NCBI RefSeq assembly: GCF_003584645.1
Contig: NZ_AP017928.1
Span: 4,912,833 to 4,976,832, forward strand
DNA: 64,000 nucleotides
Source of the DNA: Methylocaldum marinum
Lineage (GTDB): Bacteria > Pseudomonadota > Gammaproteobacteria > Methylococcales > Methylococcaceae
Reading direction: 5' to 3'
Both the position numbers and the translations under genes were made by a program. The notes beneath the pieces are model-generated. The model had not been told where the DNA came from. It worked only from the letters and a program-made list of their open reading frames with translations, and did not search any database. Positions 1 to 64,000 of this stretch are shown here, one piece after another (position 1 is the stretch's first letter; each line of letters starts with the position of its first letter).

Positions 1-555
1 TACCGAGAGCCCGACGTAGCCCATGTACAGCATCGGCGGATGAACCGTCATGCCGACGTCCTGCAGCAGCGGATTGAGGTCGTTGCCGTCGGCGGGCGGC
101 GGGAAGTGGCGCTCGAAGGGATTGGAGGTCAGCAGGATGAACAGCAGGATGCCGACGCTGATCAGCCCCATGACACCCAGGACGCGCGCCAGGAACTCCT
201 CGGACAGGCTGCGGCTGAAGATCGTCACCATCACCGTCCATAGCCCCATGATCAACGCCCAGAGCAGCATCGAGCCCTCGTGGGCGCCCCAGGTGGCCGA
301 AATGCGGTAATAAAGGGGCAGGGCGGTATTGGAGTTCCGCGCCACGTAGAGCACGGAAAAATCGTGGTTTACGAAACTCCCGATCAGACAGACAAAGGCC
401 GCGGCCAGGAAGAAAAACTGAGCACGCCCGGCGGCGCGTCCCATCGCCATCCACACCGGCACGCCCCGGGCCGCGCCCAGCAGCGGAAACACCGACTGCA
501 ACAGCGCCATGAACAGCGCCATGATCAAGGCGATATGCCCCAGTTCCGCGATCAT
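1..555 (-). CDS. ccmF: Cytochrome c-type biogenesis protein CcmF, N-terminal part (runs off the window)
   Basis: CcmF is the inner-membrane heme lyase subunit of System I cytochrome c maturation; it takes heme from CcmE and attaches it to apocytochrome CXXCH motifs. The reverse-strand frame opens [20 protein letters not shown] and stays open to the window edge (about 185 residues), with several hydrophobic segments and the family-typical stretch [11 protein letters not shown]. The conserved WWD heme-handling motif would lie beyond base 1 and is not seen. The ATG overlaps the ccmE stop as ATGA, so the two are translationally coupled. Truncated only by the window boundary. Identification is secure by sequence recognition and by the neighbours ccmE and ccmD. 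Confidence 0.93.
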
Positions 556-1007
556 TTCCGGTAATCCTTATAACTGCCGGACATCTGACCGCTTTGCTTC
601 AGCGCGTCGGCAACTTCGGGCGGCATGTAATTTTCGTCGTGCTTGGCGAGCACTTCGCTGGCTTCGAACACGCCGGCCGTATTGATTTGTCCGACCGAGA
701 TGATGCCTTGGCCTTCCCGGAACAAATCAGGCAGGATTCCGCTGTAATGGATGGGAACCGTAGAGGTTCCGTCGGTGACGGAGAAGCGTACCGTCAGGCT
801 GTCCGGTTCGCGCTGGACGCTGCCCTCGACCACCAGTCCGCCCACGCGGAACGGGTAACCCGTTGGCGCCTCGCCGGCGGCAACCTGGGACGGCGTATAG
901 AAATACAGCAGATTCTTCTGGAATGCGGTGAGGGCGAGAAACGTCGCCAGGCTGACGCCGACCAGAATCAGCCCGACCACGACCATGCGGCGGCGGCGCG
1001 GGGTCAT
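552..1007 (-). CDS. ccmE: Cytochrome c maturation heme chaperone CcmE
   Basis: CcmE is a periplasmic heme chaperone anchored by one N-terminal helix. It binds heme covalently through a histidine and passes it to CcmF. The 151-residue product has a basic N-terminus (MTPRRRR), a membrane helix at about 8-28, a beta-rich OB-fold domain and the diagnostic motif HDENY, placing the heme-binding His at residue 123 and the conserved Tyr at 127. Length is normal. It overlaps ccmD upstream (the ccmD TGA lies in the ccmE start region) and ccmF downstream (ATGA), so D-E-F form one tight transcription unit on the minus strand. Confidence 0.95.
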
Positions 1008-1174
1008 GTCCGTCTACCCTCCTGCTTCGCCCGGCGCGCGATGCTCTTGATGACCTCGGATTTCCGGCGAACCGCCCAGAACAGATTGAGGCCCAAAACG
1101 ACAAACATCAAACCGTAGGACGTCCACACATAAAAGCCGTAGCCGCCCATGGAAAAAAAATCTTGCCAATTCAT
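1004..1174 (-). CDS. ccmD: Heme exporter accessory protein CcmD (small membrane protein)
   Basis: A 56-residue frame starting [20 protein letters not shown], with one membrane helix (about residues 20-36, [15 protein letters not shown]) and a basic C-terminal tail rich in Arg and Lys. This is the usual shape of CcmD, which holds holo-CcmE at the CcmABC complex and helps its release. The motif [13 protein letters not shown] matches what is typical of the family. Its stop overlaps the ccmE start. An internal ATG at residue 9 is a possible alternative start. No ccmC is found upstream within this window, although ccmC usually precedes ccmD. Confidence 0.88.
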
Positions 1175-1774
1175 GGAATCGATTGAAGCTCGTTAAGACT
1201 TTAGCCCGCTATTAAATCATATCGAGACGATAATAATGGCTCGACAGACGTAAATCCCGGAAAACGGATGGATTCGGATATTTCCCGAAAAGTCGATCGC
1301 TCGATCGGACTGTCTAGGACCCGAACAGTTCCCCGTGCGTTTGCCGACAATAACTCACGTTTCACAAGGAAACGATTGTAGAGTGGGTCGGGCGCGCACT
1401 GCCACAACCTTTTTATGCTCGCCGGATTTTCCGCGCGCCGCAACTCGTCGGTTCCGCGGCCGCACCCGGCCGTAGCTTATTCCATTCGGCATTTGAGAGA
1501 ACCTTAATCGGATGGGTAGAGCGAAGCGAAACCCATCGATGGCGGTTTAGCCCTTCGACAACAGGCTCAGGACAGGCCCTTCGACAGGCTCCGCATAACC
1601 CACCGAGTGACGTCGAATCGGTGGGTTATGGCCTTGCGGCCTAACCCACCCTCTCATAGCCCAGTCAAGTCCCAAATTTCTGGTTTCACGGGGTCCTCTT
1701 TGGCAGCACGAAACCTGGGCGCCTTCAAAAACCTACACCGGAATCGGAACTTGACGCCTCGACCGAACAGTTCC
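1175..1774. repeat. Intergenic stretch with dispersed hairpin repeats
   Basis: No convincing gene lies between ccmD and the next methyltransferase. Two inverted repeats are visible. GATGGGT (1511-1517) pairs with ACCCATC (1531-1537). A stronger 13-bp stem joins CATAACCCACCGA (1594-1606) to TCGGTGGGTTATG (1618-1630). Between them sits a stretch with two copies of CCCTTCGACA, resembling the interior of the inverted-repeat element near 50.1 kb. This looks like a pile-up of dispersed intergenic repeats. The promoter for ccmD should lie in the part nearest 1200, but no clear boxes were seen. Confidence 0.55.
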
Positions 1775-2614
1775 TTAGCCGGGTTTCTCGAAAGCCAGCA
1801 CCAAATAGCGCAGAAGCCCCAGGCGGCTCGCCCATTCGGCGAACAGGGTCTCGATGATGGCCGACACCGTTTTTACGTTCATGTCCTTGGCCAGCTTCCG
1901 CACGAAATCGTAAGTGGGCAAGGTGTTGGAGGTAATGTCCTGTTCGTGCCGAACGATGAATCCGGTTTCCTCGGCCAGGCGGCGATAGTCCCGCAAGGTG
2001 TTGTGAAACTTGCAGCGTCCGTAAAAACCGGCCGAAGCCGGCCAGCGGGAGGCGAAGCTCATGGCGGGACGCAGCAAGCGCGTCGGGACGAAGTCCGACA
2101 GAGCCAACCGTCCGCCGGGCTTCAATACCCGGTAGGCCTCTTCGAAAAACCGCTTCCGGCTCGGGAAATGGAAAATGCATTCGACGGCGAGAACGGTGTC
2201 GAAACTCCGGTTGGCGAAAGGCAGGGTGCAGGCGTCGGCCTGGATCCAGTTCAAAACGCTTCCGGGCTCTGCGGAAACGCGCTGTTCCGCGCGCCGGAGC
2301 TGGCGCCTGTCGATATTCAGGCCGGAAAGGTCGATGTTTCGGAATCGGCCGTTGAGGCTCGCGACCGTGCCGCCGAAGCCGCAGCCCGCGTCCAGGATGC
2401 GCTGTCCGCCGTGGACCCCGGCCGCCGTATAAACCCGTTCGGTAAGCCGCTCGGCCGCCAGCGCGAAATCCTCCGGGGAGCCGTCCGCCAGCTCGGGTTC
2501 GGGCCAGTATCCCCAATGGACATGGCGTCCGAAAGCCTGTTCCAAGGCGGGATGGCCTTGATCCAGGAGATTCAGAAGGGCGTCGAAATAGGGGAGTTTG
2601 ACCGGGCTGGACAT
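1775..2614 (-). CDS. Class I SAM-dependent methyltransferase (UbiE/sterol-methyltransferase-like)
   Basis: A 279-residue product starting MSSPVKLPYFDALLNLLDQG. Motif I for SAM binding is ILDAGCGFGGT at residues 73-83, followed by the later class I motifs (FDTVLAVECIFHF and LKPGGRLALSDF). The N-terminal HVHWGYWPEP resembles the region before motif I in small-molecule methyltransferases acting on tocopherol, sterol or glycine-type substrates, so a metabolite substrate is more likely than RNA. The start at 2614 was chosen because residues upstream in frame do not look like this family. It is divergent from rsmC, with about 220 bp between them for promoters. The substrate cannot be read from the sequence. 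Confidence 0.8.
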   Translation of the reverse strand: MSSPVKLPYFDALLNLLDQGHPALEQAFGRHVHWGYWPEPELADGSPEDFALAAERLTERVYTAAGVHGGQRILDAGCGFGGTVASLNGRFRNIDLSGLNIDRRQLRRAEQRVSAEPGSVLNWIQADACTLPFANRSFDTVLAVECIFHFPSRKRFFEEAYRVLKPGGRLALSDFVPTRLLRPAMSFASRWPASAGFYGRCKFHNTLRDYRRLAEETGFIVRHEQDITSNTLPTYDFVRKLAKDMNVKTVSAIIETLFAEWASRLGLLRYLVLAFEKPG

Positions 2615-2837
2615 GGGTTCTCGCGGAAACGGGATGGGACCGTATGCCTGTATACTACCAATAGGGCGGGCAAAAATGAAAAATCCGTCGTCGACACAGG
2701 ATGGCCGAGCAACGTGTTCGAGCGATGCGGACTGGGTAGGCCGGGAATCCCTTCCCGGCGCGGTTGCCGGCCTACGGCATGACGAAGTGAAAAACGCTTC
2801 GTTCCGACAGTTACCCCACTTCCCACACCGATATCTC

Positions 2838-3854
2838 ATGAATCCCCAAGCTTCGGCCCTGGACAAATTTCTCGATCAACACGCTTTCCAAAGCGAAGGC
2901 GACATTCTGATCTTCCGTGCCGTGCCCGGCGATTATCTCCGGCGGTTCGCCGGACGTACGGTATTGTGCCGGCAGACCTACAAGCCTGATGCCGAAGCTT
3001 TGGCCGGACTCGGTGTCGAGGTGGTCACCGATTCCGATGCGCCGGCCGGTCTCTGCATCGTTTTCGCAACCAAGCACAAGGAAGAAACCCTGTACCACAT
3101 GGCGCGAGCGGCATCCCAGCTGCACGAGGGCGGATCGCTGGTGGTCACCGCCGCCAACGACCTGGGCGCGTCCTCGCTGGAAAAACGCTGTGCGGAACTC
3201 CTGGGCGGCGTTCAGTCGTTCAGCAAGCACAAATGCCGGGTATTTTGGGGAGCCAAGGCATCGGCACGGCTCGACCGAGCGCTGATGGCGTCGTGGCTGC
3301 GGGGCGGCGAACTTCAGCCGATACCGGGAACGGACCTGGTGAGCCGTCCCGGCGTATTCAGCTGGAACCGCATCGATCCCGGCTCGCGCCTGCTCGCCGA
3401 ATATCTGCCCGATGACCTGGCAGGATGCGGGGCCGACCTCGGCGCCGGTTACGGGTATTTGAGCCGCACGCTGCTGGCCCGATCTTCCGCGGTTGCCGAG
3501 CTGCACCTGTTCGAGGCGGAGCACAAGGCCCTGGAAGCCGCCCGTCTCAACCTGGCCGGATTCGCTTCCTCGGTCCGGCTGCATTTCCACTGGCATGACG
3601 TTACCGCGGGGCTGCCCGTCGAGCGCCTCGACTTCGTCGTCATGAACCCGCCGTTTCACGCCGGCCGCGACGCGGAGCCCGGTCTGGGCCGGGCGTTCAT
3701 CCGCGCGGCGCTGACCTCTCTCAGGCCCGGCGGCTGCCTCTACTTCGTCGCGAATCGGCATCTGCCTTACGAAGAGACGATCCGAGGGTTGGCGGGGAGC
3801 GGGAAAACCCTGGCGGAACGGGAGGGCTACAAAGTCATGAAAGTGTGGAAATAA
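2838..3854 (+). CDS. rsmC: 16S rRNA (guanine-1207-N2)-methyltransferase RsmC
   Basis: RsmC methylates G1207 of 16S rRNA in the assembled 30S subunit. The 338-residue product starts MNPQASALDKFLDQHAFQ. It has the two tandem Rossmann-like halves of the family: a degenerate N-terminal domain, and a catalytic C-terminal domain with the SAM motif DLGAGYGYLS and the exocyclic-amine methyltransferase signature NPPF at residues 270-273. The length matches RsmC of gammaproteobacteria. The start at 2838 skips an upstream open extension that crosses the divergent promoter region. Its last 20 bases overlap the convergent histidine kinase gene. Confidence 0.9.
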   Translation: MNPQASALDKFLDQHAFQSEGDILIFRAVPGDYLRRFAGRTVLCRQTYKPDAEALAGLGVEVVTDSDAPAGLCIVFATKHKEETLYHMARAASQLHEGGSLVVTAANDLGASSLEKRCAELLGGVQSFSKHKCRVFWGAKASARLDRALMASWLRGGELQPIPGTDLVSRPGVFSWNRIDPGSRLLAEYLPDDLAGCGADLGAGYGYLSRTLLARSSAVAELHLFEAEHKALEAARLNLAGFASSVRLHFHWHDVTAGLPVERLDFVVMNPPFHAGRDAEPGLGRAFIRAALTSLRPGGCLYFVANRHLPYEETIRGLAGSGKTLAEREGYKVMKVWK

Positions 3855-6540
3855 GCGGCAGCCAAACCACGAACTCGCTGCCTTTGCCGAGTCCTTCGCT
3901 TCTCGCCTCTATTCTGCCGCCGTGCAGCTCCACGATTTTCCGGACGATGGTCAAACCCAGGCCCAGCCCGCCCTGCGCCCGGTCCAGGGTACGCTGGCCC
4001 TGGGTGAAGATATCGAACAGATAGGGCAACAGATTGCCGGGAATGCCTTCTCCGGTGTCGCGCACCGAAATCACCGCGTCGCCGCCGTCGCGGGTCACCG
4101 TCAGCCAGATCCTGCCGCCGTGCCGGGTGTACTTGGCCGCGTTGTTGAGCAGATTGGACACCACCTGAGTCAGCCGCACCGGATCGCCTTCCAGCGGCAT
4201 CGGCGCCTCGGGCATCGATACCGAAAGGGTATGCTCGTGAGCTTCGATAAATGCATGACTGGTTTCGATCGCCCGCCGGATGACCGTGGCAATGTCCAGC
4301 GGCGCCTTGTGCAGGCTCAGCTTGCCCTGAACGATGCGCGACACGTCCAGGAGGTCGTCCACCAGCCTGGCCAGGTGATCCACCTGCCGGTCCACGATGT
4401 CGCGGGCCCAGCGTAACTTGGGATCGTCGAGGTCGAGCCTGCGCATGATCTGCACGGCATTGCGGATCGGGGCCAGCGGGTTCCGAAGCTCGTGGCCGAG
4501 CATGGCGAGGAATTCGGTTTTCCGCTGATCGGCTTCACGGAGCATCTGCTCCGCTTTTTTGCGCTCGGTGACATTGGTATGCGAAATCACCGCCGCGCCG
4601 GGGGGCACTTGCAGCGGTGTGACCTGCATGACGAACCAGCGCTCCCGGTCCGGGGCATGGCAGGGATATTCCAGCGTGAAATTGTCCCGTTCGCCTTTCA
4701 GCACGCTCAGTATGCCGGCGTATGCCGACCGTGCGCCGCCCGAAGCGACTTCAGAACCGGCTCGGCATACCCTTAGGTAATTCGCTCCGACCTCCGTGTT
4801 CGCAACCGGCGCTCCGGGGTACGGACCGTTTTCGGCCGCGAAGCGCCGCCAGGCCCGGTTTACGGCCACGATAATTCCTTCGTGGTCCACCACGGCCACG
4901 TGCTCGAGCAGGGAGTCGAGTATGGCGCGATTCAAGGCTTCGCTGGTTTTCAGGGCTTCCCGGGCTTTTTCGCTCTCGGTGATATCGAGCCCGACGCCGC
5001 CCACGAATTTGTTTCCGGCGGCATCCTGGAAGGGAAACTTGAAAATCCACCAACAGCAGCGCTTTCCATCGGTGTCCGGCGCTTCCTCGGTCATTTCGAC
5101 GGTTTTACCGAGAATCAGGGCTTCCCGATCGTTCTTTCGGAATTGCGCCGCGAATTCCGGCGGCCAGAGTTCGAAATCCGTTTTCCCGAGCCAGTCCTCC
5201 AAGCGTACCCGCAGCCGCTCCTGATAGGTCCTGCTGAGATACGCGTAACGCCCCTCTTCGTCCTTGACCCAGGAAACCGCCGGACTGTTGTCCATGAAGG
5301 CGTGAAACCGCGTCTCGCATTGCACGAAATCCAGCACCAGCGGCGTGACGTCGGCCAAGGCGGCGACCGCCCCGCGCGCGGAGCCGTCGCGATCGAACAG
5401 CGGCCTTGCCCGGCCGGCGAGATAGTGGCGTTCGCCCGAGGGAAATACGAACTCCAGCGCCGTTTCTTCGACCGTTCGGCCGGTTGCGATAGCCTCTCTT
5501 AGCGCCGATTCGACGGGGGGGGACGGGATATCAGGCCGAGCGCGCGCGATGTCCGTCCCGGACGGGCGTTCCGCAGTCCCGCCGAATTCTGATTCGGCAG
5601 CGACGCCCAGGAAAGCCTCTGCCGCGGGATTGCCTCTTACCGTTGCGCAGCCGGCGTCCTCGGCGATCCATACCGGTATCGGAACTGCGTCGAACAGAAC
5701 CGACAGCACTTCATTGCTTCGGCGCAACGCCTCCTCGGCTCTCTTGCGCTCGGTAATGTCCTGGACGAAGCCGTGAGCGAGAATGCAGCCGTCCGGTTCG
5801 AGTTCCGGTATGCTGCGCCCCTCGACCCAGATTTCGCCCTTGACCGGATGATTCACCCGCCATTCTGCCCGCCAATGCGACAGGGTGCGCGCCGACGCGG
5901 CCATCGTGGCGTGCAAGTATTCGAGATCGTCGGGATGAACCAGGGCAAAGGCCGGAGCCGCATCCTCGGCTACGCTTTCGGGCGGAATGCCGATGATTTC
6001 CGTCCACCTGGGGCTGGCGTAGGGAAGACAAGACGTGCCGTCGGGCCGTAGTCGAAACGAGCAAATGGCGAGCGGCACCGTGGCCACGATATTGCCCAGC
6101 TGCTCCGCCAGCTCGGCTTGCCTCTCCCGGGTCTGCCGATGTTCGGCTATCTCGGCCTTCAATTGCGCCTTCCGTTCAAGCACTTCGTCCAGTGCCTTCC
6201 GCTCCAGCGCCCGCAGATGCGAGACCACCAGGCTCATCAGCGTTCCGACCGTCAACAGCAGCGCCAGGCGGAGCTGCTCTCGTTCCGTCTCGACATAGAG
6301 CGAATTGTAGGGCTCTTCCAGAAAGTAGGCGCCGGCGACGGCGCTCAATACGGTCGTCGCGAACCCGGCCCGAAACCCGCCCAGCCAGGTCGCGAACAGT
6401 ACGGCGACCAGAAAAATAAGTAGCGGAGGGGCTCCGTCGAAAATCGGCTGCAAGGCCTTCAACACCGGCAGTACGGCAAATGTCGTCAGCACCGCCGAAC
6501 CATAGCGGGTTAAGAATAGGCGCTTGATTTGACCAGCCAT
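3835..6540 (-). CDS. Membrane PAS-domain sensor histidine kinase
   Basis: A 901-residue kinase. About residues 10-110 form a four-helix membrane block resembling the DUF4118/KdpD-type sensor segment (with FAVLPVLKAL and LLIFLVAVLFATWLGG). A short coiled coil follows, then about four PAS/PAC modules up to about residue 655, shown by repeated ITE(R/S) linkers such as QDITERKRAEEAL and HTNVTERKKAEQML. The HisKA phosphoacceptor is H683 in MLGHELRNPLAP, followed by a HATPase domain with the G1-type motif VRDTGEGIPG and the G2-type motif GGLGLGL. There is no receiver domain, and no response regulator gene is adjacent, so the partner is unknown. The 3' end overlaps rsmC by 20 bases. Confidence 0.88.
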   Translation of the reverse strand: MAGQIKRLFLTRYGSAVLTTFAVLPVLKALQPIFDGAPPLLIFLVAVLFATWLGGFRAGFATTVLSAVAGAYFLEEPYNSLYVETEREQLRLALLLTVGTLMSLVVSHLRALERKALDEVLERKAQLKAEIAEHRQTRERQAELAEQLGNIVATVPLAICSFRLRPDGTSCLPYASPRWTEIIGIPPESVAEDAAPAFALVHPDDLEYLHATMAASARTLSHWRAEWRVNHPVKGEIWVEGRSIPELEPDGCILAHGFVQDITERKRAEEALRRSNEVLSVLFDAVPIPVWIAEDAGCATVRGNPAAEAFLGVAAESEFGGTAERPSGTDIARARPDIPSPPVESALREAIATGRTVEETALEFVFPSGERHYLAGRARPLFDRDGSARGAVAALADVTPLVLDFVQCETRFHAFMDNSPAVSWVKDEEGRYAYLSRTYQERLRVRLEDWLGKTDFELWPPEFAAQFRKNDREALILGKTVEMTEEAPDTDGKRCCWWIFKFPFQDAAGNKFVGGVGLDITESEKAREALKTSEALNRAILDSLLEHVAVVDHEGIIVAVNRAWRRFAAENGPYPGAPVANTEVGANYLRVCRAGSEVASGGARSAYAGILSVLKGERDNFTLEYPCHAPDRERWFVMQVTPLQVPPGAAVISHTNVTERKKAEQMLREADQRKTEFLAMLGHELRNPLAPIRNAVQIMRRLDLDDPKLRWARDIVDRQVDHLARLVDDLLDVSRIVQGKLSLHKAPLDIATVIRRAIETSHAFIEAHEHTLSVSMPEAPMPLEGDPVRLTQVVSNLLNNAAKYTRHGGRIWLTVTRDGGDAVISVRDTGEGIPGNLLPYLFDIFTQGQRTLDRAQGGLGLGLTIVRKIVELHGGRIEARSEGLGKGSEFVVWLPLISTLS

Positions 6541-7245
6541 TCTTCTACGACTTTTTCTTGGGAATTCAGCAGTTCATGGACCTGGGCATCCCGGACACCG
6601 GAATGACGGGAAATCGGGTGCGAGTTTGGGGCTCCTTTGACGGTATCCGGAACGTAGAGGCGTGAATGTGGGTACTCAATCGTTTCGAACAAGGCGAAGC
6701 GGTGTCGGCGGAAGGATGTCGCCCCTCTCCCCGAACGGATCTTGCCGGGGGGCGCATCCGGCAACAGAAAATTTGCAAACTAATTGAAAACAGCGGGCTC
6801 CAGGCATTCCAGGCTGAACATTATCAAGGACTTCGGGTGGGGCTTGAACTGGTAGAACAACGTATGAAATTCGAAGGACGCAAGCCGATGGCATTACCCC
6901 GGAAGCACCCCGGAACCTTCTCGGCGCGTGGGCGACGCGCACCGGCGCCACGAGGCGTGTGGGAAACGTCGCGCGCGGACCGAGGGCGAGCCCGTCCTGA
7001 ATATCGTCGAAGGAGCACCCGGAATGCAGTTTTTCCCTCCGGCAGAATTCGGCGATGATGATGGTGGCAGCATGTAGGATGCGGTGAGGCACGAACCGCA
7101 TCGTTTGGAGTTTTGCGCCCTGTCTTCTCGGAAAGGCATTGTAAAACCGGAAATGCCGGCATCCAGGGCACAAGGATGTGATCCGCTCCATTCGTCCCTG
7201 GCGTCCGGAATCATGCCGGACCGTTCTTGTACGGCACCCTTCGGG
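6541..7245. other. Gene-poor stretch between the histidine kinase and the CRISPR locus
   Basis: No frame here reads like a real protein. The open frames on the minus strand continue into CRISPR repeats and are artefacts. An inverted repeat, GATGCGGT (7079-7086) with ACCGCATC (7095-7102), is visible, and the phrase CGGCACCCTTCGGGCGG near 7230 recurs near 21090, so part of this stretch belongs to a dispersed repeat family. The kinase promoter must lie near 6550-6700, but no clear boxes were found. Confidence 0.5.
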
Positions 7246-7613
7246 CGGCTTTCGCCGTGCACGTGGGGGTGAGCGGCGGGCTTAGGAGCCGCGAACGCCC
7301 GCCCCGGACGGGCGGGCTGGCTGAGGCCACAGGGAAGTGTCCTTGAGGTGGGGTGGAATAGACCACCCGGTTCATCCCCACGCACGTGGGGGTGAGCGGC
7401 GGGCTTAGGAGCCGCGAACGCCCGCCCCGGACGGGCGGGCTGGCTGAGGCCACAGGGAGGTGTCCTTGGGGTGCCGTGGAACAGACCACCCGGTTCATCC
7501 CCACGCACGTGGGGGTGAGCGGCGGGCTTAGGAGCCGCGAACGCCCGCCCCGGACGGGCGGGCTGGCTGAGGCCACAGGGAGGTGTCCTTGGGGTGCCGT
7601 GGAACAGACCACC
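7246..7613. repeat. Three 123-bp tandem units carrying broken CRISPR repeats (leader-distal array end)
   Basis: Units start near 7246, 7368 and 7491, about 123 bp apart, just before the first intact CRISPR repeat at 7614. Copies 2 and 3 open with the first 24 bases of the CRISPR repeat (CGGTTCATCCCC then ACGCACGTGGGG). The last bases, AACAC, are replaced by GTGAGCGG, and about 99 bp of unrelated sequence follows, including the hairpin GCCCGCCC/GGGCGGGC. Copies 2 and 3 are almost identical. Copy 1 differs at several positions near its right end and its repeat part is largely lost (GGCTTTCGCCGTGCACGTGGGG). This is a tandemly duplicated, decayed end of the array and not a set of normal spacers. 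Confidence 0.85.
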
Positions 7614-10600
7614 CGGTTCATCCCCACGCACGTGGGGAACACTTCAGCCGGAGATTGCCGGAACTTAGGCGGTCCGGTTCATCCCCACGCACGTGGGGAA
7701 CACATGTACTCCACGTGCGGGCCCTTGGCATAGGCCGGTTCATCCCCACGCACGTGGGGAACACCGTCGGTTCCGTTTGAGGCGGGTCATTCGGATCGGT
7801 TCATCCCCACGCACGTGGGGAACACGCGAGTCCGAGCGCACGGAGTCCCAAGCGCCCGCGGTTCATCCCCACGCACGTGGGGAACACGCGAGTCCGAGCG
7901 CACGGAGTCCCAAGCGCCCGCGGTTCATCCCCACGCACGTGGGGAACACTTAACGCAATCCCCGTCTTTCGAAACCGAGTCCGGTTCATCCCCACGCACG
8001 TGGGGAACACGTCGATTCGGAGTACCGCGAGACGGCCTACCGCGGTTCATCCCCACGCACGTGGGGAACACATCCGGCAGGGGGAGCTTCCTGCTGTGCA
8101 TGGCGGTTCATCCCCACGCACGTGGGGAACACAGCCGGTTGATGACGGCGACAACGTTCTCGGCCGGTTCATCCCCACGCACGTGGGGAACACCGCCCCA
8201 TGATGACATCCAGCGCCTCGGCCAGCGGTTCATCCCCACGCACGTGGGGAACACCTAAGCGCGCCCCACTGCGTCGCTTGGAGGTACGGTTCATCCCCAC
8301 GCACGTGGGGAACACAGTGGAATACCACCCGGTATATATCGGAGTGCCGGTTCATCCCCACGCACGTGGGGAACACGCGTCAGGGAAAAAACGTAACGGT
8401 TTCGAGCGTGGTTCATCCCCACGCACGTGGGGAACACCGTCCAGGTTAATTTGCTCGACGGTGGCCCCACGGTTCATCCCCACGCACGTGGGGAACACTA
8501 CAGCATCCGGATTTCGGACGCATCCCACTGCGGTTCATCCCCACGCACGTGGGGAACACGTTGACTGTCGATTTCCCGACCGTTGGGATTGCGGTTCATC
8601 CCCACGCACGTGGGGAACACGGCGCGTTCGCGGCTGGGTTTTCCGGGGTGTCCGGTTCATCCCCACGCACGTGGGGAACACGCTTACCATCCGCGTCGTA
8701 ACACCAGGACGACAGGTTCATCCCCACGCACGTGGGGAACACTGCCGCTTTGAAGACGAGCACATGCCACGGTTCGGTTCATCCCCACGCACGTGGGGAA
8801 CACTCCGGTGGTTGCCCGGATCTGCTCCGGGCAGGCGGTTCATCCCCACGCACGTGGGGAACACCCCTGGACCACGATGGAGGTACCTGACCATGGCGGT
8901 TCATCCCCACGCACGTGGGGAACACATGGCGATGGCTGCGCTGGTGGAGTCGATGGACGGTTCATCCCCACGCATGTGGGGAACACGAAGTCGAACATGC
9001 GCGCCTTCGCCCCGTTTCCGGTTCATCCCCACGCATGTGGGGAACACAGCATCGGGGATAGGCGGTCTAGCACGCTGAGCGGTTCATCCCCACGCATGTG
9101 GGGAACACTCCCGAGCCCAGATTATCTAGCGATCATCTGTCGGTTCATCCCCACGCATGTGGGGAACACTCGAATTCAATGAATACCTCCCCGTCGAATG
9201 TCGGTTCATCCCCACGCATGTGGGGAACACTAAGTTGATGTGAGGGATCACGGTTGTGTTTAACGGTTCATCCCCACGCATGTGGGGAACACTGAAAGAG
9301 CATAAACCTGAAAACGTGCTGGCTCGGTTCATCCCCACGCATGTGGGGAACACGCAGCCCGCAACGCTTTGTAACCGCGATGACCCGGTTCATCCCCACG
9401 CATGTGGGGAACACGTTTGGTGAAATCTATCATCCCGTTACGGGTGCGGTTCATCCCCACGCATGTGGGGAACACGGCGGCTTGGACGTCTTCGCCGTGA
9501 TGCCCGTCGGTTCATCCCCACGCATGTGGGGAACACTGCGCCATTGACCGACGCATACATGTCGATTTCGGTTCATCCCCACGCATGTGGGGAACACTTT
9601 CGACCGCCGTTTTGAGAGACGAAAAAGTTCGGTTCATCCCCACGCATGTGGGGAACACCTGTAACGGCCGCCGATCTGGTACTTGCCTGGCGGTTCATCC
9701 CCACGCATGTGGGGAACACAACCGGCCGTCCTCCAGGGCGGCCAGGAGCGCCGGTTCATCCCCACGCATGTGGGGAACACTCGGCCTCCGGTTACGATCG
9801 CTAACCCCTCCGCGGTTCATCCCCACGCATGTGGGGAACACGTCCGATTCCGATCAAGCGGCGCGACTTCTCTCGGTTCATCCCCACGCATGTGGGGAAC
9901 ACGGCCCGGAACTGCTCCCGGTACTGCTCCCGAACGGTTCATCCCCACGCATGTGGGGAACACACGATTGGATGGACGGCGCGGCATACATGGCCCGGTT
10001 CATCCCCACGCATGTGGGGAACACTCGAATTCAATGAATACCTCCCCGTCGAATGTCGGTTCATCCCCACGCATGTGGGGAACACGGATCGCGGGCCGTG
10101 CTTTGACTCATGATGCGCGGTTCATCCCCACGCATGTGGGGAACACGTCGGCGACGAGGTGTATCTGGTCGAGGGCATCGGTTCATCCCCACGCATGTGG
10201 GGAACACCGGTCTGTTGCGTCGCGGACTGCCCGATCGTTGCGGTTCATCCCCACGCATGTGGGGAACACCGGTTGCCAGGACGTCAGGGCGCCGCGTGCC
10301 GCGGTTCATCCCCACGCATGTGGGGAACACGCACCGGAGGATGAAACAACATTGCTGGCAATCGGTTCATCCCCACGCATGTGGGGAACACGGAGGATGA
10401 TTGATGAGTTCGAACGTCAAGGGCGGTTCATCCCCACGCATGTGGGGAACACGCTCTCTTTCACGCTCATGAATTTCCGACTCCCGGTTCATCCCCACGC
10501 ATGTGGGGAACACGTGGGCGACCGTGATCATCATTTCTTGCCGCCCGGTTCATCCCCACGCATGTGGGGAACACCTAAGATTACGTGTGTTTTCGTTTTG

Positions 10601-11367
10601 CATTTGCGGTTCATCCCCACGCATGTGGGGAACACATCTAACTGGTGCGGAAAATAAAGCTTAGGCTCGGTTCATCCCCACGCATGTGGGGAACACCTCC
10701 TGTAAGTAGGGAATGGCTTCCATAATGGCGGTTCATCCCCACGCATGTGGGGAACACGGCTTAAGGGACACTTGTCGTCTAACGCTTTTCGGTTCATCCC
10801 CACGCATGTGGGGAACACTCTTTAACCCACTCCCCGAACAGGTTGTTGGACGGTTCATCCCCACGCATGTGGGGAACACGATTTTAGAACAGTCGTACTC
10901 TCCGTATCCTGCGGTTCATCCCCACGCATGTGGGGAACACGTGTGCGCCAACGGAACTATCACCAACACTAACGGTTCATCCCCACGCATGTGGGGAACA
11001 CATACCAGGTGGATTTAGAAAACGCCAAACGCGCGGTTCATCCCCACGCATGTGGGGAACACGGCCGTTTAATCATGTATTCAATGTGCGGCCCCGGTTC
11101 ATCCCCACGCATGTGGGGAACACGAATATCATCCGACTACGCATTAGCTCAATGGCGGTTCATCCCCACGCATGTGGGGAACACCCGATTCGCCAGCCGA
11201 TTCTTGGTCCTCAATGCGGTTCATCCCCACGCATGTGGGGAACACTTTCTATACATGCCGCAGATTCGTCGTTATGACGGTTCATCCCCACGCATGTGGG
11301 GAACACTCGTACAACCGCAGTTGTCTACATGTCAACATCGGTTCATCCCCACGCATGTGGGGAACAC
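7614..11367 (-). CRISPR. Type I-E CRISPR array, 62 intact repeats and 61 spacers
   Basis: The 29-bp repeat recurs every 61 bp (occasionally 62). On the plus strand it begins CGGTTCATCCCC and ends GTGGGGAACAC. Read on the minus strand it begins GTGTTCCCC and ends GATGAACCG, the classic I-E form with a stem flanked by CCCCAC and GTGGGG. Repeats 1-22 (7614-8925) carry ACGCACGTGG; repeats 23-62 (8958-11367) carry ACGCATGTGG, a one-base change in the loop. Spacers are 32 or 33 bp. One spacer is present twice in a row (7826-7858 and 7888-7920), and another occurs twice 14 units apart (9170 and 10025). The cas genes and leader at the right end show transcription toward low coordinates. Confidence 0.98.
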
Positions 11368-11470
11368 ACCATTTCTAACCCTTTGTTAAAAATAGCAAAA
11401 AACGCCGGTCAAAATTCTACCGGCCAATCGCCGCTTTGAAAACGAAAAATCCAAGTTGTTAAAGAGCATC
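11368..11470 (-). promoter_or_regulatory. CRISPR leader
   Basis: This AT-rich 103-bp stretch lies between the cas2 stop and the newest repeat, which is the expected site of the leader holding the crRNA promoter and adaptation signals. It contains the inverted repeat GCCGGT (11404-11409) and ACCGGC (11419-11424). Read on the minus strand this gives CCGGTAGAATTTTGACCGG, which from memory resembles an upstream element of the E. coli I-E leader near GGTAGATTGTGACTGG. Runs of A and T flank it. An IHF site is likely but was not pinpointed. Confidence 0.75.
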
Positions 11471-12667
<1,197 letters not shown>

Positions 12668-12671
<4 letters not shown>

Positions 12672-13111
12672 CTCCAGTCCTTCAAGTGCACGGCGTGCTT
12701 ATCGTCGCCCACGGTCTTGAGGTATTTCTCGTCGGCAGTGACAAAGATGCCTTCATTGACGATGGCAAGAGCATGATGGGCCGCATCGTAGAAGGTGACG
12801 CGGTGGCGGGTCGTCAATGCCGGGATTTGGCGTTGCCATTCGGGTGCTGACAGCGGTTCTCCCGGGCCCATGGTCATCAACACATTCGCGTGATTGTCCC
12901 GGTCCCGCCTGCTCCATTCCTCCGCGCTCATTTCTAAAGGCTCCAGGCTTTTGCTTCTCTCGCGAATTCGGGCAAACGCTTCCATCCGTCCCCGTCTGGC
13001 GAGAGTTTCGGCCAAAGATTCATTGATTATCTTGCTGCGCTCGCCTTGGGGAATCTCCTGCAGCTGTGCCCGAACAGAGTCATCGAGAACGATATTGATC
13101 CGATGCGGCAT
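12668..13111 (-). CDS. VapB-like antitoxin fused to a truncated PIN (VapC) domain, inside the cas operon
   Basis: A 147-residue chimera. Residues 1 to about 75 (starting MPHRINIVLDDSVRAQLQEI) look like a ribbon-helix-helix antitoxin with a charged toxin-binding tail. Residues about 95-147 look like the C-terminal half of a PIN ribonuclease (TTRHRVTFYDAAHHALAI, then FVTADEKYL, then LKDWR). The N-terminal PIN strand with the first catalytic Asp and the Glu helix are absent, so nuclease activity is unlikely. An internal deletion in a vapBC pair would give exactly this. GGAGG sits 6 bases before the ATG, and the palindrome TGTATACA (13152-13159) upstream may be an old VapB operator. The stop overlaps cas1. 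Confidence 0.75.
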
Positions 13112-13161
13112 ATTCTGCCTCCGTAATGGTGGAGAAGAGTTTCACACACCATGTATACACA

Positions 13162-13221
13162 TTAAGTTCGCTTCACCAGCAGCAAACCGCAACCGAAGGC
13201 TTTGGCGGGGCCGATGCATTC
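13162..13221 (-). pseudogene. Relic of a second cas6e (C-terminal 19 codons) after cas5
   Basis: Just after cas5, in another frame, the minus strand reads ECIGPAKAFGCGLLLVKRT followed by TAA. GIGxAKxxGxGLL is the glycine-rich C-terminal signature of Cas6e; the intact Cas6e in this operon ends GIGSAKGFGFGMLLLQPVRI. In the E. coli-type order cas7-cas5-cas6e-cas1, cas6e follows cas5, which is exactly this position. The fragment differs from the intact gene, so it is not a recent partial copy. It overlaps the cas5 stop, as expected after a deletion that removed most of the old cas6e. This is a reading from a short match. Confidence 0.7.
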
Positions 13222-13909
13222 ACTTCACCGCTTCTTTAAGGGCAACCCGGCGCGGGACGAACTTCCGGATTCCATCCGGTGCTGCAAAGCACAGCGGTTG
13301 ATCCGGCAACGAGTCGGTACCTTCATCGAAGTACTCTACTTCGCGTTGGTGGGTAAACGCTTCCAGCGGTTGATCCCCCAACAGAGAAAGTAAGGCATCC
13401 GGTTCGTTGGCGAAAATGCCGCCGTATATCGGTGCCGTGGGAATGCAGGCTTTCCGGCCTAGCCAAACGCCCCATACAGGATTTTCCAATGCTTGCCCAA
13501 AAGAATTAATGAGCGAGATATTGCCTGACAGTACACAGGCAAAAGAGGCATCACATAAATATTGTCTGTAAGTAAGATGAGTATCCTTGATTTTCCCGTC
13601 AGCCGTCTTCGTATTCTGCACCGTGTGGTAATCGGTAATGCGCCGAACTATCAATTCTGCGGGCTTGTCCCCGTATTTTATCCAGCGTGGAACGGCTACC
13701 GTCAGCAGTCGCAGTCCTGTGCATTGTTCAAGCAACGTTTTCTCCTCTACGGAACCACGCGGGATTCCCAAAGCGGCAAGACACATGCCTAGAATGGCGC
13801 TTTTTGTGGGAAGCAGGCCGGAGTTACGTCGGTTGTATTGGCTATTGAAACCCCAGGCTTGAAGTGGTCCTTCTAGCCGTAAGGCGAGATGAGCAATTTC
13901 AATCGACAT
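13220..13909 (-). CDS. cas5e: Cascade subunit Cas5e (CasD)
   Basis: Cas5e caps the 5' handle of the crRNA in the type I-E Cascade complex. The 229-residue product starts MSIEIAHLALRLEGPLQAWG, the signature opening of Cas5e (LRLxGPLQAWG), followed by RRNSGLLPTKSAILGM. The ATG at 13909 lies within the end of cas7 (about 11 bases overlap). Family length is normal. Its 3' end abuts the relic of a second cas6e, so the downstream border of the gene is a deletion scar. Confidence 0.93.
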   Translation of the reverse strand: MSIEIAHLALRLEGPLQAWGFNSQYNRRNSGLLPTKSAILGMCLAALGIPRGSVEEKTLLEQCTGLRLLTVAVPRWIKYGDKPAELIVRRITDYHTVQNTKTADGKIKDTHLTYRQYLCDASFACVLSGNISLINSFGQALENPVWGVWLGRKACIPTAPIYGGIFANEPDALLSLLGDQPLEAFTHQREVEYFDEGTDSLPDQPLCFAAPDGIRKFVPRRVALKEAVK

Positions 13910-14957
13910 GAGCGCACGCCTTATACAGGAATTCAGCAAGGCTCAAGTCGGGAATTGCTCCATTGAAGAGTTCGCTCTTATCCAAACCCCAAGTGCTGTT
14001 AAGGTTTTCGCGTTCGTTTTTCATCGCATCCAGCGAAGCTTCGAACAAGCCCTTTCCGCCATAAGCGCGTATAGGTTTCTCGAAGGCATTAACCAGTTGC
14101 ACGGGGTGGCCGCTACTACGCACTACGCCAAGTACATAGCCCGGCAGGGTGGCAGCATTCATCGAATTTTTGCGAGCACCTGGAATTGCCTTGAGTGTGG
14201 CTTCGATGAAGCTACGCACGACTTCCTGCCTCTCCTCGCGGGACAACGCTTGCAGGTGATCCTTATCCGCAAGCATATCTATATTTAACGCGGCAAAACG
14301 ATAATAGGTGGCGGAATTGAATTCCAAAGTGCCAGTCATACCCGCGCCGGATTCCTCGTTGGGCTGCCAATCGTCCACGGCAGAGAAGAAGTCGATTTCA
14401 TTATCGACTTTGTGGGTAGACAAGGCATGGCTGAATAAAGCCGCGCCTTCTAACGTGAGCGAATGGTCGTTGGCGACCATTCGCCCGAAAAGTGCAATAT
14501 CGGCAGCATCTTTGAGAATTTCGGATGAAGCGGCTTTCTTGATAGCTTTCTTTGCATCGCCGGTTTCGTGAAAAGCCCGCGCTAATGCTTCGAGTTCGGC
14601 CTGTGAGGTGAAGAAAAGGGTTTTTACCTTGAGTTTCCCCGTTTTTTTCTCCGTATCAACATCAAATTTTGAAAGTGCATCAGCCAGCGCTTTTGCTTTA
14701 TCGAGTGCGTCTACCTCGGCAATGCCTTCAGCAATTAATGCATCGCGCAAAGGTTCTACGATAAGCCGCGTGCGCTGGCCTTGAAAGCGAGGGTTGATTT
14801 CCGTTGCTAACTCCCGAATTGCTCGCTTCCAGGATTGACTGGATACGCGCGCCCGCTGTACTCCACCGAAAATGGCAGTCTTGGGAGAATTGAGATCGTC
14901 ACGATTAAGGCAGGCGACGGGAAAGGATTGCAGGATATGCAGTTCGAGATGCTTCAT
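13899..14957 (-). CDS. cas7e: Cascade backbone subunit Cas7e (CasC/Cse4)
   Basis: Cas7e forms the six-copy helical backbone of Cascade along the crRNA spacer. The 352-residue product starts MKHLELHILQSFPVACLNRD and contains the family block KTAIFGGVQRARVSSQSWKR, an RRM-type core carrying RNA-contacting basic residues, plus the later ALPGYVLGVVRSSGHPVQLV region. Length is typical. It is preceded by cas6e with 27 bases between and overlaps cas5 downstream. Confidence 0.95.
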   Translation of the reverse strand: MKHLELHILQSFPVACLNRDDLNSPKTAIFGGVQRARVSSQSWKRAIRELATEINPRFQGQRTRLIVEPLRDALIAEGIAEVDALDKAKALADALSKFDVDTEKKTGKLKVKTLFFTSQAELEALARAFHETGDAKKAIKKAASSEILKDAADIALFGRMVANDHSLTLEGAALFSHALSTHKVDNEIDFFSAVDDWQPNEESGAGMTGTLEFNSATYYRFAALNIDMLADKDHLQALSREERQEVVRSFIEATLKAIPGARKNSMNAATLPGYVLGVVRSSGHPVQLVNAFEKPIRAYGGKGLFEASLDAMKNERENLNSTWGLDKSELFNGAIPDLSLAEFLYKACAHVD

Positions 14958-14984
14958 GATCGATTCCTTTGTTATTGCTCTTGA

Positions 14985-15617
14985 TTAAATTCGAACGGGT
15001 TGCAGCAGCAACATGCCGAAGCCGAAGCCTTTGGCGCTACCTATGCCCTTATAAAATGCTTCTTCAAATTGTTGTTGATCGGTGACTTCGAGCACTCCGC
15101 GAAAACGCACGCCGGTATGGACGCCATGTCCGTTTCTCTTGCGGAAGACCTGATCTTGGCAGAACCCTACTTCTGGAGCTTCGAGTACATTGAAGCCGGA
15201 TTCCATTGCTTTCCGTCGTAGCCACTCGGATTGCTCATCGATACGAGTGAGTGGTTTGCGACGGCCGTTCTTGGTGCGTTCGCCATTCGTATCGAACTTC
15301 AACACCTTGCGAGTGGGATTGGCTCGCAAATCGAAGCGGTATTGACGATGGCCCAGAAATTCCGGGGTAATGGATTTCACTGCCCAGCATTCTTCCGGAC
15401 ACCAGTCCGGTCGTTCGGGACGGTGCTCTTTAGAAAGCAGCAGTAAAGTGAAACCATCCGGCCCTGAGTCGAGCCGGGAAAGGAACGGGCGCGGTTGGCC
15501 GTCCAGTTTTGGAAATGCCTGCCAAGCCGCCCGATGCCAAGCATAGCTATCGGTAAGTTCAAGGCGTCGATAAGCAGCCAAATCGGGTTCAATCAGAGCC
15601 CTTGCCAGCCAACTCAT
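14985..15617 (-). CDS. cas6e: crRNA-processing endoribonuclease Cas6e (CasE), between cse2 and cas7
   Basis: Cas6e cuts the pre-crRNA at the base of each repeat hairpin and stays bound to the 3' handle. The 210-residue product starts MSWLARALIEPDLAAYRRLE. The likely catalytic histidine is H28 (SYAWHRAAWQAF), where E. coli and Thermus enzymes have their active His, and the C-terminal glycine-rich loop GIGSAKGFGFGML is present. Its ATG overlaps the cse2 stop as ATGA. Its place between cse2 and cas7 differs from the E. coli order; a relic at the canonical place suggests this copy replaced an older one. Confidence 0.93.
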   Translation of the reverse strand: MSWLARALIEPDLAAYRRLELTDSYAWHRAAWQAFPKLDGQPRPFLSRLDSGPDGFTLLLLSKEHRPERPDWCPEECWAVKSITPEFLGHRQYRFDLRANPTRKVLKFDTNGERTKNGRRKPLTRIDEQSEWLRRKAMESGFNVLEAPEVGFCQDQVFRKRNGHGVHTGVRFRGVLEVTDQQQFEEAFYKGIGSAKGFGFGMLLLQPVRI

Positions 15618-16156
15618 GAGGCTTCCTCCGGTTCCGTCATCGGTGCCCAGAAACTGCGCGCCCATTCCGTCCGTACTCGCTCGGTACGATACTGCCAGTT
15701 GAGCAGGTCTTCGAACAGTCGTTGATAGTTAACCGGAATGTCTTCCGCCTTGGCCCGAAGCACGAGACGAATGATCCGATCAAAAATTTCCTCGTCTTCC
15801 GCCGCTAGCAAATGCTGAAAACGGCGGGAGATAGGGCCAACGCCTTCCGCCGTGGCAAGCTGCTTGCGCTCCTCCTCTCTCAGCAATGCCCGACACAGCG
15901 CGCCGAAATCGCCTTCGGACGTTTCTTCCGGATGGGTGGCGTACAGACCGGCGACGGTCTGCACGGTCCGGGCAAGATGCGTGTCGCCAATACCCCCGAA
16001 ACGTCCGAGATATGGCCAAGCGCGATGACGTTTGCCGTCTACCAGGACGCAACGCATGTCAGCCATGAGACCCCTATCGTCCCGCCGGCTGCGTAAAAAT
16101 TCGAACAACTTTTCCTGTAGCTTTTGTATCGCGGTTTTTTCGGTTGGTTTTTCCAT
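15614..16156 (-). CDS. cse2: Cascade small subunit Cse2 (CasB)
   Basis: Cse2 dimerises in the belly of Cascade and stabilises the displaced DNA strand of the R-loop. The 180-residue, mostly helical product starts MEKPTEKTAIQKLQEKLFEF and has family features such as RAWPYLGRFGGIG and the C-terminal NYQRLFEDLLNWQY. Length is typical. It lies 6 bases after cse1 and overlaps cas6e by the ATGA arrangement. Confidence 0.92.
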   Translation of the reverse strand: MEKPTEKTAIQKLQEKLFEFLRSRRDDRGLMADMRCVLVDGKRHRAWPYLGRFGGIGDTHLARTVQTVAGLYATHPEETSEGDFGALCRALLREEERKQLATAEGVGPISRRFQHLLAAEDEEIFDRIIRLVLRAKAEDIPVNYQRLFEDLLNWQYRTERVRTEWARSFWAPMTEPEEAS

Positions 16157-16162
16157 TATTGT

Positions 16163-17752
16163 TTATTCCTCCATCTCCTCGGCTTCGGGTTCTTCCGGTT
16201 CGGTTTCGCGCTTGGACTGGGCGAACAGCTTGTCCCAACCTAGCGCGAAAGCTCGCATCTGACGGGGCGTTTCCTGGCCGCAGGCGAGTTTGTAGGCTTC
16301 GCGCGCTGCACCATGCACCGCTTTACGCCACACACGGCGGGTTTGTTCGACGGCTTCGGCGGTTGTGCCTATCGCTGCAACATGGTCCATCAAGCTGGGG
16401 CGCAGTTTTTCCACAGCGGTCCAATAATGGCGGGTAGCAGTGGCGTGCAGCTGACCGCGCAACTGGTTTTTATTGGGGCCAGCCATCTTGATTCTAGCCT
16501 CCCAACCGCCATCAATCTGTTCTCGATAAGTTTCCACCGCCCAGGAAAGCTTGCTTGCAACACTCTCAGCCCAACGTATTTCCGCGTCATAGGCGGTGCG
16601 GACGTTATCAGTACGCATGTTGGCGGGAACATGAAAAACAGATTCGACCGTATCAAGAATACTGGCCTTGTTGGTAAGGAGGGCCCCTACCCAGAGGTCA
16701 AATGGGACGTTATCGGGGATATTGCTCAGAGTCAGCGCACCGCCTGTTTGACCTTGTTTGCGGGAAGCAATAAGTGCGGATAACTCGCGCCAGATAGCCT
16801 TGGCACCAGCACCAAGCAACTGCCTTTCCTCGTTGTTCCGGCTGATAACTATCGTTGCAGCAGCTTCTGCCGGAAATTCAGGAAAAGCGGGATAAACGAG
16901 GCCATTTCCTAACAGTATTCCATCGCTATTGGCTTGCAATCGGAGCAGCCGAGAAAGAGGAACCAAACGGCCAAGATAGGTTCGTGTGGCATTCTCCACC
17001 GCTGGTTTATCGTCGAGATTGGCAGGAACGTATTCCCAGATCGGTTTACCCCAACTCCCGTGGCTTACATGATTGAAATGTTGGGCCACAGTCTCCTTGG
17101 TCAGCAGGTTGACACAGATAGTGTCGTACAACGTTTTGCGGCGAAGATAGGCGTGGAGCATCGAAGAGGGAGTACATGGCGCATGGGCGCTAGATTTGCT
17201 GGTTTCTTTACCATCCCATCGCACTTTGGCTATCAAACCACCAGGAGAGAATTGTTGTGAGGTCAGTAACATCAACGCCAAAACTGCCGGGGGAAAAGTT
17301 CGAGCAGCCGTAGGAAAACCTCCGTGATCAAACAAAGTAGTGTTATTTCCCGTGGCTAGAGCGAAATCCAATTTACTTGCCGAAGTAAGAGCTCCCAAAT
17401 CGCTGTCTTGATCAGCTTTTGCGTTTTTTGCTGGCTTCTCGATACAGGCGATCTGCAAAAATGGTTTTTGTGAGTGAAACAAATCGAACGAATCCCGCCA
17501 TTTTTCCAAATAGTGTTCCGCGGCTCCGGGTAGATCTTTCGGCGCTTCGTCCCAACTATCGATGTCCTCCGGTCCATCCAATGCCGCTTGAGCAACGCAG
17601 ATCAATAGCCGCATCAGGGCAATGCGTTCGTGCGAACGCACTGACAAATCGGAAAATTGCTGACCTTCCGTGAAAACTTCCAAAAGGCTGGCGAGTCGGC
17701 GCTCGCCGCCGGGTGTTACCACCGGAATCCAAGGTTCAGTCACAAGATTCAT
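16163..17752 (-). CDS. cse1: Cascade large subunit Cse1 (CasA/Cas8e)
   Basis: Cse1 recognises the PAM and recruits Cas3. The 529-residue product starts MNLVTEPWIPVVTPGGERRL (the LVxEPWIPV opening is diagnostic) and contains the N-terminal block FDLFHSQKPFLQI, the C-terminal four-helix region, and an acidic tail EPEEPEAEEMEE. The start at 17752 gives 17 bases of overlap with the end of cas3. Full length for the family. Confidence 0.95.
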   Translation of the reverse strand: MNLVTEPWIPVVTPGGERRLASLLEVFTEGQQFSDLSVRSHERIALMRLLICVAQAALDGPEDIDSWDEAPKDLPGAAEHYLEKWRDSFDLFHSQKPFLQIACIEKPAKNAKADQDSDLGALTSASKLDFALATGNNTTLFDHGGFPTAARTFPPAVLALMLLTSQQFSPGGLIAKVRWDGKETSKSSAHAPCTPSSMLHAYLRRKTLYDTICVNLLTKETVAQHFNHVSHGSWGKPIWEYVPANLDDKPAVENATRTYLGRLVPLSRLLRLQANSDGILLGNGLVYPAFPEFPAEAAATIVISRNNEERQLLGAGAKAIWRELSALIASRKQGQTGGALTLSNIPDNVPFDLWVGALLTNKASILDTVESVFHVPANMRTDNVRTAYDAEIRWAESVASKLSWAVETYREQIDGGWEARIKMAGPNKNQLRGQLHATATRHYWTAVEKLRPSLMDHVAAIGTTAEAVEQTRRVWRKAVHGAAREAYKLACGQETPRQMRAFALGWDKLFAQSKRETEPEEPEAEEMEE

Positions 17753-20348
17753 GATCGATTTTCCCCTCCTTTCCGCGCCGAATTTCCACGCCGCGGTCAA
17801 TATGCCAATAAAGTGAGATGTCTTCTTTCAAGCCCCGAATCTTTATCGTGCCGTTAGGTTGCACCCAGGCGATGGCCTGTTCGCCCTTGACGTAACGGCG
17901 CGTGGCTTCTTCACGCAGAAAAACAGTGAATGCGGACTTGGGGACTTTCACCAGATTTCGGTGAAGAGCGCGTGCGGTATCGAGGCGGAAAATATCGTCC
18001 GCCAGATTAGCGACTTCGCCATTGAGCAGGGTAAGCTGTTGACCTTGAAGTGAAACCGCCAGGATCAACAGGAAGGTTTTTACCTCGCTCACACGTGTTT
18101 GTACGCCTTCCTGATCGTCCAGCATAGGATTCCAAATGTTGGCCGCCATCTGGGCGACTTGTTTTTTGGCGAATTCATCGCCCTGGATTTCTTCCTTCCA
18201 GGCTTGCCAACCTTCCGGTTCATTCTCGCGTTCGACATAGGTTGCCTTTAACAAAGCACGGATATCCATTGGAATCCGGATAATCGACCGCGATGGCGAT
18301 GACCATTCCTCCAACGAGCGTAGCAGCACATAAGGGGAATACACCCAAGCTTTTGCGCCGAATGTTTTTCGAATTTCTTTCTTGCCCAAGACACGCAGTT
18401 CGGCCAGAGGTTTAGCCTCCCGCAAAATCCAGCACTCCGGGCGTTCGGTCGGACGTGGGCCACGTGGATGCCGCCATAAGCGGCCGATACGTTGAAGCAG
18501 CATGTCGGTAGGGGCGAGTTCCGTAACCAACAAGTCCGCATCTAAATCGACGCTTTGCTCTACTACCTGGGTCGATACGAGAATGCATCCCGATGGCCGC
18601 AGCCCCTTGGCTTCGCCATCCTTACCCAAGGCATCCATCCAGTACTCTTCCAGCTCTTCCCGTCGGAAATGCGGAAAGCGGGAATGCAGCAATCCCAAAG
18701 CCGGGGCATCGGCATCTTGTTGAGCCAAAATCTCGAACTCGGCATAGATCATTTGAGCGCTGGCAACCGTGTCGCAAATCCACAGCACGCACGCGCCCTG
18801 GCTCGCCTTATCCCACACAGCGCGCCGGGCATCTTTGGATTCCATGAAGTCGATATGGACGGAACTGTCTTTCGGCGGCTCTACCGGGCGTGGCTTAATG
18901 AATGCTCCGCCGGACTGTCGTCCGGAAATTAATGGGTAAGCCGTAGCTTCTTCGGATGACTCGGACCCGTCCAACAGTGCCGCACGGCGTTCCGGAGTTA
19001 GCGTGGCGGATAAGAGAATAACGGTGCAGCCCAAATCTTCCAAGGTCTTGCATAGCACTCGGATCAATGTGCCGGTATAGAAATCATAGGAATGAATCTC
19101 GTCCAAAATGACGACTTTGCCCGCCAAACCGAAGCGCCGAACAAAGAAATGTTTGGCAGCAACTACCGAGAGTAAGGCTTGATCCACTGTGCCCACGCCA
19201 AATGGTGCGAGGATCGCACGCTTGGCGGAGGCGAACCAATCACGGGCGGCTCGGGCGTCTTCTGTTGGCTTTCCGGATGCGGTCGCCGAAGGTTCTGGTT
19301 GGTTGACTCCATCCATCAACCAGGAATTGGCATGAATCAGGCGAGTCGTTGGGTTTTTTTGGCAAATGACACCGATGAATTCGTTGACCCGAAGATGAAT
19401 GCGGTTGCTGGTGGCTTGGGTCGGGAGCGCGAAGTAAATTCCGTTTGCCTTGCCTTCGGTCAGCAAACGATAGGCGCAGGCTAAGGCAGCCTCAGTCTTG
19501 CCCATGCCCATAGGGGCTTCGATGACATAGACGCCGGGTTCGGTGATGGCTTCCAGAGCCTTGCTTTGCAAGTCATTCGGCGGAAAACAGAATAGTTGGT
19601 CGAAGCTGAAGCCAGCCTTCGTTGTGGGACGGGCAAAGCCGATTCTTTCCACGGCCTTCCGTGCCCGTTCCCGGCTTTCTGCGGGTGAGAAGTTCTGGTC
19701 CGCCTCCGGCGGGAAATTGGTTTCATCCGAACCGATCCAGTCGGCGACCGAGATTAAGCCGGCCAGCCACCAGAGATGCGGAGAATCCGGGCCGATTTCG
19801 GTATCCGGCAATTCTCCAAGCGCTTCTATTAGCTGATGCGCTACTTGCCTACGCTTCTTTTCCCACTCAGCATCGGTTGAAGCATTATTGTCGTTCGACA
19901 TACCGGCTGTCGCCTGCAAACCACGATCAGTGGGACGATGTAAGCGGCCATGATGAGCGCCCACGGATACCGCCCAATAAATTGCGCTTTTTCGTTTTAT
20001 GCCGGTTTCGAACAGCAGGTTTTGCACGGTGAACTGGCTTACCTTCGAGTGGTCCTTTTCCAGGTTTTGCCAACCCTGAGCGGTGCTGATTTGGGTCAAG
20101 CCATTCCGTTCAAGCCAAGCTGGACACTTGCACTGAAAGCCTTGGGAAATCTTGCCGATGTCATGCAGCGCGGCCATGATGGCGGCCACTTGGCGATTGA
20201 GCTTGAAATCTGCGAGAAAAGATGGCCTATGAGAAGCAATGAAGTGGGCTACATGGCCAACATTGAGTGCGTGGTGAAACACGCCGATGCCTGGGCCCTT
20301 ATCTTCCGTGGTTTTTGCCCAAAACTCGATTTGGTCAAGATTAAGCAT
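17736..20348 (-). CDS. cas3: CRISPR effector nuclease-helicase Cas3
   Basis: Cas3 is recruited to Cascade-bound targets and degrades the DNA processively. The 870-residue product has an N-terminal HD nuclease (VFHHALNVGHVAHF at about 23-36 and LHDIGK with H62 D63), a superfamily 2 helicase with Walker A APMGMGKTEAAL, the DExH motif LDEIHSYD, and the QRIGRLWRH-type motif VI. No fusion or truncation is seen, so interference looks intact. It heads the cas operon on the minus strand; the promoter should be just above 20348. Confidence 0.95.
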   Translation of the reverse strand: MLNLDQIEFWAKTTEDKGPGIGVFHHALNVGHVAHFIASHRPSFLADFKLNRQVAAIMAALHDIGKISQGFQCKCPAWLERNGLTQISTAQGWQNLEKDHSKVSQFTVQNLLFETGIKRKSAIYWAVSVGAHHGRLHRPTDRGLQATAGMSNDNNASTDAEWEKKRRQVAHQLIEALGELPDTEIGPDSPHLWWLAGLISVADWIGSDETNFPPEADQNFSPAESRERARKAVERIGFARPTTKAGFSFDQLFCFPPNDLQSKALEAITEPGVYVIEAPMGMGKTEAALACAYRLLTEGKANGIYFALPTQATSNRIHLRVNEFIGVICQKNPTTRLIHANSWLMDGVNQPEPSATASGKPTEDARAARDWFASAKRAILAPFGVGTVDQALLSVVAAKHFFVRRFGLAGKVVILDEIHSYDFYTGTLIRVLCKTLEDLGCTVILLSATLTPERRAALLDGSESSEEATAYPLISGRQSGGAFIKPRPVEPPKDSSVHIDFMESKDARRAVWDKASQGACVLWICDTVASAQMIYAEFEILAQQDADAPALGLLHSRFPHFRREELEEYWMDALGKDGEAKGLRPSGCILVSTQVVEQSVDLDADLLVTELAPTDMLLQRIGRLWRHPRGPRPTERPECWILREAKPLAELRVLGKKEIRKTFGAKAWVYSPYVLLRSLEEWSSPSRSIIRIPMDIRALLKATYVERENEPEGWQAWKEEIQGDEFAKKQVAQMAANIWNPMLDDQEGVQTRVSEVKTFLLILAVSLQGQQLTLLNGEVANLADDIFRLDTARALHRNLVKVPKSAFTVFLREEATRRYVKGEQAIAWVQPNGTIKIRGLKEDISLYWHIDRGVEIRRGKEGKIDHESCD

Positions 20349-20503
20349 GGATTTCCCCCGGCAAATTCACACAATGCCAACCTGGGCAATGCTCCTGTTT
20401 CGGCGGCAGAGCCGGGCGCTCTTCCCCCAATATTTCCAATACCCTTTTTCCATGTCTTATCCCCCACTAACCGAAAACAGCGAAATCGCTTCTTATGGTT
20501 CTC

Positions 20504-20593
20504 TTAGATCGGTGAATCCTGTGTGCTGATGTAGTCGAATCGATCCTCGAGGTCGTCGGCGGCATCAGCGGTCAAAAGAACGCGGTAAGCCAT
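20504..20593 (-). pseudogene. Truncated RelE/ParE-type toxin gene (29 codons)
   Basis: A short frame reads MAYRVLLTADAADDLEDRFD then YISTQDSPI and stops. This is the typical N-terminus of ParE/RelE-superfamily toxins (MxYRVxLTxxAxxDLExIxxYI), but only about a third of the family length is present, lacking the catalytic or gyrase-binding C-terminal part. The ATG overlaps the stop of the upstream 62-codon frame by one base (TGATG), the usual antitoxin-toxin arrangement. It lies about 155 bases upstream of cas3 on the same strand. Read as a decayed toxin. Confidence 0.6.
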
Positions 20594-20781
20594 CACCCCC
20601 GTTCCTTGTTACGCAGCTGGTCTTGATTTAGTTCCTTATCAATCCGAGGCGGATTGGCGTATGAGGCTTGCACTGCCGCCACATCGATGCAGTGATAGGA
20701 CAGACGGCAACAATTCACCCGATCGGCGGAGTCGGATCGAACTCTTGCCCAATACTTCCAAGAAACATGATCAGCGGCCAT
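20593..20781 (-). CDS. Small unrecognised protein, possible antitoxin partner of the ParE relic
   Basis: A 62-residue frame starting MAADHVSWKYWARVRSDSAD and ending PRIDKELNQDQLRNKERG. The family was not recognised. It ends one base into the start of a truncated ParE-like toxin, which is the position and coupling of an antitoxin gene, and its C-terminal tail is charged like a toxin-binding segment. The N-terminal part does not look like a standard DNA-binding fold, so it may itself be rearranged or non-coding. Confidence 0.35.
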   Translation of the reverse strand: MAADHVSWKYWARVRSDSADRVNCCRLSYHCIDVAAVQASYANPPRIDKELNQDQLRNKERG

Positions 20782-21250
20782 CTCTTATCTCCCATGCGAT
20801 GTAAACCTTATAGCATAGGCAGTAGCTCACCAGGTGAGCCTGTAAGGATGACTATATGCCGGAAAGGGCCGAAATTCTTGTAACTGAATCTTTACATCAT
20901 GTATCGGACGAGATTCCGGGAGGGGGGATTGGGAGGCGAGTGTCTGATGTTGTTTGTCAAGGATATTGATTTTATTGATATTTTCTGATTTATGAGTAAC
21001 GGTAAGCCCAGAGGGAAGAGGGTGTCTACACAAATCGTCATCTCGGCATCGCGAACGATGCGGCTCGTGCCGGACAATCCCTGCCCGGCACCCTTCGGGC
21101 GGACTACTGTGCACCAGTTCGCCGGGAGCGAACCGGAACGTGCGAAGCACGGCCCGAAGGGCGAGTCTCAGGGATGAGACGAGTAAATCGGCTATCCTGT
21201 CGATTTGTCACTGCGTTCAGCACATCCTACGAGCTGGGATAGGCGCTAAG
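20782..21250. other. Intergenic stretch with dispersed repeat sequence
   Basis: No credible gene. The part around 21050-21190 (CGGCACCCTTCGGGCGG, then CGAAGGGCGAGTCTCAGG) looks like a dispersed intergenic repeat; the first phrase also occurs at about 7230 beside the CRISPR array. An AT-rich patch at about 20940-21000 separates it from the ParE relic and could hold its promoter. Confidence 0.45.
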
Positions 21251-21775
21251 CTATCTGCCGCGCCTTCCGATGGCCATCGATGGAAACCGCTCGGGGCGGA
21301 TGCTCGTCCTCGTTGCACGGGCTAAGGTAGCCAAATCGTTGGGCGTGACGACCGGCCTCCTATCGGGGGTCGAGCCGTAGTAGCGCCGACTCCCGGGCAG
21401 TATTCGCGAAAGTCCTCCGGCGATCAGCAAGGTGACAACGCACGCACAGCAGCTTCTGTAAGTCAGGTTGTAGGTTCCAATCCTCTGCCATGCCGCCCAC
21501 GCGTCGAGTATCGCATCCTCGTCGAACGCGCCGGCAAACGTGTAATCCTGCGGCAGCCGGTTGCCTTCGCTGGCGCAGTCGACGCGAAACACTTCCGCGC
21601 CGCCGGGAACGGTGGATTCCCCGATGAGTATCTGATACGCGGCCTCCGAGGTAGCGACCGACCCGCTTCTGGGCCACCAGCTGATGTAAGTCGAGCCGCA
21701 CGTCATCGCGCCGTGACCGACGTTCCCGCCGCTGCCGATGACGCCCGTGCCGGGCCAGACATGGACTGTAACCAA
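21251..21775 (-). CDS. Unrecognised protein, possible permuted papain/NlpC-P60-fold enzyme
   Basis: A 174-residue protein. The TTG start at 21775 is supported by AAGGAG about 8 bases upstream. Visible features are an early VGHGAM followed by STYISWWP, then a late SCCACVVTLLIAGG. A His in a GH(A/G)-type strand early and a Cys at the head of a helix late is the order of permuted papain-like (LRAT/YaeF/NlpC-P60-type) hydrolases, and GHxxxxxxxxYISWWP-type motifs are seen in some secreted effector-like proteins. No signal peptide and no obvious immunity partner are adjacent. Function is inferred from two motifs only; it could equally be an orphan accessory protein. Confidence 0.5.
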   Translation of the reverse strand: MVTVHVWPGTGVIGSGGNVGHGAMTCGSTYISWWPRSGSVATSEAAYQILIGESTVPGGAEVFRVDCASEGNRLPQDYTFAGAFDEDAILDAWAAWQRIGTYNLTYRSCCACVVTLLIAGGLSRILPGSRRYYGSTPDRRPVVTPNDLATLARATRTSIRPERFPSMAIGRRGR

Positions 21776-21810
21776 GGTTTTTCTCCTTTCGAGTAGAGGG
21801 ACGTTGAACC

Positions 21811-21917
21811 GTTACCATGCGTCAAGAAAGTAAAGCCCTATTCGAGTCGCCCTCCCCCCAACCCTCTCCCAGAGGGAGAGGGAGCCGTTGCCGCTCTACT
21901 TTCTTGGCTATTGGTAA
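21811..21917. mobile_element. Short inverted-repeat element, family 1, copy A (107 bp)
   Basis: The left end GTCAAGAAAGTAAAG and right end CTACTTTCTTGGC are inverted repeats. The centre carries CCCTCTCCCAGAGGGAGAGGG as a hairpin (shown in parts: CCCTCTCCC with GGGAGAGGG). A second copy of identical length, alignable base for base with scattered differences, lies at 50200-50306. Constant length, ends and centre at two unrelated intergenic sites suggest a non-autonomous element (MITE- or REP-like). Confidence 0.65.
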
Positions 21918-22079
21918 TTGTAAGCAAGGAGCCCGGATTCTGCTTCGAGGCCGTGAAAGAATTCCCCCTCTTGATAGCATGGCGGCCCGCCCGGACGACT
22001 GCGTGGGGCCGGACAATCCGGTGCGTGCGGTCGACGCTTAGTGGACAGGTGGGTTCCAAAGCCCATCGACAGATGGATA

Positions 22080-22108
22080 GGGGGCTCTTGTGGCTTTACT
22101 TTCTTGAC
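22080..22108. mobile_element. Right-end fragment of inverted-repeat element family 1
   Basis: GGGGGCTCTTGTGGCTTTAC followed by TTTCTTGAC matches the right third of the copy at 50200-50306 almost perfectly. It stops at TTGAC, exactly where the IS605-type element begins, so the insertion probably used this TTGAC. Confidence 0.6.
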
Positions 22109-22184
22109 CCGGTGCGTGACAAGCGCCGCCGTTCAGGGCGGGGAAGGATAGCGCGGACGGCGCAGCCGTCCTTGTCTTTGGGTT

Positions 22185-22598
22185 TCAGTGTGGGGTTTGC
22201 TGCTGCTCGATGTACTGGCGCACGATGGAAATCGGCGCGCCGCCGCAGCTTGAAGCGAAATAGGACGGCGACCACAGCACGCCTTTCCAGTAGCGCTTCT
22301 GGATGTCGGGCCGTTCCTTCCGCAGCAGGCGACTGGAGACGCCTTTGAGGCTGTTCACGAGATTGGAGACAGCCACCTTGGGCGGGTATTCCACAAGCAG
22401 GTGAACGTGATCGTCCTCGCCGTCCATCTCGATCAGTTGCGCCTCGAAGTCGGCGCAGACCTTGGCGAAGATCGTGCGCAGCCGGTTGATGGCGTCGCCA
22501 TCGAATACCCTGCGGCGATATTTCGCCACAAAGACCAAGTGGACGTGCATTTTGAAAACGCAGTGCCGTCCATGCCTTATATCGTTGTCATTGTTCAT
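22185..22598 (-). CDS. tnpA: IS200/IS605-family Y1 transposase TnpA
   Basis: A single-strand DNA transposase that cuts and joins IS ends through a tyrosine. The 137-residue product starts MNNDNDIRHGRHCVFKMHVH and contains the HUH motif in DDHVHLLVEY and the catalytic Tyr (about Y129) in IVRQYIEQQ near the C-terminus. Length is normal, with no frameshift. It starts 15 bases from the divergent tnpB. The upstream in-frame extension to 22625 would overlap tnpB and is unlikely. Confidence 0.93.
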   Translation of the reverse strand: MNNDNDIRHGRHCVFKMHVHLVFVAKYRRRVFDGDAINRLRTIFAKVCADFEAQLIEMDGEDDHVHLLVEYPPKVAVSNLVNSLKGVSSRLLRKERPDIQKRYWKGVLWSPSYFASSCGGAPISIVRQYIEQQQTPH

Positions 22599-22613
22599 AG
22601 ACCAAACTATACT

Positions 22614-23840
22614 ATGCGCATGCAACGCCTCAAAGCCTTCACATTCGAACTACGCCCGACCGGCGAGCAGCAGCGCCAGATGCGCCGCTTCGCTGGCTCG
22701 TGCCGGTTCGTCTACAACAAGGCGCTGGCGTTGCAGAAAGAGCGCTACGAGCGCGGAGAGAAGAAGCTGGGCTACGCCGGGCTATGCAAGCTGCTCACCG
22801 AGTGGCGCAACAGCGATGAAACGGCGTGGTTGGCGGATGCGCCAGTGCATCCGCTGCAACAGACTCTCAAGGATTTGGAGCGGGCCTACAGCAACTTCTT
22901 CGCCAAGCGGGCCGACTTTCCACGTTTCAAGAAGAAAGGCCAGCGCGACAGCTTCCGCTACCCCGACCCGAAACAGATCAAGCTCGATCAGGGCAACAGT
23001 CGCATCTTCCTGCCCAAGCTCGGCCGGCTGCGCTATCGCAATAGCCGGGATGTGCTGGGTACGGTGAAGAACGTCACCGTCAGCCTGTCGGGCGGTAAGT
23101 GGTTCGTGTCGATCCAGACCGAGCGCGAGGTCGAGCAGCCCATCCCGCAGGGTGGCGCGGTCGGCATCGACATGGGGCTGGCCCGGTTCGCTACGCTCTC
23201 GGATGGCACGTTCTACGCGCCGCCCAACAGCTTCAAGCGGCATGAGACACGCTTGCGCAAGGCACAGCAAGCACTATCCCGCAAAGTGAAGTTCAGCAAC
23301 AACTGGAAGAAGGCGAAAGCCCGCGTCCAGCGCATTCATTCCCGCATCGGCAACGCCCGCCGCGACTTCCTGCACAAGACCTCGACCGCGATCAGCCAAA
23401 ACCACGCGATGGTGTGTATCGAGGATTTGCAGGTACGGAACATGTCCAGGTCAGCGGCAGGTACTACCGAACAACCGGGACGAAACGTTCGGGCCAAGTC
23501 TGGCCTGAACAAGTCCATCCTCGATCAAGGCTGGTTCGAGTTCCGCCGCCAACTGGATTACAAGCTGGCGTGGCAAGGCGGCTGGCTGGTTGCAGTGCCG
23601 CCACAGAACACGAGCCGTACCTGTCCGTGCTGCGGCCATGTGTCTGCCGACAACCGGCAGACGCAAGCCCGATTTGCGTGTGTGGAATGTGGCTTCGAGG
23701 AAAACGCCGATGTGGTCGGCGCGATCAATGTGCTAAGGGCGGGACACGCCCGGTTCGCCTGTGAAGTGAGCGATGCAGTAGGGTCGCCAGCAGCAGGAAC
23801 CCACCGAAGCGACTCAGGGGCGGCTCAATGCCGCCCCTGA
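22614..23840 (+). CDS. tnpB: TnpB RNA-guided nuclease of the IS605-type element
   Basis: TnpB is the RNA-guided DNA nuclease ancestral to Cas12 that helps keep the IS at its donor site. The 408-residue product starts MRMQRLKAFTFELRPTGEQQ. The RuvC residues appear intact: D186 (GIDMGLARF), E270 (CIEDLQVRN) and D366 (ENADVVGA). The zinc finger is CPCCG (from about 337) with CVECG. After the last catalytic Asp the tail is rich in Ala, Gly and Ser, as expected where the coding region overlaps the omega RNA. A second ATG at 22620 is an alternative start. Probably active. Confidence 0.92.
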   Translation: MRMQRLKAFTFELRPTGEQQRQMRRFAGSCRFVYNKALALQKERYERGEKKLGYAGLCKLLTEWRNSDETAWLADAPVHPLQQTLKDLERAYSNFFAKRADFPRFKKKGQRDSFRYPDPKQIKLDQGNSRIFLPKLGRLRYRNSRDVLGTVKNVTVSLSGGKWFVSIQTEREVEQPIPQGGAVGIDMGLARFATLSDGTFYAPPNSFKRHETRLRKAQQALSRKVKFSNNWKKAKARVQRIHSRIGNARRDFLHKTSTAISQNHAMVCIEDLQVRNMSRSAAGTTEQPGRNVRAKSGLNKSILDQGWFEFRRQLDYKLAWQGGWLVAVPPQNTSRTCPCCGHVSADNRQTQARFACVECGFEENADVVGAINVLRAGHARFACEVSDAVGSPAAGTHRSDSGAAQCRP

Positions 23841-23884
23841 GCGCCGTAGGAATCTCCGGCCTTCAGGCCGGGGAGGATGTCAAC
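23700..23884 (+). ncRNA. Probable omega RNA (reRNA) region at the tnpB 3' end
   Basis: In IS605-type elements the guide RNA of TnpB comes from the tnpB 3' end plus the right end of the element, with the guide read from the flanking DNA. Here the right end ends with the hairpin CCGGCC-TTCA-GGCCGG (23856-23871) and GGGAGGATGTCAAC. The guide would then start near 23885, inside the end of the neighbouring IS200-type element. The 5' limit given is a guess. Confidence 0.35.
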
Positions 23885-24510
23885 TTAATCAGCTACCACC
23901 CGCAGAGCGGGTGGTTTGATGAAGGCCCCCTGAGGGGGCCGAAAAACGGATGAAAGGGCCTAAAGACCCTGGATGTACAGTTGCTCGATGCGCCTCTCCT
24001 CAGCTTCCTGATGACGGATATAGGCTCGAATCACTTGCTCATCCAATCCCACAGTGCTGACGCAATACCCCTTGGCCCAGAAATGTAGCCCCGTGAAGTT
24101 TCGCTTCTGTCCCAAGAATTCCCGATGGATACGGACCGCGGATTTCCCTTTCAGAAAGCCCACCGTATAGGCCACGCTGAACTTCGGCGGAATACTCAAG
24201 CACGGATGAATGTGATCCGGCATCGCGTGCCCTTCCACCAACTCGATGCCCACTTGGCGGCACAACTCGCGGAAAATCCCCCCGACCCGTCGCCGCAACG
24301 TTCCATAGATTGCCCGGCGCCGGTATTTGGGCACAAACACAACATGGTACTTGCAGTACCATTTGACGTGAGATTGGCTCTGCCATTCTCGGATGATGAC
24401 CTCCTTCCAATTGCAGTTGTAGGAGGGAGGTCATCGACCATCCAAGGGCGCTCGCCGGAACGGAAGAGCCTTGCGGAGTCCACCGCCAGAGGCGGTGGCT
24501 TACCTAATCG
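23885..24510 (-). mobile_element. IS200-type element (tnpA only)
   Basis: A compact element with a Y1 transposase gene and a perfect subterminal hairpin with an AGA loop near each end: ACCACCCGC/GCGGGTGGT (23895-23915) and CCACCGCC/GGCGGTGG (24480-24498). A further hairpin GGCCCCC/GGGGGCC lies at about 23924-23940. It sits directly against the right end of the IS605-type element. Exact ends are approximate. Confidence 0.75.
23960..24394 (-). CDS. tnpA: IS200-type Y1 transposase TnpA with an ATC codon in the start position
   Basis: The frame reads REWQSQSHVKWYCKYHVVFV then PKYRRR and on to a normal C-terminus, with the HUH motif in DHIHPCLSIPPK and the Tyr in IRAYIRHQE. The part before HVVFVPKYR is typical of intact IS200 transposases, so the natural start is upstream of the GTG at 24340. 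A strong AAGGAGGT precedes the codon ATC at 24394-24392, which stands where family members would have ATG; no ATG, GTG or TTG lies between there and the upstream stop. Either a rare ATC start is used or the start was lost by one base change. The GTG at 24340 would give a shortened 126-residue protein. Confidence 0.75.
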   Translation of the reverse strand: MREWQSQSHVKWYCKYHVVFVPKYRRRAIYGTLRRRVGGIFRELCRQVGIELVEGHAMPDHIHPCLSIPPKFSVAYTVGFLKGKSAVRIHREFLGQKRNFTGLHFWAKGYCVSTVGLDEQVIRAYIRHQEAEERRIEQLYIQGL

Positions 24511-24543
24511 AGTTACTTGGGCGATCACATAAGATCGGCATGC

Positions 24544-26919
24544 TCAGCCATGCAACCCGCCCAGCGCTTCCTTAAGCGCGTCCTCCACCTGTTCCAGCCA
24601 GATGAATTGCAGTTTTTCCTTGGCCTCGGCGGGTATTTCCTCCAGTTCCTTTTGATTGCGCGCCGGCAGCAGTACGCGGGTAATGCCGGCGGCGAGGGCG
24701 GCGAGCACTTTTTCCTTGATGCCGCCCACCGGCAGTACCAGGCCGCGCAGGCTGATTTCGCCGGTCATGGCGGTGTCGTTGCGCACCGCCTTTTGGGTGA
24801 GCAGGGAGACCAGGGCGACGAAGATGGCGACGCCGGCGCTGGGGCCGTCTTTGGGCGTGGCTCCGGCGGGGACGTGGATGTGGATGTCGCTTTTCTCGAA
24901 TACCTCGGGTTGGATGCCGAGCTCGGCGCAGCGGGCCTTGGCGAGACTCAGGGCGGCTTGGGCGCTTTCCTTCATGACGTCGCCCAGTTGCCCGGTCAGC
25001 GTCAGTTTGCCGGTGCCGGGGGCGCGGCTGGCTTCGATGAAAAGAATATCGCCGCCCACCGGGGTCCAGGCGAGGCCGGTAGCGACGCCGGGTACGCTGG
25101 TGCGCATCGCGACTTCGCTTTCGAAACGCCGCGGGCCGAGAATGCCCGGGAGGAGGTCGGGCGTTACCGTCAGGCGCTCGATTTCGCCTTCGGCGATGCG
25201 GACGGCGGTATGGCGGAACACCGCGCCGATTTCCCGTTCCAGGTTTCTTACGCCGGCTTCGCGAGTGTAGTCGCGGATGATGGCGGTGAGCGCCTCGTCG
25301 GTGATCTCGCATTGGTCGGGGTCCAGGCCGCAGGCTTCGGCCTGCTTGGAAACGAGATAGCGCCGGGCGATCTGAAGTTTTTCTTCGGTCGTGTAGCCGG
25401 GCAGGTGGATCACTTCCATGCGGTCACGCAAGGGACCGGGAACGGTGTCGAGCATGTTCGCCGTGCTGATGAACATGACCCGGCTGAGGTCGAATGGAAC
25501 CGCGAGATAGTTGTCGCGGAAGGTGCTGTTCTGCTCGGGGTCGAGCACTTCCAGCAGCGCCGCGGACGGGTCGCCGTGAAAGCTGGCGCCGAGCTTGTCG
25601 ATTTCGTCCAGCATCATGACGCAGTTGCGTGCGCCGGCCTTGCGTATCGCCTGGATGATGTTGCCGGGCAGGGCGCCGATGTAGGTGCGCCTGTGGCCGC
25701 GGATTTCGGCTTCGTCGTGAACGCCGCCCAGGCTGACCCGCACGAATTTGCGGCCGGTGGCGCGGGCGATGCTTTGGCCCAGGGAGGTCTTGCCGACGCC
25801 TGGCGGCCCCACGAAGCAGAGGATGGGGCTTTTTCCGGCCGGATTCAGCTTGCGTACCGCGAGATATTCGAGAATTCGCTTCTTAATCTTTTCGAGGCCG
25901 TAGTGATCTTCATCCAGTACCCGCCGCGCCTCGGCGACGTCCAGGCGATCCTCGGTCTCGACCGACCAGGGCAGTTCGACCAGCCATTCCAGATACCCGC
26001 GCACCATGGAATGCTCGGCGCTCGCTTCGGGCATCCGTTCCAGCCGTTTCAGCTCCTTCATCGCCTGGCTTTCGGCTTCTTCGGGCATTTTCGCCTTGGC
26101 GATGGCTTCGTACAGCTCGCCGATTTCTTCGGTGCGTTCGTCGGTTTCACCCAGTTGTTTTTGAATTGTCTTGAGCTGTTCCCGCAGCAGGAATTCGCGC
26201 TGCCGCTCGTCCATGGTCTGCCTGGTCTGATCGCTGATTTCCTTGGAAATGCGCAGGACTTGAATGCGATGGCGGATAAGGTTCGAGATTTTGTCGAGCC
26301 GCGCCTGGGGGGCGAATGTTTCGAGGATCTCCTGCTTTTCGGCGATCGCCAAATCCATGAACGAAGCCACCAGATCGGCCAGCATGGGGGCGGATGAAAC
26401 CTGCTGGACCGCGTTCAGGAGTTCCGGCGGAGCCTGCGGGAGCAGGGTCAGGGTTTCGCTCACCTGATCTTTCAGTTGCAGCAGGCGGGCTTCAATCTCC
26501 GGGGTTTGAGTCTCTTGTTCCTTGATCGGTTCGATACGGGCCGCAAGGAAGGGATACCCCTTTAGAAATTCGAGGATGCGGAAGCGTTGTTCACCCTGGC
26601 AGACGATGTTGTGCGAGCCTTCCGGTCCGGTCACGTAGCGCAGGATGGCGGCGCGGGTGCCGACCGTGTACAACTCGTCCGGTTCGGGTACGTCCACTTT
26701 GACGTCCCGCTGCAGCAGGATTCCGACCGACGTGTCGAGGCGCAGCGCGTACTGGGCGGCGGCGATGGAGGGTTCCCGCCCGACGCTGATCGGCACGATG
26801 ACTCCCGGAAAAAGTACGATATTCCGCACCGGGATGATCGCGATGGCATCCGGAGGCAGGGTCGTGGCGGACTCGGAGTGTTTGTCTGATCGTTGTTCGG
26901 TTTTCATGGCGGCATTCAA
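24544..26919 (-). CDS. lon: ATP-dependent protease Lon
   Basis: Lon is a cytoplasmic AAA+ protease that degrades misfolded and regulatory proteins. The 791-residue product has the N-terminal substrate domain (IPVRNIVLFPGVIVPISVGR), Walker A GPPGVGKT at about 371-378, and a C-terminal protease domain with the Ser-Lys dyad at S694 (GPSAGVA) and about K737 (GGIKEKVLAA). Its ATG overlaps the hsp20 stop (ATGA), supporting the longer MNAAMKTEQ start over the internal Met. The operon pairs a holding chaperone with a quality-control protease. The downstream neighbour is the IS200-type element. Confidence 0.96.
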   Translation of the reverse strand: MNAAMKTEQRSDKHSESATTLPPDAIAIIPVRNIVLFPGVIVPISVGREPSIAAAQYALRLDTSVGILLQRDVKVDVPEPDELYTVGTRAAILRYVTGPEGSHNIVCQGEQRFRILEFLKGYPFLAARIEPIKEQETQTPEIEARLLQLKDQVSETLTLLPQAPPELLNAVQQVSSAPMLADLVASFMDLAIAEKQEILETFAPQARLDKISNLIRHRIQVLRISKEISDQTRQTMDERQREFLLREQLKTIQKQLGETDERTEEIGELYEAIAKAKMPEEAESQAMKELKRLERMPEASAEHSMVRGYLEWLVELPWSVETEDRLDVAEARRVLDEDHYGLEKIKKRILEYLAVRKLNPAGKSPILCFVGPPGVGKTSLGQSIARATGRKFVRVSLGGVHDEAEIRGHRRTYIGALPGNIIQAIRKAGARNCVMMLDEIDKLGASFHGDPSAALLEVLDPEQNSTFRDNYLAVPFDLSRVMFISTANMLDTVPGPLRDRMEVIHLPGYTTEEKLQIARRYLVSKQAEACGLDPDQCEITDEALTAIIRDYTREAGVRNLEREIGAVFRHTAVRIAEGEIERLTVTPDLLPGILGPRRFESEVAMRTSVPGVATGLAWTPVGGDILFIEASRAPGTGKLTLTGQLGDVMKESAQAALSLAKARCAELGIQPEVFEKSDIHIHVPAGATPKDGPSAGVAIFVALVSLLTQKAVRNDTAMTGEISLRGLVLPVGGIKEKVLAALAAGITRVLLPARNQKELEEIPAEAKEKLQFIWLEQVEDALKEALGGLHG

Positions 26920-27320
26920 TCCGACTTAAAAAGAGAAATGGTCAGACAGCCGTTTGCGTAAATCGGCTCCCCGGGACGCAGGCGCCAGGGCGGTAGTTTG
27001 ATGCGCCGCTCGAAGCGGCCGTAAGGAATTTCCAGACGATGGATGACGGTGGTGTCGGAAGTGATGTTCAGGGTTCGTCTGCCGGATATGACCAGCATGT
27101 CCTCGGCGATGGCGACGTCGATGGTGTCCGGCGGTACGCCCGGCAGAACGGCGGTGATGTTGATCGCATCGCTGGTTTCGATGACGTCGACCGGGGGTTC
27201 CCAGGCCGGCCGCGAGGCGACCAGACGATGCACTTGGAAGAAGCGCCGGTGAAGACGCTCCGCCTGTTCCAACAGTTCGCAGGCTTGCGCCCACATCCAG
27301 GTTGTCGGACCTTGCGACAT
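26916..27320 (-). CDS. Small heat-shock protein, Hsp20/alpha-crystallin family
   Basis: A 134-residue holdase-type chaperone. The alpha-crystallin domain spans about residues 40-134, from PPVDVIETSDAINITAVLPG through DMLVISGRRTLN to the closing NGCLTISLFKSD. The N-terminal arm is aromatic, Gln- and Arg-rich (LLEQAERLHRRFFQVHR). The C-terminal IxI tail of many Hsp20s is essentially missing, since the protein ends soon after the last strand. It is coupled to lon by ATGA, which suggests joint stress control; no clear sigma-32 promoter was recognised upstream. Confidence 0.88.
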   Translation of the reverse strand: MSQGPTTWMWAQACELLEQAERLHRRFFQVHRLVASRPAWEPPVDVIETSDAINITAVLPGVPPDTIDVAIAEDMLVISGRRTLNITSDTTVIHRLEIPYGRFERRIKLPPWRLRPGEPIYANGCLTISLFKSD

Positions 27321-27503
27321 GGCATTAATCTCGCATTAGCGCGCTTGAAGCCGTACATGGCGAAAGCCGACGCGACGCTACGGAATCGGTTGCGGATATC
27401 CATATCCGAATGCTGAACTCCCTAAAGAAACTCCCGTATCGGTAAAACCATCGGGAGATGGGATCTTGGTCTCGCCGCCTTCCCAACGCAAACGGTTATC
27501 CAC

Positions 27504-27613
27504 GGAAGCTCTGATTAAGTCTCCAATTCGGAGAAGCGACCTGTGCAACCGATCGATCCAACAGGTCCTTATCCAACCGTCTCCCGGAGGGAGAGGGCTT
27601 ATTCAGAGCTTCC
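27504..27613. mobile_element. Short inverted-repeat element, family 2, copy A (110 bp)
   Basis: The ends GGAAGCTCTGATTAAG (27504-27519) and CTTATTCAGAGCTTCC (27598-27613) are near-perfect inverted repeats. The same two ends bound a shorter insert at 50099-50181 with an unrelated interior. Sharing of ends only is typical of non-autonomous elements mobilised by a transposase elsewhere. It lies in the gap between hsp20 and recJ, which otherwise shows no gene from 27321 to 27641. Confidence 0.65.
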
Positions 27614-27641
27614 CTGATCGGATCCATCCCAACCGGCTGCT

Positions 27642-29384
27642 TCAGTCGCGACCTTCCATGTACTCCATACGTAATTGGACGTTTCTGGCGTCGCGAAATT
27701 CATTGATGTCGAGCCGGTAGACGGCGCGGAGGTGTCGGCAGGCCAGCCAGTCGGAGGGTTCGTCGACGAAAAAGGCGATACCGTCGATGAATTTTTCGGA
27801 GTTGGGGATTTTGAGGACTAATTTGAGATGGCGGTCGCCGACGATGCGGCTTTGCGTCACCTCGAATTCGCCGTCGAACAGGGGTTCGGGAAAGCCTTGG
27901 CCCCACGGTCCCGCCTGGCGCAGCAACTCGGCGATGTCCAGATCCAGTTCGTGGGCTTCGAGGGGGCCGTCGCTGTGTATGGCATGGTCGAGGTCCAGGT
28001 CGGCCACATGAAGGGCCACTTCTTCCTCGAACAGCTCGGTAAAATGCGGCAAATCGTCCCGGTGAAGGCTCAGGCCGGCGGCCATGGCGTGTCCGCCGAA
28101 CTTTCGCAGCAGGTTCGGATAGCGCGTGGCGATGTCGCTCAGGACGTCGCGGATATGCACGCCCGGAATGGAGCGCGCCGAGCCTTTGATTTCATCGCCG
28201 TCGGTGCGGGCGAAAGCGATGACCGGCCGATTCAGGCGGTCCTTGATGCGGGAGGCGAGTATGCCGACCACGCCCTGATGCCAGGAGTCGTCGAACAAAC
28301 AGAGTGCCGCCTTCGTCGCCAAGGAAGCATCGAGGTCTTCGAGATGGGCGAGGGCGTCGAGTTTCATCTGCTCCTCGATTTCGCGCCGATCCCGGTTCAG
28401 CTGGTCGAGCCGGACCGCCATGGCGCGGGCGGCGTCGGCATCGTCGGTCAGCAGGCACTCGATGCCCAAGGTCATGTCTTCGAGCCGTCCGGCGGCGTTG
28501 AGCCGGGGCGCCACGGCGAAGCCGAGGTCGGCTGCCGTGATGATGCGTGAATTGCGCCCGGAAACTTCCAGCAAGGCCAGCAATCCGGCGTGGGCTTGTC
28601 CGGAGCGGATCCGCTGAAGTCCCTGATGAACCAGGATGCGGTTGACGTGATCCAGCGTCACCACATCGGCGACCGTGCCCAAAGCCACCAAGTCCAGGAG
28701 TTGCGCGAGATTCGGCTCTTGCAGCCCGTTTTGGGAGAAATGGCCCGAATTTCGCAAGCGGATCCGCACGGCCGAAAGCACGTAAAACATCACGCCGACG
28801 CCGGCCAGATATTTGCTCGGAAACCGATCTCCGGCCAGGTTCGGATTGACGATGGCGTCCGCGCCGGGAAGCTCCGATCCCGGCAGGTGATGGTCGGTGA
28901 TGAAGACCAGCATGCCGCGGGCTTTCGCCGCCGCCGTGCCTTCCAGGCTGGAGATGCCGTTGTCGACGGTCAGCAGTATGTCGGGGGCGCTTTGGGCGGC
29001 CAGGTCGACGATCTCCGGAGTCAGTCCGTAACCGTATTCGAAGCGGTTGGGGACGAGATAGGAGACCCGTTCGGCGCCGAGCAGCCTGAGGCCCCGGACC
29101 GCCACGGCGCAGCCGGTGGCGCCGTCGGTGTCGTAATCGGCGATGACCAGAATGCTCTTATTTTGCCGAATGGCTTCCGCCAACTGATCGGCCATACCTT
29201 CCATGCCGCTCAACAGCCATGGCGAGGGTAGTTTCGCCAGGGAGCGGTCCAGTTCGTCGGCGACGGTCAGACGGCGCGCGGTGTAAATGCGTTGCAGCAG
29301 CGGCGGGAGATGGGAAAACTCGGGAGCGGCGAGCCGATCGGAGGCGCGGGGGATAATTTTCTTTTTGACCGGATAATAAGGCAT
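27642..29384 (-). CDS. recJ: Single-stranded-DNA-specific exonuclease RecJ
   Basis: RecJ is a 5'-3' ssDNA exonuclease of the DHH superfamily acting in the RecF pathway and mismatch repair. The 580-residue product (start MPYYPVKKKIIPRASDRLAA) carries motif I DYDTDG at 83-88, motif III DHH at 164-166, and the DHHA1 C-terminal motif GGHAMAAGLSL. Length is normal for gammaproteobacteria. A longer frame starting at 29441 adds 19 residues of uncertain value. The gene is read on the minus strand, about 90 bases after cyoE. Confidence 0.93.
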   Translation of the reverse strand: MPYYPVKKKIIPRASDRLAAPEFSHLPPLLQRIYTARRLTVADELDRSLAKLPSPWLLSGMEGMADQLAEAIRQNKSILVIADYDTDGATGCAVAVRGLRLLGAERVSYLVPNRFEYGYGLTPEIVDLAAQSAPDILLTVDNGISSLEGTAAAKARGMLVFITDHHLPGSELPGADAIVNPNLAGDRFPSKYLAGVGVMFYVLSAVRIRLRNSGHFSQNGLQEPNLAQLLDLVALGTVADVVTLDHVNRILVHQGLQRIRSGQAHAGLLALLEVSGRNSRIITAADLGFAVAPRLNAAGRLEDMTLGIECLLTDDADAARAMAVRLDQLNRDRREIEEQMKLDALAHLEDLDASLATKAALCLFDDSWHQGVVGILASRIKDRLNRPVIAFARTDGDEIKGSARSIPGVHIRDVLSDIATRYPNLLRKFGGHAMAAGLSLHRDDLPHFTELFEEEVALHVADLDLDHAIHSDGPLEAHELDLDIAELLRQAGPWGQGFPEPLFDGEFEVTQSRIVGDRHLKLVLKIPNSEKFIDGIAFFVDEPSDWLACRHLRAVYRLDINEFRDARNVQLRMEYMEGRD

Positions 29385-29474
29385 TGGGCGGCGAATGGGT
29401 CTGTGGAGAGACGTCGTAGCTCGGACATTCCTTTCCGACACGCCGTCGGCAAAGGTTGGCCGATCTACTCGACC

Positions 29475-30389
29475 CTACCGAGTCAAGCCCGCGATGAGCG
29501 GAACGTAATGATCGATCAACAAAGCTGAAAAAATCCCGACCAGGTAAACCAGCGAGTAGCCGAAAGTCCTCATGGCCACCTTGTTGTCCGCCTCTTTCTT
29601 GAGACGGACCGCGTAATACAGAAATCCGACGCCGAGCCCCACGGCCGCTCCAAGATATAGAAAACCGCTCATGCCCGTGAGATAGGGGAAGAGGCTGACG
29701 ATGAGCAGCAGTATGGTGTAAAGGAGAATGTGCAGTTGCGTCACTTCCACGCCGTGAGTGACGGGCAGCATGGGAATGTTTACCTTGGCGTAATCGTCCC
29801 GCTTGGCGATCGCGTAAGCCCAGAAGTGGGGCGGGGTCCAGGTGAAGATTAGAAGAAACAGCAGCAGGGCGTAAGGATGCACCTCGCCGGTCACCGCGCA
29901 CCAGCCGAGTACCGGTGGAGCGGCGCCGGCGGCTCCGCCGATCACGATGTTCTGCGGCGTCGCGCGTTTCAGATAGACGGTATAAATGAAGGCGTAGCCG
30001 ATTAGCGAAAGGAAGGTCAGAAATGCCGTGAGCACGTTGACGAACAGGATCAGGATCGCCATCGAAAGCACGCCCAGGACGGCGGCGAACACGACCACCT
30101 GGCTCGGCTGAACGTGGCCGGAAGGCAGGGGCCGGTTTTGCGTGCGCGCCATTTCGGCGTCGGCGCGGCGGTCCAGGTAATGGTTGAGAGCGGCGGCGGA
30201 AGCGGCGGCCAGGCCTATTCCCAGGCTTGCCCAGATTGAAACGGCCAAGGGAGGCATTCCCGGAACGGCCAAAAACATGCCGATCACGGCGGTGAACACG
30301 ATGTGGCCGACTACCTTGAGCTTGCACAGGGCGAGATAGGTTCTCCAGGAAACGGCATTCGTGGATTCGATATCAGTCGTCGAGTTCAT
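29475..30389 (-). CDS. cyoE: Protoheme IX farnesyltransferase (heme O synthase)
   Basis: CyoE/CtaB is a membrane UbiA-type prenyltransferase that converts heme B to heme O, the precursor used by heme A synthase for cytochrome oxidase. The 304-residue product has about eight to nine hydrophobic segments, the first Asp-rich motif [12 protein letters not shown] (N-x3-D-x3-D type) and the second site [14 protein letters not shown]. Its partner ctaA lies about 15 kb away in this window, whereas the two are often adjacent. It is divergent from the M16 peptidase pair, with short spacing. Confidence 0.95.
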
Positions 30390-30471
30390 CGTTTCGCTAC
30401 GGTCTTCGTTTACAATACCGGCTGGTTCGGCAACCTGCCGTCAATCCCCATCACTTTTAGGAGAGCGTCAA

Positions 30472-31854
30472 ATGCAGTTTCGCGGACTCCGTCTGGCCCT
30501 GCTGGTTCTACCGCTGTCGCTTCACGCTGCTGAGCCTGCAGTTCACGAGTTCCGGCTGGATAACGGGTTGAAGCTTTTGGTCCAGGAAGACCACCGCGCG
30601 CCGGCAGTCGTTTCGCAGGTTTGGTACAAAGTGGGCGCAAGTTATGAATATGGCGGTATTACCGGCATTTCGCACATGCTCGAACACATGATGTTCAAGG
30701 GCACCGAGAAACATCCACCGGGTGAATTCTCCCGTATTATCGCAGCAAACGGGGGCCGAGAAAACGCCTTCACCGGACAAGATTACACCGCTTATTTCCA
30801 AACCCTGGAAAAAAGCAGGCTTCCCGTGAGCTTCGAACTGGAAGCGGACCGCATGCGGAATCTGATTTTGTCCGACAAGGAATTCGAAAAAGAACAGCAA
30901 GTCGTACTGGAGGAGCGCCGGCTGCGCACCGACGATCAGCCGCGCGCCAAGATGGAAGAGCATTTTCAGGCGGTCGCCTATACTAATAGCCCGTACAAGA
31001 ATCCGGTCATAGGCTGGCCGGACGATGTCAGCGGGCTGACGGTGGGGGATCTCAAGTATTGGTACGGACTCTGGTACGCGCCGAACAATGCGACCGTCGT
31101 TGTCGTGGGCGATGTCGATCCGCAAGAGGTTTATGCGCTTGCCAGGAAGCACTTCGGACCGTTGAAACCCAGTCATTTGCCGGAAATCAAGCCGAGAGGC
31201 GAAGTCGAGCAATTGGGCGCGCGCCGTATGATTGTTCACTTGCCGGCCAAGCTGCCGTATCTGGTGATGGGCTATAAGACGCCGGCCCTGCGAACGATGG
31301 GCGAGGAGGACTGGGAGGCTTATGCTTTGGAAGTCGCCGCGGGGATCCTGGATGGCGGCAATAGCGCCCGACTGGCGAGCCGCTTGGTACGCGGAAAGCA
31401 GGTGGCGGCATCCGCCGGAGCCGGTTACAACCTTTATTCGCGTTTATCCAATCTGTTTTCCCTGGAAGGGACGCCCGCCCAGGGCAAAACCTTGCAGGCG
31501 CTGGAGAAAGCGTTTGTCGAGGAGATTCGCCGTCTTCAGGAAGAACCGGTTGCCGCCGCGGAATTGGACCGGGTCAAGGCGCAGGTGCTGGCTCACCACG
31601 TTTATGAGAGGGATTCCATGTTTTATCAGGCTATGCAGCTCGGTATGACCGAAACCGTCGGTCTCGGCTGGAAAACCATTAGGGAATATGTGGACAAGGT
31701 CAATGCCGTGACGGCCGAGCAGGTTCAAAAGGTGGCCCAGAAATATTTTGTCGATGATTATCTTAGTGTGGCCTACCTGGAGCCGCTGCCCATGCCCGAA
31801 GGCGCAAAGGCACCGGAGGAATCCGCACCCATGGGGGGCGAACATGTCCGTTAA
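30472..31854 (+). CDS. M16-family zinc metallopeptidase (active subunit of a pair)
   Basis: A 460-residue periplasmic insulinase-type peptidase with an N-terminal signal sequence (MQFRGLRLALLVLPLSLHAA). The inverted zinc motif HxxEH is present in ISHMLEHMMFKG, followed by the distal Glu region (EFEKEQQVVLEERR). The start at 30472 has TAGGAG about 10 bases upstream; the open frame further upstream crosses the cyoE promoter. It overlaps the next M16 gene by 11 bases. Active and inactive M16 proteins are often paired like this, as a heterodimer. Confidence 0.92.
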   Translation: MQFRGLRLALLVLPLSLHAAEPAVHEFRLDNGLKLLVQEDHRAPAVVSQVWYKVGASYEYGGITGISHMLEHMMFKGTEKHPPGEFSRIIAANGGRENAFTGQDYTAYFQTLEKSRLPVSFELEADRMRNLILSDKEFEKEQQVVLEERRLRTDDQPRAKMEEHFQAVAYTNSPYKNPVIGWPDDVSGLTVGDLKYWYGLWYAPNNATVVVVGDVDPQEVYALARKHFGPLKPSHLPEIKPRGEVEQLGARRMIVHLPAKLPYLVMGYKTPALRTMGEEDWEAYALEVAAGILDGGNSARLASRLVRGKQVAASAGAGYNLYSRLSNLFSLEGTPAQGKTLQALEKAFVEEIRRLQEEPVAAAELDRVKAQVLAHHVYERDSMFYQAMQLGMTETVGLGWKTIREYVDKVNAVTAEQVQKVAQKYFVDDYLSVAYLEPLPMPEGAKAPEESAPMGGEHVR

Positions 31855-33157
31855 GCGCTTGTCTCGATGGCTCGTCTTTTTGTTTTTGATGGTCAGCGCG
31901 CCGGTTTACGCGGTGCCTGAAATTCAGCACTGGGTCTCGCCGCAGGGCGGCCGGGTCTATTTCGTGCCGACCGAGGGCCTGCCGCTGCTCGACGTCCAGG
32001 TCGTCTTCGACGCCGGCAGCGCGCGTGACGGTGAGCAGTTCGGCCTGGCGGCTCTCACTTCCGGCATGCTCGATACCGGCGCGGGAGATTGGGATGCCGA
32101 CGCCATCGCCCAGCGTCTCGAGAACATCGGAGCGTCCTTGAGCACCGGCGTTTCCCGTGATTCGGCCTGGTTGTCCCTGCGTAGCCTGACTCACCCCGAA
32201 AAGCTCGCCGTCGCATTGGAAACCGCCCGCGAGATCCTGTCTCGTCCCCGCTTCGACAAAAACGACTTCGAGCGGGAGAAAAACCGTACGCTCCTCGGGA
32301 TCAAGCAGCGCGGCGAGGATCCGGGCGAACTCGTGGAAATCGCATTCTTCCAGGCATTGTACGGTAACCATCCTTACGCCCATCCGCAGGAGGGTTTTGC
32401 CGAGACCGTGGCACCCTTGACCCGCGAGGACCTGGTCGATTTCCACAAACGCTACTATGTGGCGAGCAATGCCATCGTCGTGATCGTGGGCGAGGCGAAA
32501 CGGGCGGAGGCGGAGACCATCGCCGAGAAATTGCTGTCCGGGCTGCAGAAGGGGGCCGCTCCTGCCGTGCTGTCGGCGCCTGCTCCGCTGCAGTCGACCG
32601 AGATTATCAAACAGCACTTTCCGTCGGAGCAGACCCATGTCCGCGCCGGCGTTCTCGGAATGACCGCCACCGATCCCGACTATTTCCCACTGTATGTGGG
32701 CAATCACGTCCTGGGCGGCAGTGGCCTGGTTTCCCGCATCAGCAAGGAGGTTAGGGAAAAACGCGGACTTTCCTACAGTGCCTATAGCTATTTCATGCCG
32801 CTTCGGGAGCTGGGGCCGTTCCAGATGGGGCTACAGACGCGTAACGATCAGGCCGAGGAAGCGTTGCGCGTGGCACTCGATGCCATCAGGAATTTCGCCG
32901 CCAACGGTCCGACCGAAGAAGAATTGGAAGCGGCCAAGAAAAACATCCTGGGCGGCTTCGTCCTGCGCTTGGACAGCAATCGGAAGCTTGCCCAACAGGT
33001 CGCTATCATCGCGCTTTACAACCGCCCCCTGGATTATCTTGCCACGTTTACCGAGAAGGTGAAGGCCGTTACACGTGAGGATATCAAGCGTGCTTTCCGG
33101 ACCCGCATCGATCCGGGCAAGATTCGGACCGTGCTGGTCGGCGGCGGGGCGAAGTGA
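31844..33157 (+). CDS. M16-family peptidase-like protein lacking the zinc motif (non-catalytic partner)
   Basis: A 437-residue product with a signal peptide (MSVKRLSRWLVFLFLMVSAP) and the M16 fold, but the position of HxxEH reads FGLAALTSGML, so zinc binding is lost. The C-terminal half keeps the R/Y-type motif KEVREKRGLSYSAYSYF that closes over the substrate in M16 dimers. This is the usual division of labour in M16 pairs: one subunit carries the metal, the other completes the chamber. The start overlaps the upstream gene, and the stop overlaps rsmD as GTGA. Confidence 0.9.
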   Translation: MSVKRLSRWLVFLFLMVSAPVYAVPEIQHWVSPQGGRVYFVPTEGLPLLDVQVVFDAGSARDGEQFGLAALTSGMLDTGAGDWDADAIAQRLENIGASLSTGVSRDSAWLSLRSLTHPEKLAVALETAREILSRPRFDKNDFEREKNRTLLGIKQRGEDPGELVEIAFFQALYGNHPYAHPQEGFAETVAPLTREDLVDFHKRYYVASNAIVVIVGEAKRAEAETIAEKLLSGLQKGAAPAVLSAPAPLQSTEIIKQHFPSEQTHVRAGVLGMTATDPDYFPLYVGNHVLGGSGLVSRISKEVREKRGLSYSAYSYFMPLRELGPFQMGLQTRNDQAEEALRVALDAIRNFAANGPTEEELEAAKKNILGGFVLRLDSNRKLAQQVAIIALYNRPLDYLATFTEKVKAVTREDIKRAFRTRIDPGKIRTVLVGGGAK

Positions 33158-33714
33158 AGAATGAGATCCGCGTCATCGGCGGACGCTTCCGCAGCCGCAA
33201 GCTCAGGTTTCCGGATGCGCCCGGACTCCGGCCGACGCCGGACCGGGTCCGGGAAACCCTGTTCAACTGGCTGAGAAACGACATCGAAGGCGCCCGCTGC
33301 CTCGATCTATACGCCGGCAGCGGCGCGCTGGGGTTTGAGGCGGCGTCGCGCGGCGCCTCCAAGGTCGTGCAGGTGGAACAGGATGCGGCGGTGTGCAGGG
33401 CACTGGAACGGAACCGTGCGCTTTTGAACGCCGAGGCGGTGGAAATCGTCCAAGTGGAAGTCCGCCGTTTCCTGGCGGGCGAGGGGCAGCCGTTCGACCT
33501 GGTTTTTCTTGATCCGCCTTTCCGCCAAGGACTGGTGGTTCCGTGCTGCGGGGCGCTGGAGGAGAACGGTTGGTTGTCGTCCAGCGCCAAGATCTATCTG
33601 GAAGCCGAGCGCGAATTTCGGCTCGATGGTCTTCCGCTAAACTGGCGGCCTTTGCGGGGCGGCAAAGCCGGCGAAGTCGGCTACCATTTATGCGAGCGCA
33701 CATTTTTCCGGTGA
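33154..33714 (+). CDS. rsmD: 16S rRNA (guanine-966-N2)-methyltransferase RsmD
   Basis: RsmD methylates G966 of 16S rRNA. The 186-residue product begins with GTG (overlapping the M16 stop), MKNEIRVIGGRFRSRKLRFP, followed by the family block RPTPDRVRETLFNWL, SAM motif I DLYAGSGALGFEA and the catalytic motif DPPF at about 120-123. In many gammaproteobacteria rsmD neighbours ftsY; here ftsY is instead fused to ctaA 12 kb away. Confidence 0.94.
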   Translation: MKNEIRVIGGRFRSRKLRFPDAPGLRPTPDRVRETLFNWLRNDIEGARCLDLYAGSGALGFEAASRGASKVVQVEQDAAVCRALERNRALLNAEAVEIVQVEVRRFLAGEGQPFDLVFLDPPFRQGLVVPCCGALEENGWLSSSAKIYLEAEREFRLDGLPLNWRPLRGGKAGEVGYHLCERTFFR

Positions 33715-34465
<751 letters not shown>

Positions 34466-34582
34466 GGCGAAACGGGAATCCGATGCGGGGCGGCATAAAG
34501 CTGTCCCTCATTCTCGATTTGCGGAGGTCGGTAATGTCTACCCGGCTCATCGCCGGCGGAGGATTGCCGGCCTGCGCCAGGG

Positions 34583-34632
34583 CGTTTTCATCTCGCTCGT
34601 ACGGCAGAACAGGCTTGGCGGAAGTCGTTGGC
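34583..34632 (+). repeat. Dispersed repeat, copy 1 (50 bp)
   Basis: TTTTCATCTCGCTCGTACGG through AGGCTTGGCGGAAGTCGTTG recurs almost unchanged in the opposite orientation at 62327-62376. It lies in the 230-bp gap between the ferredoxin gene and the convergent AAA protease, a gap that also holds CCGGCGG/CCGGC-type inverted repeats but no gene. Confidence 0.6.
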
Positions 34633-34694
34633 ACGTTCGTTTCGCGTGAGCTGATTCAAGTATTTGTGGGCCGGAAATCCTTTTCCGGCGGGTT

Positions 34695-37043
34695 TTAGGA
34701 TCGCCTATCCGCGTGTCTCGCCATCTGCCGCAGCTTGGCCACGGCAAGACGGTTGATGTCTTCGGCTTTTCGCCCGGTCAATAGTTCCAGGGTTTGATCC
34801 ACGGTGTTCACGGCATGAACGGCGAAGGCTCGGTGGCGGACGGCTTCGATCACATCTTCGTTCAGCATCAGGTTACGGATGTTGGCCTTCGGGATGAGGA
34901 CGCCCTGCCGTCCGGTCAGCCCTCGTGCCCTGCACAGGCGAAAGAAACCCTCGATTTTTTCGTTGATCCCCCCGACCGCCTGGACCTCGCCGTATTGATT
35001 GATCGAGCCGGTAACGGCGAAGGCCTGCGCCAGCGGAATGCCGGTGAGCGCGGAAATCAGGGCGCAGACTTCGGCGAGGGCGGCGCTGTCGCCGTCCACG
35101 TAACCATACGACTGCTCCAGCGCAATGTTGGCGGAAATGGCCAGGGGAAACTCCGATGCATATTTGTGGCCCAGATACCCCGACAGGATCATGATCCCTT
35201 TGGAGTGTATGGCCTGGCCCAGTTCGGCCTCGCGTTCGATGTCGACGATGCCGAGGTCGCCGGGATAAATGGTGGCGGTAATGCGGGCCGGTATGCCGAA
35301 GCGTCCGTCGCCGATTTCCAAAATGGTGAGGCCGTTGATTCTACCGGTTGAATCGCCGTCGGTGTTGATCAGGATGGTGTCGTTGAGCATGTCCTCCAAC
35401 AGACGCCGGCTGACCCGTCCGAGGCGTTCTTCTTTCGCGGCCAGGGCCTTTTGGATATGCCGCTCGGTGATCGTTTCGTCCTCCCCGCGGAAATGCTCCG
35501 CTTCGGCAACCAGTTCGAACACGTCGTGGACGCGTGCGGAAAGGTGCTCCCGGTGTTCGGCTTCCCGTGCGCTGAATTCGATCAGGCGGGCAACGGCGGC
35601 CGCCGATAGGGGTTTGTACCCGTCAGCCTCGGCATGGGTCTTGATCAGTCGTGCGAAATCGACTACCGATGCGGGGGTGAGGGGGATATTGTCGTCGAAT
35701 TCCGCGAGTACTCTAAACAGTTCGGTGAATTCGGGATCCATCGACTGGAGCACGTAGTACAGTTCGCGAGAACCGACCAGAACGAGTTTGACCGACAGCG
35801 GAATGACCTCCGGGTCGAGTGTCGGCGCGACAGCCGGCTGCTCTTCGGCGGGAAGCTCGATCTTGATGTGGCGGGATTTGAGTGTTCGCTTCAGGGTCGG
35901 CCAGACGTGAGGCTCGGCGATCATTTTCTCGGCCTCGACGACCAGGTAGCCGCCATTGGCGAGGTGCATCGCGCCCGGGTAAATCAAGCGGTAATGCGTG
36001 GTCAAGGTTCCTTGCTCGCTGACGTATTCGAGGCGGCCGAACAGGTTGGGGTGCGTGGGGTTCGCCTCGTAGACCACGGGTGCGCCCGCATCGGGGCTAT
36101 GGCTGACCAATAGACGGGGTGCATAGTGCGCTATCAGAATCTCGCGTTTCGTCGATTCCTCGTGTGGTTCATGGCCGTGGTCCTCGGCCAGATGCTCGGC
36201 GACCACCCGCGTCAAACTGCGGCGCAGGTCCGCTAAATATTGGAGCACCGCGGGCAACTCGGCATATTTCTGGTACAAGCCGGACAAGAGGGGCTCTATG
36301 GCTTCGTCGATCGTCGATTCATCGAGCTGCCGCTGCCGGTTGATGCTTTCGCGCTTCCATTGAGGCATTTCCGAGAGCAGCTCATTAAGGTAATCCTCCA
36401 GTTCCCGGACATGGCTGTGGAAACCGGCTTTCTCGCTATCCGGCAAGGCGGCGAAGTCATCTTCGTCGGCGGGCTTGCCATTGACCAAAGGACTGAACAC
36501 CACGCTGTCGCCGTTTCGGAATAGGGCGATCTTGCGGTCTTTCGCGCGCCTTTCGACCTTGTCTATCGCCTGATCGTAGCGTTGCTTGACCTCCCGCTCG
36601 ATGTCCGTTTTGCGCCTTTGATAAGCGGGATTTTCGAACGCCGCGGGGAAGGTCGCGAGCAGATTGTCCACCAGCGTTTCGATATCGGCGAGCAAGGTTT
36701 TCCCCCGGCCCGGCGGAATCTGCAAAGCTAAAGGCTTGCGCGGGTCGTCAAAATTGTTGATATAGGCCCAATCGCCGGAAGAGGCCCGTTCCTGCGCGCG
36801 TGCCCTGAGGTAATGGGTCACCAGGGAAAGGCGTCCGGTTCCCGCTTCGCCCATCACATAAATGTTGTAGCCCGGTCTTTCCATGGCAACGCCGAAGGCA
36901 ATGGCCGAGTGTGCCCGGTCCTGTCCCAGCATGCCGCGAAAGGGTTCCAGATCCTCGGTAGTCTCGAAGGGCAGTTCCTCGGGCCGAACGCGCGCTCTGA
37001 GCGCCGCGGGAGGAAGCCCGGGCTTTCCGTGAAAGTTGGTCAT
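34695..37043 (-). CDS. Lon-related AAA+ protease (LonB/LonC-like)
   Basis: A 782-residue predicted protease of the Lon-related group with an unusual, long central region. Near the N-terminus the P-loop reads GEAGTGRLSL, where the usual Lys-Thr/Ser is altered to Arg-Leu-Ser, so canonical ATP binding is doubtful. A long helical insertion follows (about 120-250). An AAA-like block (PGAMHLANGGYLVVEAEKMI) resembles a second Walker B. The C-terminal Lon protease domain has Ser653 (GDSAALAE) and a Lys near 696 (GGINEKIEGFF). It lies convergent to the ferredoxin gene. Its role in protein turnover is not defined by the neighbours. Confidence 0.88.
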   Translation of the reverse strand: MTNFHGKPGLPPAALRARVRPEELPFETTEDLEPFRGMLGQDRAHSAIAFGVAMERPGYNIYVMGEAGTGRLSLVTHYLRARAQERASSGDWAYINNFDDPRKPLALQIPPGRGKTLLADIETLVDNLLATFPAAFENPAYQRRKTDIEREVKQRYDQAIDKVERRAKDRKIALFRNGDSVVFSPLVNGKPADEDDFAALPDSEKAGFHSHVRELEDYLNELLSEMPQWKRESINRQRQLDESTIDEAIEPLLSGLYQKYAELPAVLQYLADLRRSLTRVVAEHLAEDHGHEPHEESTKREILIAHYAPRLLVSHSPDAGAPVVYEANPTHPNLFGRLEYVSEQGTLTTHYRLIYPGAMHLANGGYLVVEAEKMIAEPHVWPTLKRTLKSRHIKIELPAEEQPAVAPTLDPEVIPLSVKLVLVGSRELYYVLQSMDPEFTELFRVLAEFDDNIPLTPASVVDFARLIKTHAEADGYKPLSAAAVARLIEFSAREAEHREHLSARVHDVFELVAEAEHFRGEDETITERHIQKALAAKEERLGRVSRRLLEDMLNDTILINTDGDSTGRINGLTILEIGDGRFGIPARITATIYPGDLGIVDIEREAELGQAIHSKGIMILSGYLGHKYASEFPLAISANIALEQSYGYVDGDSAALAEVCALISALTGIPLAQAFAVTGSINQYGEVQAVGGINEKIEGFFRLCRARGLTGRQGVLIPKANIRNLMLNEDVIEAVRHRAFAVHAVNTVDQTLELLTGRKAEDINRLAVAKLRQMARHADRRS

Positions 37044-37074
37044 CGGCGATGTGGAGATGAAGGGCGTTTCGTTG

Positions 37075-37485
37075 CTATTTCAAGGGTATGATTCGAGCGG
37101 CGGTCCCTGACACGCTGCGCGTTTTGTCATCCATTTGCTTCAGCGCGCGGGGGAATTCGCTCTGTATGCGAGGCATGATATCCAGCGATGCCAGATTGTA
37201 ATAAACCGCGTCATAAACGACCGGCTGGTTCAGGGCGCTACGGTCGGAAGCCCGAAAATTCTGCCAGGCGAGGACGATACTGCTGCGGGAAACGGCACCA
37301 TCCAAAAAGAGGATTTCTTCCGGATCGATCACGGCCAGATATTGCATGCTCCGGATGGGAACGAACAGCGCTTTTTCTCCGCTTCGATACAGCAGGGTTT
37401 TCGACCGGTTATAAACGGCGGCGGCCAAACTGCGTCTTTCCCGCCTGATCTCGCGCGTACGATAAAAGATTTCTTTCGTATACAT
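37075..37485 (-). CDS. Conserved hypothetical protein
   Basis: A 136-residue soluble protein starting MYTKEIFYRTREIRRERRSL. It has a very basic N-terminus (about residues 8-50), then RSMQYLAVIDPEEILFLDGA and IVLAWQNFR, and no membrane segment or signal peptide. The family was not recognised. Start choice: the frame is open to 37542, but the Met at 37485 gives a sensible N-terminus. It lies 31 bases upstream of the AAA protease on the same strand and could be co-transcribed with it. Confidence 0.6.
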   Translation of the reverse strand: MYTKEIFYRTREIRRERRSLAAAVYNRSKTLLYRSGEKALFVPIRSMQYLAVIDPEEILFLDGAVSRSSIVLAWQNFRASDRSALNQPVVYDAVYYNLASLDIMPRIQSEFPRALKQMDDKTRSVSGTAARIIPLK

Positions 37486-37792
37486 TTCGCCGACCTTACT
37501 TTCTGTTCGGCTTACGCTAACGCTTAGGCGCGCTGGTTTCAATCATCTGGATAACAAAGTGTGAGTTTGCTATATTCCGGAAGCAGACTTGTCAAGAAAG
37601 CCGGGATGTAAGCACTGCTGGCGTCCCACTTCTTCTAGCACGGAATTTGTGGAAAACCCGGCATGTCGAGTCCAGCTCTCACTCTCCGTTCCAAGTGCCA
37701 GCGTGAACGCGTCCGGACGAGGTCAGTCCAAGTCAAGAACCACAAAAGACCATCTCATCAGTACCGTTACCCTTTGAATTTGGAGAATAACT
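37486..37792. promoter_or_regulatory. Intergenic control region upstream of gap
   Basis: This stretch of about 300 bp between a minus-strand hypothetical gene and gap must hold divergent promoters. An AT-rich patch at about 37555-37580 (TGAGTTTGCTATATTCC) contains TATATT as a possible -10 box. The leader just before gap ends GAATTTGGAGAATAACTATG with a GGAG ribosome site. No operator or riboswitch was identified. Confidence 0.35.
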
Positions 37793-38806
37793 ATGACGAT
37801 AAAGGTTGCAATCAATGGATATGGCCGTATTGGGCGGAATGTCCTGCGGGCTTTATACGAGTCGCATCGAACGGGAGAGATTCAAATCGTAGCGATTAAC
37901 GACCTAGGCGATGCCAATACCAATGCGCATCTGACCAAGTACGATACGGTTCATGGACGATTTCCGGGAGAAATCGCGGTGGACGGAGACGCCATGGTCG
38001 TCAACGGAGACCGGATACGTGTGTTTGCCGAGCGCGATCCCGCCAAGTTGCCCTGGCGAGATCTCGGAGTCGATGCGGTCCACGAATGCACCGGTATCTT
38101 TACGTCCAAGGCCAAGGCTTCGGTCCATCTCGAAGCCGGCGCGAAAAAGGTCATCATTTCCGCCCCCGGCGGAGAAGACGTGGACGCTACCGTCGTTTAC
38201 GGCGTCAATCACGACAAATTGAAGAGCAGCGATGTGGTGATTTCGAACGCATCGTGCACCACCAATTGCCTGGCGCCTCTGGTCAAGCCCCTGCACGACG
38301 CGGTCGGGGTGACCTACGGCTTGATGACCACCATTCATTCCTACACCAACGATCAGGTGCTGACCGACGTTTACCACAAGGATCTGCGCCGCGCCCGAGC
38401 CGCCACGCAATCGATGATTCCCACCAAGACCGGTGCCGCCGCGGCGGTCGGATTGGTGTTGCCCGAATTGGCCGGTCGCTTGGACGGCTTTGCGATTCGA
38501 GTTCCGACCATCAACGTTTCGCTGGTCGATCTCACTTTCGTCGCCTCGCGCAAGACCAGCAAGGACGAGATTCACGATATCATGCGCAAGGCTTCGGAGG
38601 GTCCGTTGCAGGGCGTTCTCGGCTATAACGACCTGCCTTTGGTATCCATGGATTTCAATCACGATGCCCGCTCCTCGGTTTACGAGGCCACTCTCACCAA
38701 GGTCATGCAGGGCAATTTGGTCAAGGTACTGGCCTGGTACGACAACGAGTGGGGCTTCTCCAATCGTATGTTGGATGTCACGGTCGCTTTGATGGAAGCA
38801 AGCTGA
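37793..38806 (+). CDS. gap: Glyceraldehyde-3-phosphate dehydrogenase
   Basis: GAPDH oxidises glyceraldehyde-3-phosphate to 1,3-bisphosphoglycerate in glycolysis, and runs in reverse in gluconeogenesis and the Calvin cycle. The 337-residue product has the Rossmann motif [14 protein letters not shown], catalytic Cys155 in NASCTTNC, the HSYTNDQ segment and a C-terminal [12 protein letters not shown]. It is followed 18 bases later by pyruvate kinase and then fbp, so central carbon genes form one cluster. Confidence 0.97.
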
Positions 38807-38824
38807 ACAGGAACGATAGTTTCA

Positions 38825-40261
38825 ATGAGACGAACCAAGATCGTAGCGACTCTGGGACCGGCAACGGACGACCCTGCCATTTTGGAGCGAGCCATTAGAG
38901 CGGGCGTCGATGTCGTCCGGCTCAATTTCTCTCATGGCGATGCCGAAACACATAAAAAGCGCGCGGAGGCGGTAAAGGCGATCAGCCGCGGGCTGGACCG
39001 GCATGTCGGCATTCTGGTCGATTTGCAGGGACCCAAAATCCGCATCGCGCGCTTCAGTGGGGACGGAAAAGTTCATCTTCGGGAAAACGCGCGCTTCGAT
39101 CTCGATACCTCTTTCCCTCCCGACCAGGGCGACGAAAACCAGGTCGGGTGCCTTTATTCCGATCTCCCCAAGGATGTGAAGCCGGGTGACGTTCTGTTGC
39201 TGGACGACGGTCGCATCGAACTGGGCGTCGACCGGATAGAAGGCACGCGGATCGTCTGCCGGGTGGTCCTCGGGGGCGAACTGTCCAACCACAAGGGCAT
39301 CAACAAGCAGGGTGGCGGTTTATCCGCCGCCGCCTTGACCGACAAGGACAAGGCGGACATCCGGACGGCCGCCGAAATCGATGCCGATTACCTCGCCGTA
39401 TCCTTTCCCAGGTCCGCGGCGGACATCCGGGAAGCGCGGGACTTGCTGCGCGCCGCAGGAGGAGAGGCGGGGATCGTGGCCAAGATCGAGCGCGCCGAGG
39501 CCCTGGAGCCGGGCGTGATCGAGTCCATCGTCGATGCGTCGGACGCCATCATGGTGGCGCGCGGCGATCTCGGGGTGGAAATCGGCGACGCCCAGTTGCC
39601 GTGGGTGCAGAAAGACCTGATCAAGCTGGCGCGAAGCCGGGATCGTGCGGTCATTACCGCGACGCAAATGATGGAGTCCATGATCCACAGCCCAATGCCG
39701 ACGCGCGCGGAGGTGTTCGACGTGGCCAACGCGGTGATCGACGGTACCGATGCCGTCATGCTTTCCGCCGAAACCGCCAGCGGCAAATTTCCGGACAAGG
39801 CGATCGCGGCGATGGCCAGGATCTGCAAGGAGGCCGAGCTGCACCCGCGGCTCCGGCAATCCACTCACCGCATCGACGAGACGTTCGACTACATCGACGA
39901 GGCTATCGCGATGGCCGCGATGTATATCGCCAATCATTTGCCGGTTAAGGCGATCGGCGCGCAGACCGAATCGGGCTCGACCCCGCTGTGGATGTCGCGC
40001 ATCAGTTCCGGCATCCCGATTTACGCCTTGACCCGGCACGAAAAAACCTGCCGCAAAGTGACACTTTACCGCGGCGTTTATCCCATCAGCTTCTACAGCA
40101 CGACTTCCGACCACGCGGTGCTGAACCGGGAGATCATCAACGAATTCCTGAGCCGCGATCTGGTCAAGCCGGGTGACCTGGTCATCCTCACCAAAGGTGA
40201 TCTTACCGGCGTGCGCGGCGGAACCAACGCCCTGAAGATCGCCCGAGTCGGGGCCGTTTAA
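38825..40261 (+). CDS. pyk: Pyruvate kinase
   Basis: Pyruvate kinase makes pyruvate and ATP from phosphoenolpyruvate. The 478-residue product opens [20 protein letters not shown] with the substrate motif VRLNFSHGD, has the catalytic block [14 protein letters not shown], the metal site [13 protein letters not shown], and the B/C-domain border [20 protein letters not shown]. The length agrees with the type II (PykA-like) enzyme. It sits 18 bases after gap. A short inverted repeat (AACGGC-GGGCC-GCCGTT, about 40260-40276) right after the stop could modulate read-through into fbp. Confidence 0.96.
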
Positions 40262-40319
40262 CGGCGGGCCGCCGTTCGGGGCTGTCGGCTCCTGCCTTTT
40301 TCGCCATGAAGGAGAAAAC

Positions 40320-41318
40320 ATGAACGGCGATTATTTGACGCGCTTTCTCATCCACGAACAGCGCAAGAGCCCGAACGCCACGGGCGAGTTCACCATGTTG
40401 CTCAGCGATATCGCGACTGCCTGCAAAGCCATTGCGCACGAGGTGAATCGCGGCGCGCTAGCCGGCAATCTCGGAATCGCGGGTTCGGAAAACATCCAGG
40501 GTGAAGCACAGAAGAAACTGGATGTGATCGCCAATGATCTTTTCATCAGATCGCTGGAGTGGACCGGACACCTGGCGGCGATGGCGTCCGAGGAAAACGA
40601 CGAAATCATCCCGATCCCGCCGGCTCATGCCAAAGGAAAATACCTGATTTGCTTCGATCCCCTGGACGGGTCCTCCAATATCGATATCAACCTGACGGTG
40701 GGTACGATTTTCTCCATTCTTCGCGCGCCGGAAGGGCGGGACAACCCGACCGAGGCCGACTTTCTCCAGCCCGGCACCCAGCAGGTGGCAGCGGGTTTCT
40801 GTACCTACGGACCGACGACCCTGATGGTTTTGACGACCGGAAACGGGGTAAACGGTTTTACCCTGGACCGGGATGTCGGAGAGTTCGTTTTGACCCACCC
40901 CAATATGCGGATTCCCGAGGAAACCAGCGAATTTGCCGTCAATATGTCGAATCAGCGCTACTGGGAAGAGCCGGTCAGGCGTTATATCGACGAATGCCTG
41001 AAAGGCAAGGACGGCGGCCGGGAGAAGAATTTCAACATGCGCTGGGTGGCGTCCATGGTTGCGGAGGTTTACCGCATTCTGACGCGGGGCGGCATTTTCA
41101 TGTATCCCTATGACACCCGTGACGTCAACAAACCGGGAAGACTGCGTTTGATGTACGAAGCCAATCCGATGAGCTTCATTGTGGAGCAGGCGGGCGGGGC
41201 AAGTTCCACCGGCCGCCGGCGGATTTTGGACATCGAGCCTAACGGCATCCACCAGCGCGTTCCCGTGATTTTGGGATCAAAGGCGGAAGTCGAGCGGGTG
41301 GTGTCTTATCACCGATGA
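40320..41318 (+). CDS. fbp: Fructose-1,6-bisphosphatase class 1
   Basis: FBPase removes the 1-phosphate of fructose-1,6-bisphosphate in gluconeogenesis and the Calvin/RuMP cycles. The 332-residue product has the metal-binding motif [10 protein letters not shown] and the sugar-phosphate region [20 protein letters not shown]. Length is typical. It follows pyk by 58 bases and closes the gap-pyk-fbp cluster; having pyruvate kinase and FBPase side by side would suit a C1-assimilating organism, though this is inference. Confidence 0.96.
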
Positions 41319-42050
41319 ATTCAGAAACGGCAATCGGGTTAACTGGCGTTGCGCTGTGTTAGCAGAAACCGATCAATCAAAACGGCTGTGATGACCACCA
41401 CGCGCTACATGTGCGACGATCGAACTGGTACGCATTGGCAACTTGGCGCGGTACCACGCGCGCTGCATCGGATTGCATTAGTCGGAAGGAGATAGCAGCC
41501 GCCAGCGCTTGATTGGCGGTGTACTCGATCAAATAGCGGCTTTGTTGGCCGAGGCGCTGACCATAATAGGCAGCGTCAGCTTCTTCTGTCGAAACCGAGA
41601 GAGTGTGACCGCGAGCGCGGCCGACGTACAGACACTCACGTCGCCGCCTTTGGGTGAGTAGCTGATCGCCAGGTTCCGGGGATTTCCGTGACATGCATTC
41701 TTACTAACCATCCTCAGTCCTGAAACCGCACGGCAATTCTTTCAGGCTCCCGGATTTTTGTGGGTATTGCAAGGCCAAATCGCGCTGCTCATCGAGCCGG
41801 GAACGGAACCGCCCCGGCTCACTGTGCAGTTAGCCCAATTACTGCTCAGCGAGCACTGACATGAGCACGTGGCGGTATTCTTGGCGTTGACCGAAGAGAT
41901 CGCTGTAGCTTTTGGGGGTACACTTTGTACTTTGTGCGTCGAACACGGAGTCACTTTTGAGAGCTGCACCGAAACGGCGCTTGCCGCGCGGCTGAAAACT
42001 GAGTTGGGCTTAATCAAGTATCATCACAAGATGTAGGGGAGGTTTAATTC
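41319..42050. other. Decayed stretch with a broken unrecognised gene
   Basis: No intact gene. On the plus strand a broken frame at about 41700-42035 reads LSPETARQFFQAPGFLWVLQ, continues ALLIEPGTEPPRL, meets an internal TGA near 41859, then reads VAVFLALTEEIAVAFGG and CVEHGVTFESCTETALAA and ends just before the GGGAGG of the next gene. The residue use looks protein-like, so a pseudogene is likely, but the family was not recognised. The minus-strand frame 41377-41694 is not convincing. Confidence 0.35.
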
Positions 42051-42245
42051 GTGTCGTCACTCAACCTTGGCCTTTCTGAAAAGGACGATGTTCAGGCCTT
42101 TATCGAAGCGTTAGAAAATGCTCGTCCGAACGAATTCACCGGATTTACAGCGACATTTGCGGAAGGCAACGAGACTGCATGGGGCCGTTTCATAAAGGGC
42201 GCCTATAACCTCCGATCACATGGTGGATTGGCATTTTTCAGTTGA
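42051..42245 (+). CDS. Small hypothetical protein, possibly frameshifted
   Basis: A 64-residue frame with a GTG start and GGGAGG upstream, MSSLNLGLSEKDDVQAFIEA, rich in Asn, Glu and Phe. The family was not recognised. Its last residues (HGGLAFFS) look wrong. In another frame the DNA continues as MVDWHFSVDHANGDMGTSLP then VYGEHARQCLMAA, which looks more protein-like, so a frameshift near 42215 may have split a longer gene. Confidence 0.4.
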   Translation: MSSLNLGLSEKDDVQAFIEALENARPNEFTGFTATFAEGNETAWGRFIKGAYNLRSHGGLAFFS

Positions 42246-42727
42246 CCATGCAAATGGGGATATGGGGACATCGCTACCGGTCTATGGCGAGCACGCGCGC
42301 CAGTGTCTTATGGCAGCTCAGTCAACCGCTTCGGGATGAGGCGTGGGCGGGATTGAAAGGCGAAGCTATGCCCCTGTTCTCAGACATCGTCAGATACAAT
42401 CTGAAACATAGGAAAGCAGATATTGTCGGGAGACTGGTTGGCGGGGGATTCACTCACTACGCAAGCATGGGCGGGCGTCTTGGTAACAAGCGTCTTTCCA
42501 AGTTTGAGAAATTCGCCGTAGGTGCTACCAACTTAGGCATTGCTAGCTACGGCGCAGCGATCAAAGCGATCACCAAGGGGCCCAAAACCCTCGAAGCGGT
42601 AATTCAGTCTGTTTTGACAGGGCGTCCGGAACACTTGCCTGATGGCTACCGCCGCGATAGCGGCGTACCACTCACCGAGGGGAAAACAGACTTCTGGAAA
42701 ATGTCGAAGCAGGGCTTTCGGAAGTGA
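42242..42727 (+). CDS. Hypothetical protein
   Basis: A 161-residue frame whose first part (before about residue 30) overlaps competing frames and may not be translated as shown. From DEAWAGLKGEAMPLFSDIVR on it reads like a real protein, with VGRLVGGGFTHYASMGG and a Pro/Gly-poor helical stretch FAVGATNLGIASYGAAIKAI. No known motif, signal or clear membrane segment. It may be the distal part of the frameshifted gene that starts at 42051. Accessory islet, function unknown. Confidence 0.45.
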   Translation: MTMQMGIWGHRYRSMASTRASVLWQLSQPLRDEAWAGLKGEAMPLFSDIVRYNLKHRKADIVGRLVGGGFTHYASMGGRLGNKRLSKFEKFAVGATNLGIASYGAAIKAITKGPKTLEAVIQSVLTGRPEHLPDGYRRDSGVPLTEGKTDFWKMSKQGFRK

Positions 42728-42814
42728 TGTCACTAACTCAAGTGGGACCAGGTCCTACCCAATCAAGGAGTTTTGTTCACGACCGGAAAACATTAATCTG
42801 AAGGGCGTTTGTAG

Positions 42815-43045
42815 ATGAACAGATTCATCAAATGGCTGATCGATAGTGCTCGAGGCCTTTTGGCTGATATGCTGGGGCAGATAATAGCATTCTTCATGTT
42901 TATTGCTGCGGGCCTTGCTTGGTTGTACTTTGCAACAGACTACGCTGTCATTCCGGTTTTTATCGTTGTAGTTGTGCTGGGAGGATACATTTATGGGCTG
43001 GTTGAGGGAAAAAAAGGCGAAAACACGGAAACGAAACAAGATTGA
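42815..43045 (+). CDS. Small membrane protein, unrecognised
   Basis: A 76-residue protein with two hydrophobic helices (about 20-41, LGQIIAFFMFIAAGLAWLYF, and about 45-64, AVIPVFIVVVVLGGYIYGL) joined by a short turn, a basic N-terminus and a charged hydrophilic tail (EGKKGENTETKQD). The amino-acid layout is that of a real two-helix membrane protein. It lies alone after the hypothetical genes, with repeat sequence downstream. Function unknown. Confidence 0.55.
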   Translation: MNRFIKWLIDSARGLLADMLGQIIAFFMFIAAGLAWLYFATDYAVIPVFIVVVVLGGYIYGLVEGKKGENTETKQD

Positions 43046-43668
43046 ATGTATTCAGCCGGTCCAATAACAGCCTCAACCGGACCAGCTACTCCCCTTCATC
43101 GGAGCTGATGATTCCGACGCCCAGCGTGAACTCGTCGCGATACTGAATATGCGAAGGCCAAAGTCGCAGGCCCTGAGATCGTGTTTGAAATCAAAAACAA
43201 AGATTAGCCGTCGGGCCAACGGGTTCGTCGGCAAAGGATTGCCGACCTACGAAGGTTTGAGTCGATCTACCCTGGCCGAACGCTCCAACGGCTTCCGCTC
43301 CGCAGTCACACGCCCCGACCAAACGCTTTCGTCGGCAAGGGATTGCCGACCTACGACCGGGCCGCTGTAGGTCGCGAATTCCTTCGCGACATTTCGCCGC
43401 CCGGCCTGTGGCTTGCATTTTGATTTTCAAGACGGTAGCTACGAAGGCTTGAGTCGATCCATCCTGGCCGAAGACGCCAAGGACTTCCGCTCCGCAGACG
43501 GTACGGCCATGGCAACCACTAGCCTTGATCCCCGAACTCGCCCCGTTTATGCACGAACCGTAAATTCCCCCGCTCAATTCATGCCCGCGCCGGGTATCAT
43601 AGTGTTTTTGGAAGGGAAGCGAGACTGATTGCGGCGCGCAAACAGCACTCCGTACAGACGCTTTTCGG
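43046..43668. repeat. Repeat-rich intergenic block
   Basis: No gene. The hairpin GTCGGCAA/TTGCCGAC appears twice (43227-43246 and 43331-43350), each followed by CTACGA, and a decayed form occurs near 45430. A second motif, GAAGG(T/C)TTGAGTCGATC followed by CTGGCCGAA and TTCCGCTCCGCAG, is repeated at about 43249-43305 and 43442-43498. These are dispersed intergenic repeats accumulated between the islet and the oxidase-assembly genes. Confidence 0.6.
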
Positions 43669-43914
43669 TCAAGGTTGCGGTCCTGGATTTTCCTGAGGCG
43701 GCGGACTCTGGACTTTTGGGAGTCCGTGCGGCTGCAGCAGGCCGAAGCTGTAGGCCAGAAGCAATAAAATGAACAAGGCGATGGACAATCCGATACGGAT
43801 CGTCAAGGCTTTGACCGTGCGGGGAGAGCGGGTGCGGTCTTTGACCAGATATACCAAGGCCGTCCCGAGGCTTCCGATGATGATCAGCAGGAGCAAGATG
43901 ATGAGGACTTTCAC
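43669..43914 (-). CDS. DUF2909-like twin-helix membrane protein
   Basis: An 81-residue protein with two membrane helices (about 3-23 and 43-62) around a basic loop (KDRTRSPRTVKALTIRI), and a Pro-rich tail. The loop, with RT-x-KALTxRI, and the position divergent from SURF1 match the small DUF2909 proteins often encoded beside cytochrome oxidase genes. Its exact role is not known. It shares a divergent promoter region of about 60 bp with SURF1. Confidence 0.75.
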   Translation of the reverse strand: MKVLIILLLLIIIGSLGTALVYLVKDRTRSPRTVKALTIRIGLSIALFILLLLAYSFGLLQPHGLPKVQSPPPQENPGPQP

Positions 43915-43976
43915 GAATAGAGTGTCTTGTTGTTTGAGGTGGCTTGGTGACCGGATCTTTCACTCAGAGGTGACGA

Positions 43977-44690
43977 TTGCGTGATTATAGCTTCAAACCG
44001 GGGCTGACCGCTTCGCTGATAACGAGCCTGGCCATTTCCCTGTTCATTTTGCTAGGGCTTTGGCAACTGCATCGAGCAGACGAAAAGAAAGGCTTGATGG
44101 CATTGCATCAGCAGCGGATGCAAGACGAGCCGTTGACTCTGGGGGCCGAGGAACCGAACCTGGAAGATATTCGATACCGCCGAGTCATCGTTTCCGGCGA
44201 ATACGATGTGGAGCATCAGTTTCTGCTGGACAATCAAGTCCACCGGCAGAGTCCCGGGTATCAGGTCTTGACGCCCTTGCGAATTGCGGGAGTCGAGACC
44301 GCGGTTCTGGTGAACCGCGGCTGGATACCTTTGGGCGCAAGCCGGGACGAACGGCCGGATCTGGAGATTCGTCACCGGAACGTGCAAGTCACAGGCACGG
44401 TGGAGCGGTTTCCGGGCGTCGGTTTAAAACTGGAGGGCGCGGAAACACCCGGGCCCGGCTGGCCGGCCGTAGTTCAGCTCGTGGACCCGGCGCGCATCGG
44501 CGAGCGGCTTGGCTATGCGGTCCTTCCCTATCAGGTTCTGGCGGATGAGACGGTTGCGGAAGCTTACATCCGGGATTGGAAGCAGGCCCGGCTCGACCCC
44601 GGGAAAAACCAGGGGTATGCGCTGCAATGGTTTCTGTTCGCTTTAGTCGCCCTGGTGTTGTATGTTCGCCACGGCATCAAATCATCCTAA
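43977..44690 (+). CDS. SURF1-family cytochrome c oxidase assembly protein
   Basis: SURF1 (Shy1) helps insert heme A into subunit I of cytochrome c oxidase. The 237-residue product has a TM helix at each end (about 12-32 and 215-232), the N-terminal motif LGLWQLHRADEKK, the middle signature VLVNRGWIP and the C-terminal GYALQWFLFALVALVLYV. It starts with TTG at 43977, preceded by GAGGTGA. It leads a set with an SCO-like protein and CtaA. Confidence 0.92.
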   Translation: MRDYSFKPGLTASLITSLAISLFILLGLWQLHRADEKKGLMALHQQRMQDEPLTLGAEEPNLEDIRYRRVIVSGEYDVEHQFLLDNQVHRQSPGYQVLTPLRIAGVETAVLVNRGWIPLGASRDERPDLEIRHRNVQVTGTVERFPGVGLKLEGAETPGPGWPAVVQLVDPARIGERLGYAVLPYQVLADETVAEAYIRDWKQARLDPGKNQGYALQWFLFALVALVLYVRHGIKSS

Positions 44691-44718
44691 TTCCCGATTT
44701 TTTTAATTCATTCTTCCC

Positions 44719-45321
44719 ATGTCCGTTCCAAACAACTCCTTGTGGCGAAATCGCGCCCTGATCATTTTTATCGCACTGATCGCCATTATTCCTTTCGGGC
44801 TGGCGTGGTACTACGCCAAGAATCCCCAGTTGATCACCAAGCGCAGCAATTACGGCAGCCTGATCCAGCCTCCGACTCCTATCGATTACGGTGAGCTGCT
44901 TGCGCACCCCGTCGGCGGAAATGAGCTCTTGTCGGAGATCAAGGGGCGCTGGGTGATGCTGCACCTGATTTCGGACAAGTGTGCCGAGCGCTGCGCCGAG
45001 ACGCTGCATAAGACCAAGCAGATCCGGCTCATGCTGAACAAGGAGATTCCGCGGGTGCGCCGTTTAATGCTGGTGGCGGACGACACGGCCGTCACCGATC
45101 TCGCTGCCGTGCTGAATGACGATGAAACTCTCCTGGTGGCCCTGTCCGGCGAGGCTCTGCCGAAGAAATTGGCGGCGGCGCTCGGAAAGCCTATCGCCGA
45201 TGATATGGTGATTCTCCTGGATCCGTTCGGGAACGCGGCGCTGTGGTATGACTCCGGTTTCGATCCCTACGGCATGCTCAAGGATTTGAAACATCTCCTT
45301 CGCGCGTCGCAGATCGGTTGA
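44719..45321 (+). CDS. SCO-like membrane-anchored protein of the cytochrome oxidase assembly cluster
   Basis: A 200-residue protein with one N-terminal TM helix (about 13-32) and a periplasmic thioredoxin-like domain. After the strand GRWVMLHLISD comes C88-AER-C92, a CxxxC pair at the place where SCO/SenC copper chaperones have CxxxCP, and near the end DPFGNAALWYDSGFDP resembles the SCO C-terminal strand. Similar proteins sit between SURF1 and CtaA genes in many proteobacteria. A copper or thiol role in oxidase maturation is inferred. Confidence 0.7.
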   Translation: MSVPNNSLWRNRALIIFIALIAIIPFGLAWYYAKNPQLITKRSNYGSLIQPPTPIDYGELLAHPVGGNELLSEIKGRWVMLHLISDKCAERCAETLHKTKQIRLMLNKEIPRVRRLMLVADDTAVTDLAAVLNDDETLLVALSGEALPKKLAAALGKPIADDMVILLDPFGNAALWYDSGFDPYGMLKDLKHLLRASQIG

Positions 45322-45522
45322 ATCGGATGCCGGCGCTTTTAGGGCATTTTTCGATTCGGCGCAGGGCTCGAGGCTGCCGTGGATCGGGAATTATTTCCCG
45401 CCGTGACGGGGCGAGCAGCCGTCTGCGTCGGCTAGGGATTGCCGACCTTTGCGGGAGCGGGAGCTCCGATCGTTGCGGAGCAGCGCGCTCGAACCTCGAT
45501 ACGACAATAACAAAGTAGGACT

Positions 45523-47535
45523 ATGTTCAGAAACTTAACGCTTTTTTCCCTGATACTGGCCTTCTGCGTCATGGCGATGGGTGCCTACGTCCGTATTTCG
45601 GGCGCGGGACTCGGATGTCCGGACTGGCCCGGCTGCTACGGCAAGATGATCGTGGAACAGCCCGAAACCGCGGAGGCCTTGCGGCAGGCGCCGTTCGATG
45701 CGGCCAAGGCGTGGAAGGAAATGATTCACCGCTATCTGGCCGGGGGTTTGGGGGTTTCCGTACTGGTACTGGCGGGCCTGGTGTTCCGGGTGCGCGAGAA
45801 CCGGGGCAGGGCGATCGCATTGACTTATGCCACGCTCGCCCTGGTTGTGGGGCAGGCGCTGCTCGGCATGTGGACCGTGAAGTTCCGGGTCATGCCCGTG
45901 ATCGTCACGGCCCACCTGCTGGCCGGGGTGCTCACGCTGGCCTTGCTGTACTGGCTGTTTTTCACGGTCAGACCGCAGACGCCGCCGGTCGGAGACGCGC
46001 CGTGGTTGCGCCGATTTAGCGCGCTTGCCTTGCTTTTGCTGTTTGCCCAGATTTTTCTGGGCGGTTGGACGTCGTCCAATTACGCCGCGCTGTCCTGCCC
46101 GGACTTCCCCACGTGCATGGGCGCGTATTGGCCGGATGCGGATTACGCCGAGGGTTTCAGGCTTTGGCGGGGGATCGGTCCGGATTACCAGCGAGGCGTA
46201 CTGCCTCCGGATGCGCGTGTTGCCATTCATTGGGCGCACCGAATCGGAGCCGTCGCTGTGTTTCTGGTTCTCAGCGTGCTGGCTTTTGCGATTACTTCGA
46301 ATCGCAAGGTTCCTCGCCTGAGCAAGCCCGGCGTGCTGCTGAGCTTTTTGCTGCTGGCGGAGATCAGCCTTGGAATCGCGACGGTTCTGCTGCGCTTGCC
46401 GCTCGCCGCGGCGGTCGCGCACCACGCGGTCGCCGCGCTGCTTTGGCTGAATCTGGTCCATGTTTATTTGTACCTCCGTGAGCCGCGCCGCACCGAGGCG
46501 GAAGCGCCCGCGCGCGAGGAAGCCGTGGAGCGTGCCGGTGCCGCTTTGCCTGCCGAGGTCCCGCCGCCGGTCGTTCCGCAGATTCCCGCCGTAGAGGTGC
46601 CGGTGCGGCCCACGCCGGAAGGCATGTTCGTCCGGCTTAAAAGCCAGTTGGGCAAAACCCGTAGCGGGCTCACCGGCTTTCTCGGGTCGCTGGCGCTAGG
46701 CAAGAAAGCCATCGATCAGGACGTTCTGGAAGATATCGAGTCCCAGCTTCTCATGGCCGACGTCGGCGTAGCGGCGACTCAGGATATCATTCGGCATCTG
46801 ACGGAAAGCCTGGAGCGGCATCAATTGGAGGAAGCAGGAAGCTTGTCGGCCAGCCTCCGCGATTATCTGTACGACGTCCTGCGGCCGGTCAGCTTTCCGC
46901 TGGACATTCCGGCCGAAACTCGGCCGTTCGTGATCCTGGTCGTGGGCGTGAACGGCGTGGGCAAGACCACGACCATCGGCAAGCTCGCGAAACGCCTTCA
47001 AAACCAGGGCCACAGCGTCATGCTGGCGGCCGGCGATACTTTCCGGGCCGCTGCGGTCGAACAGTTGCAGACCTGGGGCGAGCGGAATAACGTCCAGGTC
47101 GTCGCCCAGCATACCGGGGCCGATTCGGCTTCGGTCATCTACGACGCGGTGCAGGCGGCTCAGGCGCGGGGCGTCGACGTGCTGATCGCCGATACGGCGG
47201 GCCGCCTCCATACCAAATCGAATCTCATGGAGGAGCTGAGCAAGATCAAGCGCATCATGGGCAGGCTGGACGAAACCGCGCCGCACGAAGTGCTCCTGGT
47301 GCTCGACGCCGGCACCGGACAGAACGCGATTTCACAAGCCAAACTGTTCAACGAGGCGGTCGGCCTGACGGGCATCGCGCTCACCAAGCTCGACGGCACC
47401 GCCAAGGGCGGCGTCATTTTCGCCCTGGCCAAGCAGTTCGGGCTGCCGATACGATTCATCGGGATCGGTGAGGGCATCGACGATTTGCAGGATTTCGATG
47501 CGCGGAAATTCGTCGACGCGCTATTCGCCGAATAA
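45523..47535 (+). CDS. Fusion of heme A synthase (CtaA/COX15) with SRP receptor FtsY
   Basis: One uninterrupted 670-codon frame. Residues 1 to about 330 are a complete CtaA: eight hydrophobic segments, the loop Cys pairs CPDWPGC and CPDFPTC, and heme-ligand histidines at 69 (MIHRYLAG), 131 (TAHLLAG), 236/239 (IHWAHRIGA) and 300/301 (AHHAVAALLW). Residues 331-365 are an Ala/Pro/Glu-rich linker without a stop. Residues 368-670 are a complete FtsY NG domain: G1 GVNGVGKTTT (from about 474), DTAGRLHTKSNLMEEL (about 557) and TKLDGTAKGG (about 621). An ATG at 46624 (residue 368, MFVRLKSQLGK) could start FtsY alone. The CtaA C-terminus should face the cytoplasm, so FtsY would be on the right side. 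Confidence 0.9.
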   Translation: MFRNLTLFSLILAFCVMAMGAYVRISGAGLGCPDWPGCYGKMIVEQPETAEALRQAPFDAAKAWKEMIHRYLAGGLGVSVLVLAGLVFRVRENRGRAIALTYATLALVVGQALLGMWTVKFRVMPVIVTAHLLAGVLTLALLYWLFFTVRPQTPPVGDAPWLRRFSALALLLLFAQIFLGGWTSSNYAALSCPDFPTCMGAYWPDADYAEGFRLWRGIGPDYQRGVLPPDARVAIHWAHRIGAVAVFLVLSVLAFAITSNRKVPRLSKPGVLLSFLLLAEISLGIATVLLRLPLAAAVAHHAVAALLWLNLVHVYLYLREPRRTEAEAPAREEAVERAGAALPAEVPPPVVPQIPAVEVPVRPTPEGMFVRLKSQLGKTRSGLTGFLGSLALGKKAIDQDVLEDIESQLLMADVGVAATQDIIRHLTESLERHQLEEAGSLSASLRDYLYDVLRPVSFPLDIPAETRPFVILVVGVNGVGKTTTIGKLAKRLQNQGHSVMLAAGDTFRAAAVEQLQTWGERNNVQVVAQHTGADSASVIYDAVQAAQARGVDVLIADTAGRLHTKSNLMEELSKIKRIMGRLDETAPHEVLLVLDAGTGQNAISQAKLFNEAVGLTGIALTKLDGTAKGGVIFALAKQFGLPIRFIGIGEGIDDLQDFDARKFVDALFAE

Positions 47536-47547
47536 TGCCGCCGCACG

Positions 47548-49899
47548 CTAGCGGGGTGATCCGACCGGCCGCGGCTTTTCTTCGTAAAGACCGGTCAGCC
47601 TCCGACGGAACTCGTTGGTGATTTCACTGGACTTGGCCCGGTCGTGCACTACGCGGGGGGTGAGCAGAACCACGAGTTCGGTCCGGGTTTGAGATGTGGT
47701 GGTCGTACCGAACAAGCTGCCTATAACGGGCAGCTTGTATAGGAAGGGAATCCCGCTTTTGTTTTTCGTCGTCCGGTCGCTGATCAGACCCCCGAGGACG
47801 ATGGTGTCGTCGTCCTTGACGGTCACACTGCTCTTGATTTGCCGCTGGAAAATAACCGGCGAACTGATGCCTGTTACCGTCTGATCGCTGAGGTTGTCGA
47901 CAGCCTGCTCGATGTCCAGGGTCACCAGTCCGCCGGCATTGACCCGCGGCCGGATGTTCAGAAGTACGCCGGTATCGCGATATTGGATCGTAGCGGTGCT
48001 GATCGGCACGCCCCCGCCGGTCAGCGGCGTCGATTGGGAGGTCTGGATCGGCACCTGATCACCCACTTTGATGGTGGCTTCTTGATTATTGAGTACCATC
48101 AGCGACGGCGACGACAGCACGTTGACCTTGTTCTCGCTGGCCAAGGCCCTGAGCAGGATTCGGATATCCCTCGCGCTGTTGACGAAGGCGTAGGCAAAAC
48201 CTCCGCCCGTGGCCGCGGCTGCCGTGGTAAGCGCATTGCTTGTCAATTCGGCTGCCCCCGGAGTCGTGCTGCCTTGTGCATATGCGCCGCTACCTTGATT
48301 GAACAGCCACTGAAGTCCGTACTGTAGCTGTCCGGTCAGGGTCAGCTCGACGATCGAGGCATCGATCAGTACCTGTAACGGCACCCGATCCAACTCTTTG
48401 ATCACCGCCTCGATCTCTTTGTATTCCTGGGCTTTGGCGATGATGATCAAGGCGTTGTTCGATGCATCTGCAACGATGCGCATTCCGCCGACCTCCGCGA
48501 CCGTGGCGCCGCGCGCCTGCCGGCCACTGCTGATGCCGCGTCCTCTGGCGCCCGTGCCTAGTCCGGTGCCGGTGCCGATCCCGGTCCCGGTCCCGCTGCC
48601 GAGTCCGGTCCCGGTGCCCAACCCGCCGGTTTGGCGGGTGCTGCTCGTTGAGGTACCCCCGAACCTGTCGTTGCCGGTAGTGGAGCCGAGCCCGCGACCG
48701 GATCTCGATGTTCCGGTCCCGCCGAACGAGGTTCCGTTCTGATCGCCGAAGCCCCCGTCGGCGGCACCGAATCCGCCGATTTCGGTACCCGCCATTCCGG
48801 GGCTCAGGGAAGGTCCGCGTCGCTGCTGCGCCCGTCCCTCGCCAAAAATTCCGCTCAAGGTCTCCGCCAATTCAACGGCGTCCACGTTCTGCACCCGGTA
48901 AACATGAATCCCGCCCACTCGGGTCGTGCTGTAGCGGTCGAGTCGCTCCACCCACATTTCGACTTCGTCCAAATAGCTCGGTTGGGGCGTCACCGCCAGG
49001 ATGGCGTTGAGCCGTTCGATAGGCAATAACCGAACGACACCCGCCAGAGGCCCTTTGGTCGTATCGCCGAAAACCTTATCCAGCTCTTCCGCTATCGTTG
49101 CGGGTTCGACGTTGCGAAGCGGGTAAAGTCCGACCGACATGCCGCGCATGAAATCCACGTCGAAAAGTCGGATGGTATCCAGCACGCCCTCAAGTTCCTC
49201 GCCGGTGCCCGCCAGTACCAGAATATTCCGGGCTTCGTCGGCGCGGATGACGGACTTGGGCGGCATCATGGGTTCTATGACTTTTTGCATTTCCTGCGCG
49301 CCCACGTAACGCAAGGGCACGACGCGCAGCTGGTAGCCCGCCGGGATCGACTGGCCGGCGATTCCGAGCCGGGCTCCCGGAGCATTGATCGCCGCGGTGG
49401 CCTCCGGCTCAATGCGGTACAGTCCTTTTTCCTTGATCAATACGGCGCCGTTTATCTTGAGCAGCATTTCCAGGGTGGGTACGAGTTCGGCGTCGCTCAA
49501 GGGGCGGGCGGTTTGAAGGCTTACCTTGCCGGCCACCTTGGGGCTCAGGACGTAGTTGACCCTCAGCATGTCGCCCAGTATGACCTTGGCCACTTCGCCC
49601 AAATCGGCGTCGTCGAAATTGAGCGTGTATTTTCCTTCTTTCGAGGGCACCTTTTCGGCGCGCGCTCCGGGTGCTATCAGGTTCCCGGTGGCAGGGTAGA
49701 ATTCGGGAGGCCTGACCGCCTGTGCCTCGAGCGGTTCGGTTTGTATCGGAGCAGGCTCCCCCTCGGTCTTGTGGGTATCGATAGCCAAGTTCGCCGGCAA
49801 GGGCTGCTTTGTCATAGCGGGTCCCAAGTAATCGCATCCCGAAAATCCCAAGGCAGCCACTAACGGTGCAACTACGAATCGACTTGTTGTTCTGTACAT
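47548..49899 (-). CDS. gspD: Type II secretion secretin GspD
   Basis: GspD forms the outer-membrane channel of type II secretion. The 783-residue product has a lipoprotein signal (LGFSGC, Cys22), so it may reach the outer membrane as a lipoprotein. Next come the N0-N3 ring domains (from about 90, LNFDDADLGEVAKVILGDML) and the secretin core with VPIQTSQSTPLTGGGVP and the gate region VTVKDDDTIVLGGLISDRTT. Between N-domains lies a low-complexity Gly/Thr/Ser linker (DNA about 48530-48780) made of GTGTGLG-type repeats, longer than usual. It is the last gene of the gsp set, about 500 bp after gspC, and converges on ctaA-ftsY. Confidence 0.94.
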   Translation of the reverse strand: MYRTTSRFVVAPLVAALGFSGCDYLGPAMTKQPLPANLAIDTHKTEGEPAPIQTEPLEAQAVRPPEFYPATGNLIAPGARAEKVPSKEGKYTLNFDDADLGEVAKVILGDMLRVNYVLSPKVAGKVSLQTARPLSDAELVPTLEMLLKINGAVLIKEKGLYRIEPEATAAINAPGARLGIAGQSIPAGYQLRVVPLRYVGAQEMQKVIEPMMPPKSVIRADEARNILVLAGTGEELEGVLDTIRLFDVDFMRGMSVGLYPLRNVEPATIAEELDKVFGDTTKGPLAGVVRLLPIERLNAILAVTPQPSYLDEVEMWVERLDRYSTTRVGGIHVYRVQNVDAVELAETLSGIFGEGRAQQRRGPSLSPGMAGTEIGGFGAADGGFGDQNGTSFGGTGTSRSGRGLGSTTGNDRFGGTSTSSTRQTGGLGTGTGLGSGTGTGIGTGTGLGTGARGRGISSGRQARGATVAEVGGMRIVADASNNALIIIAKAQEYKEIEAVIKELDRVPLQVLIDASIVELTLTGQLQYGLQWLFNQGSGAYAQGSTTPGAAELTSNALTTAAAATGGGFAYAFVNSARDIRILLRALASENKVNVLSSPSLMVLNNQEATIKVGDQVPIQTSQSTPLTGGGVPISTATIQYRDTGVLLNIRPRVNAGGLVTLDIEQAVDNLSDQTVTGISSPVIFQRQIKSSVTVKDDDTIVLGGLISDRTTKNKSGIPFLYKLPVIGSLFGTTTTSQTRTELVVLLTPRVVHDRAKSSEITNEFRRRLTGLYEEKPRPVGSPR

Positions 49900-50098
49900 G
49901 GACTCTTAATTGTTTTGATTGCTGGATGGCCGCTCGAAAAACCGACATCCCGATACTTTTCGAGCAAAAAAGCAAAAACTTTCTTTTTATTTTCCCAGTT
50001 CGACGCGGTGCGTTAGCCGATGGCGGCGACCCGGCGCCCCATGTCGAGTGCCGAACAAGGGCCGGCCGAATGCTCCAGGGAAGGACAGCTACTCTTAA

Positions 50099-50181
50099 GG
50101 AAGCTCTGATTAAGTCCTTCGACAGGCCTGTCCTGAGCGGGGTCGGAGGGTATGAACGGAATCCACTTATTCAGAGCTTCC
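50099..50181. mobile_element. Short inverted-repeat element, family 2, copy B (83 bp)
   Basis: The ends GGAAGCTCTGATTAAG and CTTATTCAGAGCTTCC match those of the element at 27504-27613, but the interior (with CCTTCGACAGGCCTGTCCTG) is unrelated to that copy and resembles the dispersed repeat near 1560. Confidence 0.65.
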
Positions 50182-50199
50182 TTAATGGCCGTAAGCTGA

Positions 50200-50306
50200 G
50201 TTACCGTGCGTAAAGAAAGTAAAGTCCCATTCGAATCGCCCTCACCCCAACCCTCTCCCAGAGGGAGAGGGGGCTCTTGTGGCTTCACTTTCTTGACCAT
50301 TAGTAA
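50200..50306. mobile_element. Short inverted-repeat element, family 1, copy B (107 bp)
   Basis: Same length and layout as the copy at 21811-21917: left end AAAGAAAGTAAAG, central CCCTCTCCC/GGGAGAGGG hairpin, right end CTTCACTTTCTTGACC. It lies 18 bp from a family 2 element in the gap between gspD and gspC, a stretch (49900-50404) with no gene. Confidence 0.65.
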
Positions 50307-50404
50307 GCGAAAACGGGGGAGTTTTGCGCCTTGCATCGCAGCTCCGTGAATGGGCATTTACGACATCCTCGTACGAGACTCCGTATTCTAATCGCTGTAG
50401 TTTA

Positions 50405-51073
50405 CTAATCCACGTTTGCCTCGTCTTCGACGGCTTCCTCTTCTTCCACGATCTCGGGTTCCTCTTCCGGCTCTTCCTCGGGCGGCGGCGGAGACTGACG
50501 TACCGGCGGCTTCGGCGGCGGCTGCCGTCGAGGCGCCTGGTGAGGGGGTGTGTGCGTCGCCTGAGCCGGGGCAGTCTTGGGTTTCGGTTTGAGCAGCATC
50601 AGTTCGCGTTGCTCAGCATCACGCTGCAGCGTCACTCTATCCGGTGCGAATTCGACCAGCGTCCAACCATCGATCGTGCCGTTCTTTTTCAAGCGCTTAT
50701 ATTTGCCCTTGGCGTCGACCACGAGCGCGGTCTTGTCGTTCGGCGTAAACGCAACGCCCATTAGTTTAACGTTCAAGGGCGTATCCGGTGCGGCGGTCGT
50801 CGTTGCTTCGCCAACCTCGACTCCGGGTCGGCGGCTTGCCATGAATAACGGACGCTCGACGATGGTTTCGTATTCCTGGATTTCGGGTAGCTCGAAATCT
50901 TCGGTTTCGACCGGCTCGGCCGATTGCGGATTTGCCGCCTTTTCCGAAGAAGCCGCCACGGTTGACCGCTTGTTTTTCAATATCGCCGATTCGACGGCGA
51001 CGCCGATGAGCAGCAAGCCGGCAACGGTGGCCAGAATCAGGCTCAGCAAATTGTCACGGGTCCATCGGCTCAT
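50405..51073 (-). CDS. Type II secretion inner-membrane clamp protein (GspC/PilP-like)
   Basis: A 222-residue bitopic protein: one TM helix (about 10-30), then an HR-type domain opened by ERPLF (73-77) and running through LNVKLMGVAFTPNDKTALVV and VTLQRDAEQRELMLL. The HR domain of GspC contacts the secretin N0 domain, linking the inner-membrane platform to GspD. The C-terminal about 55 residues are Pro-rich and then strongly acidic (PEEEPEEEPEIVEEEE), and there is no PDZ or coiled-coil domain. It ends about 500 bp upstream of gspD and starts 3 bases after gspM. Confidence 0.78.
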   Translation of the reverse strand: MSRWTRDNLLSLILATVAGLLLIGVAVESAILKNKRSTVAASSEKAANPQSAEPVETEDFELPEIQEYETIVERPLFMASRRPGVEVGEATTTAAPDTPLNVKLMGVAFTPNDKTALVVDAKGKYKRLKKNGTIDGWTLVEFAPDRVTLQRDAEQRELMLLKPKPKTAPAQATHTPPHQAPRRQPPPKPPVRQSPPPPEEEPEEEPEIVEEEEAVEDEANVD

Positions 51074-51076
51074 GGC

Positions 51077-51577
51077 TTAGTTACCCTGCATGTAGCCGAC
51101 GACATCGAAATCCACGCTCAATTTGTCGATCGGCTGGGATTGCTTGAGGATCGGATTGCGCGGCATCCGAATCGGCCGAATATTGAGATTTTCCACGAAC
51201 AGCACGGGTTTCGAGGTTTCGATGCTGTGCAAGACATCGCGCAATACGTCGGTACTGCCGTTCACGCGTATTTTTACCGCTATCCGGGTGAAATTCTCTT
51301 CTTTCCGTTCCGGGATCACCTGGGTGCTGGTCAGTTCGCCGCCAGCCTGGCTTACGATTTCCTTGACGGTGGATTGCAGTTCGGCGGAAGCCAAAGCGCC
51401 GGTGTCGCGTGCGATAAAGCGTTCGTCCTGCTGCCCGGCGGCCTTGATTTGCTCCAGTTTAGCCAGAAGATCGTCCTTCTCCGCGGCGATTTTCTGGTAG
51501 CGCTGCAAGCGGAACCGCAAATCGTCGACAGCATCGCTATACTCGCGTCCCAGGTCGACCAGCGGAGCGATCGCCAC
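51077..51577 (-). CDS. gspM: Type II secretion protein GspM
   Basis: GspM pairs with GspL in the inner-membrane platform. The 166-residue frame from the GTG at 51577 has a coiled-coil region (RFRLQRYQKIAAEKDDLLAK) and a ferredoxin-like domain ending LSVDFDVVGYMQGN. In the same frame, upstream codons encode RLLALGILFGVIALLYLV, a membrane helix that GspM needs, so the true start is probably further up. The open frame there has no ATG, GTG or TTG near the gspL end; CTG at 51658 is the best candidate, overlapping gspL. Confidence 0.8.
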   Translation of the reverse strand: MAIAPLVDLGREYSDAVDDLRFRLQRYQKIAAEKDDLLAKLEQIKAAGQQDERFIARDTGALASAELQSTVKEIVSQAGGELTSTQVIPERKEENFTRIAVKIRVNGSTDVLRDVLHSIETSKPVLFVENLNIRPIRMPRNPILKQSQPIDKLSVDFDVVGYMQGN

Positions 51578-51632
51578 CAGATAAAGGAGTGCGATGACAC
51601 CGAAGAGAATTCCAAGTGCCAGTAGTCGAGGT

Positions 51633-52751
51633 TTATTCAGATGTAGTCGGTTTTTCAGAGAACCTCCCGTTGACGACCTCGCTGGCGATTTGGAAACGTT
51701 CCAGTCCGCTCGCCATGTCTTTTGTAACGGGCGAAACGAAACTGGTATTTTGAAAAAAAGGCGACGCCTCGATCAGTCCGATCAAGGCCGAAGCGGACGG
51801 CGACTGTCCCTGCATGACCAATCGATGGTCCCGGTACTGCAAACCATTCAGCCAGGTATGGTCGGGCATGACGTCGGTCAGTTCCCTGAGCATATCGATC
51901 AGCGCCGGCTCGGTACGTTTTTTTTGCTGGAGAAATCTCGTCTGGTGCACCAGGGTCTCCAATTCCTGGCGCAAGGATTCGACTTCCTTTGCCACCTTGC
52001 TGACTTTTTTCACCTCCAGTTCCAGCTCCGATACCAGCGATTTGTTGGCCCAGATCGGCAGTATGCCCAGCGTGACCAGAAGCGACACGATCAATGCGGC
52101 CAACGTCCAATTGATTCTATTGGGCCAAGGATTTCGCGGCGGCCGGTATTGCTCGGGCATTAAATCGTAGGCCCCGAGCGGGGAATCGCCTGCTGCGTCA
52201 ACCAGGTCGGGCCGCCAGCCCCATACCGCCAGTTCTTCCAGCAAGGCGTCCAACTTGCTGCGCGGCGCCAGTACCAGTTCCACCTTGATCTGACGGCTTG
52301 CCGGCAGGCGCTCCAACAATCGTGCCGAGGAATAGACTTGCTCGCTCTTGAACGGTGTCAGGCGATCCATCTCGAATGCCACCACCTGGTTCAGATTTTC
52401 TTCGGCCGCCGACGGAAGCTTCAAGGTTTTCCGCAGCGACTGATCGGGCGTCAAGCGCAGAACAATTTTTGCTTCGGCCAGTTCGGGCGTGTGTTCCAGG
52501 AGGCGGTCACGCTTTTGGCTGCCGCTATCGTCCAGGGTGAAATAACCGAGCGCATGGTCTCCTTCATCTCCACGGTAAACCGCGCTGACACCGTCTTCGT
52601 CCTTGGTCAGCATCAGATACTCGCTGGTCGTGCCGAGAAGTTTTCGCAATCTCGCCGGTACGAGAAAGGATAATTCGTCCTGCCACCAGCGGAAGAACTT
52701 TGCAGCGTCGAGATGGATCGGCGTATCGAGTTTCAGCATGCGTGCGGCCAT
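51633..52751 (-). CDS. gspL: Type II secretion protein GspL (PilN-like C-terminal domain)
   Basis: GspL links the GspE ATPase to the membrane platform. The 372-residue product has a cytoplasmic actin-like part (about 1-210, with LRLTPDQSLRKTLKLP and VVAFEMDRLTPF), a TM helix (WTLAALIVSLLVTLGILPIW, about 214-233), a coiled coil and a PilN-type ferredoxin-like domain. It overlaps the probable true start of gspM. It lies about 210 bp downstream of gspK. An internal Met at residue 5 is an alternative start. Confidence 0.85.
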   Translation of the reverse strand: MAARMLKLDTPIHLDAAKFFRWWQDELSFLVPARLRKLLGTTSEYLMLTKDEDGVSAVYRGDEGDHALGYFTLDDSGSQKRDRLLEHTPELAEAKIVLRLTPDQSLRKTLKLPSAAEENLNQVVAFEMDRLTPFKSEQVYSSARLLERLPASRQIKVELVLAPRSKLDALLEELAVWGWRPDLVDAAGDSPLGAYDLMPEQYRPPRNPWPNRINWTLAALIVSLLVTLGILPIWANKSLVSELELEVKKVSKVAKEVESLRQELETLVHQTRFLQQKKRTEPALIDMLRELTDVMPDHTWLNGLQYRDHRLVMQGQSPSASALIGLIEASPFFQNTSFVSPVTKDMASGLERFQIASEVVNGRFSEKPTTSE

Positions 52752-52965
52752 GGGTACGCAAGTCGGACGGCGGGTCGCGACAATGATGAGCGGTGCGGGC
52801 TTAGGGCAGCGGGCGAGCGAACGTCCGCCCGGGGAAACTGCGTCGTGGCCGGGGCAGCCGGGCGCGCAGAGATTTGCTCCGAATGATGCTGCGGATCATG
52901 ACCGGGACGGTTGGAACCCATTGGATTTTCAAGTGCATATAAGCGGACAGGAGCCGTTCTGTGGA

Positions 52966-53889
52966 TCATGGATTGAATGTTACGCCGATTGCTTGAGGTT
53001 TCCATCTCAGAAAAACGAAGGGCGTCGTCGCAGGGCGCCCCGCTTCCCGTCGAACGACGGCCATGGTGGGCGGTTCCGAATGGTTCTGCGACAGCGGACG
53101 CGCGTAAATCGTGTAAACCGAATTCCCGAACGAGTGGAACCGGATTCCCGGAACCGCGGGGATCGGAGGAGGGGGAGCATTTCCGGTCGCAGTTTCGCGG
53201 GCGGCGATATAGCTGTCCACCGCCTGGACGTCTCCGTCGGTCAAAGCCAACAAGACGGTTCTCGATGCCTTTGCCGGATTGATCCCGTCGACATTGTTGT
53301 AAAGCGTGAAATAAGGTTCGAAATTTCGATAAAGCGACGGGGTCATACCGAAAACACCGCGGAGTTCCTCCAGGACGAGAAAATTGCGGTTTTGGGGCGA
53401 CTGCGCGAGGCCGGCTGCTCGATAATCGGCGGCTTCCGCCCCGCTCAGGCGCTTCAGGTCGTCGTTGTCGCGCCAGTCGAAAATGGCGTCGCTCAATGTC
53501 ACCGCCTGGTCTTCGTCCCGGGTGAGCTTGGCCAAGAAAGTCCGCAGCGTGGATTCCTGGGCGGCATTGAGATCGATTTTTCCCGCTTCGTCATAAATGC
53601 GTACTTCCACGGGGATTCCGCCCAGCCTCAATCGATAGGGCGTGCCGTCGGCGCGCCAACGGTCCGCAGCATTCGGCAAAGAGAGCATGAACATGGCGTA
53701 ATGGATGCCGCCGTCTGCCAGGGCAACGGCCCGAGCGCGTTCGCGGGCATTGGTCACCAGCGAGGTTTCCCGTTGGGTCGACAAGGCGAAACTGCCCGCC
53801 ATGATGGTCATCAAGGCCAGAATCCAGAGCACCAGGATAAGAGCAACGCCGTGCTGTTCCGCACTTCGGGGATATGCCATAGGGGTCAT
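52966..53889 (-). CDS. gspK: Type II secretion minor pseudopilin GspK
   Basis: GspK caps the pseudopilus tip with GspI and GspJ. The 307-residue product has the prepilin-type N-terminus QHGVALILVLWILALMTIMA, with no Glu at position 5, as usual for GspK, and a large periplasmic domain with the family motif AGKIDLNAA and DAIFDWRDNDDLKRL (helix-hairpin-helix-like insert). Length is typical. The start overlaps the gspJ stop (ATGA type). The 214-bp gap to gspL holds no gene. Confidence 0.92.
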   Translation of the reverse strand: MTPMAYPRSAEQHGVALILVLWILALMTIMAGSFALSTQRETSLVTNARERARAVALADGGIHYAMFMLSLPNAADRWRADGTPYRLRLGGIPVEVRIYDEAGKIDLNAAQESTLRTFLAKLTRDEDQAVTLSDAIFDWRDNDDLKRLSGAEAADYRAAGLAQSPQNRNFLVLEELRGVFGMTPSLYRNFEPYFTLYNNVDGINPAKASRTVLLALTDGDVQAVDSYIAARETATGNAPPPPIPAVPGIRFHSFGNSVYTIYARPLSQNHSEPPTMAVVRREAGRPATTPFVFLRWKPQAIGVTFNP

Positions 53890-54650
53890 CGACGGGTTTT
53901 TAGAGCTACGACCAAAGCAGGCCAGGGTTCTTCATCCTCCGGTTCGATCTGCACTTGAATCAGCAATGGAAGCTGAGGCTGTTGCCATTCGGACACCCAG
54001 CCCTCGCCGACGGTTTGAGCGCCCTGGAGACTCTCCGGCAGGTAGGAAAACTTGATCCCGGCCAGATTTTCAAGGAGTACGACGTCTTCGATCGCCTCCG
54101 CCGGGGCGGCGGACGCGATCGAATTCGGGTTCGAGACATAAGGCCGCATGGCAACCTTCAGATCGTAATGGTTCCCGTTTTCGGCGACATAGAGTCTGAA
54201 GCGATAAAGACCACCCATTCGGACTTGTTGCGGCATGGTTGCAACATATTCGATCCAATTTTCCCCGCCTCTTAATGAGGTACCCACGCCCTGGGGGTCT
54301 TCCATGTCGACCAGCGGCAAAGCGCCGCCGATATGGCTGCGCAAGAAATTCTCCACGAGAAAAAGCCGACTTGCCCGTGCCAACTTGTCCTCGCCGCTAT
54401 CCCAACTGTTTACGCCGATGCGCAGGCTCCCGAGCAGCAGGAGCATCATGACTCCGAGCAGCGTCGTGGCTATCAGAACCTCGATGAGCGTAAAGCCGGC
54501 GTTGTTGCGAAAAGAACCCAGGCGCGTCTCGTGACGCTTTCCACGCATCCGCTCACGGAGACCTGAACGCGGCTCATTCCGGGGGCGGCGTGCCGGCAAG
54601 TTCCTTCCAAGAACGTTAGAACGGCTTTGCTGTCGAGTTTCGCTGGTCAT
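53886..54650 (-). CDS. gspJ: Type II secretion minor pseudopilin GspJ
   Basis: A minor pseudopilin with the prepilin peptidase site G-FTLIEVLIATTLLGVMM. The ATG at 54650 overlaps the gspI stop (ATGA), supporting the 254-residue product. This gives an unusually long basic leader of about 50 residues before the cleavage site (RSNVLGRNLPARRPRNEPRS and so on). An internal ATG at 54548 (MRGKRHETRLG) would give a normal short leader and is a real alternative. The C-terminal globular domain ends LPLLIQVQIEPEDEEPWPAL, typical of GspJ. Confidence 0.88.
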   Translation of the reverse strand: MTSETRQQSRSNVLGRNLPARRPRNEPRSGLRERMRGKRHETRLGSFRNNAGFTLIEVLIATTLLGVMMLLLLGSLRIGVNSWDSGEDKLARASRLFLVENFLRSHIGGALPLVDMEDPQGVGTSLRGGENWIEYVATMPQQVRMGGLYRFRLYVAENGNHYDLKVAMRPYVSNPNSIASAAPAEAIEDVVLLENLAGIKFSYLPESLQGAQTVGEGWVSEWQQPQLPLLIQVQIEPEDEEPWPALVVALKTRR

Positions 54651-55075
54651 CGGAAGCCGGAAATTCCCGTTCGGGTGGACAGCAGTCTGAGGGTCGTGAG
54701 CTCGTAGGTGCGCGATTCGTCGCCTTCCTCCCATTGAACCCTGAGGTCGACCTGGTACGGAACAAGGGGCAAGTTTTCGGCGAATTGAATCGGATCTTCG
54801 CCCTGGTAGGGATTGACGCTCATGGTCCAATGAAAAGTCTCGTCGACATCGCCGCTCGTCTCGCCCGGCTGCAAAGGGATTTCCCCGTCGGCTGCCGCAA
54901 GCAGCGATTCGGCGATCACCGCGGCACGGGCGTATTGGTCGGCAACTCCGGAAATTCTGGCTGCACCGCCGAAGATGCGCAGCAGGACGCCCAAGGCCAG
55001 GGCCAACACCGCGAAAGCGACCAGGATTTCGAGCAGGGAGAAGCCGCTCTGGCGGAGCCGGCGTTCATTCCTCAT
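54647..55075 (-). CDS. gspI: Type II secretion minor pseudopilin GspI
   Basis: A 142-residue minor pseudopilin with a short basic leader MRNERRLRQSG and the cleavage/helix motif G-FSLLEILVAFAVLALALGV. The start at 55075 lies inside the end of gspH (11 bases overlap). The periplasmic domain ends in RTYELTTLRLLS, normal for GspI. Confidence 0.9.
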   Translation of the reverse strand: MRNERRLRQSGFSLLEILVAFAVLALALGVLLRIFGGAARISGVADQYARAAVIAESLLAAADGEIPLQPGETSGDVDETFHWTMSVNPYQGEDPIQFAENLPLVPYQVDLRVQWEEGDESRTYELTTLRLLSTRTGISGFR

Positions 55076-55664
55076 GGGTGACGACCTCTCCGGTGAGCCA
55101 GTTGACATCTACCAGGCGTTTTCTTCCGGCCGCTTCCAGGGTGACGCGTCCGCCGGTCGAGGAACCGTCGGGGAAAAAGCGAATGCTGCCGATACCGTCT
55201 TCTCCAGCTTCCCTTTCCGCGGTGTAAAGGCTGATTGTGACGCTATCCGGCAATGAAAACACTTTTTGACGACCACTGACCCGATAGGCCTTGTGGTTTA
55301 CGTCAAGCTCGAACGTGGCTTCGCGCGCACCGCTCAGCGCCTGGCCGCGGACGTACCGTAAGCCGGATGCGATGTCTCGCGAGGCGGCGGTGAGCTGCGC
55401 ACGGTTCATAAGCGGGATGACGTTCGGCACGGCGACGGCTGTCAGCGCGGCTGCTATTGCCAGCGCCAACAGCATTTCCATAAGCGTGAATCCGGCTGAT
55501 CGGACTGCCGCGGCGGGGGCAGCGCAAAACACGGTGGTCCGCGCCGGAATCCTGTGCGTGGTCGCCCGAGCAGGCATCTTCGGATTATGGCGTTTCCGAT
55601 GCCGAAACGGCATCTCTCGAATCCTGCACGCGGCCAATTTCCAGGCCCGAGGCGTTCCAAGCAC
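55065..55664 (-). CDS. gspH: Type II secretion minor pseudopilin GspH
   Basis: A minor pseudopilin with the motif G-FTLMEMLLALAIAAALTAV and the GspH-type domain (RDIASGLRYVRGQALSGARE, then GSSTGGRVTLEAAGRK). As given (199 residues) it has a long basic leader; internal Met codons at 55613 (MPFRHRKRHN) or 30 residues in (MPARATTHR) would shorten it, so the start is uncertain. It follows gspG by 8 bases. Confidence 0.88.
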   Translation of the reverse strand: MLGTPRAWKLAACRIREMPFRHRKRHNPKMPARATTHRIPARTTVFCAAPAAAVRSAGFTLMEMLLALAIAAALTAVAVPNVIPLMNRAQLTAASRDIASGLRYVRGQALSGAREATFELDVNHKAYRVSGRQKVFSLPDSVTISLYTAEREAGEDGIGSIRFFPDGSSTGGRVTLEAAGRKRLVDVNWLTGEVVTHEE

Positions 55665-55672
55665 CCGATGTA

Positions 55673-56107
55673 CTATTCCCAGCTAACGATGTCCTGATCT
55701 TCGCCTTCACCCCCCTCGGCAGCGTCTGCCCCCAGGGTGAAAAGATCGAATTTGCCGTGCTGGCCGGGTGAGGCGTATTGGTAAGGATTGTTCCAGGGGT
55801 CGACCGGAACCTTTTTCTTGCGCAGGTAAGGGCCGTTCCAAATCTTGGCATTACTCGGCTGTTCGATGAGCGCCGCGAGGCCCTCGTCGGTGGCCGGGTA
55901 GCGGCCCACATCCAATCGATACATATCCAGCGCGGAAGAAAGTTCCTCGATCTGCAGCCGGGCGGTCTTGGTTTTGGATTCTCCCAGGTGTTTGACGACC
56001 TGAGGTCCGACCAGGCCGGCCAACATGCCGATGATGGCCAGTACCACCAGGAGTTCGATCAGGGTAAAGCCGCGTTGAGTTCGGTTATGGCGTCTTTGTT
56101 TTTGCAT
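55673..56107 (-). CDS. gspG: Type II secretion major pseudopilin GspG
   Basis: GspG is the main subunit of the pseudopilus. The 144-residue product has a short leader MQKQRRHNRTQRG and the canonical processed N-terminus FTLIELLVVLAIIGMLAGLV, then the GspG family features WNGPYLRKKKVPVDPWNNPY and the calcium-site region at the C-terminus (FTLGADAAEGGEGEDQDI). The start at 56107 was chosen for its short leader. Confidence 0.96.
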   Translation of the reverse strand: MQKQRRHNRTQRGFTLIELLVVLAIIGMLAGLVGPQVVKHLGESKTKTARLQIEELSSALDMYRLDVGRYPATDEGLAALIEQPSNAKIWNGPYLRKKKVPVDPWNNPYQYASPGQHGKFDLFTLGADAAEGGEGEDQDIVSWE

Positions 56108-56168
56108 AAGCTTACGAGTCGTAGATAAAACGGAAATTGACGATTCGACGGAAGTTGTGAAAACCACG

Positions 56169-57386
56169 TTAAAAAGCCAGGTCGTTGACGCTCAAGATCG
56201 CCATCAGGATCGAGATGATGATTCCGGCGATCATCAGGCCTAGGCCCACGATCAGGACGGGTTCCAGCAGAGCCAGCATGCGCTGGACGGAGATCTTGAT
56301 TTCCTTGTCGTACGTGACCGCGACGCGTTCCAGCATCTCGGCCAGATGGCCCGACTCCTCGCCCAGCTTGATCATTTGCAAGGCCAAGGTGGGGAACAGG
56401 CCGCTTTCGATCAGCGGCGCCGACAGGCTGCCGCCGCTCTTCAGACTCTCCACGGCCACGCCGACACCGTCGACGACGACGCGATTGCCAAGCGTTTCCC
56501 GGACGATGGTCAGGGCCGCCAGCATCGAGACGCCGTTGGCGAGCAAGGTGGCCAGGGTACGGCTGAAGCTCGCGACTTCCAGCTTGCGGATCAGATCGCC
56601 GACCATGGGCAGGTTCAACAATCGAGCATCCCAAACCTGGCGACGCTCGGGGTCCGTGAACTGATAGCGAAAATAGCTGGCCACGCCCACGACCGCAATC
56701 AAGAAAGCCCACCAGTAGGACTGCAAGCCCTCGGCCACGCCGACCACGATTTGAGTCGGCACGGGAAGCTCCTTGCCGGCCGATTCGAACATTTCGGTGA
56801 ACTGCGGCACCACGAAAGTCAACAGCAGCAGCAAGGACAAGACCGCCATCGTAACCAGGATCGCGGGATAAATCAGCGCCGTGGTAACCGTATCGCGGAG
56901 CTCCTTGGAGCGATCCAGGTAATCCGACAAGCGCTCCAGAACCAGTTCCAGCGCGCCGCCGGCTTCGCCGGCGCGAATCAGGTTGATATAGAACCGCGAG
57001 AAAACCCCGCCTTGGGCTTCCAGCGCGTCGGACAGCTGTGCGCCGCCTTTGACCGAGTCCAGCACTTTGCTGATTAGACCGTTCAGTGCCGGTTCGTTCG
57101 CAGTCAGTTCGAGCAGCACGGTCAGCGCCCGGTCGAGCGGCAGGCCGGCATGCAGCAGAGTCAACAGTTCGCGCGTGAACAATCCGACCTGTTTCTGGGA
57201 AATCCGGGTTTTGCTGCGCCGGAACCCCATCCACGCGAATGGCCGCGATTTCGCCGGCACCACCCGGATCGGCAGGAACCCCTCGTTTTGCAGGGCCATG
57301 ATCAAAGTGGTTTCATCGGCGGCTTCGCGTTCCGCTTCCACCGTTTCGCCATCCCGATCCACGGCTTTATAGACGTAAAGAGCCAT
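56169..57386 (-). CDS. gspF: Type II secretion inner-membrane platform protein GspF
   Basis: GspF is the polytopic core of the secretion platform. The 405-residue product has two repeated T2SSF domains (LFTRELLTLLHAGLPLDRAL in the first, FSRTLATLLANGVSMLAAL in the second) and three TM helices, one of them LLLLLTFVVPQFTEMF. Length is typical. It lies 5 bases after gspE and 61 bases before gspG. Confidence 0.95.
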   Translation of the reverse strand: MALYVYKAVDRDGETVEAEREAADETTLIMALQNEGFLPIRVVPAKSRPFAWMGFRRSKTRISQKQVGLFTRELLTLLHAGLPLDRALTVLLELTANEPALNGLISKVLDSVKGGAQLSDALEAQGGVFSRFYINLIRAGEAGGALELVLERLSDYLDRSKELRDTVTTALIYPAILVTMAVLSLLLLLTFVVPQFTEMFESAGKELPVPTQIVVGVAEGLQSYWWAFLIAVVGVASYFRYQFTDPERRQVWDARLLNLPMVGDLIRKLEVASFSRTLATLLANGVSMLAALTIVRETLGNRVVVDGVGVAVESLKSGGSLSAPLIESGLFPTLALQMIKLGEESGHLAEMLERVAVTYDKEIKISVQRMLALLEPVLIVGLGLMIAGIIISILMAILSVNDLAF

Positions 57387-57391
57387 AATAA

Positions 57392-59152
57392 TCAGCTATC
57401 CGAAGTGACGCGCAGAACTTCCTCAATCGTGGTCAGGCCCATGACGGCCTTGCGCAGACCGTCCTCGTACATGGTGTACATGCCTTCCTGCAAGGCCAGT
57501 TCCTCGATCTGTCGCGACTGCGCGTGACTCATCACCAGGCGGCGGATGGCGTCGCTAATGACCAGAAATTCCTGAATCGCAAGTCGTCCGCGATAGCCGG
57601 TCCCGTCGCATTGTTCGCAACCTTTGGGACGATGCAGGATAACCGGGCCGTCGGCGAACCTCGCCAATTTCATTTCTTCGACCACCTCGGGCATGGCAGG
57701 ATAGGGCTCCCGGCAATTCGGACAGAGGCGGCGCACCAGGCGCTGGCCCAAAATGCCGTTCACGGTGGAGGTAATGAGGTAATCCTCCAGGCCCATGTCC
57801 ATGAGCCGGGTTACGCCGCCCGCGGCATCGTTGGTGTGCAGGGTGGACAACACCAGGTGCCCGGTAAGCGCCGATTGCACGGCGATGCGGGCGGTTTCCA
57901 GATCGCGCATTTCGCCGATCATGATCACATCGGGGTCCTGCCGGACGATGGAGCGCAGGGCATTGGCGAAGGTCAGTCCGATCTGGGGCTTGACCTGGAT
58001 CTGGTTGACGCCCTCCAGTTGGTATTCCACCGGGTCCTCGACGGTGATGATCTTGCGCTCGGGCGTATTGAGCTTGTGCAATGCCGTGTAGAGCGTGGTG
58101 CTTTTGCCGCTGCCGGTGGGGCCGGTGATCAGTATGATGCCGTGAGGCAGCGCCAGCACATCGAGGAATCGCTCGAGCATGGCTCCCTCGAAGCCGAGGG
58201 AGGAAAAGTCGAAGACGATGCTCTCCTTGTGCAAAAGACGGATGACCACGCTTTCGCCGTACATGGTGGGTACCGTGGAAACACGAAGATCCAGTTCCCG
58301 GCCTTGCACCTGAAGCTTGATGCGTCCATCCTGGGGAAGGCGGCGTTCGGCGATGTTGAGTTTGGCCATGATCTTGATGCGCGAAATCACGGCGGCGGTG
58401 GACCGCACCGGCGGTGCTTCCACCTCGCGCAACACGCCGTCGACGCGGAAGCGGACTTTCAGGCGTTGTTCGAACGGCTCGACGTGGATATCCGACGCCC
58501 GCGACTCCACCGCCCGCTGCATGATCAGGTTGACCATCCGGATCACCGGCGCTTCGGAGGCCAGGTCCTTGAGGTGTTCCACGTCGGCTTCGTCGATTTC
58601 CTCGTCGCTGCCGAAATCCGCGACGATCTGGCCCATGAGGGTCTTGCCGGAACCGAGTTGCTGTTCGAGCGCGCGGTCGATTTCCGAGGGCAGTCCCACC
58701 TGGGGCTTGACCGGTTTTTCGCAGGCCAGGGCAAGGGCGGCCAATAAATCGTGATCGAAGGGGTCGGCTACCGCCACCACGAATTCGTGCTCTTGTGCGG
58801 CGATGCCGACCACGTGGTTTTCCTTGAGAAAGCGGATGGCCACCGTGTCCGGAAGCGGAGAGGTGTCAGGATAGTCCGCGGGCGAAACCAACGGGAAGGA
58901 TCCGACGTCGGCCAGTACTTCCGCGGTATCGCGTTCCGAGACCAGGCCTAGCCTCGCGAGTAGGGCGGGCAGCTTCGGTTCGTCGGCCTGCGCCGCCAAG
59001 CGTTTTGCGCGGTGGATTTCCGTTTCGCGGACTTTCCCGCGCTTGACGAGTTCCTCGGCAAAACGCTCATAGGGGTGTGCCTCCACGGATTGCGGGTAGA
59101 TTGGAGGCGGATTCAGCTGTTGCGGTGCGATGGCCAAAGTCTTCTCTCGCAT
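57392..59152 (-). CDS. gspE: Type II secretion ATPase GspE
   Basis: GspE powers pseudopilus assembly. The 586-residue product has the N1/N2 domains (about 30-190), an RxxxDIHVEP-type motif (ESRASDIHVEPFE), Walker A GPTGSGKST at about 343-351, the Asp box VEDPVEYQLEGVNQIQV, Walker B DVIMIGEMRD and the tetracysteine zinc motif CPNC (about 477) with CEQC (about 512). It is first in the operon E-F-G-H-I-J-K-L-M-C-D, so the main promoter should be above 59152. Confidence 0.96.
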   Translation of the reverse strand: MREKTLAIAPQQLNPPPIYPQSVEAHPYERFAEELVKRGKVRETEIHRAKRLAAQADEPKLPALLARLGLVSERDTAEVLADVGSFPLVSPADYPDTSPLPDTVAIRFLKENHVVGIAAQEHEFVVAVADPFDHDLLAALALACEKPVKPQVGLPSEIDRALEQQLGSGKTLMGQIVADFGSDEEIDEADVEHLKDLASEAPVIRMVNLIMQRAVESRASDIHVEPFEQRLKVRFRVDGVLREVEAPPVRSTAAVISRIKIMAKLNIAERRLPQDGRIKLQVQGRELDLRVSTVPTMYGESVVIRLLHKESIVFDFSSLGFEGAMLERFLDVLALPHGIILITGPTGSGKSTTLYTALHKLNTPERKIITVEDPVEYQLEGVNQIQVKPQIGLTFANALRSIVRQDPDVIMIGEMRDLETARIAVQSALTGHLVLSTLHTNDAAGGVTRLMDMGLEDYLITSTVNGILGQRLVRRLCPNCREPYPAMPEVVEEMKLARFADGPVILHRPKGCEQCDGTGYRGRLAIQEFLVISDAIRRLVMSHAQSRQIEELALQEGMYTMYEDGLRKAVMGLTTIEEVLRVTSDS

Positions 59153-59619
59153 AAAGCAAAGCGCCTTAGACCTTATAAGATCCGGAAGTGCCGAACCGAA
59201 GGCGAAATATTTAGTTTATCAGTAGAAATCGAAGGGAATATTACACTAAATCATCAATTATCCAGTGGCTTATCGATGTTTCAGGACGCTGTTCTCGCTT
59301 GCCCGATCCGAGTTGCCGCCGAATTCGGCCCTGTTCGATACGAATATTGGACCATGCCGTAATCGGACTCGTTGCATATTGCGTTTTTTGCCATGGTCCG
59401 CGCGTCGCGGCATAGGAAGACACTGAAATTTCGGAATGTCGGGAAAACGAGCTGAAAAAGCGGCGCAGCGGGGCAGAAGGGATGCGATTTCCGCTGACCG
59501 CGGCGGACGTCGGTCATTGAATCGAGATACCCGCGCGCCGGCCGATACCGCGAAAAGGGTTGCCGGTCCTTTTCCGGCTCCATATTATTCCCGTTCAACT
59601 CGAGTGTTTGGATTTATCA
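59153..59619. promoter_or_regulatory. Divergent control region between gspE and lpxD
   Basis: No gene is seen. The part next to gspE (about 59205-59280) is clearly more AT-rich than the surroundings and probably contains the gsp operon promoter. The other side contains short frames with no protein-like character. No specific -35/-10 pair could be assigned. Confidence 0.4.
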
Positions 59620-60681
59620 ATGAATTTACTCGCCTCGGAAGTTTTTGAGCGTTTCAGGCATCAGGGTTTGATCGTCGATCACCGCGGACCGGATATGGTC
59701 ATTCACCGCTTGGCCCCCATCGATGACTGCGCTCCCGGAGATTTGGTGTTCGTGGATCATATGAAATATCTGCCCCAAGTCCATGAATCGAAACCTGCTG
59801 CGGTGGTCACCACCGAGGCGGTCGCCGCGGAATTGAACGATGCCGGGGTGTCTCTGCTGATCGCACCGAATGTGCGCCTGGCCATCGCCCTGCTCAAGCA
59901 GACCTACGGCGACCGCGACGTGCGGAACGTCGAGTGGCCGAGAGTCCACCCGTCGGCCGTGATTCACGAGAGCGTCGCGGTCCCGGAAGATGCGGTGATC
60001 GGTCCCGGGGTGGTCCTGGGCGCCGACGTCAGTCTCGGGTCCGGTGTCGTGATCATGGCGAATACGGTGGTGGAAAGGGGAGCAAGAATCGGCCGGGAGA
60101 CGGTGATCCATCCGCGCTGCACCGTCGGTTACGAGTGCGAGATCGGCGCCAATGTGATTTTGAAGGCCGGTTGCGTCATCGGCTCGGAGGGCTTCGGGTT
60201 CGCCCAGGACGAACGCCGTCGCAATTACCGGATTCCCCACACCGGCAAGGTCATCGTCGAGGACCGGGTGGTGATCGGCGCCAATACCAATATCGACCGC
60301 GCCACCTACGGGGCCACCATCATACGCTCGGGAGCCGTGATCGATGCGCTTTGCCACATCGGGCACAACGTGGAAATCGGCGAGGACTGCATTCTCTGTG
60401 CTCACACCGGCATTTCCGGATCGACCCGGTTCGGCAAGAGGGTCATCGCGTCCGGTCAGACCGGCACTCTGGACCATATCACCGTGGCCGACGACGTGGT
60501 GCTGCTCCACCGCGCCGGTCTTCACAACAGCATCAAGCAGCCCGGCATGTACGCCGGCGGGCCGGCTCAGCCCTTGCAGCAATACCTGAAGAACATGGCG
60601 GTATTTCCCCGTCTGCACGAGATGTGGACGCGGTTGAAGAACCTGGAGAAAAAGATTGCCGATCTGGCCAGGGCAGAGTGA
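59620..60681 (+). CDS. lpxD: UDP-3-O-(3-hydroxyacyl)glucosamine N-acyltransferase LpxD
   Basis: LpxD adds the second acyl chain in lipid A synthesis. The 353-residue product has an N-terminal uridine-binding domain (about 1-105), then a left-handed beta helix of hexapeptide repeats (HPSAVIHESVAVPEDAVIGP and on), the catalytic His region CHIGHNVEIGEDC and a C-terminal helical extension. The gene is not in an lpx operon here; it precedes xthA by one base, so they are co-transcribed. The short start at 59620 was chosen because upstream codons do not resemble the family. It may be a second LpxD paralogue. Confidence 0.92.
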   Translation: MNLLASEVFERFRHQGLIVDHRGPDMVIHRLAPIDDCAPGDLVFVDHMKYLPQVHESKPAAVVTTEAVAAELNDAGVSLLIAPNVRLAIALLKQTYGDRDVRNVEWPRVHPSAVIHESVAVPEDAVIGPGVVLGADVSLGSGVVIMANTVVERGARIGRETVIHPRCTVGYECEIGANVILKAGCVIGSEGFGFAQDERRRNYRIPHTGKVIVEDRVVIGANTNIDRATYGATIIRSGAVIDALCHIGHNVEIGEDCILCAHTGISGSTRFGKRVIASGQTGTLDHITVADDVVLLHRAGLHNSIKQPGMYAGGPAQPLQQYLKNMAVFPRLHEMWTRLKNLEKKIADLARAE

Positions 60682-60682
60682 C

Positions 60683-61450
60683 ATGAAAATCGCCACTTGG
60701 AACGTCAACTCCCTGCGCGTACGTCTGCCCCATGTTTTGAACTGGCTCGGACAGGAACGGCCCGACGTGCTGGCCGTTCAAGAAACCAAGATGACCGATC
60801 CGGAGTTCCCGGTCGCGGAACTGGCGGAAGCCGGCTATCGGTCGGTTTACAGCGGGCAGAAGACCTATAACGGCGTCGCCGTACTCAGTAAGCTCGATCC
60901 ATGTGATCCGATCACCGATCCCGCGGACTTCGACGATCCTCAGCGACGCATTCTGGCCGTCACGGTCGCCGACTGCCGGATTGTGAATCTCTATGTGCCG
61001 AACGGCGGGGAGGTAGGCTCCGACAAATATGCCTACAAGCTCAATTGGCTGGCCAAGATGCGCAACTGCCTGCGCCTCGAATTGGAGCGCCACCCGCGCT
61101 TGGTGGTTCTGGGCGATTTCAATATCGCGCCGGAGGACAGGGACGTGTACGATCCCGAGTCCTGGCGCGAAAAGATCTTGTGCAGCACGCCGGAGCGGGA
61201 GGCATTCCGCGCCTTGCTCGACCTCGGCTTGACCGATGCTTTCAGGCGTTTCGATCAGGCCGAGAAGAGCTATACCTGGTGGGATTACCGCCTCAATGCT
61301 TTCCGCCGCAACTTGGGGCTACGTATCGATCATATTCTGGTTAGCGCTCCACTCGCCGAGGATTGCCTGGCTTGCCGCATCGATGTCGAACCCAGAAAGC
61401 TCGAACGGCCCTCCGATCATGCGCCGGTGGTGGCGGAATTTCGGGCGTGA
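60683..61450 (+). CDS. xthA: Exodeoxyribonuclease III (AP endonuclease)
   Basis: XthA cleaves DNA at abasic sites in base excision repair. The 255-residue product has all the motifs of the exonuclease III family: MKIATWNVNSLRVRLPHV, AVQETKMTDPEFP, LVVLGDFNIAPEDRDVYDP and the closing ERPSDHAPVVAEF with the catalytic Asp-His. The start at 60683 lies one base after the lpxD stop. Confidence 0.96.
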   Translation: MKIATWNVNSLRVRLPHVLNWLGQERPDVLAVQETKMTDPEFPVAELAEAGYRSVYSGQKTYNGVAVLSKLDPCDPITDPADFDDPQRRILAVTVADCRIVNLYVPNGGEVGSDKYAYKLNWLAKMRNCLRLELERHPRLVVLGDFNIAPEDRDVYDPESWREKILCSTPEREAFRALLDLGLTDAFRRFDQAEKSYTWWDYRLNAFRRNLGLRIDHILVSAPLAEDCLACRIDVEPRKLERPSDHAPVVAEFRA

Positions 61451-61766
61451 GCGGGGGCGGTGTTCGCTCCAAGGTCGACACCGAGACGGCTGCAATGGCA
61501 GTAATCCGTTGCCCCTTGCTTGACGGCGTTCGACCCGGAGTGCATCTTTTGATCGAAACTGGCGCGGCGTAAGGCGATCCAAATATTATGCTAAAAACCG
61601 CAGTTGACTACCGAAATGACCGCAATGCCCCATCAGCCGCCGCATTCCCTCACCCCAGCCCCTCTCCCAGAGGGAGAGGGGCTGGGGTGAGGGTCTAGCG
61701 CTTTTCAGGTTGTATCCAACTGCCGGATTTAGGATTATCGCTCACGCCGAACGAGAGGGACTCCGG
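61451..61766. repeat. Intergenic stretch with a 22-bp perfect hairpin repeat
   Basis: No gene. A perfect 22-bp stem spans 61647-61693 with an AGA loop. The left arm starts CCCTCACCCCAGCCCC and the right arm ends CTGGGGTGAGGG. The shorter centre CCCTCTCCC/GGGAGAGGG also forms the heart of the family 1 elements near 21.9 and 50.2 kb. It could act as a bidirectional terminator after xthA, but no T-run follows. Confidence 0.6.
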
Positions 61767-62204
61767 ATGACAGTTCCATGGAAAGGTGCGAACGTGCAAT
61801 ACAAACGAATGCTCGTCCTTCTGGCCACGCTCGTCCTAACCGGATGTGCGGTCAGTCCGGCGCAGCATCCGCAAGCCCTGCCCGCTTACCGTCTCTCCGA
61901 GAAGCTTTTCGAGCAGGGGCCGTATGGGCGAAACGGCATCGTGTGTACGCCGACCGCCGTCGTGGGACACCTTGTCGGCGGCGGGACAGCCCTTGCCGTT
62001 CTTCCGCTTTATTTGGTGGGTGGCCCCATCGATTATTTCATTACCCCTAAGCCTCGTTCGGAACATCCTCCGCCGATAGCATCGGCACTCAGCAATGTTT
62101 CCTGGTTTTTCGGCACTTTCGCCGGATTGATCGCAGGGACTCCTTTTTTGCCTTTTTCGTATCTCGCCGACCAGCGTCAGTGCGAACGAATTATCCTGTA
62201 TTGA
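61767..62204 (+). CDS. Small predicted lipoprotein
   Basis: A 145-residue protein with a lipoprotein signal: basic start (VQYKR), hydrophobic stretch LVLLATLVLTGC with the lipobox LTGC (Cys27 from this start). The mature part has two hydrophobic stretches, TAVVGHLVGGGTALAVLPLY and FFGTFAGLIAGTPFLPFSYL, and GGPIDYFITPKPR. The family was not recognised. Starts at 61767 (ATG) or slightly downstream are possible. Envelope location is inferred. Confidence 0.65.
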   Translation: MTVPWKGANVQYKRMLVLLATLVLTGCAVSPAQHPQALPAYRLSEKLFEQGPYGRNGIVCTPTAVVGHLVGGGTALAVLPLYLVGGPIDYFITPKPRSEHPPPIASALSNVSWFFGTFAGLIAGTPFLPFSYLADQRQCERIILY

Positions 62205-62326
62205 ACGCCCGGGGCTGCTTCGCCAAGCCCTTTTCAGCCGTGTCCGGTTGAGCCGTTGGGCCGGGGGCGCCGGCAAAGGGGGGGCCGACCGACGAATGCA
62301 CGAGTCGATTTACCCTTGCCGACGGC

Positions 62327-62376
62327 GCCAACGATTTCCGCCAAGCCTGTTTTTCCGTACGAGCGAGATGAAAACG
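62327..62376 (-). repeat. Dispersed repeat, copy 2 (50 bp, opposite orientation)
   Basis: The minus strand reads TTTTCATCTCGCTCGTACGG then AACAGGCTTGGCGGAAATCG, nearly identical to 34583-34632. It sits just past the stop of the PII-like gene. Confidence 0.6.
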
Positions 62377-62379
62377 GCT

Positions 62380-62700
62380 TTAGTCGAGGCGAATCCGTAG
62401 AAAATTTCCGATCTCCGTGACCCAAAGTATGCCGTCGCCGCGCGTTCCGGTGCGGCTGTTTTCGCGAATGATGCGGACGATTTCGTCCACCTTGTCGTCC
62501 GGGGCGACGATCTCCACTCGCACTTTGGGGGAAAAATCGGTCAATTCTTCCCGAATGCCGTGGCTGACCTCCGGTTCCTCGTGGTGGCTGCAACCCTCCA
62601 CTCGGCTTACGCTCATCCCCGGAAATCCGCGCATTTGACGGAAGGCGTTTCTGAGCTTGCCCAAGCGCTGGGGCTGAATGATGGCTTTGATCTCTTTCAT
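62380..62700 (-). CDS. PII-like protein associated with a metal efflux RND pump
   Basis: A 106-residue trimeric PII-fold protein starting MKEIKAIIQPQRLGKLRNAF, the usual PII N-terminus. In the T-loop region the nitrogen-signalling Tyr of GlnB/GlnK is absent and a His/Glu-rich stretch is present instead (GCSHHEEPEVSHG, H39, H40, H47). It lies 13 bases after a CusA/CzcA-type pump gene on the same strand. PII-like proteins beside heavy-metal RND pumps are a known arrangement, so a metal-sensing or pump-modulating role is more likely than nitrogen control; this is inference. Confidence 0.85.
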   Translation of the reverse strand: MKEIKAIIQPQRLGKLRNAFRQMRGFPGMSVSRVEGCSHHEEPEVSHGIREELTDFSPKVRVEIVAPDDKVDEIVRIIRENSRTGTRGDGILWVTEIGNFLRIRLD

Positions 62701-62713
62701 GGAATCTCCTCGT

Positions 62714-64000
62714 TCAAGCTTCGATGCGTTTTTCTTCGAACCATCGGTAAAGAGTAGGCAGCACGACCAGGGTGAGCAAGGTCGAGGTGATCAACCCGCC
62801 GATCACCACGATTGCCAGCGGGCGCTGGACTTCGGAGCCCGGTCCGGTGGCGAACAGAAAGGGCACCAGGCCCAGCATCGCGACGGTTGCAGTCATCATC
62901 ACCGGCCGGAAACGCTGCTTGCAGCCTTCGACGATGGCGTCGTGCTGGCGGAGCCCATCGTCCCGCAGTCCTCGTATGTAAGAAACCAGCACCACGCCGT
63001 TCAGGACTGCAATGCCCCATAGGGTGATGAAACCGACCGACGCAGGCACCGAGAGATATTCGCCGGTGACGAACAACGAGAAAATGCCGCCCATGGAGGC
63101 GAACGGCAGCACCAGGATGATGAGAGCCGCGAACCGCAGTGAATTGAAGAGTAGAAACAATAGAAAGAAGATCGCCGCGATGGTGATGGGAATGATGACC
63201 ATGAGCCGATTCATGGCGCGCTCCAGGTTCTCGAACTGTCCGCCCCAGACGATGTAATAACCTTCCGGGAGCTTCACTTTTTCGGTAACGGCCTTTTGCA
63301 GCTCGGCGACAAAGCCGCCTAAATCGCGGCCTCGGACGTTCGCGCCGATTACCAGGCGGCGCCGGGCGTATTCGCGGCTGATCTGCGCCGGTCCGTCCAC
63401 GACTTCGACGATGGCCAAATCTTCCAGCGGCACCAGGGCGCCATTGGGCGATTTCAGCAGAATTTGGCCGATTGCCTGAGGATTGTTTCGGAATTTTTCG
63501 GGAAATCGGACTACCGCAGAAAACCGCCGCTCGCCTTCGTAGATCTCGGTGCTGACCCGGCCGCCGATGGCGGTCTCGATGATGTCGTTGATGTCGGCCA
63601 CGTTGATGCCGTGGCGGGCGATGGCCTGGCGGTCGACATCGATCGTGAGATATTGCTGGCCGCTCACCCGTTCGACGCGGATGTCGGCAGCGCCTTCGAT
63701 CGAGTTGAGTACCTTGATGATTTCGTCGGCCTTTTGCTTCAGCACTTCCAGCTCGTCGCCGAACAGCTTGATGGCAATGTCGGAGCGCACCCCGGTCACC
63801 ATTTCGTCCACCCGGTCCGAGATCGGCTGCGCCATCACGATATTCACACCCGGCAGCACCTTGAGCTTCTCCCGGATGGCGTCCATGACATCGTTCTGAT
63901 CCCAGCCGTCCGGAAGCTGATCCTGGGGCTTGAGCGTCACGATCGGCGTGGACTCGTTTTCCGGCTGTGGATCGGTGGGGCTTTCGCTCCGTCCCAGTTG
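62714..64000 (-). CDS. Heavy-metal efflux RND pump subunit, CusA/CzcA family (C-terminal part; runs off the window)
   Basis: The frame is open from the window edge. Visible parts are the second porter region (ILKP-like TLKPQDQLPDGW, then IAIKLFGDELEVLKQKADEI) and the C-terminal membrane half with TM segments VIIPITIAAIFFLLFLLFNS and ITLWGIAVLNGVVLVSYIRG, and the closing LLTLVVLPTLYRWFEEKR. The VLNGVVLVSYI segment and tail are typical of the CzcA/CusA group rather than AcrB drug pumps. The metal specificity and the membrane-fusion and outer-membrane partners are beyond the window. The PII-like gene follows it. Confidence 0.9.
   Translation of the reverse strand, partial: QLGRSESPTDPQPENESTPIVTLKPQDQLPDGWDQNDVMDAIREKLKVLPGVNIVMAQPISDRVDEMVTGVRSDIAIKLFGDELEVLKQKADEIIKVLNSIEGAADIRVERVSGQQYLTIDVDRQAIARHGINVADINDIIETAIGGRVSTEIYEGERRFSAVVRFPEKFRNNPQAIGQILLKSPNGALVPLEDLAIVEVVDGPAQISREYARRRLVIGANVRGRDLGGFVAELQKAVTEKVKLPEGYYIVWGGQFENLERAMNRLMVIIPITIAAIFFLLFLLFNSLRFAALIILVLPFASMGGIFSLFVTGEYLSVPASVGFITLWGIAVLNGVVLVSYIRGLRDDGLRQHDAIVEGCKQRFRPVMMTATVAMLGLVPFLFATGPGSEVQRPLAIVVIGGLITSTLLTLVVLPTLYRWFEEKRIEA

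Follow-up and report, generated by a model that had tools for sequence, protein, structure and literature searches.

Why does a type I-E CRISPR-Cas operon with an intact cas6e carry the end of a second, different cas6e behind cas5? In the 64,000-nucleotide stretch of Methylocaldum marinum DNA analysed here (the window), the operon lies on the minus strand and reads cas3, cse1, cse2, cas6e, cas7, cas5, an ORF at 12668-13111, cas1, cas2 and a CRISPR array. The original prediction held that the locus once had an E. coli-like gene order, from which the canonical cas6e was deleted while another Cas6e took over. Our analysis points to a larger event, with a probability of roughly 90%: the fragment is the scar of an in situ exchange, in which a foreign I-E effector module running from cas3 to cas5 replaced the resident one.

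The fragment (13162-13217, minus strand) comprises the last codons and the stop of the resident, canonical cas6e and forms the right edge of the exchanged block. Minus-strand reading of 13227-13162, directly behind the cas5 stop, gives SECIGPAKAFGCGLLLVKRT and then a stop. When these 20 residues were compared with 24,736 Pfam models (hmmscan, E up to 10), the sole family found was PF08798 (Cas6e), matched over the last 16 of its profile positions (208-223 of 223) with 25.2 bits at a gathering cut-off of 25 (E = 2.3e-5). The first residue is Cys where the motif has Gly. The fragment is thus recognised as a Cas6e C-terminus at the curated cut-off, and the N-terminal catalytic part is absent; because only about 18 final codons remain, it is a relic and not a Cas6e. 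A matrix built from 47 canonical Cas6e tails, congeners included, gives it 50.9 bits, whereas none of 2,000 dinucleotide-shuffled versions of the sequence following cas5 in 50 loci exceeded 17.7 bits.

In three other members of the genus (G001, G002 and G003), this site has a full-length cas6e, which ends in the relic sequence. Over 13217-13162, the relic shares 54 of 56 bases with the cas6e end of G003 and 46 of 56 with that of G002, and all 38 aligned bases with G001; the agreement with G003 leaves it almost without decay. It is not an isolated fragment, since homology to G002 and G003 continues from it through the next gene and cas1. Chance similarity or an assembly artefact might come to mind for a match of only 19-20 residues, but both are refuted by the E value at the curated cut-off, the score against shuffled sequence, the near-identity with congeners and the same pattern in other assemblies, and their probability is practically negligible. 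These comparisons confirm that the 20 residues behind cas5 are the tail of a lost second cas6e at its canonical place, as originally predicted. The E. coli-like order that was proposed for the ancestral locus is still present in the three congeners, each with the canonical copy only.

The genes ahead of the relic form the incoming block, all on the minus strand: cas3 (17736-20348; TIGR01587 cas3_core 196.6 bits and TIGR01596 HD 84.4 bits, above cut-off), cse1 (16163-17800; TIGR02547, 130 bits), cse2 (15614-16156; TIGR02548, 80.8 bits), the intact cas6e (14985-15665; PF08798, 137 bits), cas7e (13899-14957; TIGR01869, 267.9 bits) and cas5e (13220-13939; TIGR01868, 110.5 bits). The stop codon of cas5e adjoins the relic; its start codon is uncertain, the family match beginning at residue 17. 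Together with cas1 and cas2, the type I-E gene set is complete, each gene scoring above its curated cut-off, and 62 I-E repeats of 29 bp lie beside the operon. A search of the single-contig genome (6.09 Mb) found no PF08798 match other than the intact Cas6e. This protein ends in GIGSAKGFGFGMLLLQPVRI and so differs in type from the relic, as had been predicted. A Tyr and a His in it align with the Y..H of Thermus thermophilus Cse3, and presumably have a catalytic role.

At this site the three congeners are canonical, with cas7, cas5, cas6e, accessory genes and cas1 in succession. The window Cas1 is 94-96% identical to theirs, whereas the proteins of cas3, cas7, cas5 and cas6e are only 26-32% identical, and that of cse1 23-24% in two of the three congeners; for cse2 no match to any of the three was found. 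DNA homology to the congeners ends at 13215-13217, inside the end of the resident cas6e, and resumes at 20742-20748, in the head of their cas3. Between these points there is a single match of 113 bp (69%), to G002 and in cas3. Given the breaks at both ends, the replaced block extends from 13218 to about 20741, with the relic as right edge of the resident DNA. A closely related cas1 therefore stands beside distant effectors (23-32%), with incongruent trees, and the flanks are collinear outside the block, on the right from 13217 to cas1-cas2 and on the left over 20742-21236 and again from 24513. Homology on the right takes in cas2 and cas1, and for G002 and G003 it also extends over the toxin-antitoxin region into the relic; G001 has different accessory genes behind cas6e, yet matches cas1 and the relic.

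These identities bear directly on the deletion that the original prediction had assumed. A vertically inherited operon that lost its canonical cas6e, with another Cas6e taking over inside it, would leave a real canonical tail at the canonical site and a present Cas6e of another type, both of which are found. It is nevertheless refuted by cas3, cse1, cas7 and cas5 standing at 23-32% against a Cas1 at 94-96%, by a matching cas3 scar at the left edge, and by the gene order of the block, which is that of a separate lineage; we regard it as very improbable. Cas6e did not take over singly in an otherwise continuing operon, for cas3 and the other effectors are foreign too and Cas6e came within a block of the usual order cse2-cas6e-cas7-cas5.

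The left edge consists of a decayed head of the resident cas3 (20671-20781, minus strand; about 37 codons), which matches the Cas3 start of G001 (tblastn E = 8.6e-9). It reaches 15.6 bits with Cas3_HD, below the cut-off of 23.1, and from about 20742 upward its DNA is homologous to G001 and G003. A second fragment of a resident-like cas3 head (20422-20453, minus strand; YWKYWGK) lies as debris between this stub and the new cas3, and 20 of 20 of its bases (20441-20422) are identical to the cas3 head of G002 (E = 2e-5). Because the head is decayed and a second fragment and other debris precede the new cas3, the history of the left edge is more complicated than that of the right, and more than one event is likely there. 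The debris region also includes, at 20507-20593, what appears by eye to be a 29-residue start of a ParE/RelE-type toxin gene, without a Pfam match. Upstream of the cas3 scar, the left homology reaches 21236 in G001 and G003. It is followed by a transposon stretch (21236-24513), with two IS200-like Y1 transposases and an IS605 OrfB/TnpB-like gene, which has no DNA homology to the congeners.

The genus contains a further discontinuity of this kind. G001 and G002 carry one canonical module and G003 another: homology between them is lost soon after cas3 begins and is regained within the final ~40-60 bases of cas6e, the sole matches in between being 43 and 79 bp long.

On the right of the relic, the resident genes were kept. 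These are cas1 (11751-12671, minus strand; TIGR03638, 382 bits), cas2 (11471-11767, minus strand; PF09707, 126.5 bits) and, between cas1 and the relic, a fusion of a vapB-like antitoxin gene with the last part of a truncated vapC (12668-13111, minus strand). The intact neighbouring pair is found in G003, where two full vapBC-like genes lie between cas6e and cas1; its toxin has a PIN domain (PF01850, 25.5 bits), and a Pfam search with the antitoxin gave no family match. The truncated vapC of the window is the PIN toxin gene minus its N-terminal part. A deletion of about 200 bp common to the window and G002 removes this part, and in the window the antitoxin and toxin remnant form one frame of 147 aa. 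The vapBC-like region itself lies at 12668-13111 in the window, 14013-14707 in L034 and 13911-14356 in L032. In G001 (L033 13959-14790), a phd-like antitoxin gene (PF02604, with UPF0175) replaces vapBC behind cas6e, and in another locus, L037, an antitoxin start similar to this phd-like gene comes after the relic. Two toxin-antitoxin-like genes likewise lie between cse3 (cas6e) and cas1 in Pelobacter carbinolicus, according to PMC2923632. The array (7368-11367) has 62 repeats of 29 bp, whose form switches after 8897: up to that point there are two degenerate repeats and 20 with CACGCACGTG, and on the cas2 side 40 with CACGCATGTG.

In the exchange that we propose, the ancestral locus would have been a canonical I-E operon like those of the congeners, with cas3, cse1, cse2, cas7, cas5, cas6e, toxin-antitoxin genes, cas1, cas2 and the array. 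Recombination with edges at both ends of the resident effector module would then have brought in the foreign block cas3-cse1-cse2-cas6e-cas7-cas5 in place of everything from the resident cas3 head to the last ~18 resident cas6e codons. The toxin-antitoxin remnant, cas1, cas2 and, by its position, the array would have been kept. The kept half of the system would write and store spacers, and the new half would read and cut. As the sole Cas6e found in the genome, the new one would have to process transcripts of the kept array, which is plausible in view of the shared I-E repeat form and the Tyr and His aligned with Cse3; the new Cascade presumably functions together with this array. The molecular route of the swap and the selective reason for it are conjectural. 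Escape from anti-CRISPRs is one reason suggested for such exchanges in PMC6452270.

A swap as in the window was found in a second genus. The block of Methylotuvimicrobium buryatense 5G (L039; L035 is the same locus in G044) was compared with the congener G101, which belongs to the same genus as G044; G044 and the window genome belong to the same order. The two are 99.2% identical over 3.8 kb up to the cas3 start and 79% over the next 92 columns of the cas3 head. On the other side, identity of 89% resumes 44 bases behind cas5, at the last seven bases of the G101 cas6e. The flanks are thus collinear outside the block here as well, and M. buryatense has the cas3 head left and no cas6e tail. A third, more distant case is L041: its DNA, starting 307 bases past cas5 and reaching into cas1, is 85% identical over 1.4 kb to the DNA that follows cas6e in the canonical locus L206.

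Searching GTDB genomes with the window Cas7 yielded 42 loci. The lineage set used below has 52, namely 41 of the 42, the window and ten further loci; L070 (Cas7 53%, no cas6e match, short contig) and the duplicates L162 (= L050) and L164 (= L064) were left out. Wherever these genes are on the contig, their order is cse2-cas6e-cas7-cas5. By record names, 22 of the 42 loci are from delta- or desulfo-type bacteria, and the others include Spirochaetes, Nitrospirae and Proteobacteria. The closest relative found is L037, an 8.9-kb contig of a betaproteobacterial metagenome bin, with effectors 62-80% identical to those of the window (Cas7 80%, Cas5 75%, Cas6e 71%, Cas3 66%) and a stretch of homologous DNA (68%) that starts at 20176, takes in the relic and ends at 13167. 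At a threshold of E 1e-60, the window's own genome was the sole match among 398 genomes of its phylum. The one match among 160 genomes of the order of L037 was L037's own genome. Plasmids were considered as carriers: 231 of 72,556 plasmid records match the window Cas7, all below 60% identity, and none was shown to be of this lineage. The same general 29-bp I-E repeat form occurs beside canonical and variant loci, and the repeat sequences did not separate the canonical from the variant lineages.

The trees of the two halves of the locus disagree. In the Cas7 tree (74 rows), all 52 lineage rows are on one side of a branch with support 100, and the window and L037 are sisters (99). The window is nested in the Cas1 tree (68 rows) among its three congeners and a further genome from its family (99/92). 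The scarred loci are scattered there among canonical and unscarred lineage rows, at least nine changes being forced by well-supported branches. Ten rows with a native Cas1 fall on one side of a branch (100/100); with these removed, 10 lineage/canonical changes are needed and at least four are forced.

Remnants of a canonical cas6e recur behind cas5 in this lineage. For 50 of the 52 loci (all but L050 and L055), the 120 bases that follow cas5 were scored with the tail matrix, and ten loci reach 27-56 bits: the window, L037, L047, L051, L060, L068, L071, L074, L161 and L163. The 120-base limit cuts or excludes remnants farther off, and clear tails were also found at +112 in L045 and +362 in L072, so that 12 of the 52 loci have clear tails. 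These are of canonical type, unlike the block's own Cas6e. PF08798 recognises the relics of L045 and L037 above cut-off alone and that of L072 with in-frame neighbours, the L045 relic spanning 32 profile positions. Two more remnants came from the gap search only, in which 28 canonical Cas6e proteins were compared with the cas5-cas1 gap of 51 loci (L050 left out): a 13-residue tail in L048 (E = 0.004; 88% over 34 bp to L020) and, in L067, a frame-broken cas6e stretch that, at about 90 codons, covers roughly one third of the gene (E = 6e-20). A canonical cas6e remnant thus lies behind cas5 in 14 of 52 loci, with L041, L043 (about eight codons left) and L077 (a decaying copy) uncounted. A relative carrying both complete copies, which the original prediction had proposed to look for, did not appear: no full-length second cas6e was found in the gap behind cas5 (0 of 51 loci), and the search of 21 genomes found one full-length Cas6e in each.

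At the left edge, 46 loci (47 stretches, the window being present twice; 306 bases only for L058) were searched with six cas3 starts (those of L204 and L205 possibly begin too late) and without a shuffled control. Where start codons had to be assigned, a simple rule was applied, and the one for L158 looks wrong. Heads of canonical cas3 were found upstream of the block cas3, mostly immediately before it, in 12 of the 46 loci (the window, L037, L039, L048, L058, L061, L063, L068, L071, L074, L075 and L077), and several of them end at the motif YHLLPYHCLDV. Both ends are scarred in seven loci: the window, L037, L048, L068, L071, L074 and L077, the last with a decayed tail.

The presence of scars follows the type of the neighbouring Cas1. 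Cas1 is on the contig in 48 loci. In 11 of these it is native (42-66% to the window) and at most 73 bases from cas5. In the other 37 it is of canonical type, 72-78% identical to that of the window (the window itself apart), and lies 58-2,230 bases from cas5; the Cas1 of canonical Geobacter-order operons is 74-78% identical to the window's. Scars at one or both ends were counted in 19 of the 37 canonical-type loci and in none of the 11 native ones (Fisher's exact test: p = 0.002, with relatedness ignored and loci without a left search taken as unscarred there). No cas6e remnant was counted in 24 of the 37, and no scar of either kind in 18. A scar is therefore not obligatory.

The recurrence of the tail behind cas5 and its well-kept codons in 12 of 52 loci might be taken to mean that it is maintained by selection as a functional element, such as a regulatory sequence, a coupling peptide or a recombination site. 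This is improbable, since the frame relative to cas5 is 0, +1 or +2, the distance from the start of the tail to the cas6e end ranges over about 8-32 codons, the copies in L077 and L067 are decaying, most loci are without a tail, and the genes downstream vary (vapBC, phd, BRO-N). Pairwise differences between the 12 relics at codon positions 1, 2 and 3 number 188, 90 and 353, and variation affects 12 of 12 third-position sites and 3 of 12 second-position sites. As the tails now lie behind the cas5 stop in varying frames, the pattern is best read as past selection inside working cas6e genes, different ones of which would have been cut.

The same excess at third positions argues against a single relic that arose with the variant gene order and has been inherited since. 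Some junctions look shared by eye (window and L037 with the same spacing, L068 and L077, and six Geobacter-order loci), as common inheritance would predict. Against it, the window relic equals that of its congener at 54 of 56 bases, relics are absent from all 11 native-Cas1 loci, and L072 has two tails, so we consider this origin quite improbable. The tails of L072 belong to two canonical types, a short LMLVRRV beside cas5 and GIGPAKAFGCGLLSLARG (GLLSLARG type) 362 bases on, and canonical operons from the same order contain both types. Having the two together in one locus suggests that two exchanges may have occurred at one place.

With exchange as the preferred reading, the last step can still be drawn in two ways: the crossover itself may have cut the resident cas6e, or the block replaced cas3-cas5 and the redundant cas6e, stranded behind cas5, was later deleted to a tail. 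The second course is possible though rather doubtful. The frame-broken remnant of L067, the longest in the lineage, lies 330-570 bases behind the cas5 stop (at 11900) and is decaying, making it a candidate intermediate between swap and bare tail; L045 also retains a longer piece. In the window (TGAATG), L037 (TAATGATG), L051 (ATGATATAC), L060 (TAATGTAC) and L163 (TGATG), the cas5 stop overlaps with, or is directly followed by, an ATG immediately ahead of the tail. Some canonical operons (L200-L203 and L207) share the TGATG overlap at the start of their cas6e. Later deletion is opposed by the lack of any full-length second cas6e in the 51 gaps, by the break at the cas6e stop in M. buryatense and by the nearly undecayed window tail. 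In addition, the cas5 stop codon appears by eye to lie inside the cas6e tail in six loci (L041, L043, L044, L045, L065 and L072), for which a direct junction is simplest. We therefore lean to the crossover itself. Deletion of a cas6e stranded by the swap would possibly rescue part of the original prediction, on the evidence of L067.

The scars may also have a use. The cas3 head and cas6e tail, which the block would carry at its two ends after a first entry into a canonical operon, could serve as short homology arms for re-entry into canonical I-E loci by homologous recombination, renewed from the recipient at each move, and so provide a general docking frame for Cascade variants. This idea is speculative and, in our estimate, unlikely. 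Renewal of the arms would account for the fresh, coding-like appearance of non-coding tails in several phyla and for the recurrence of breaks near the same two places. The shared junctions fit such docking arms, and fit equally a few illegitimate joins followed by descent.

Exchange of an effector module beside a fixed adaptation module is known. In the portions available of the sources, it is described in PMC6452270, listed as a general trend in PMC12669027, and placed in both near 'attractor' genes, such as cas6, cas1 and adaptation-gene combinations. The window resembles these cases in that adaptation genes and array were kept and effector genes replaced. It differs in that the array and/or cas6 mostly remain with the adaptation module in the published cases, whereas here cas6e was swapped with the effectors and only its last codons stayed. 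Two-sided sequence scars such as those of the window are absent from the same portions of both accounts. As far as the open-licence literature was accessible, no report of a remnant or truncated cas6e, a remnant cas3 or two-sided scars was found. CRISPR effector exchange is commonly inferred from tree conflict. Here, in two genera, the DNA itself shows where the exchanged segment begins and ends, and scars at these two boundaries are found again in loci of several phyla. The exchange route (homologous arms, microhomology or later deletion) thereby becomes testable, and the scars offer a sequence tag for past swaps. Even the nuclease for processing, which is said to remain mostly with the array, can be exchanged together with the effector.

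Two other systems were compared. According to PMC12736100, the E. coli I-E variants K-12 and B-8552 likewise show divergent cas3, cas7, cas5 and cas6 in related strains and a cas1 that is called similar; they differ from the present case in that gene order is equal in both. A DNA search with the K-12 cas1 matched 3,882 of 5,426 E. coli genomes, 2,669 of these 3,882 at only 60-80% identity. E. coli was set aside as a parallel. The 11 loci of Desulfovibrio piger (L057) and others have the same order (cas3-cse1-cse2-cas6e-cas7-cas5, cas1 directly behind) and protein lineage as the incoming block, but their cas1 is of the other, native clade, and no scar was found in them.

The region between cas5 and cas1 shows some further variation. 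In L047, L060 and L068 its DNA matches that of canonical Geobacter-order loci behind cas6e. L040 has a BRO-N domain gene there (9066-9848; by Pfam in L040 only), and look-alike ORFs are frequent in variant loci. Two more genomes of the Geobacter order contain Cas6e tails without a full gene, below the Pfam cut-off (L191, G1200:C24:102723-102869; L192, G1214:C427:2132-2209), and L191 has a Cas1 fragment in addition to its tail.
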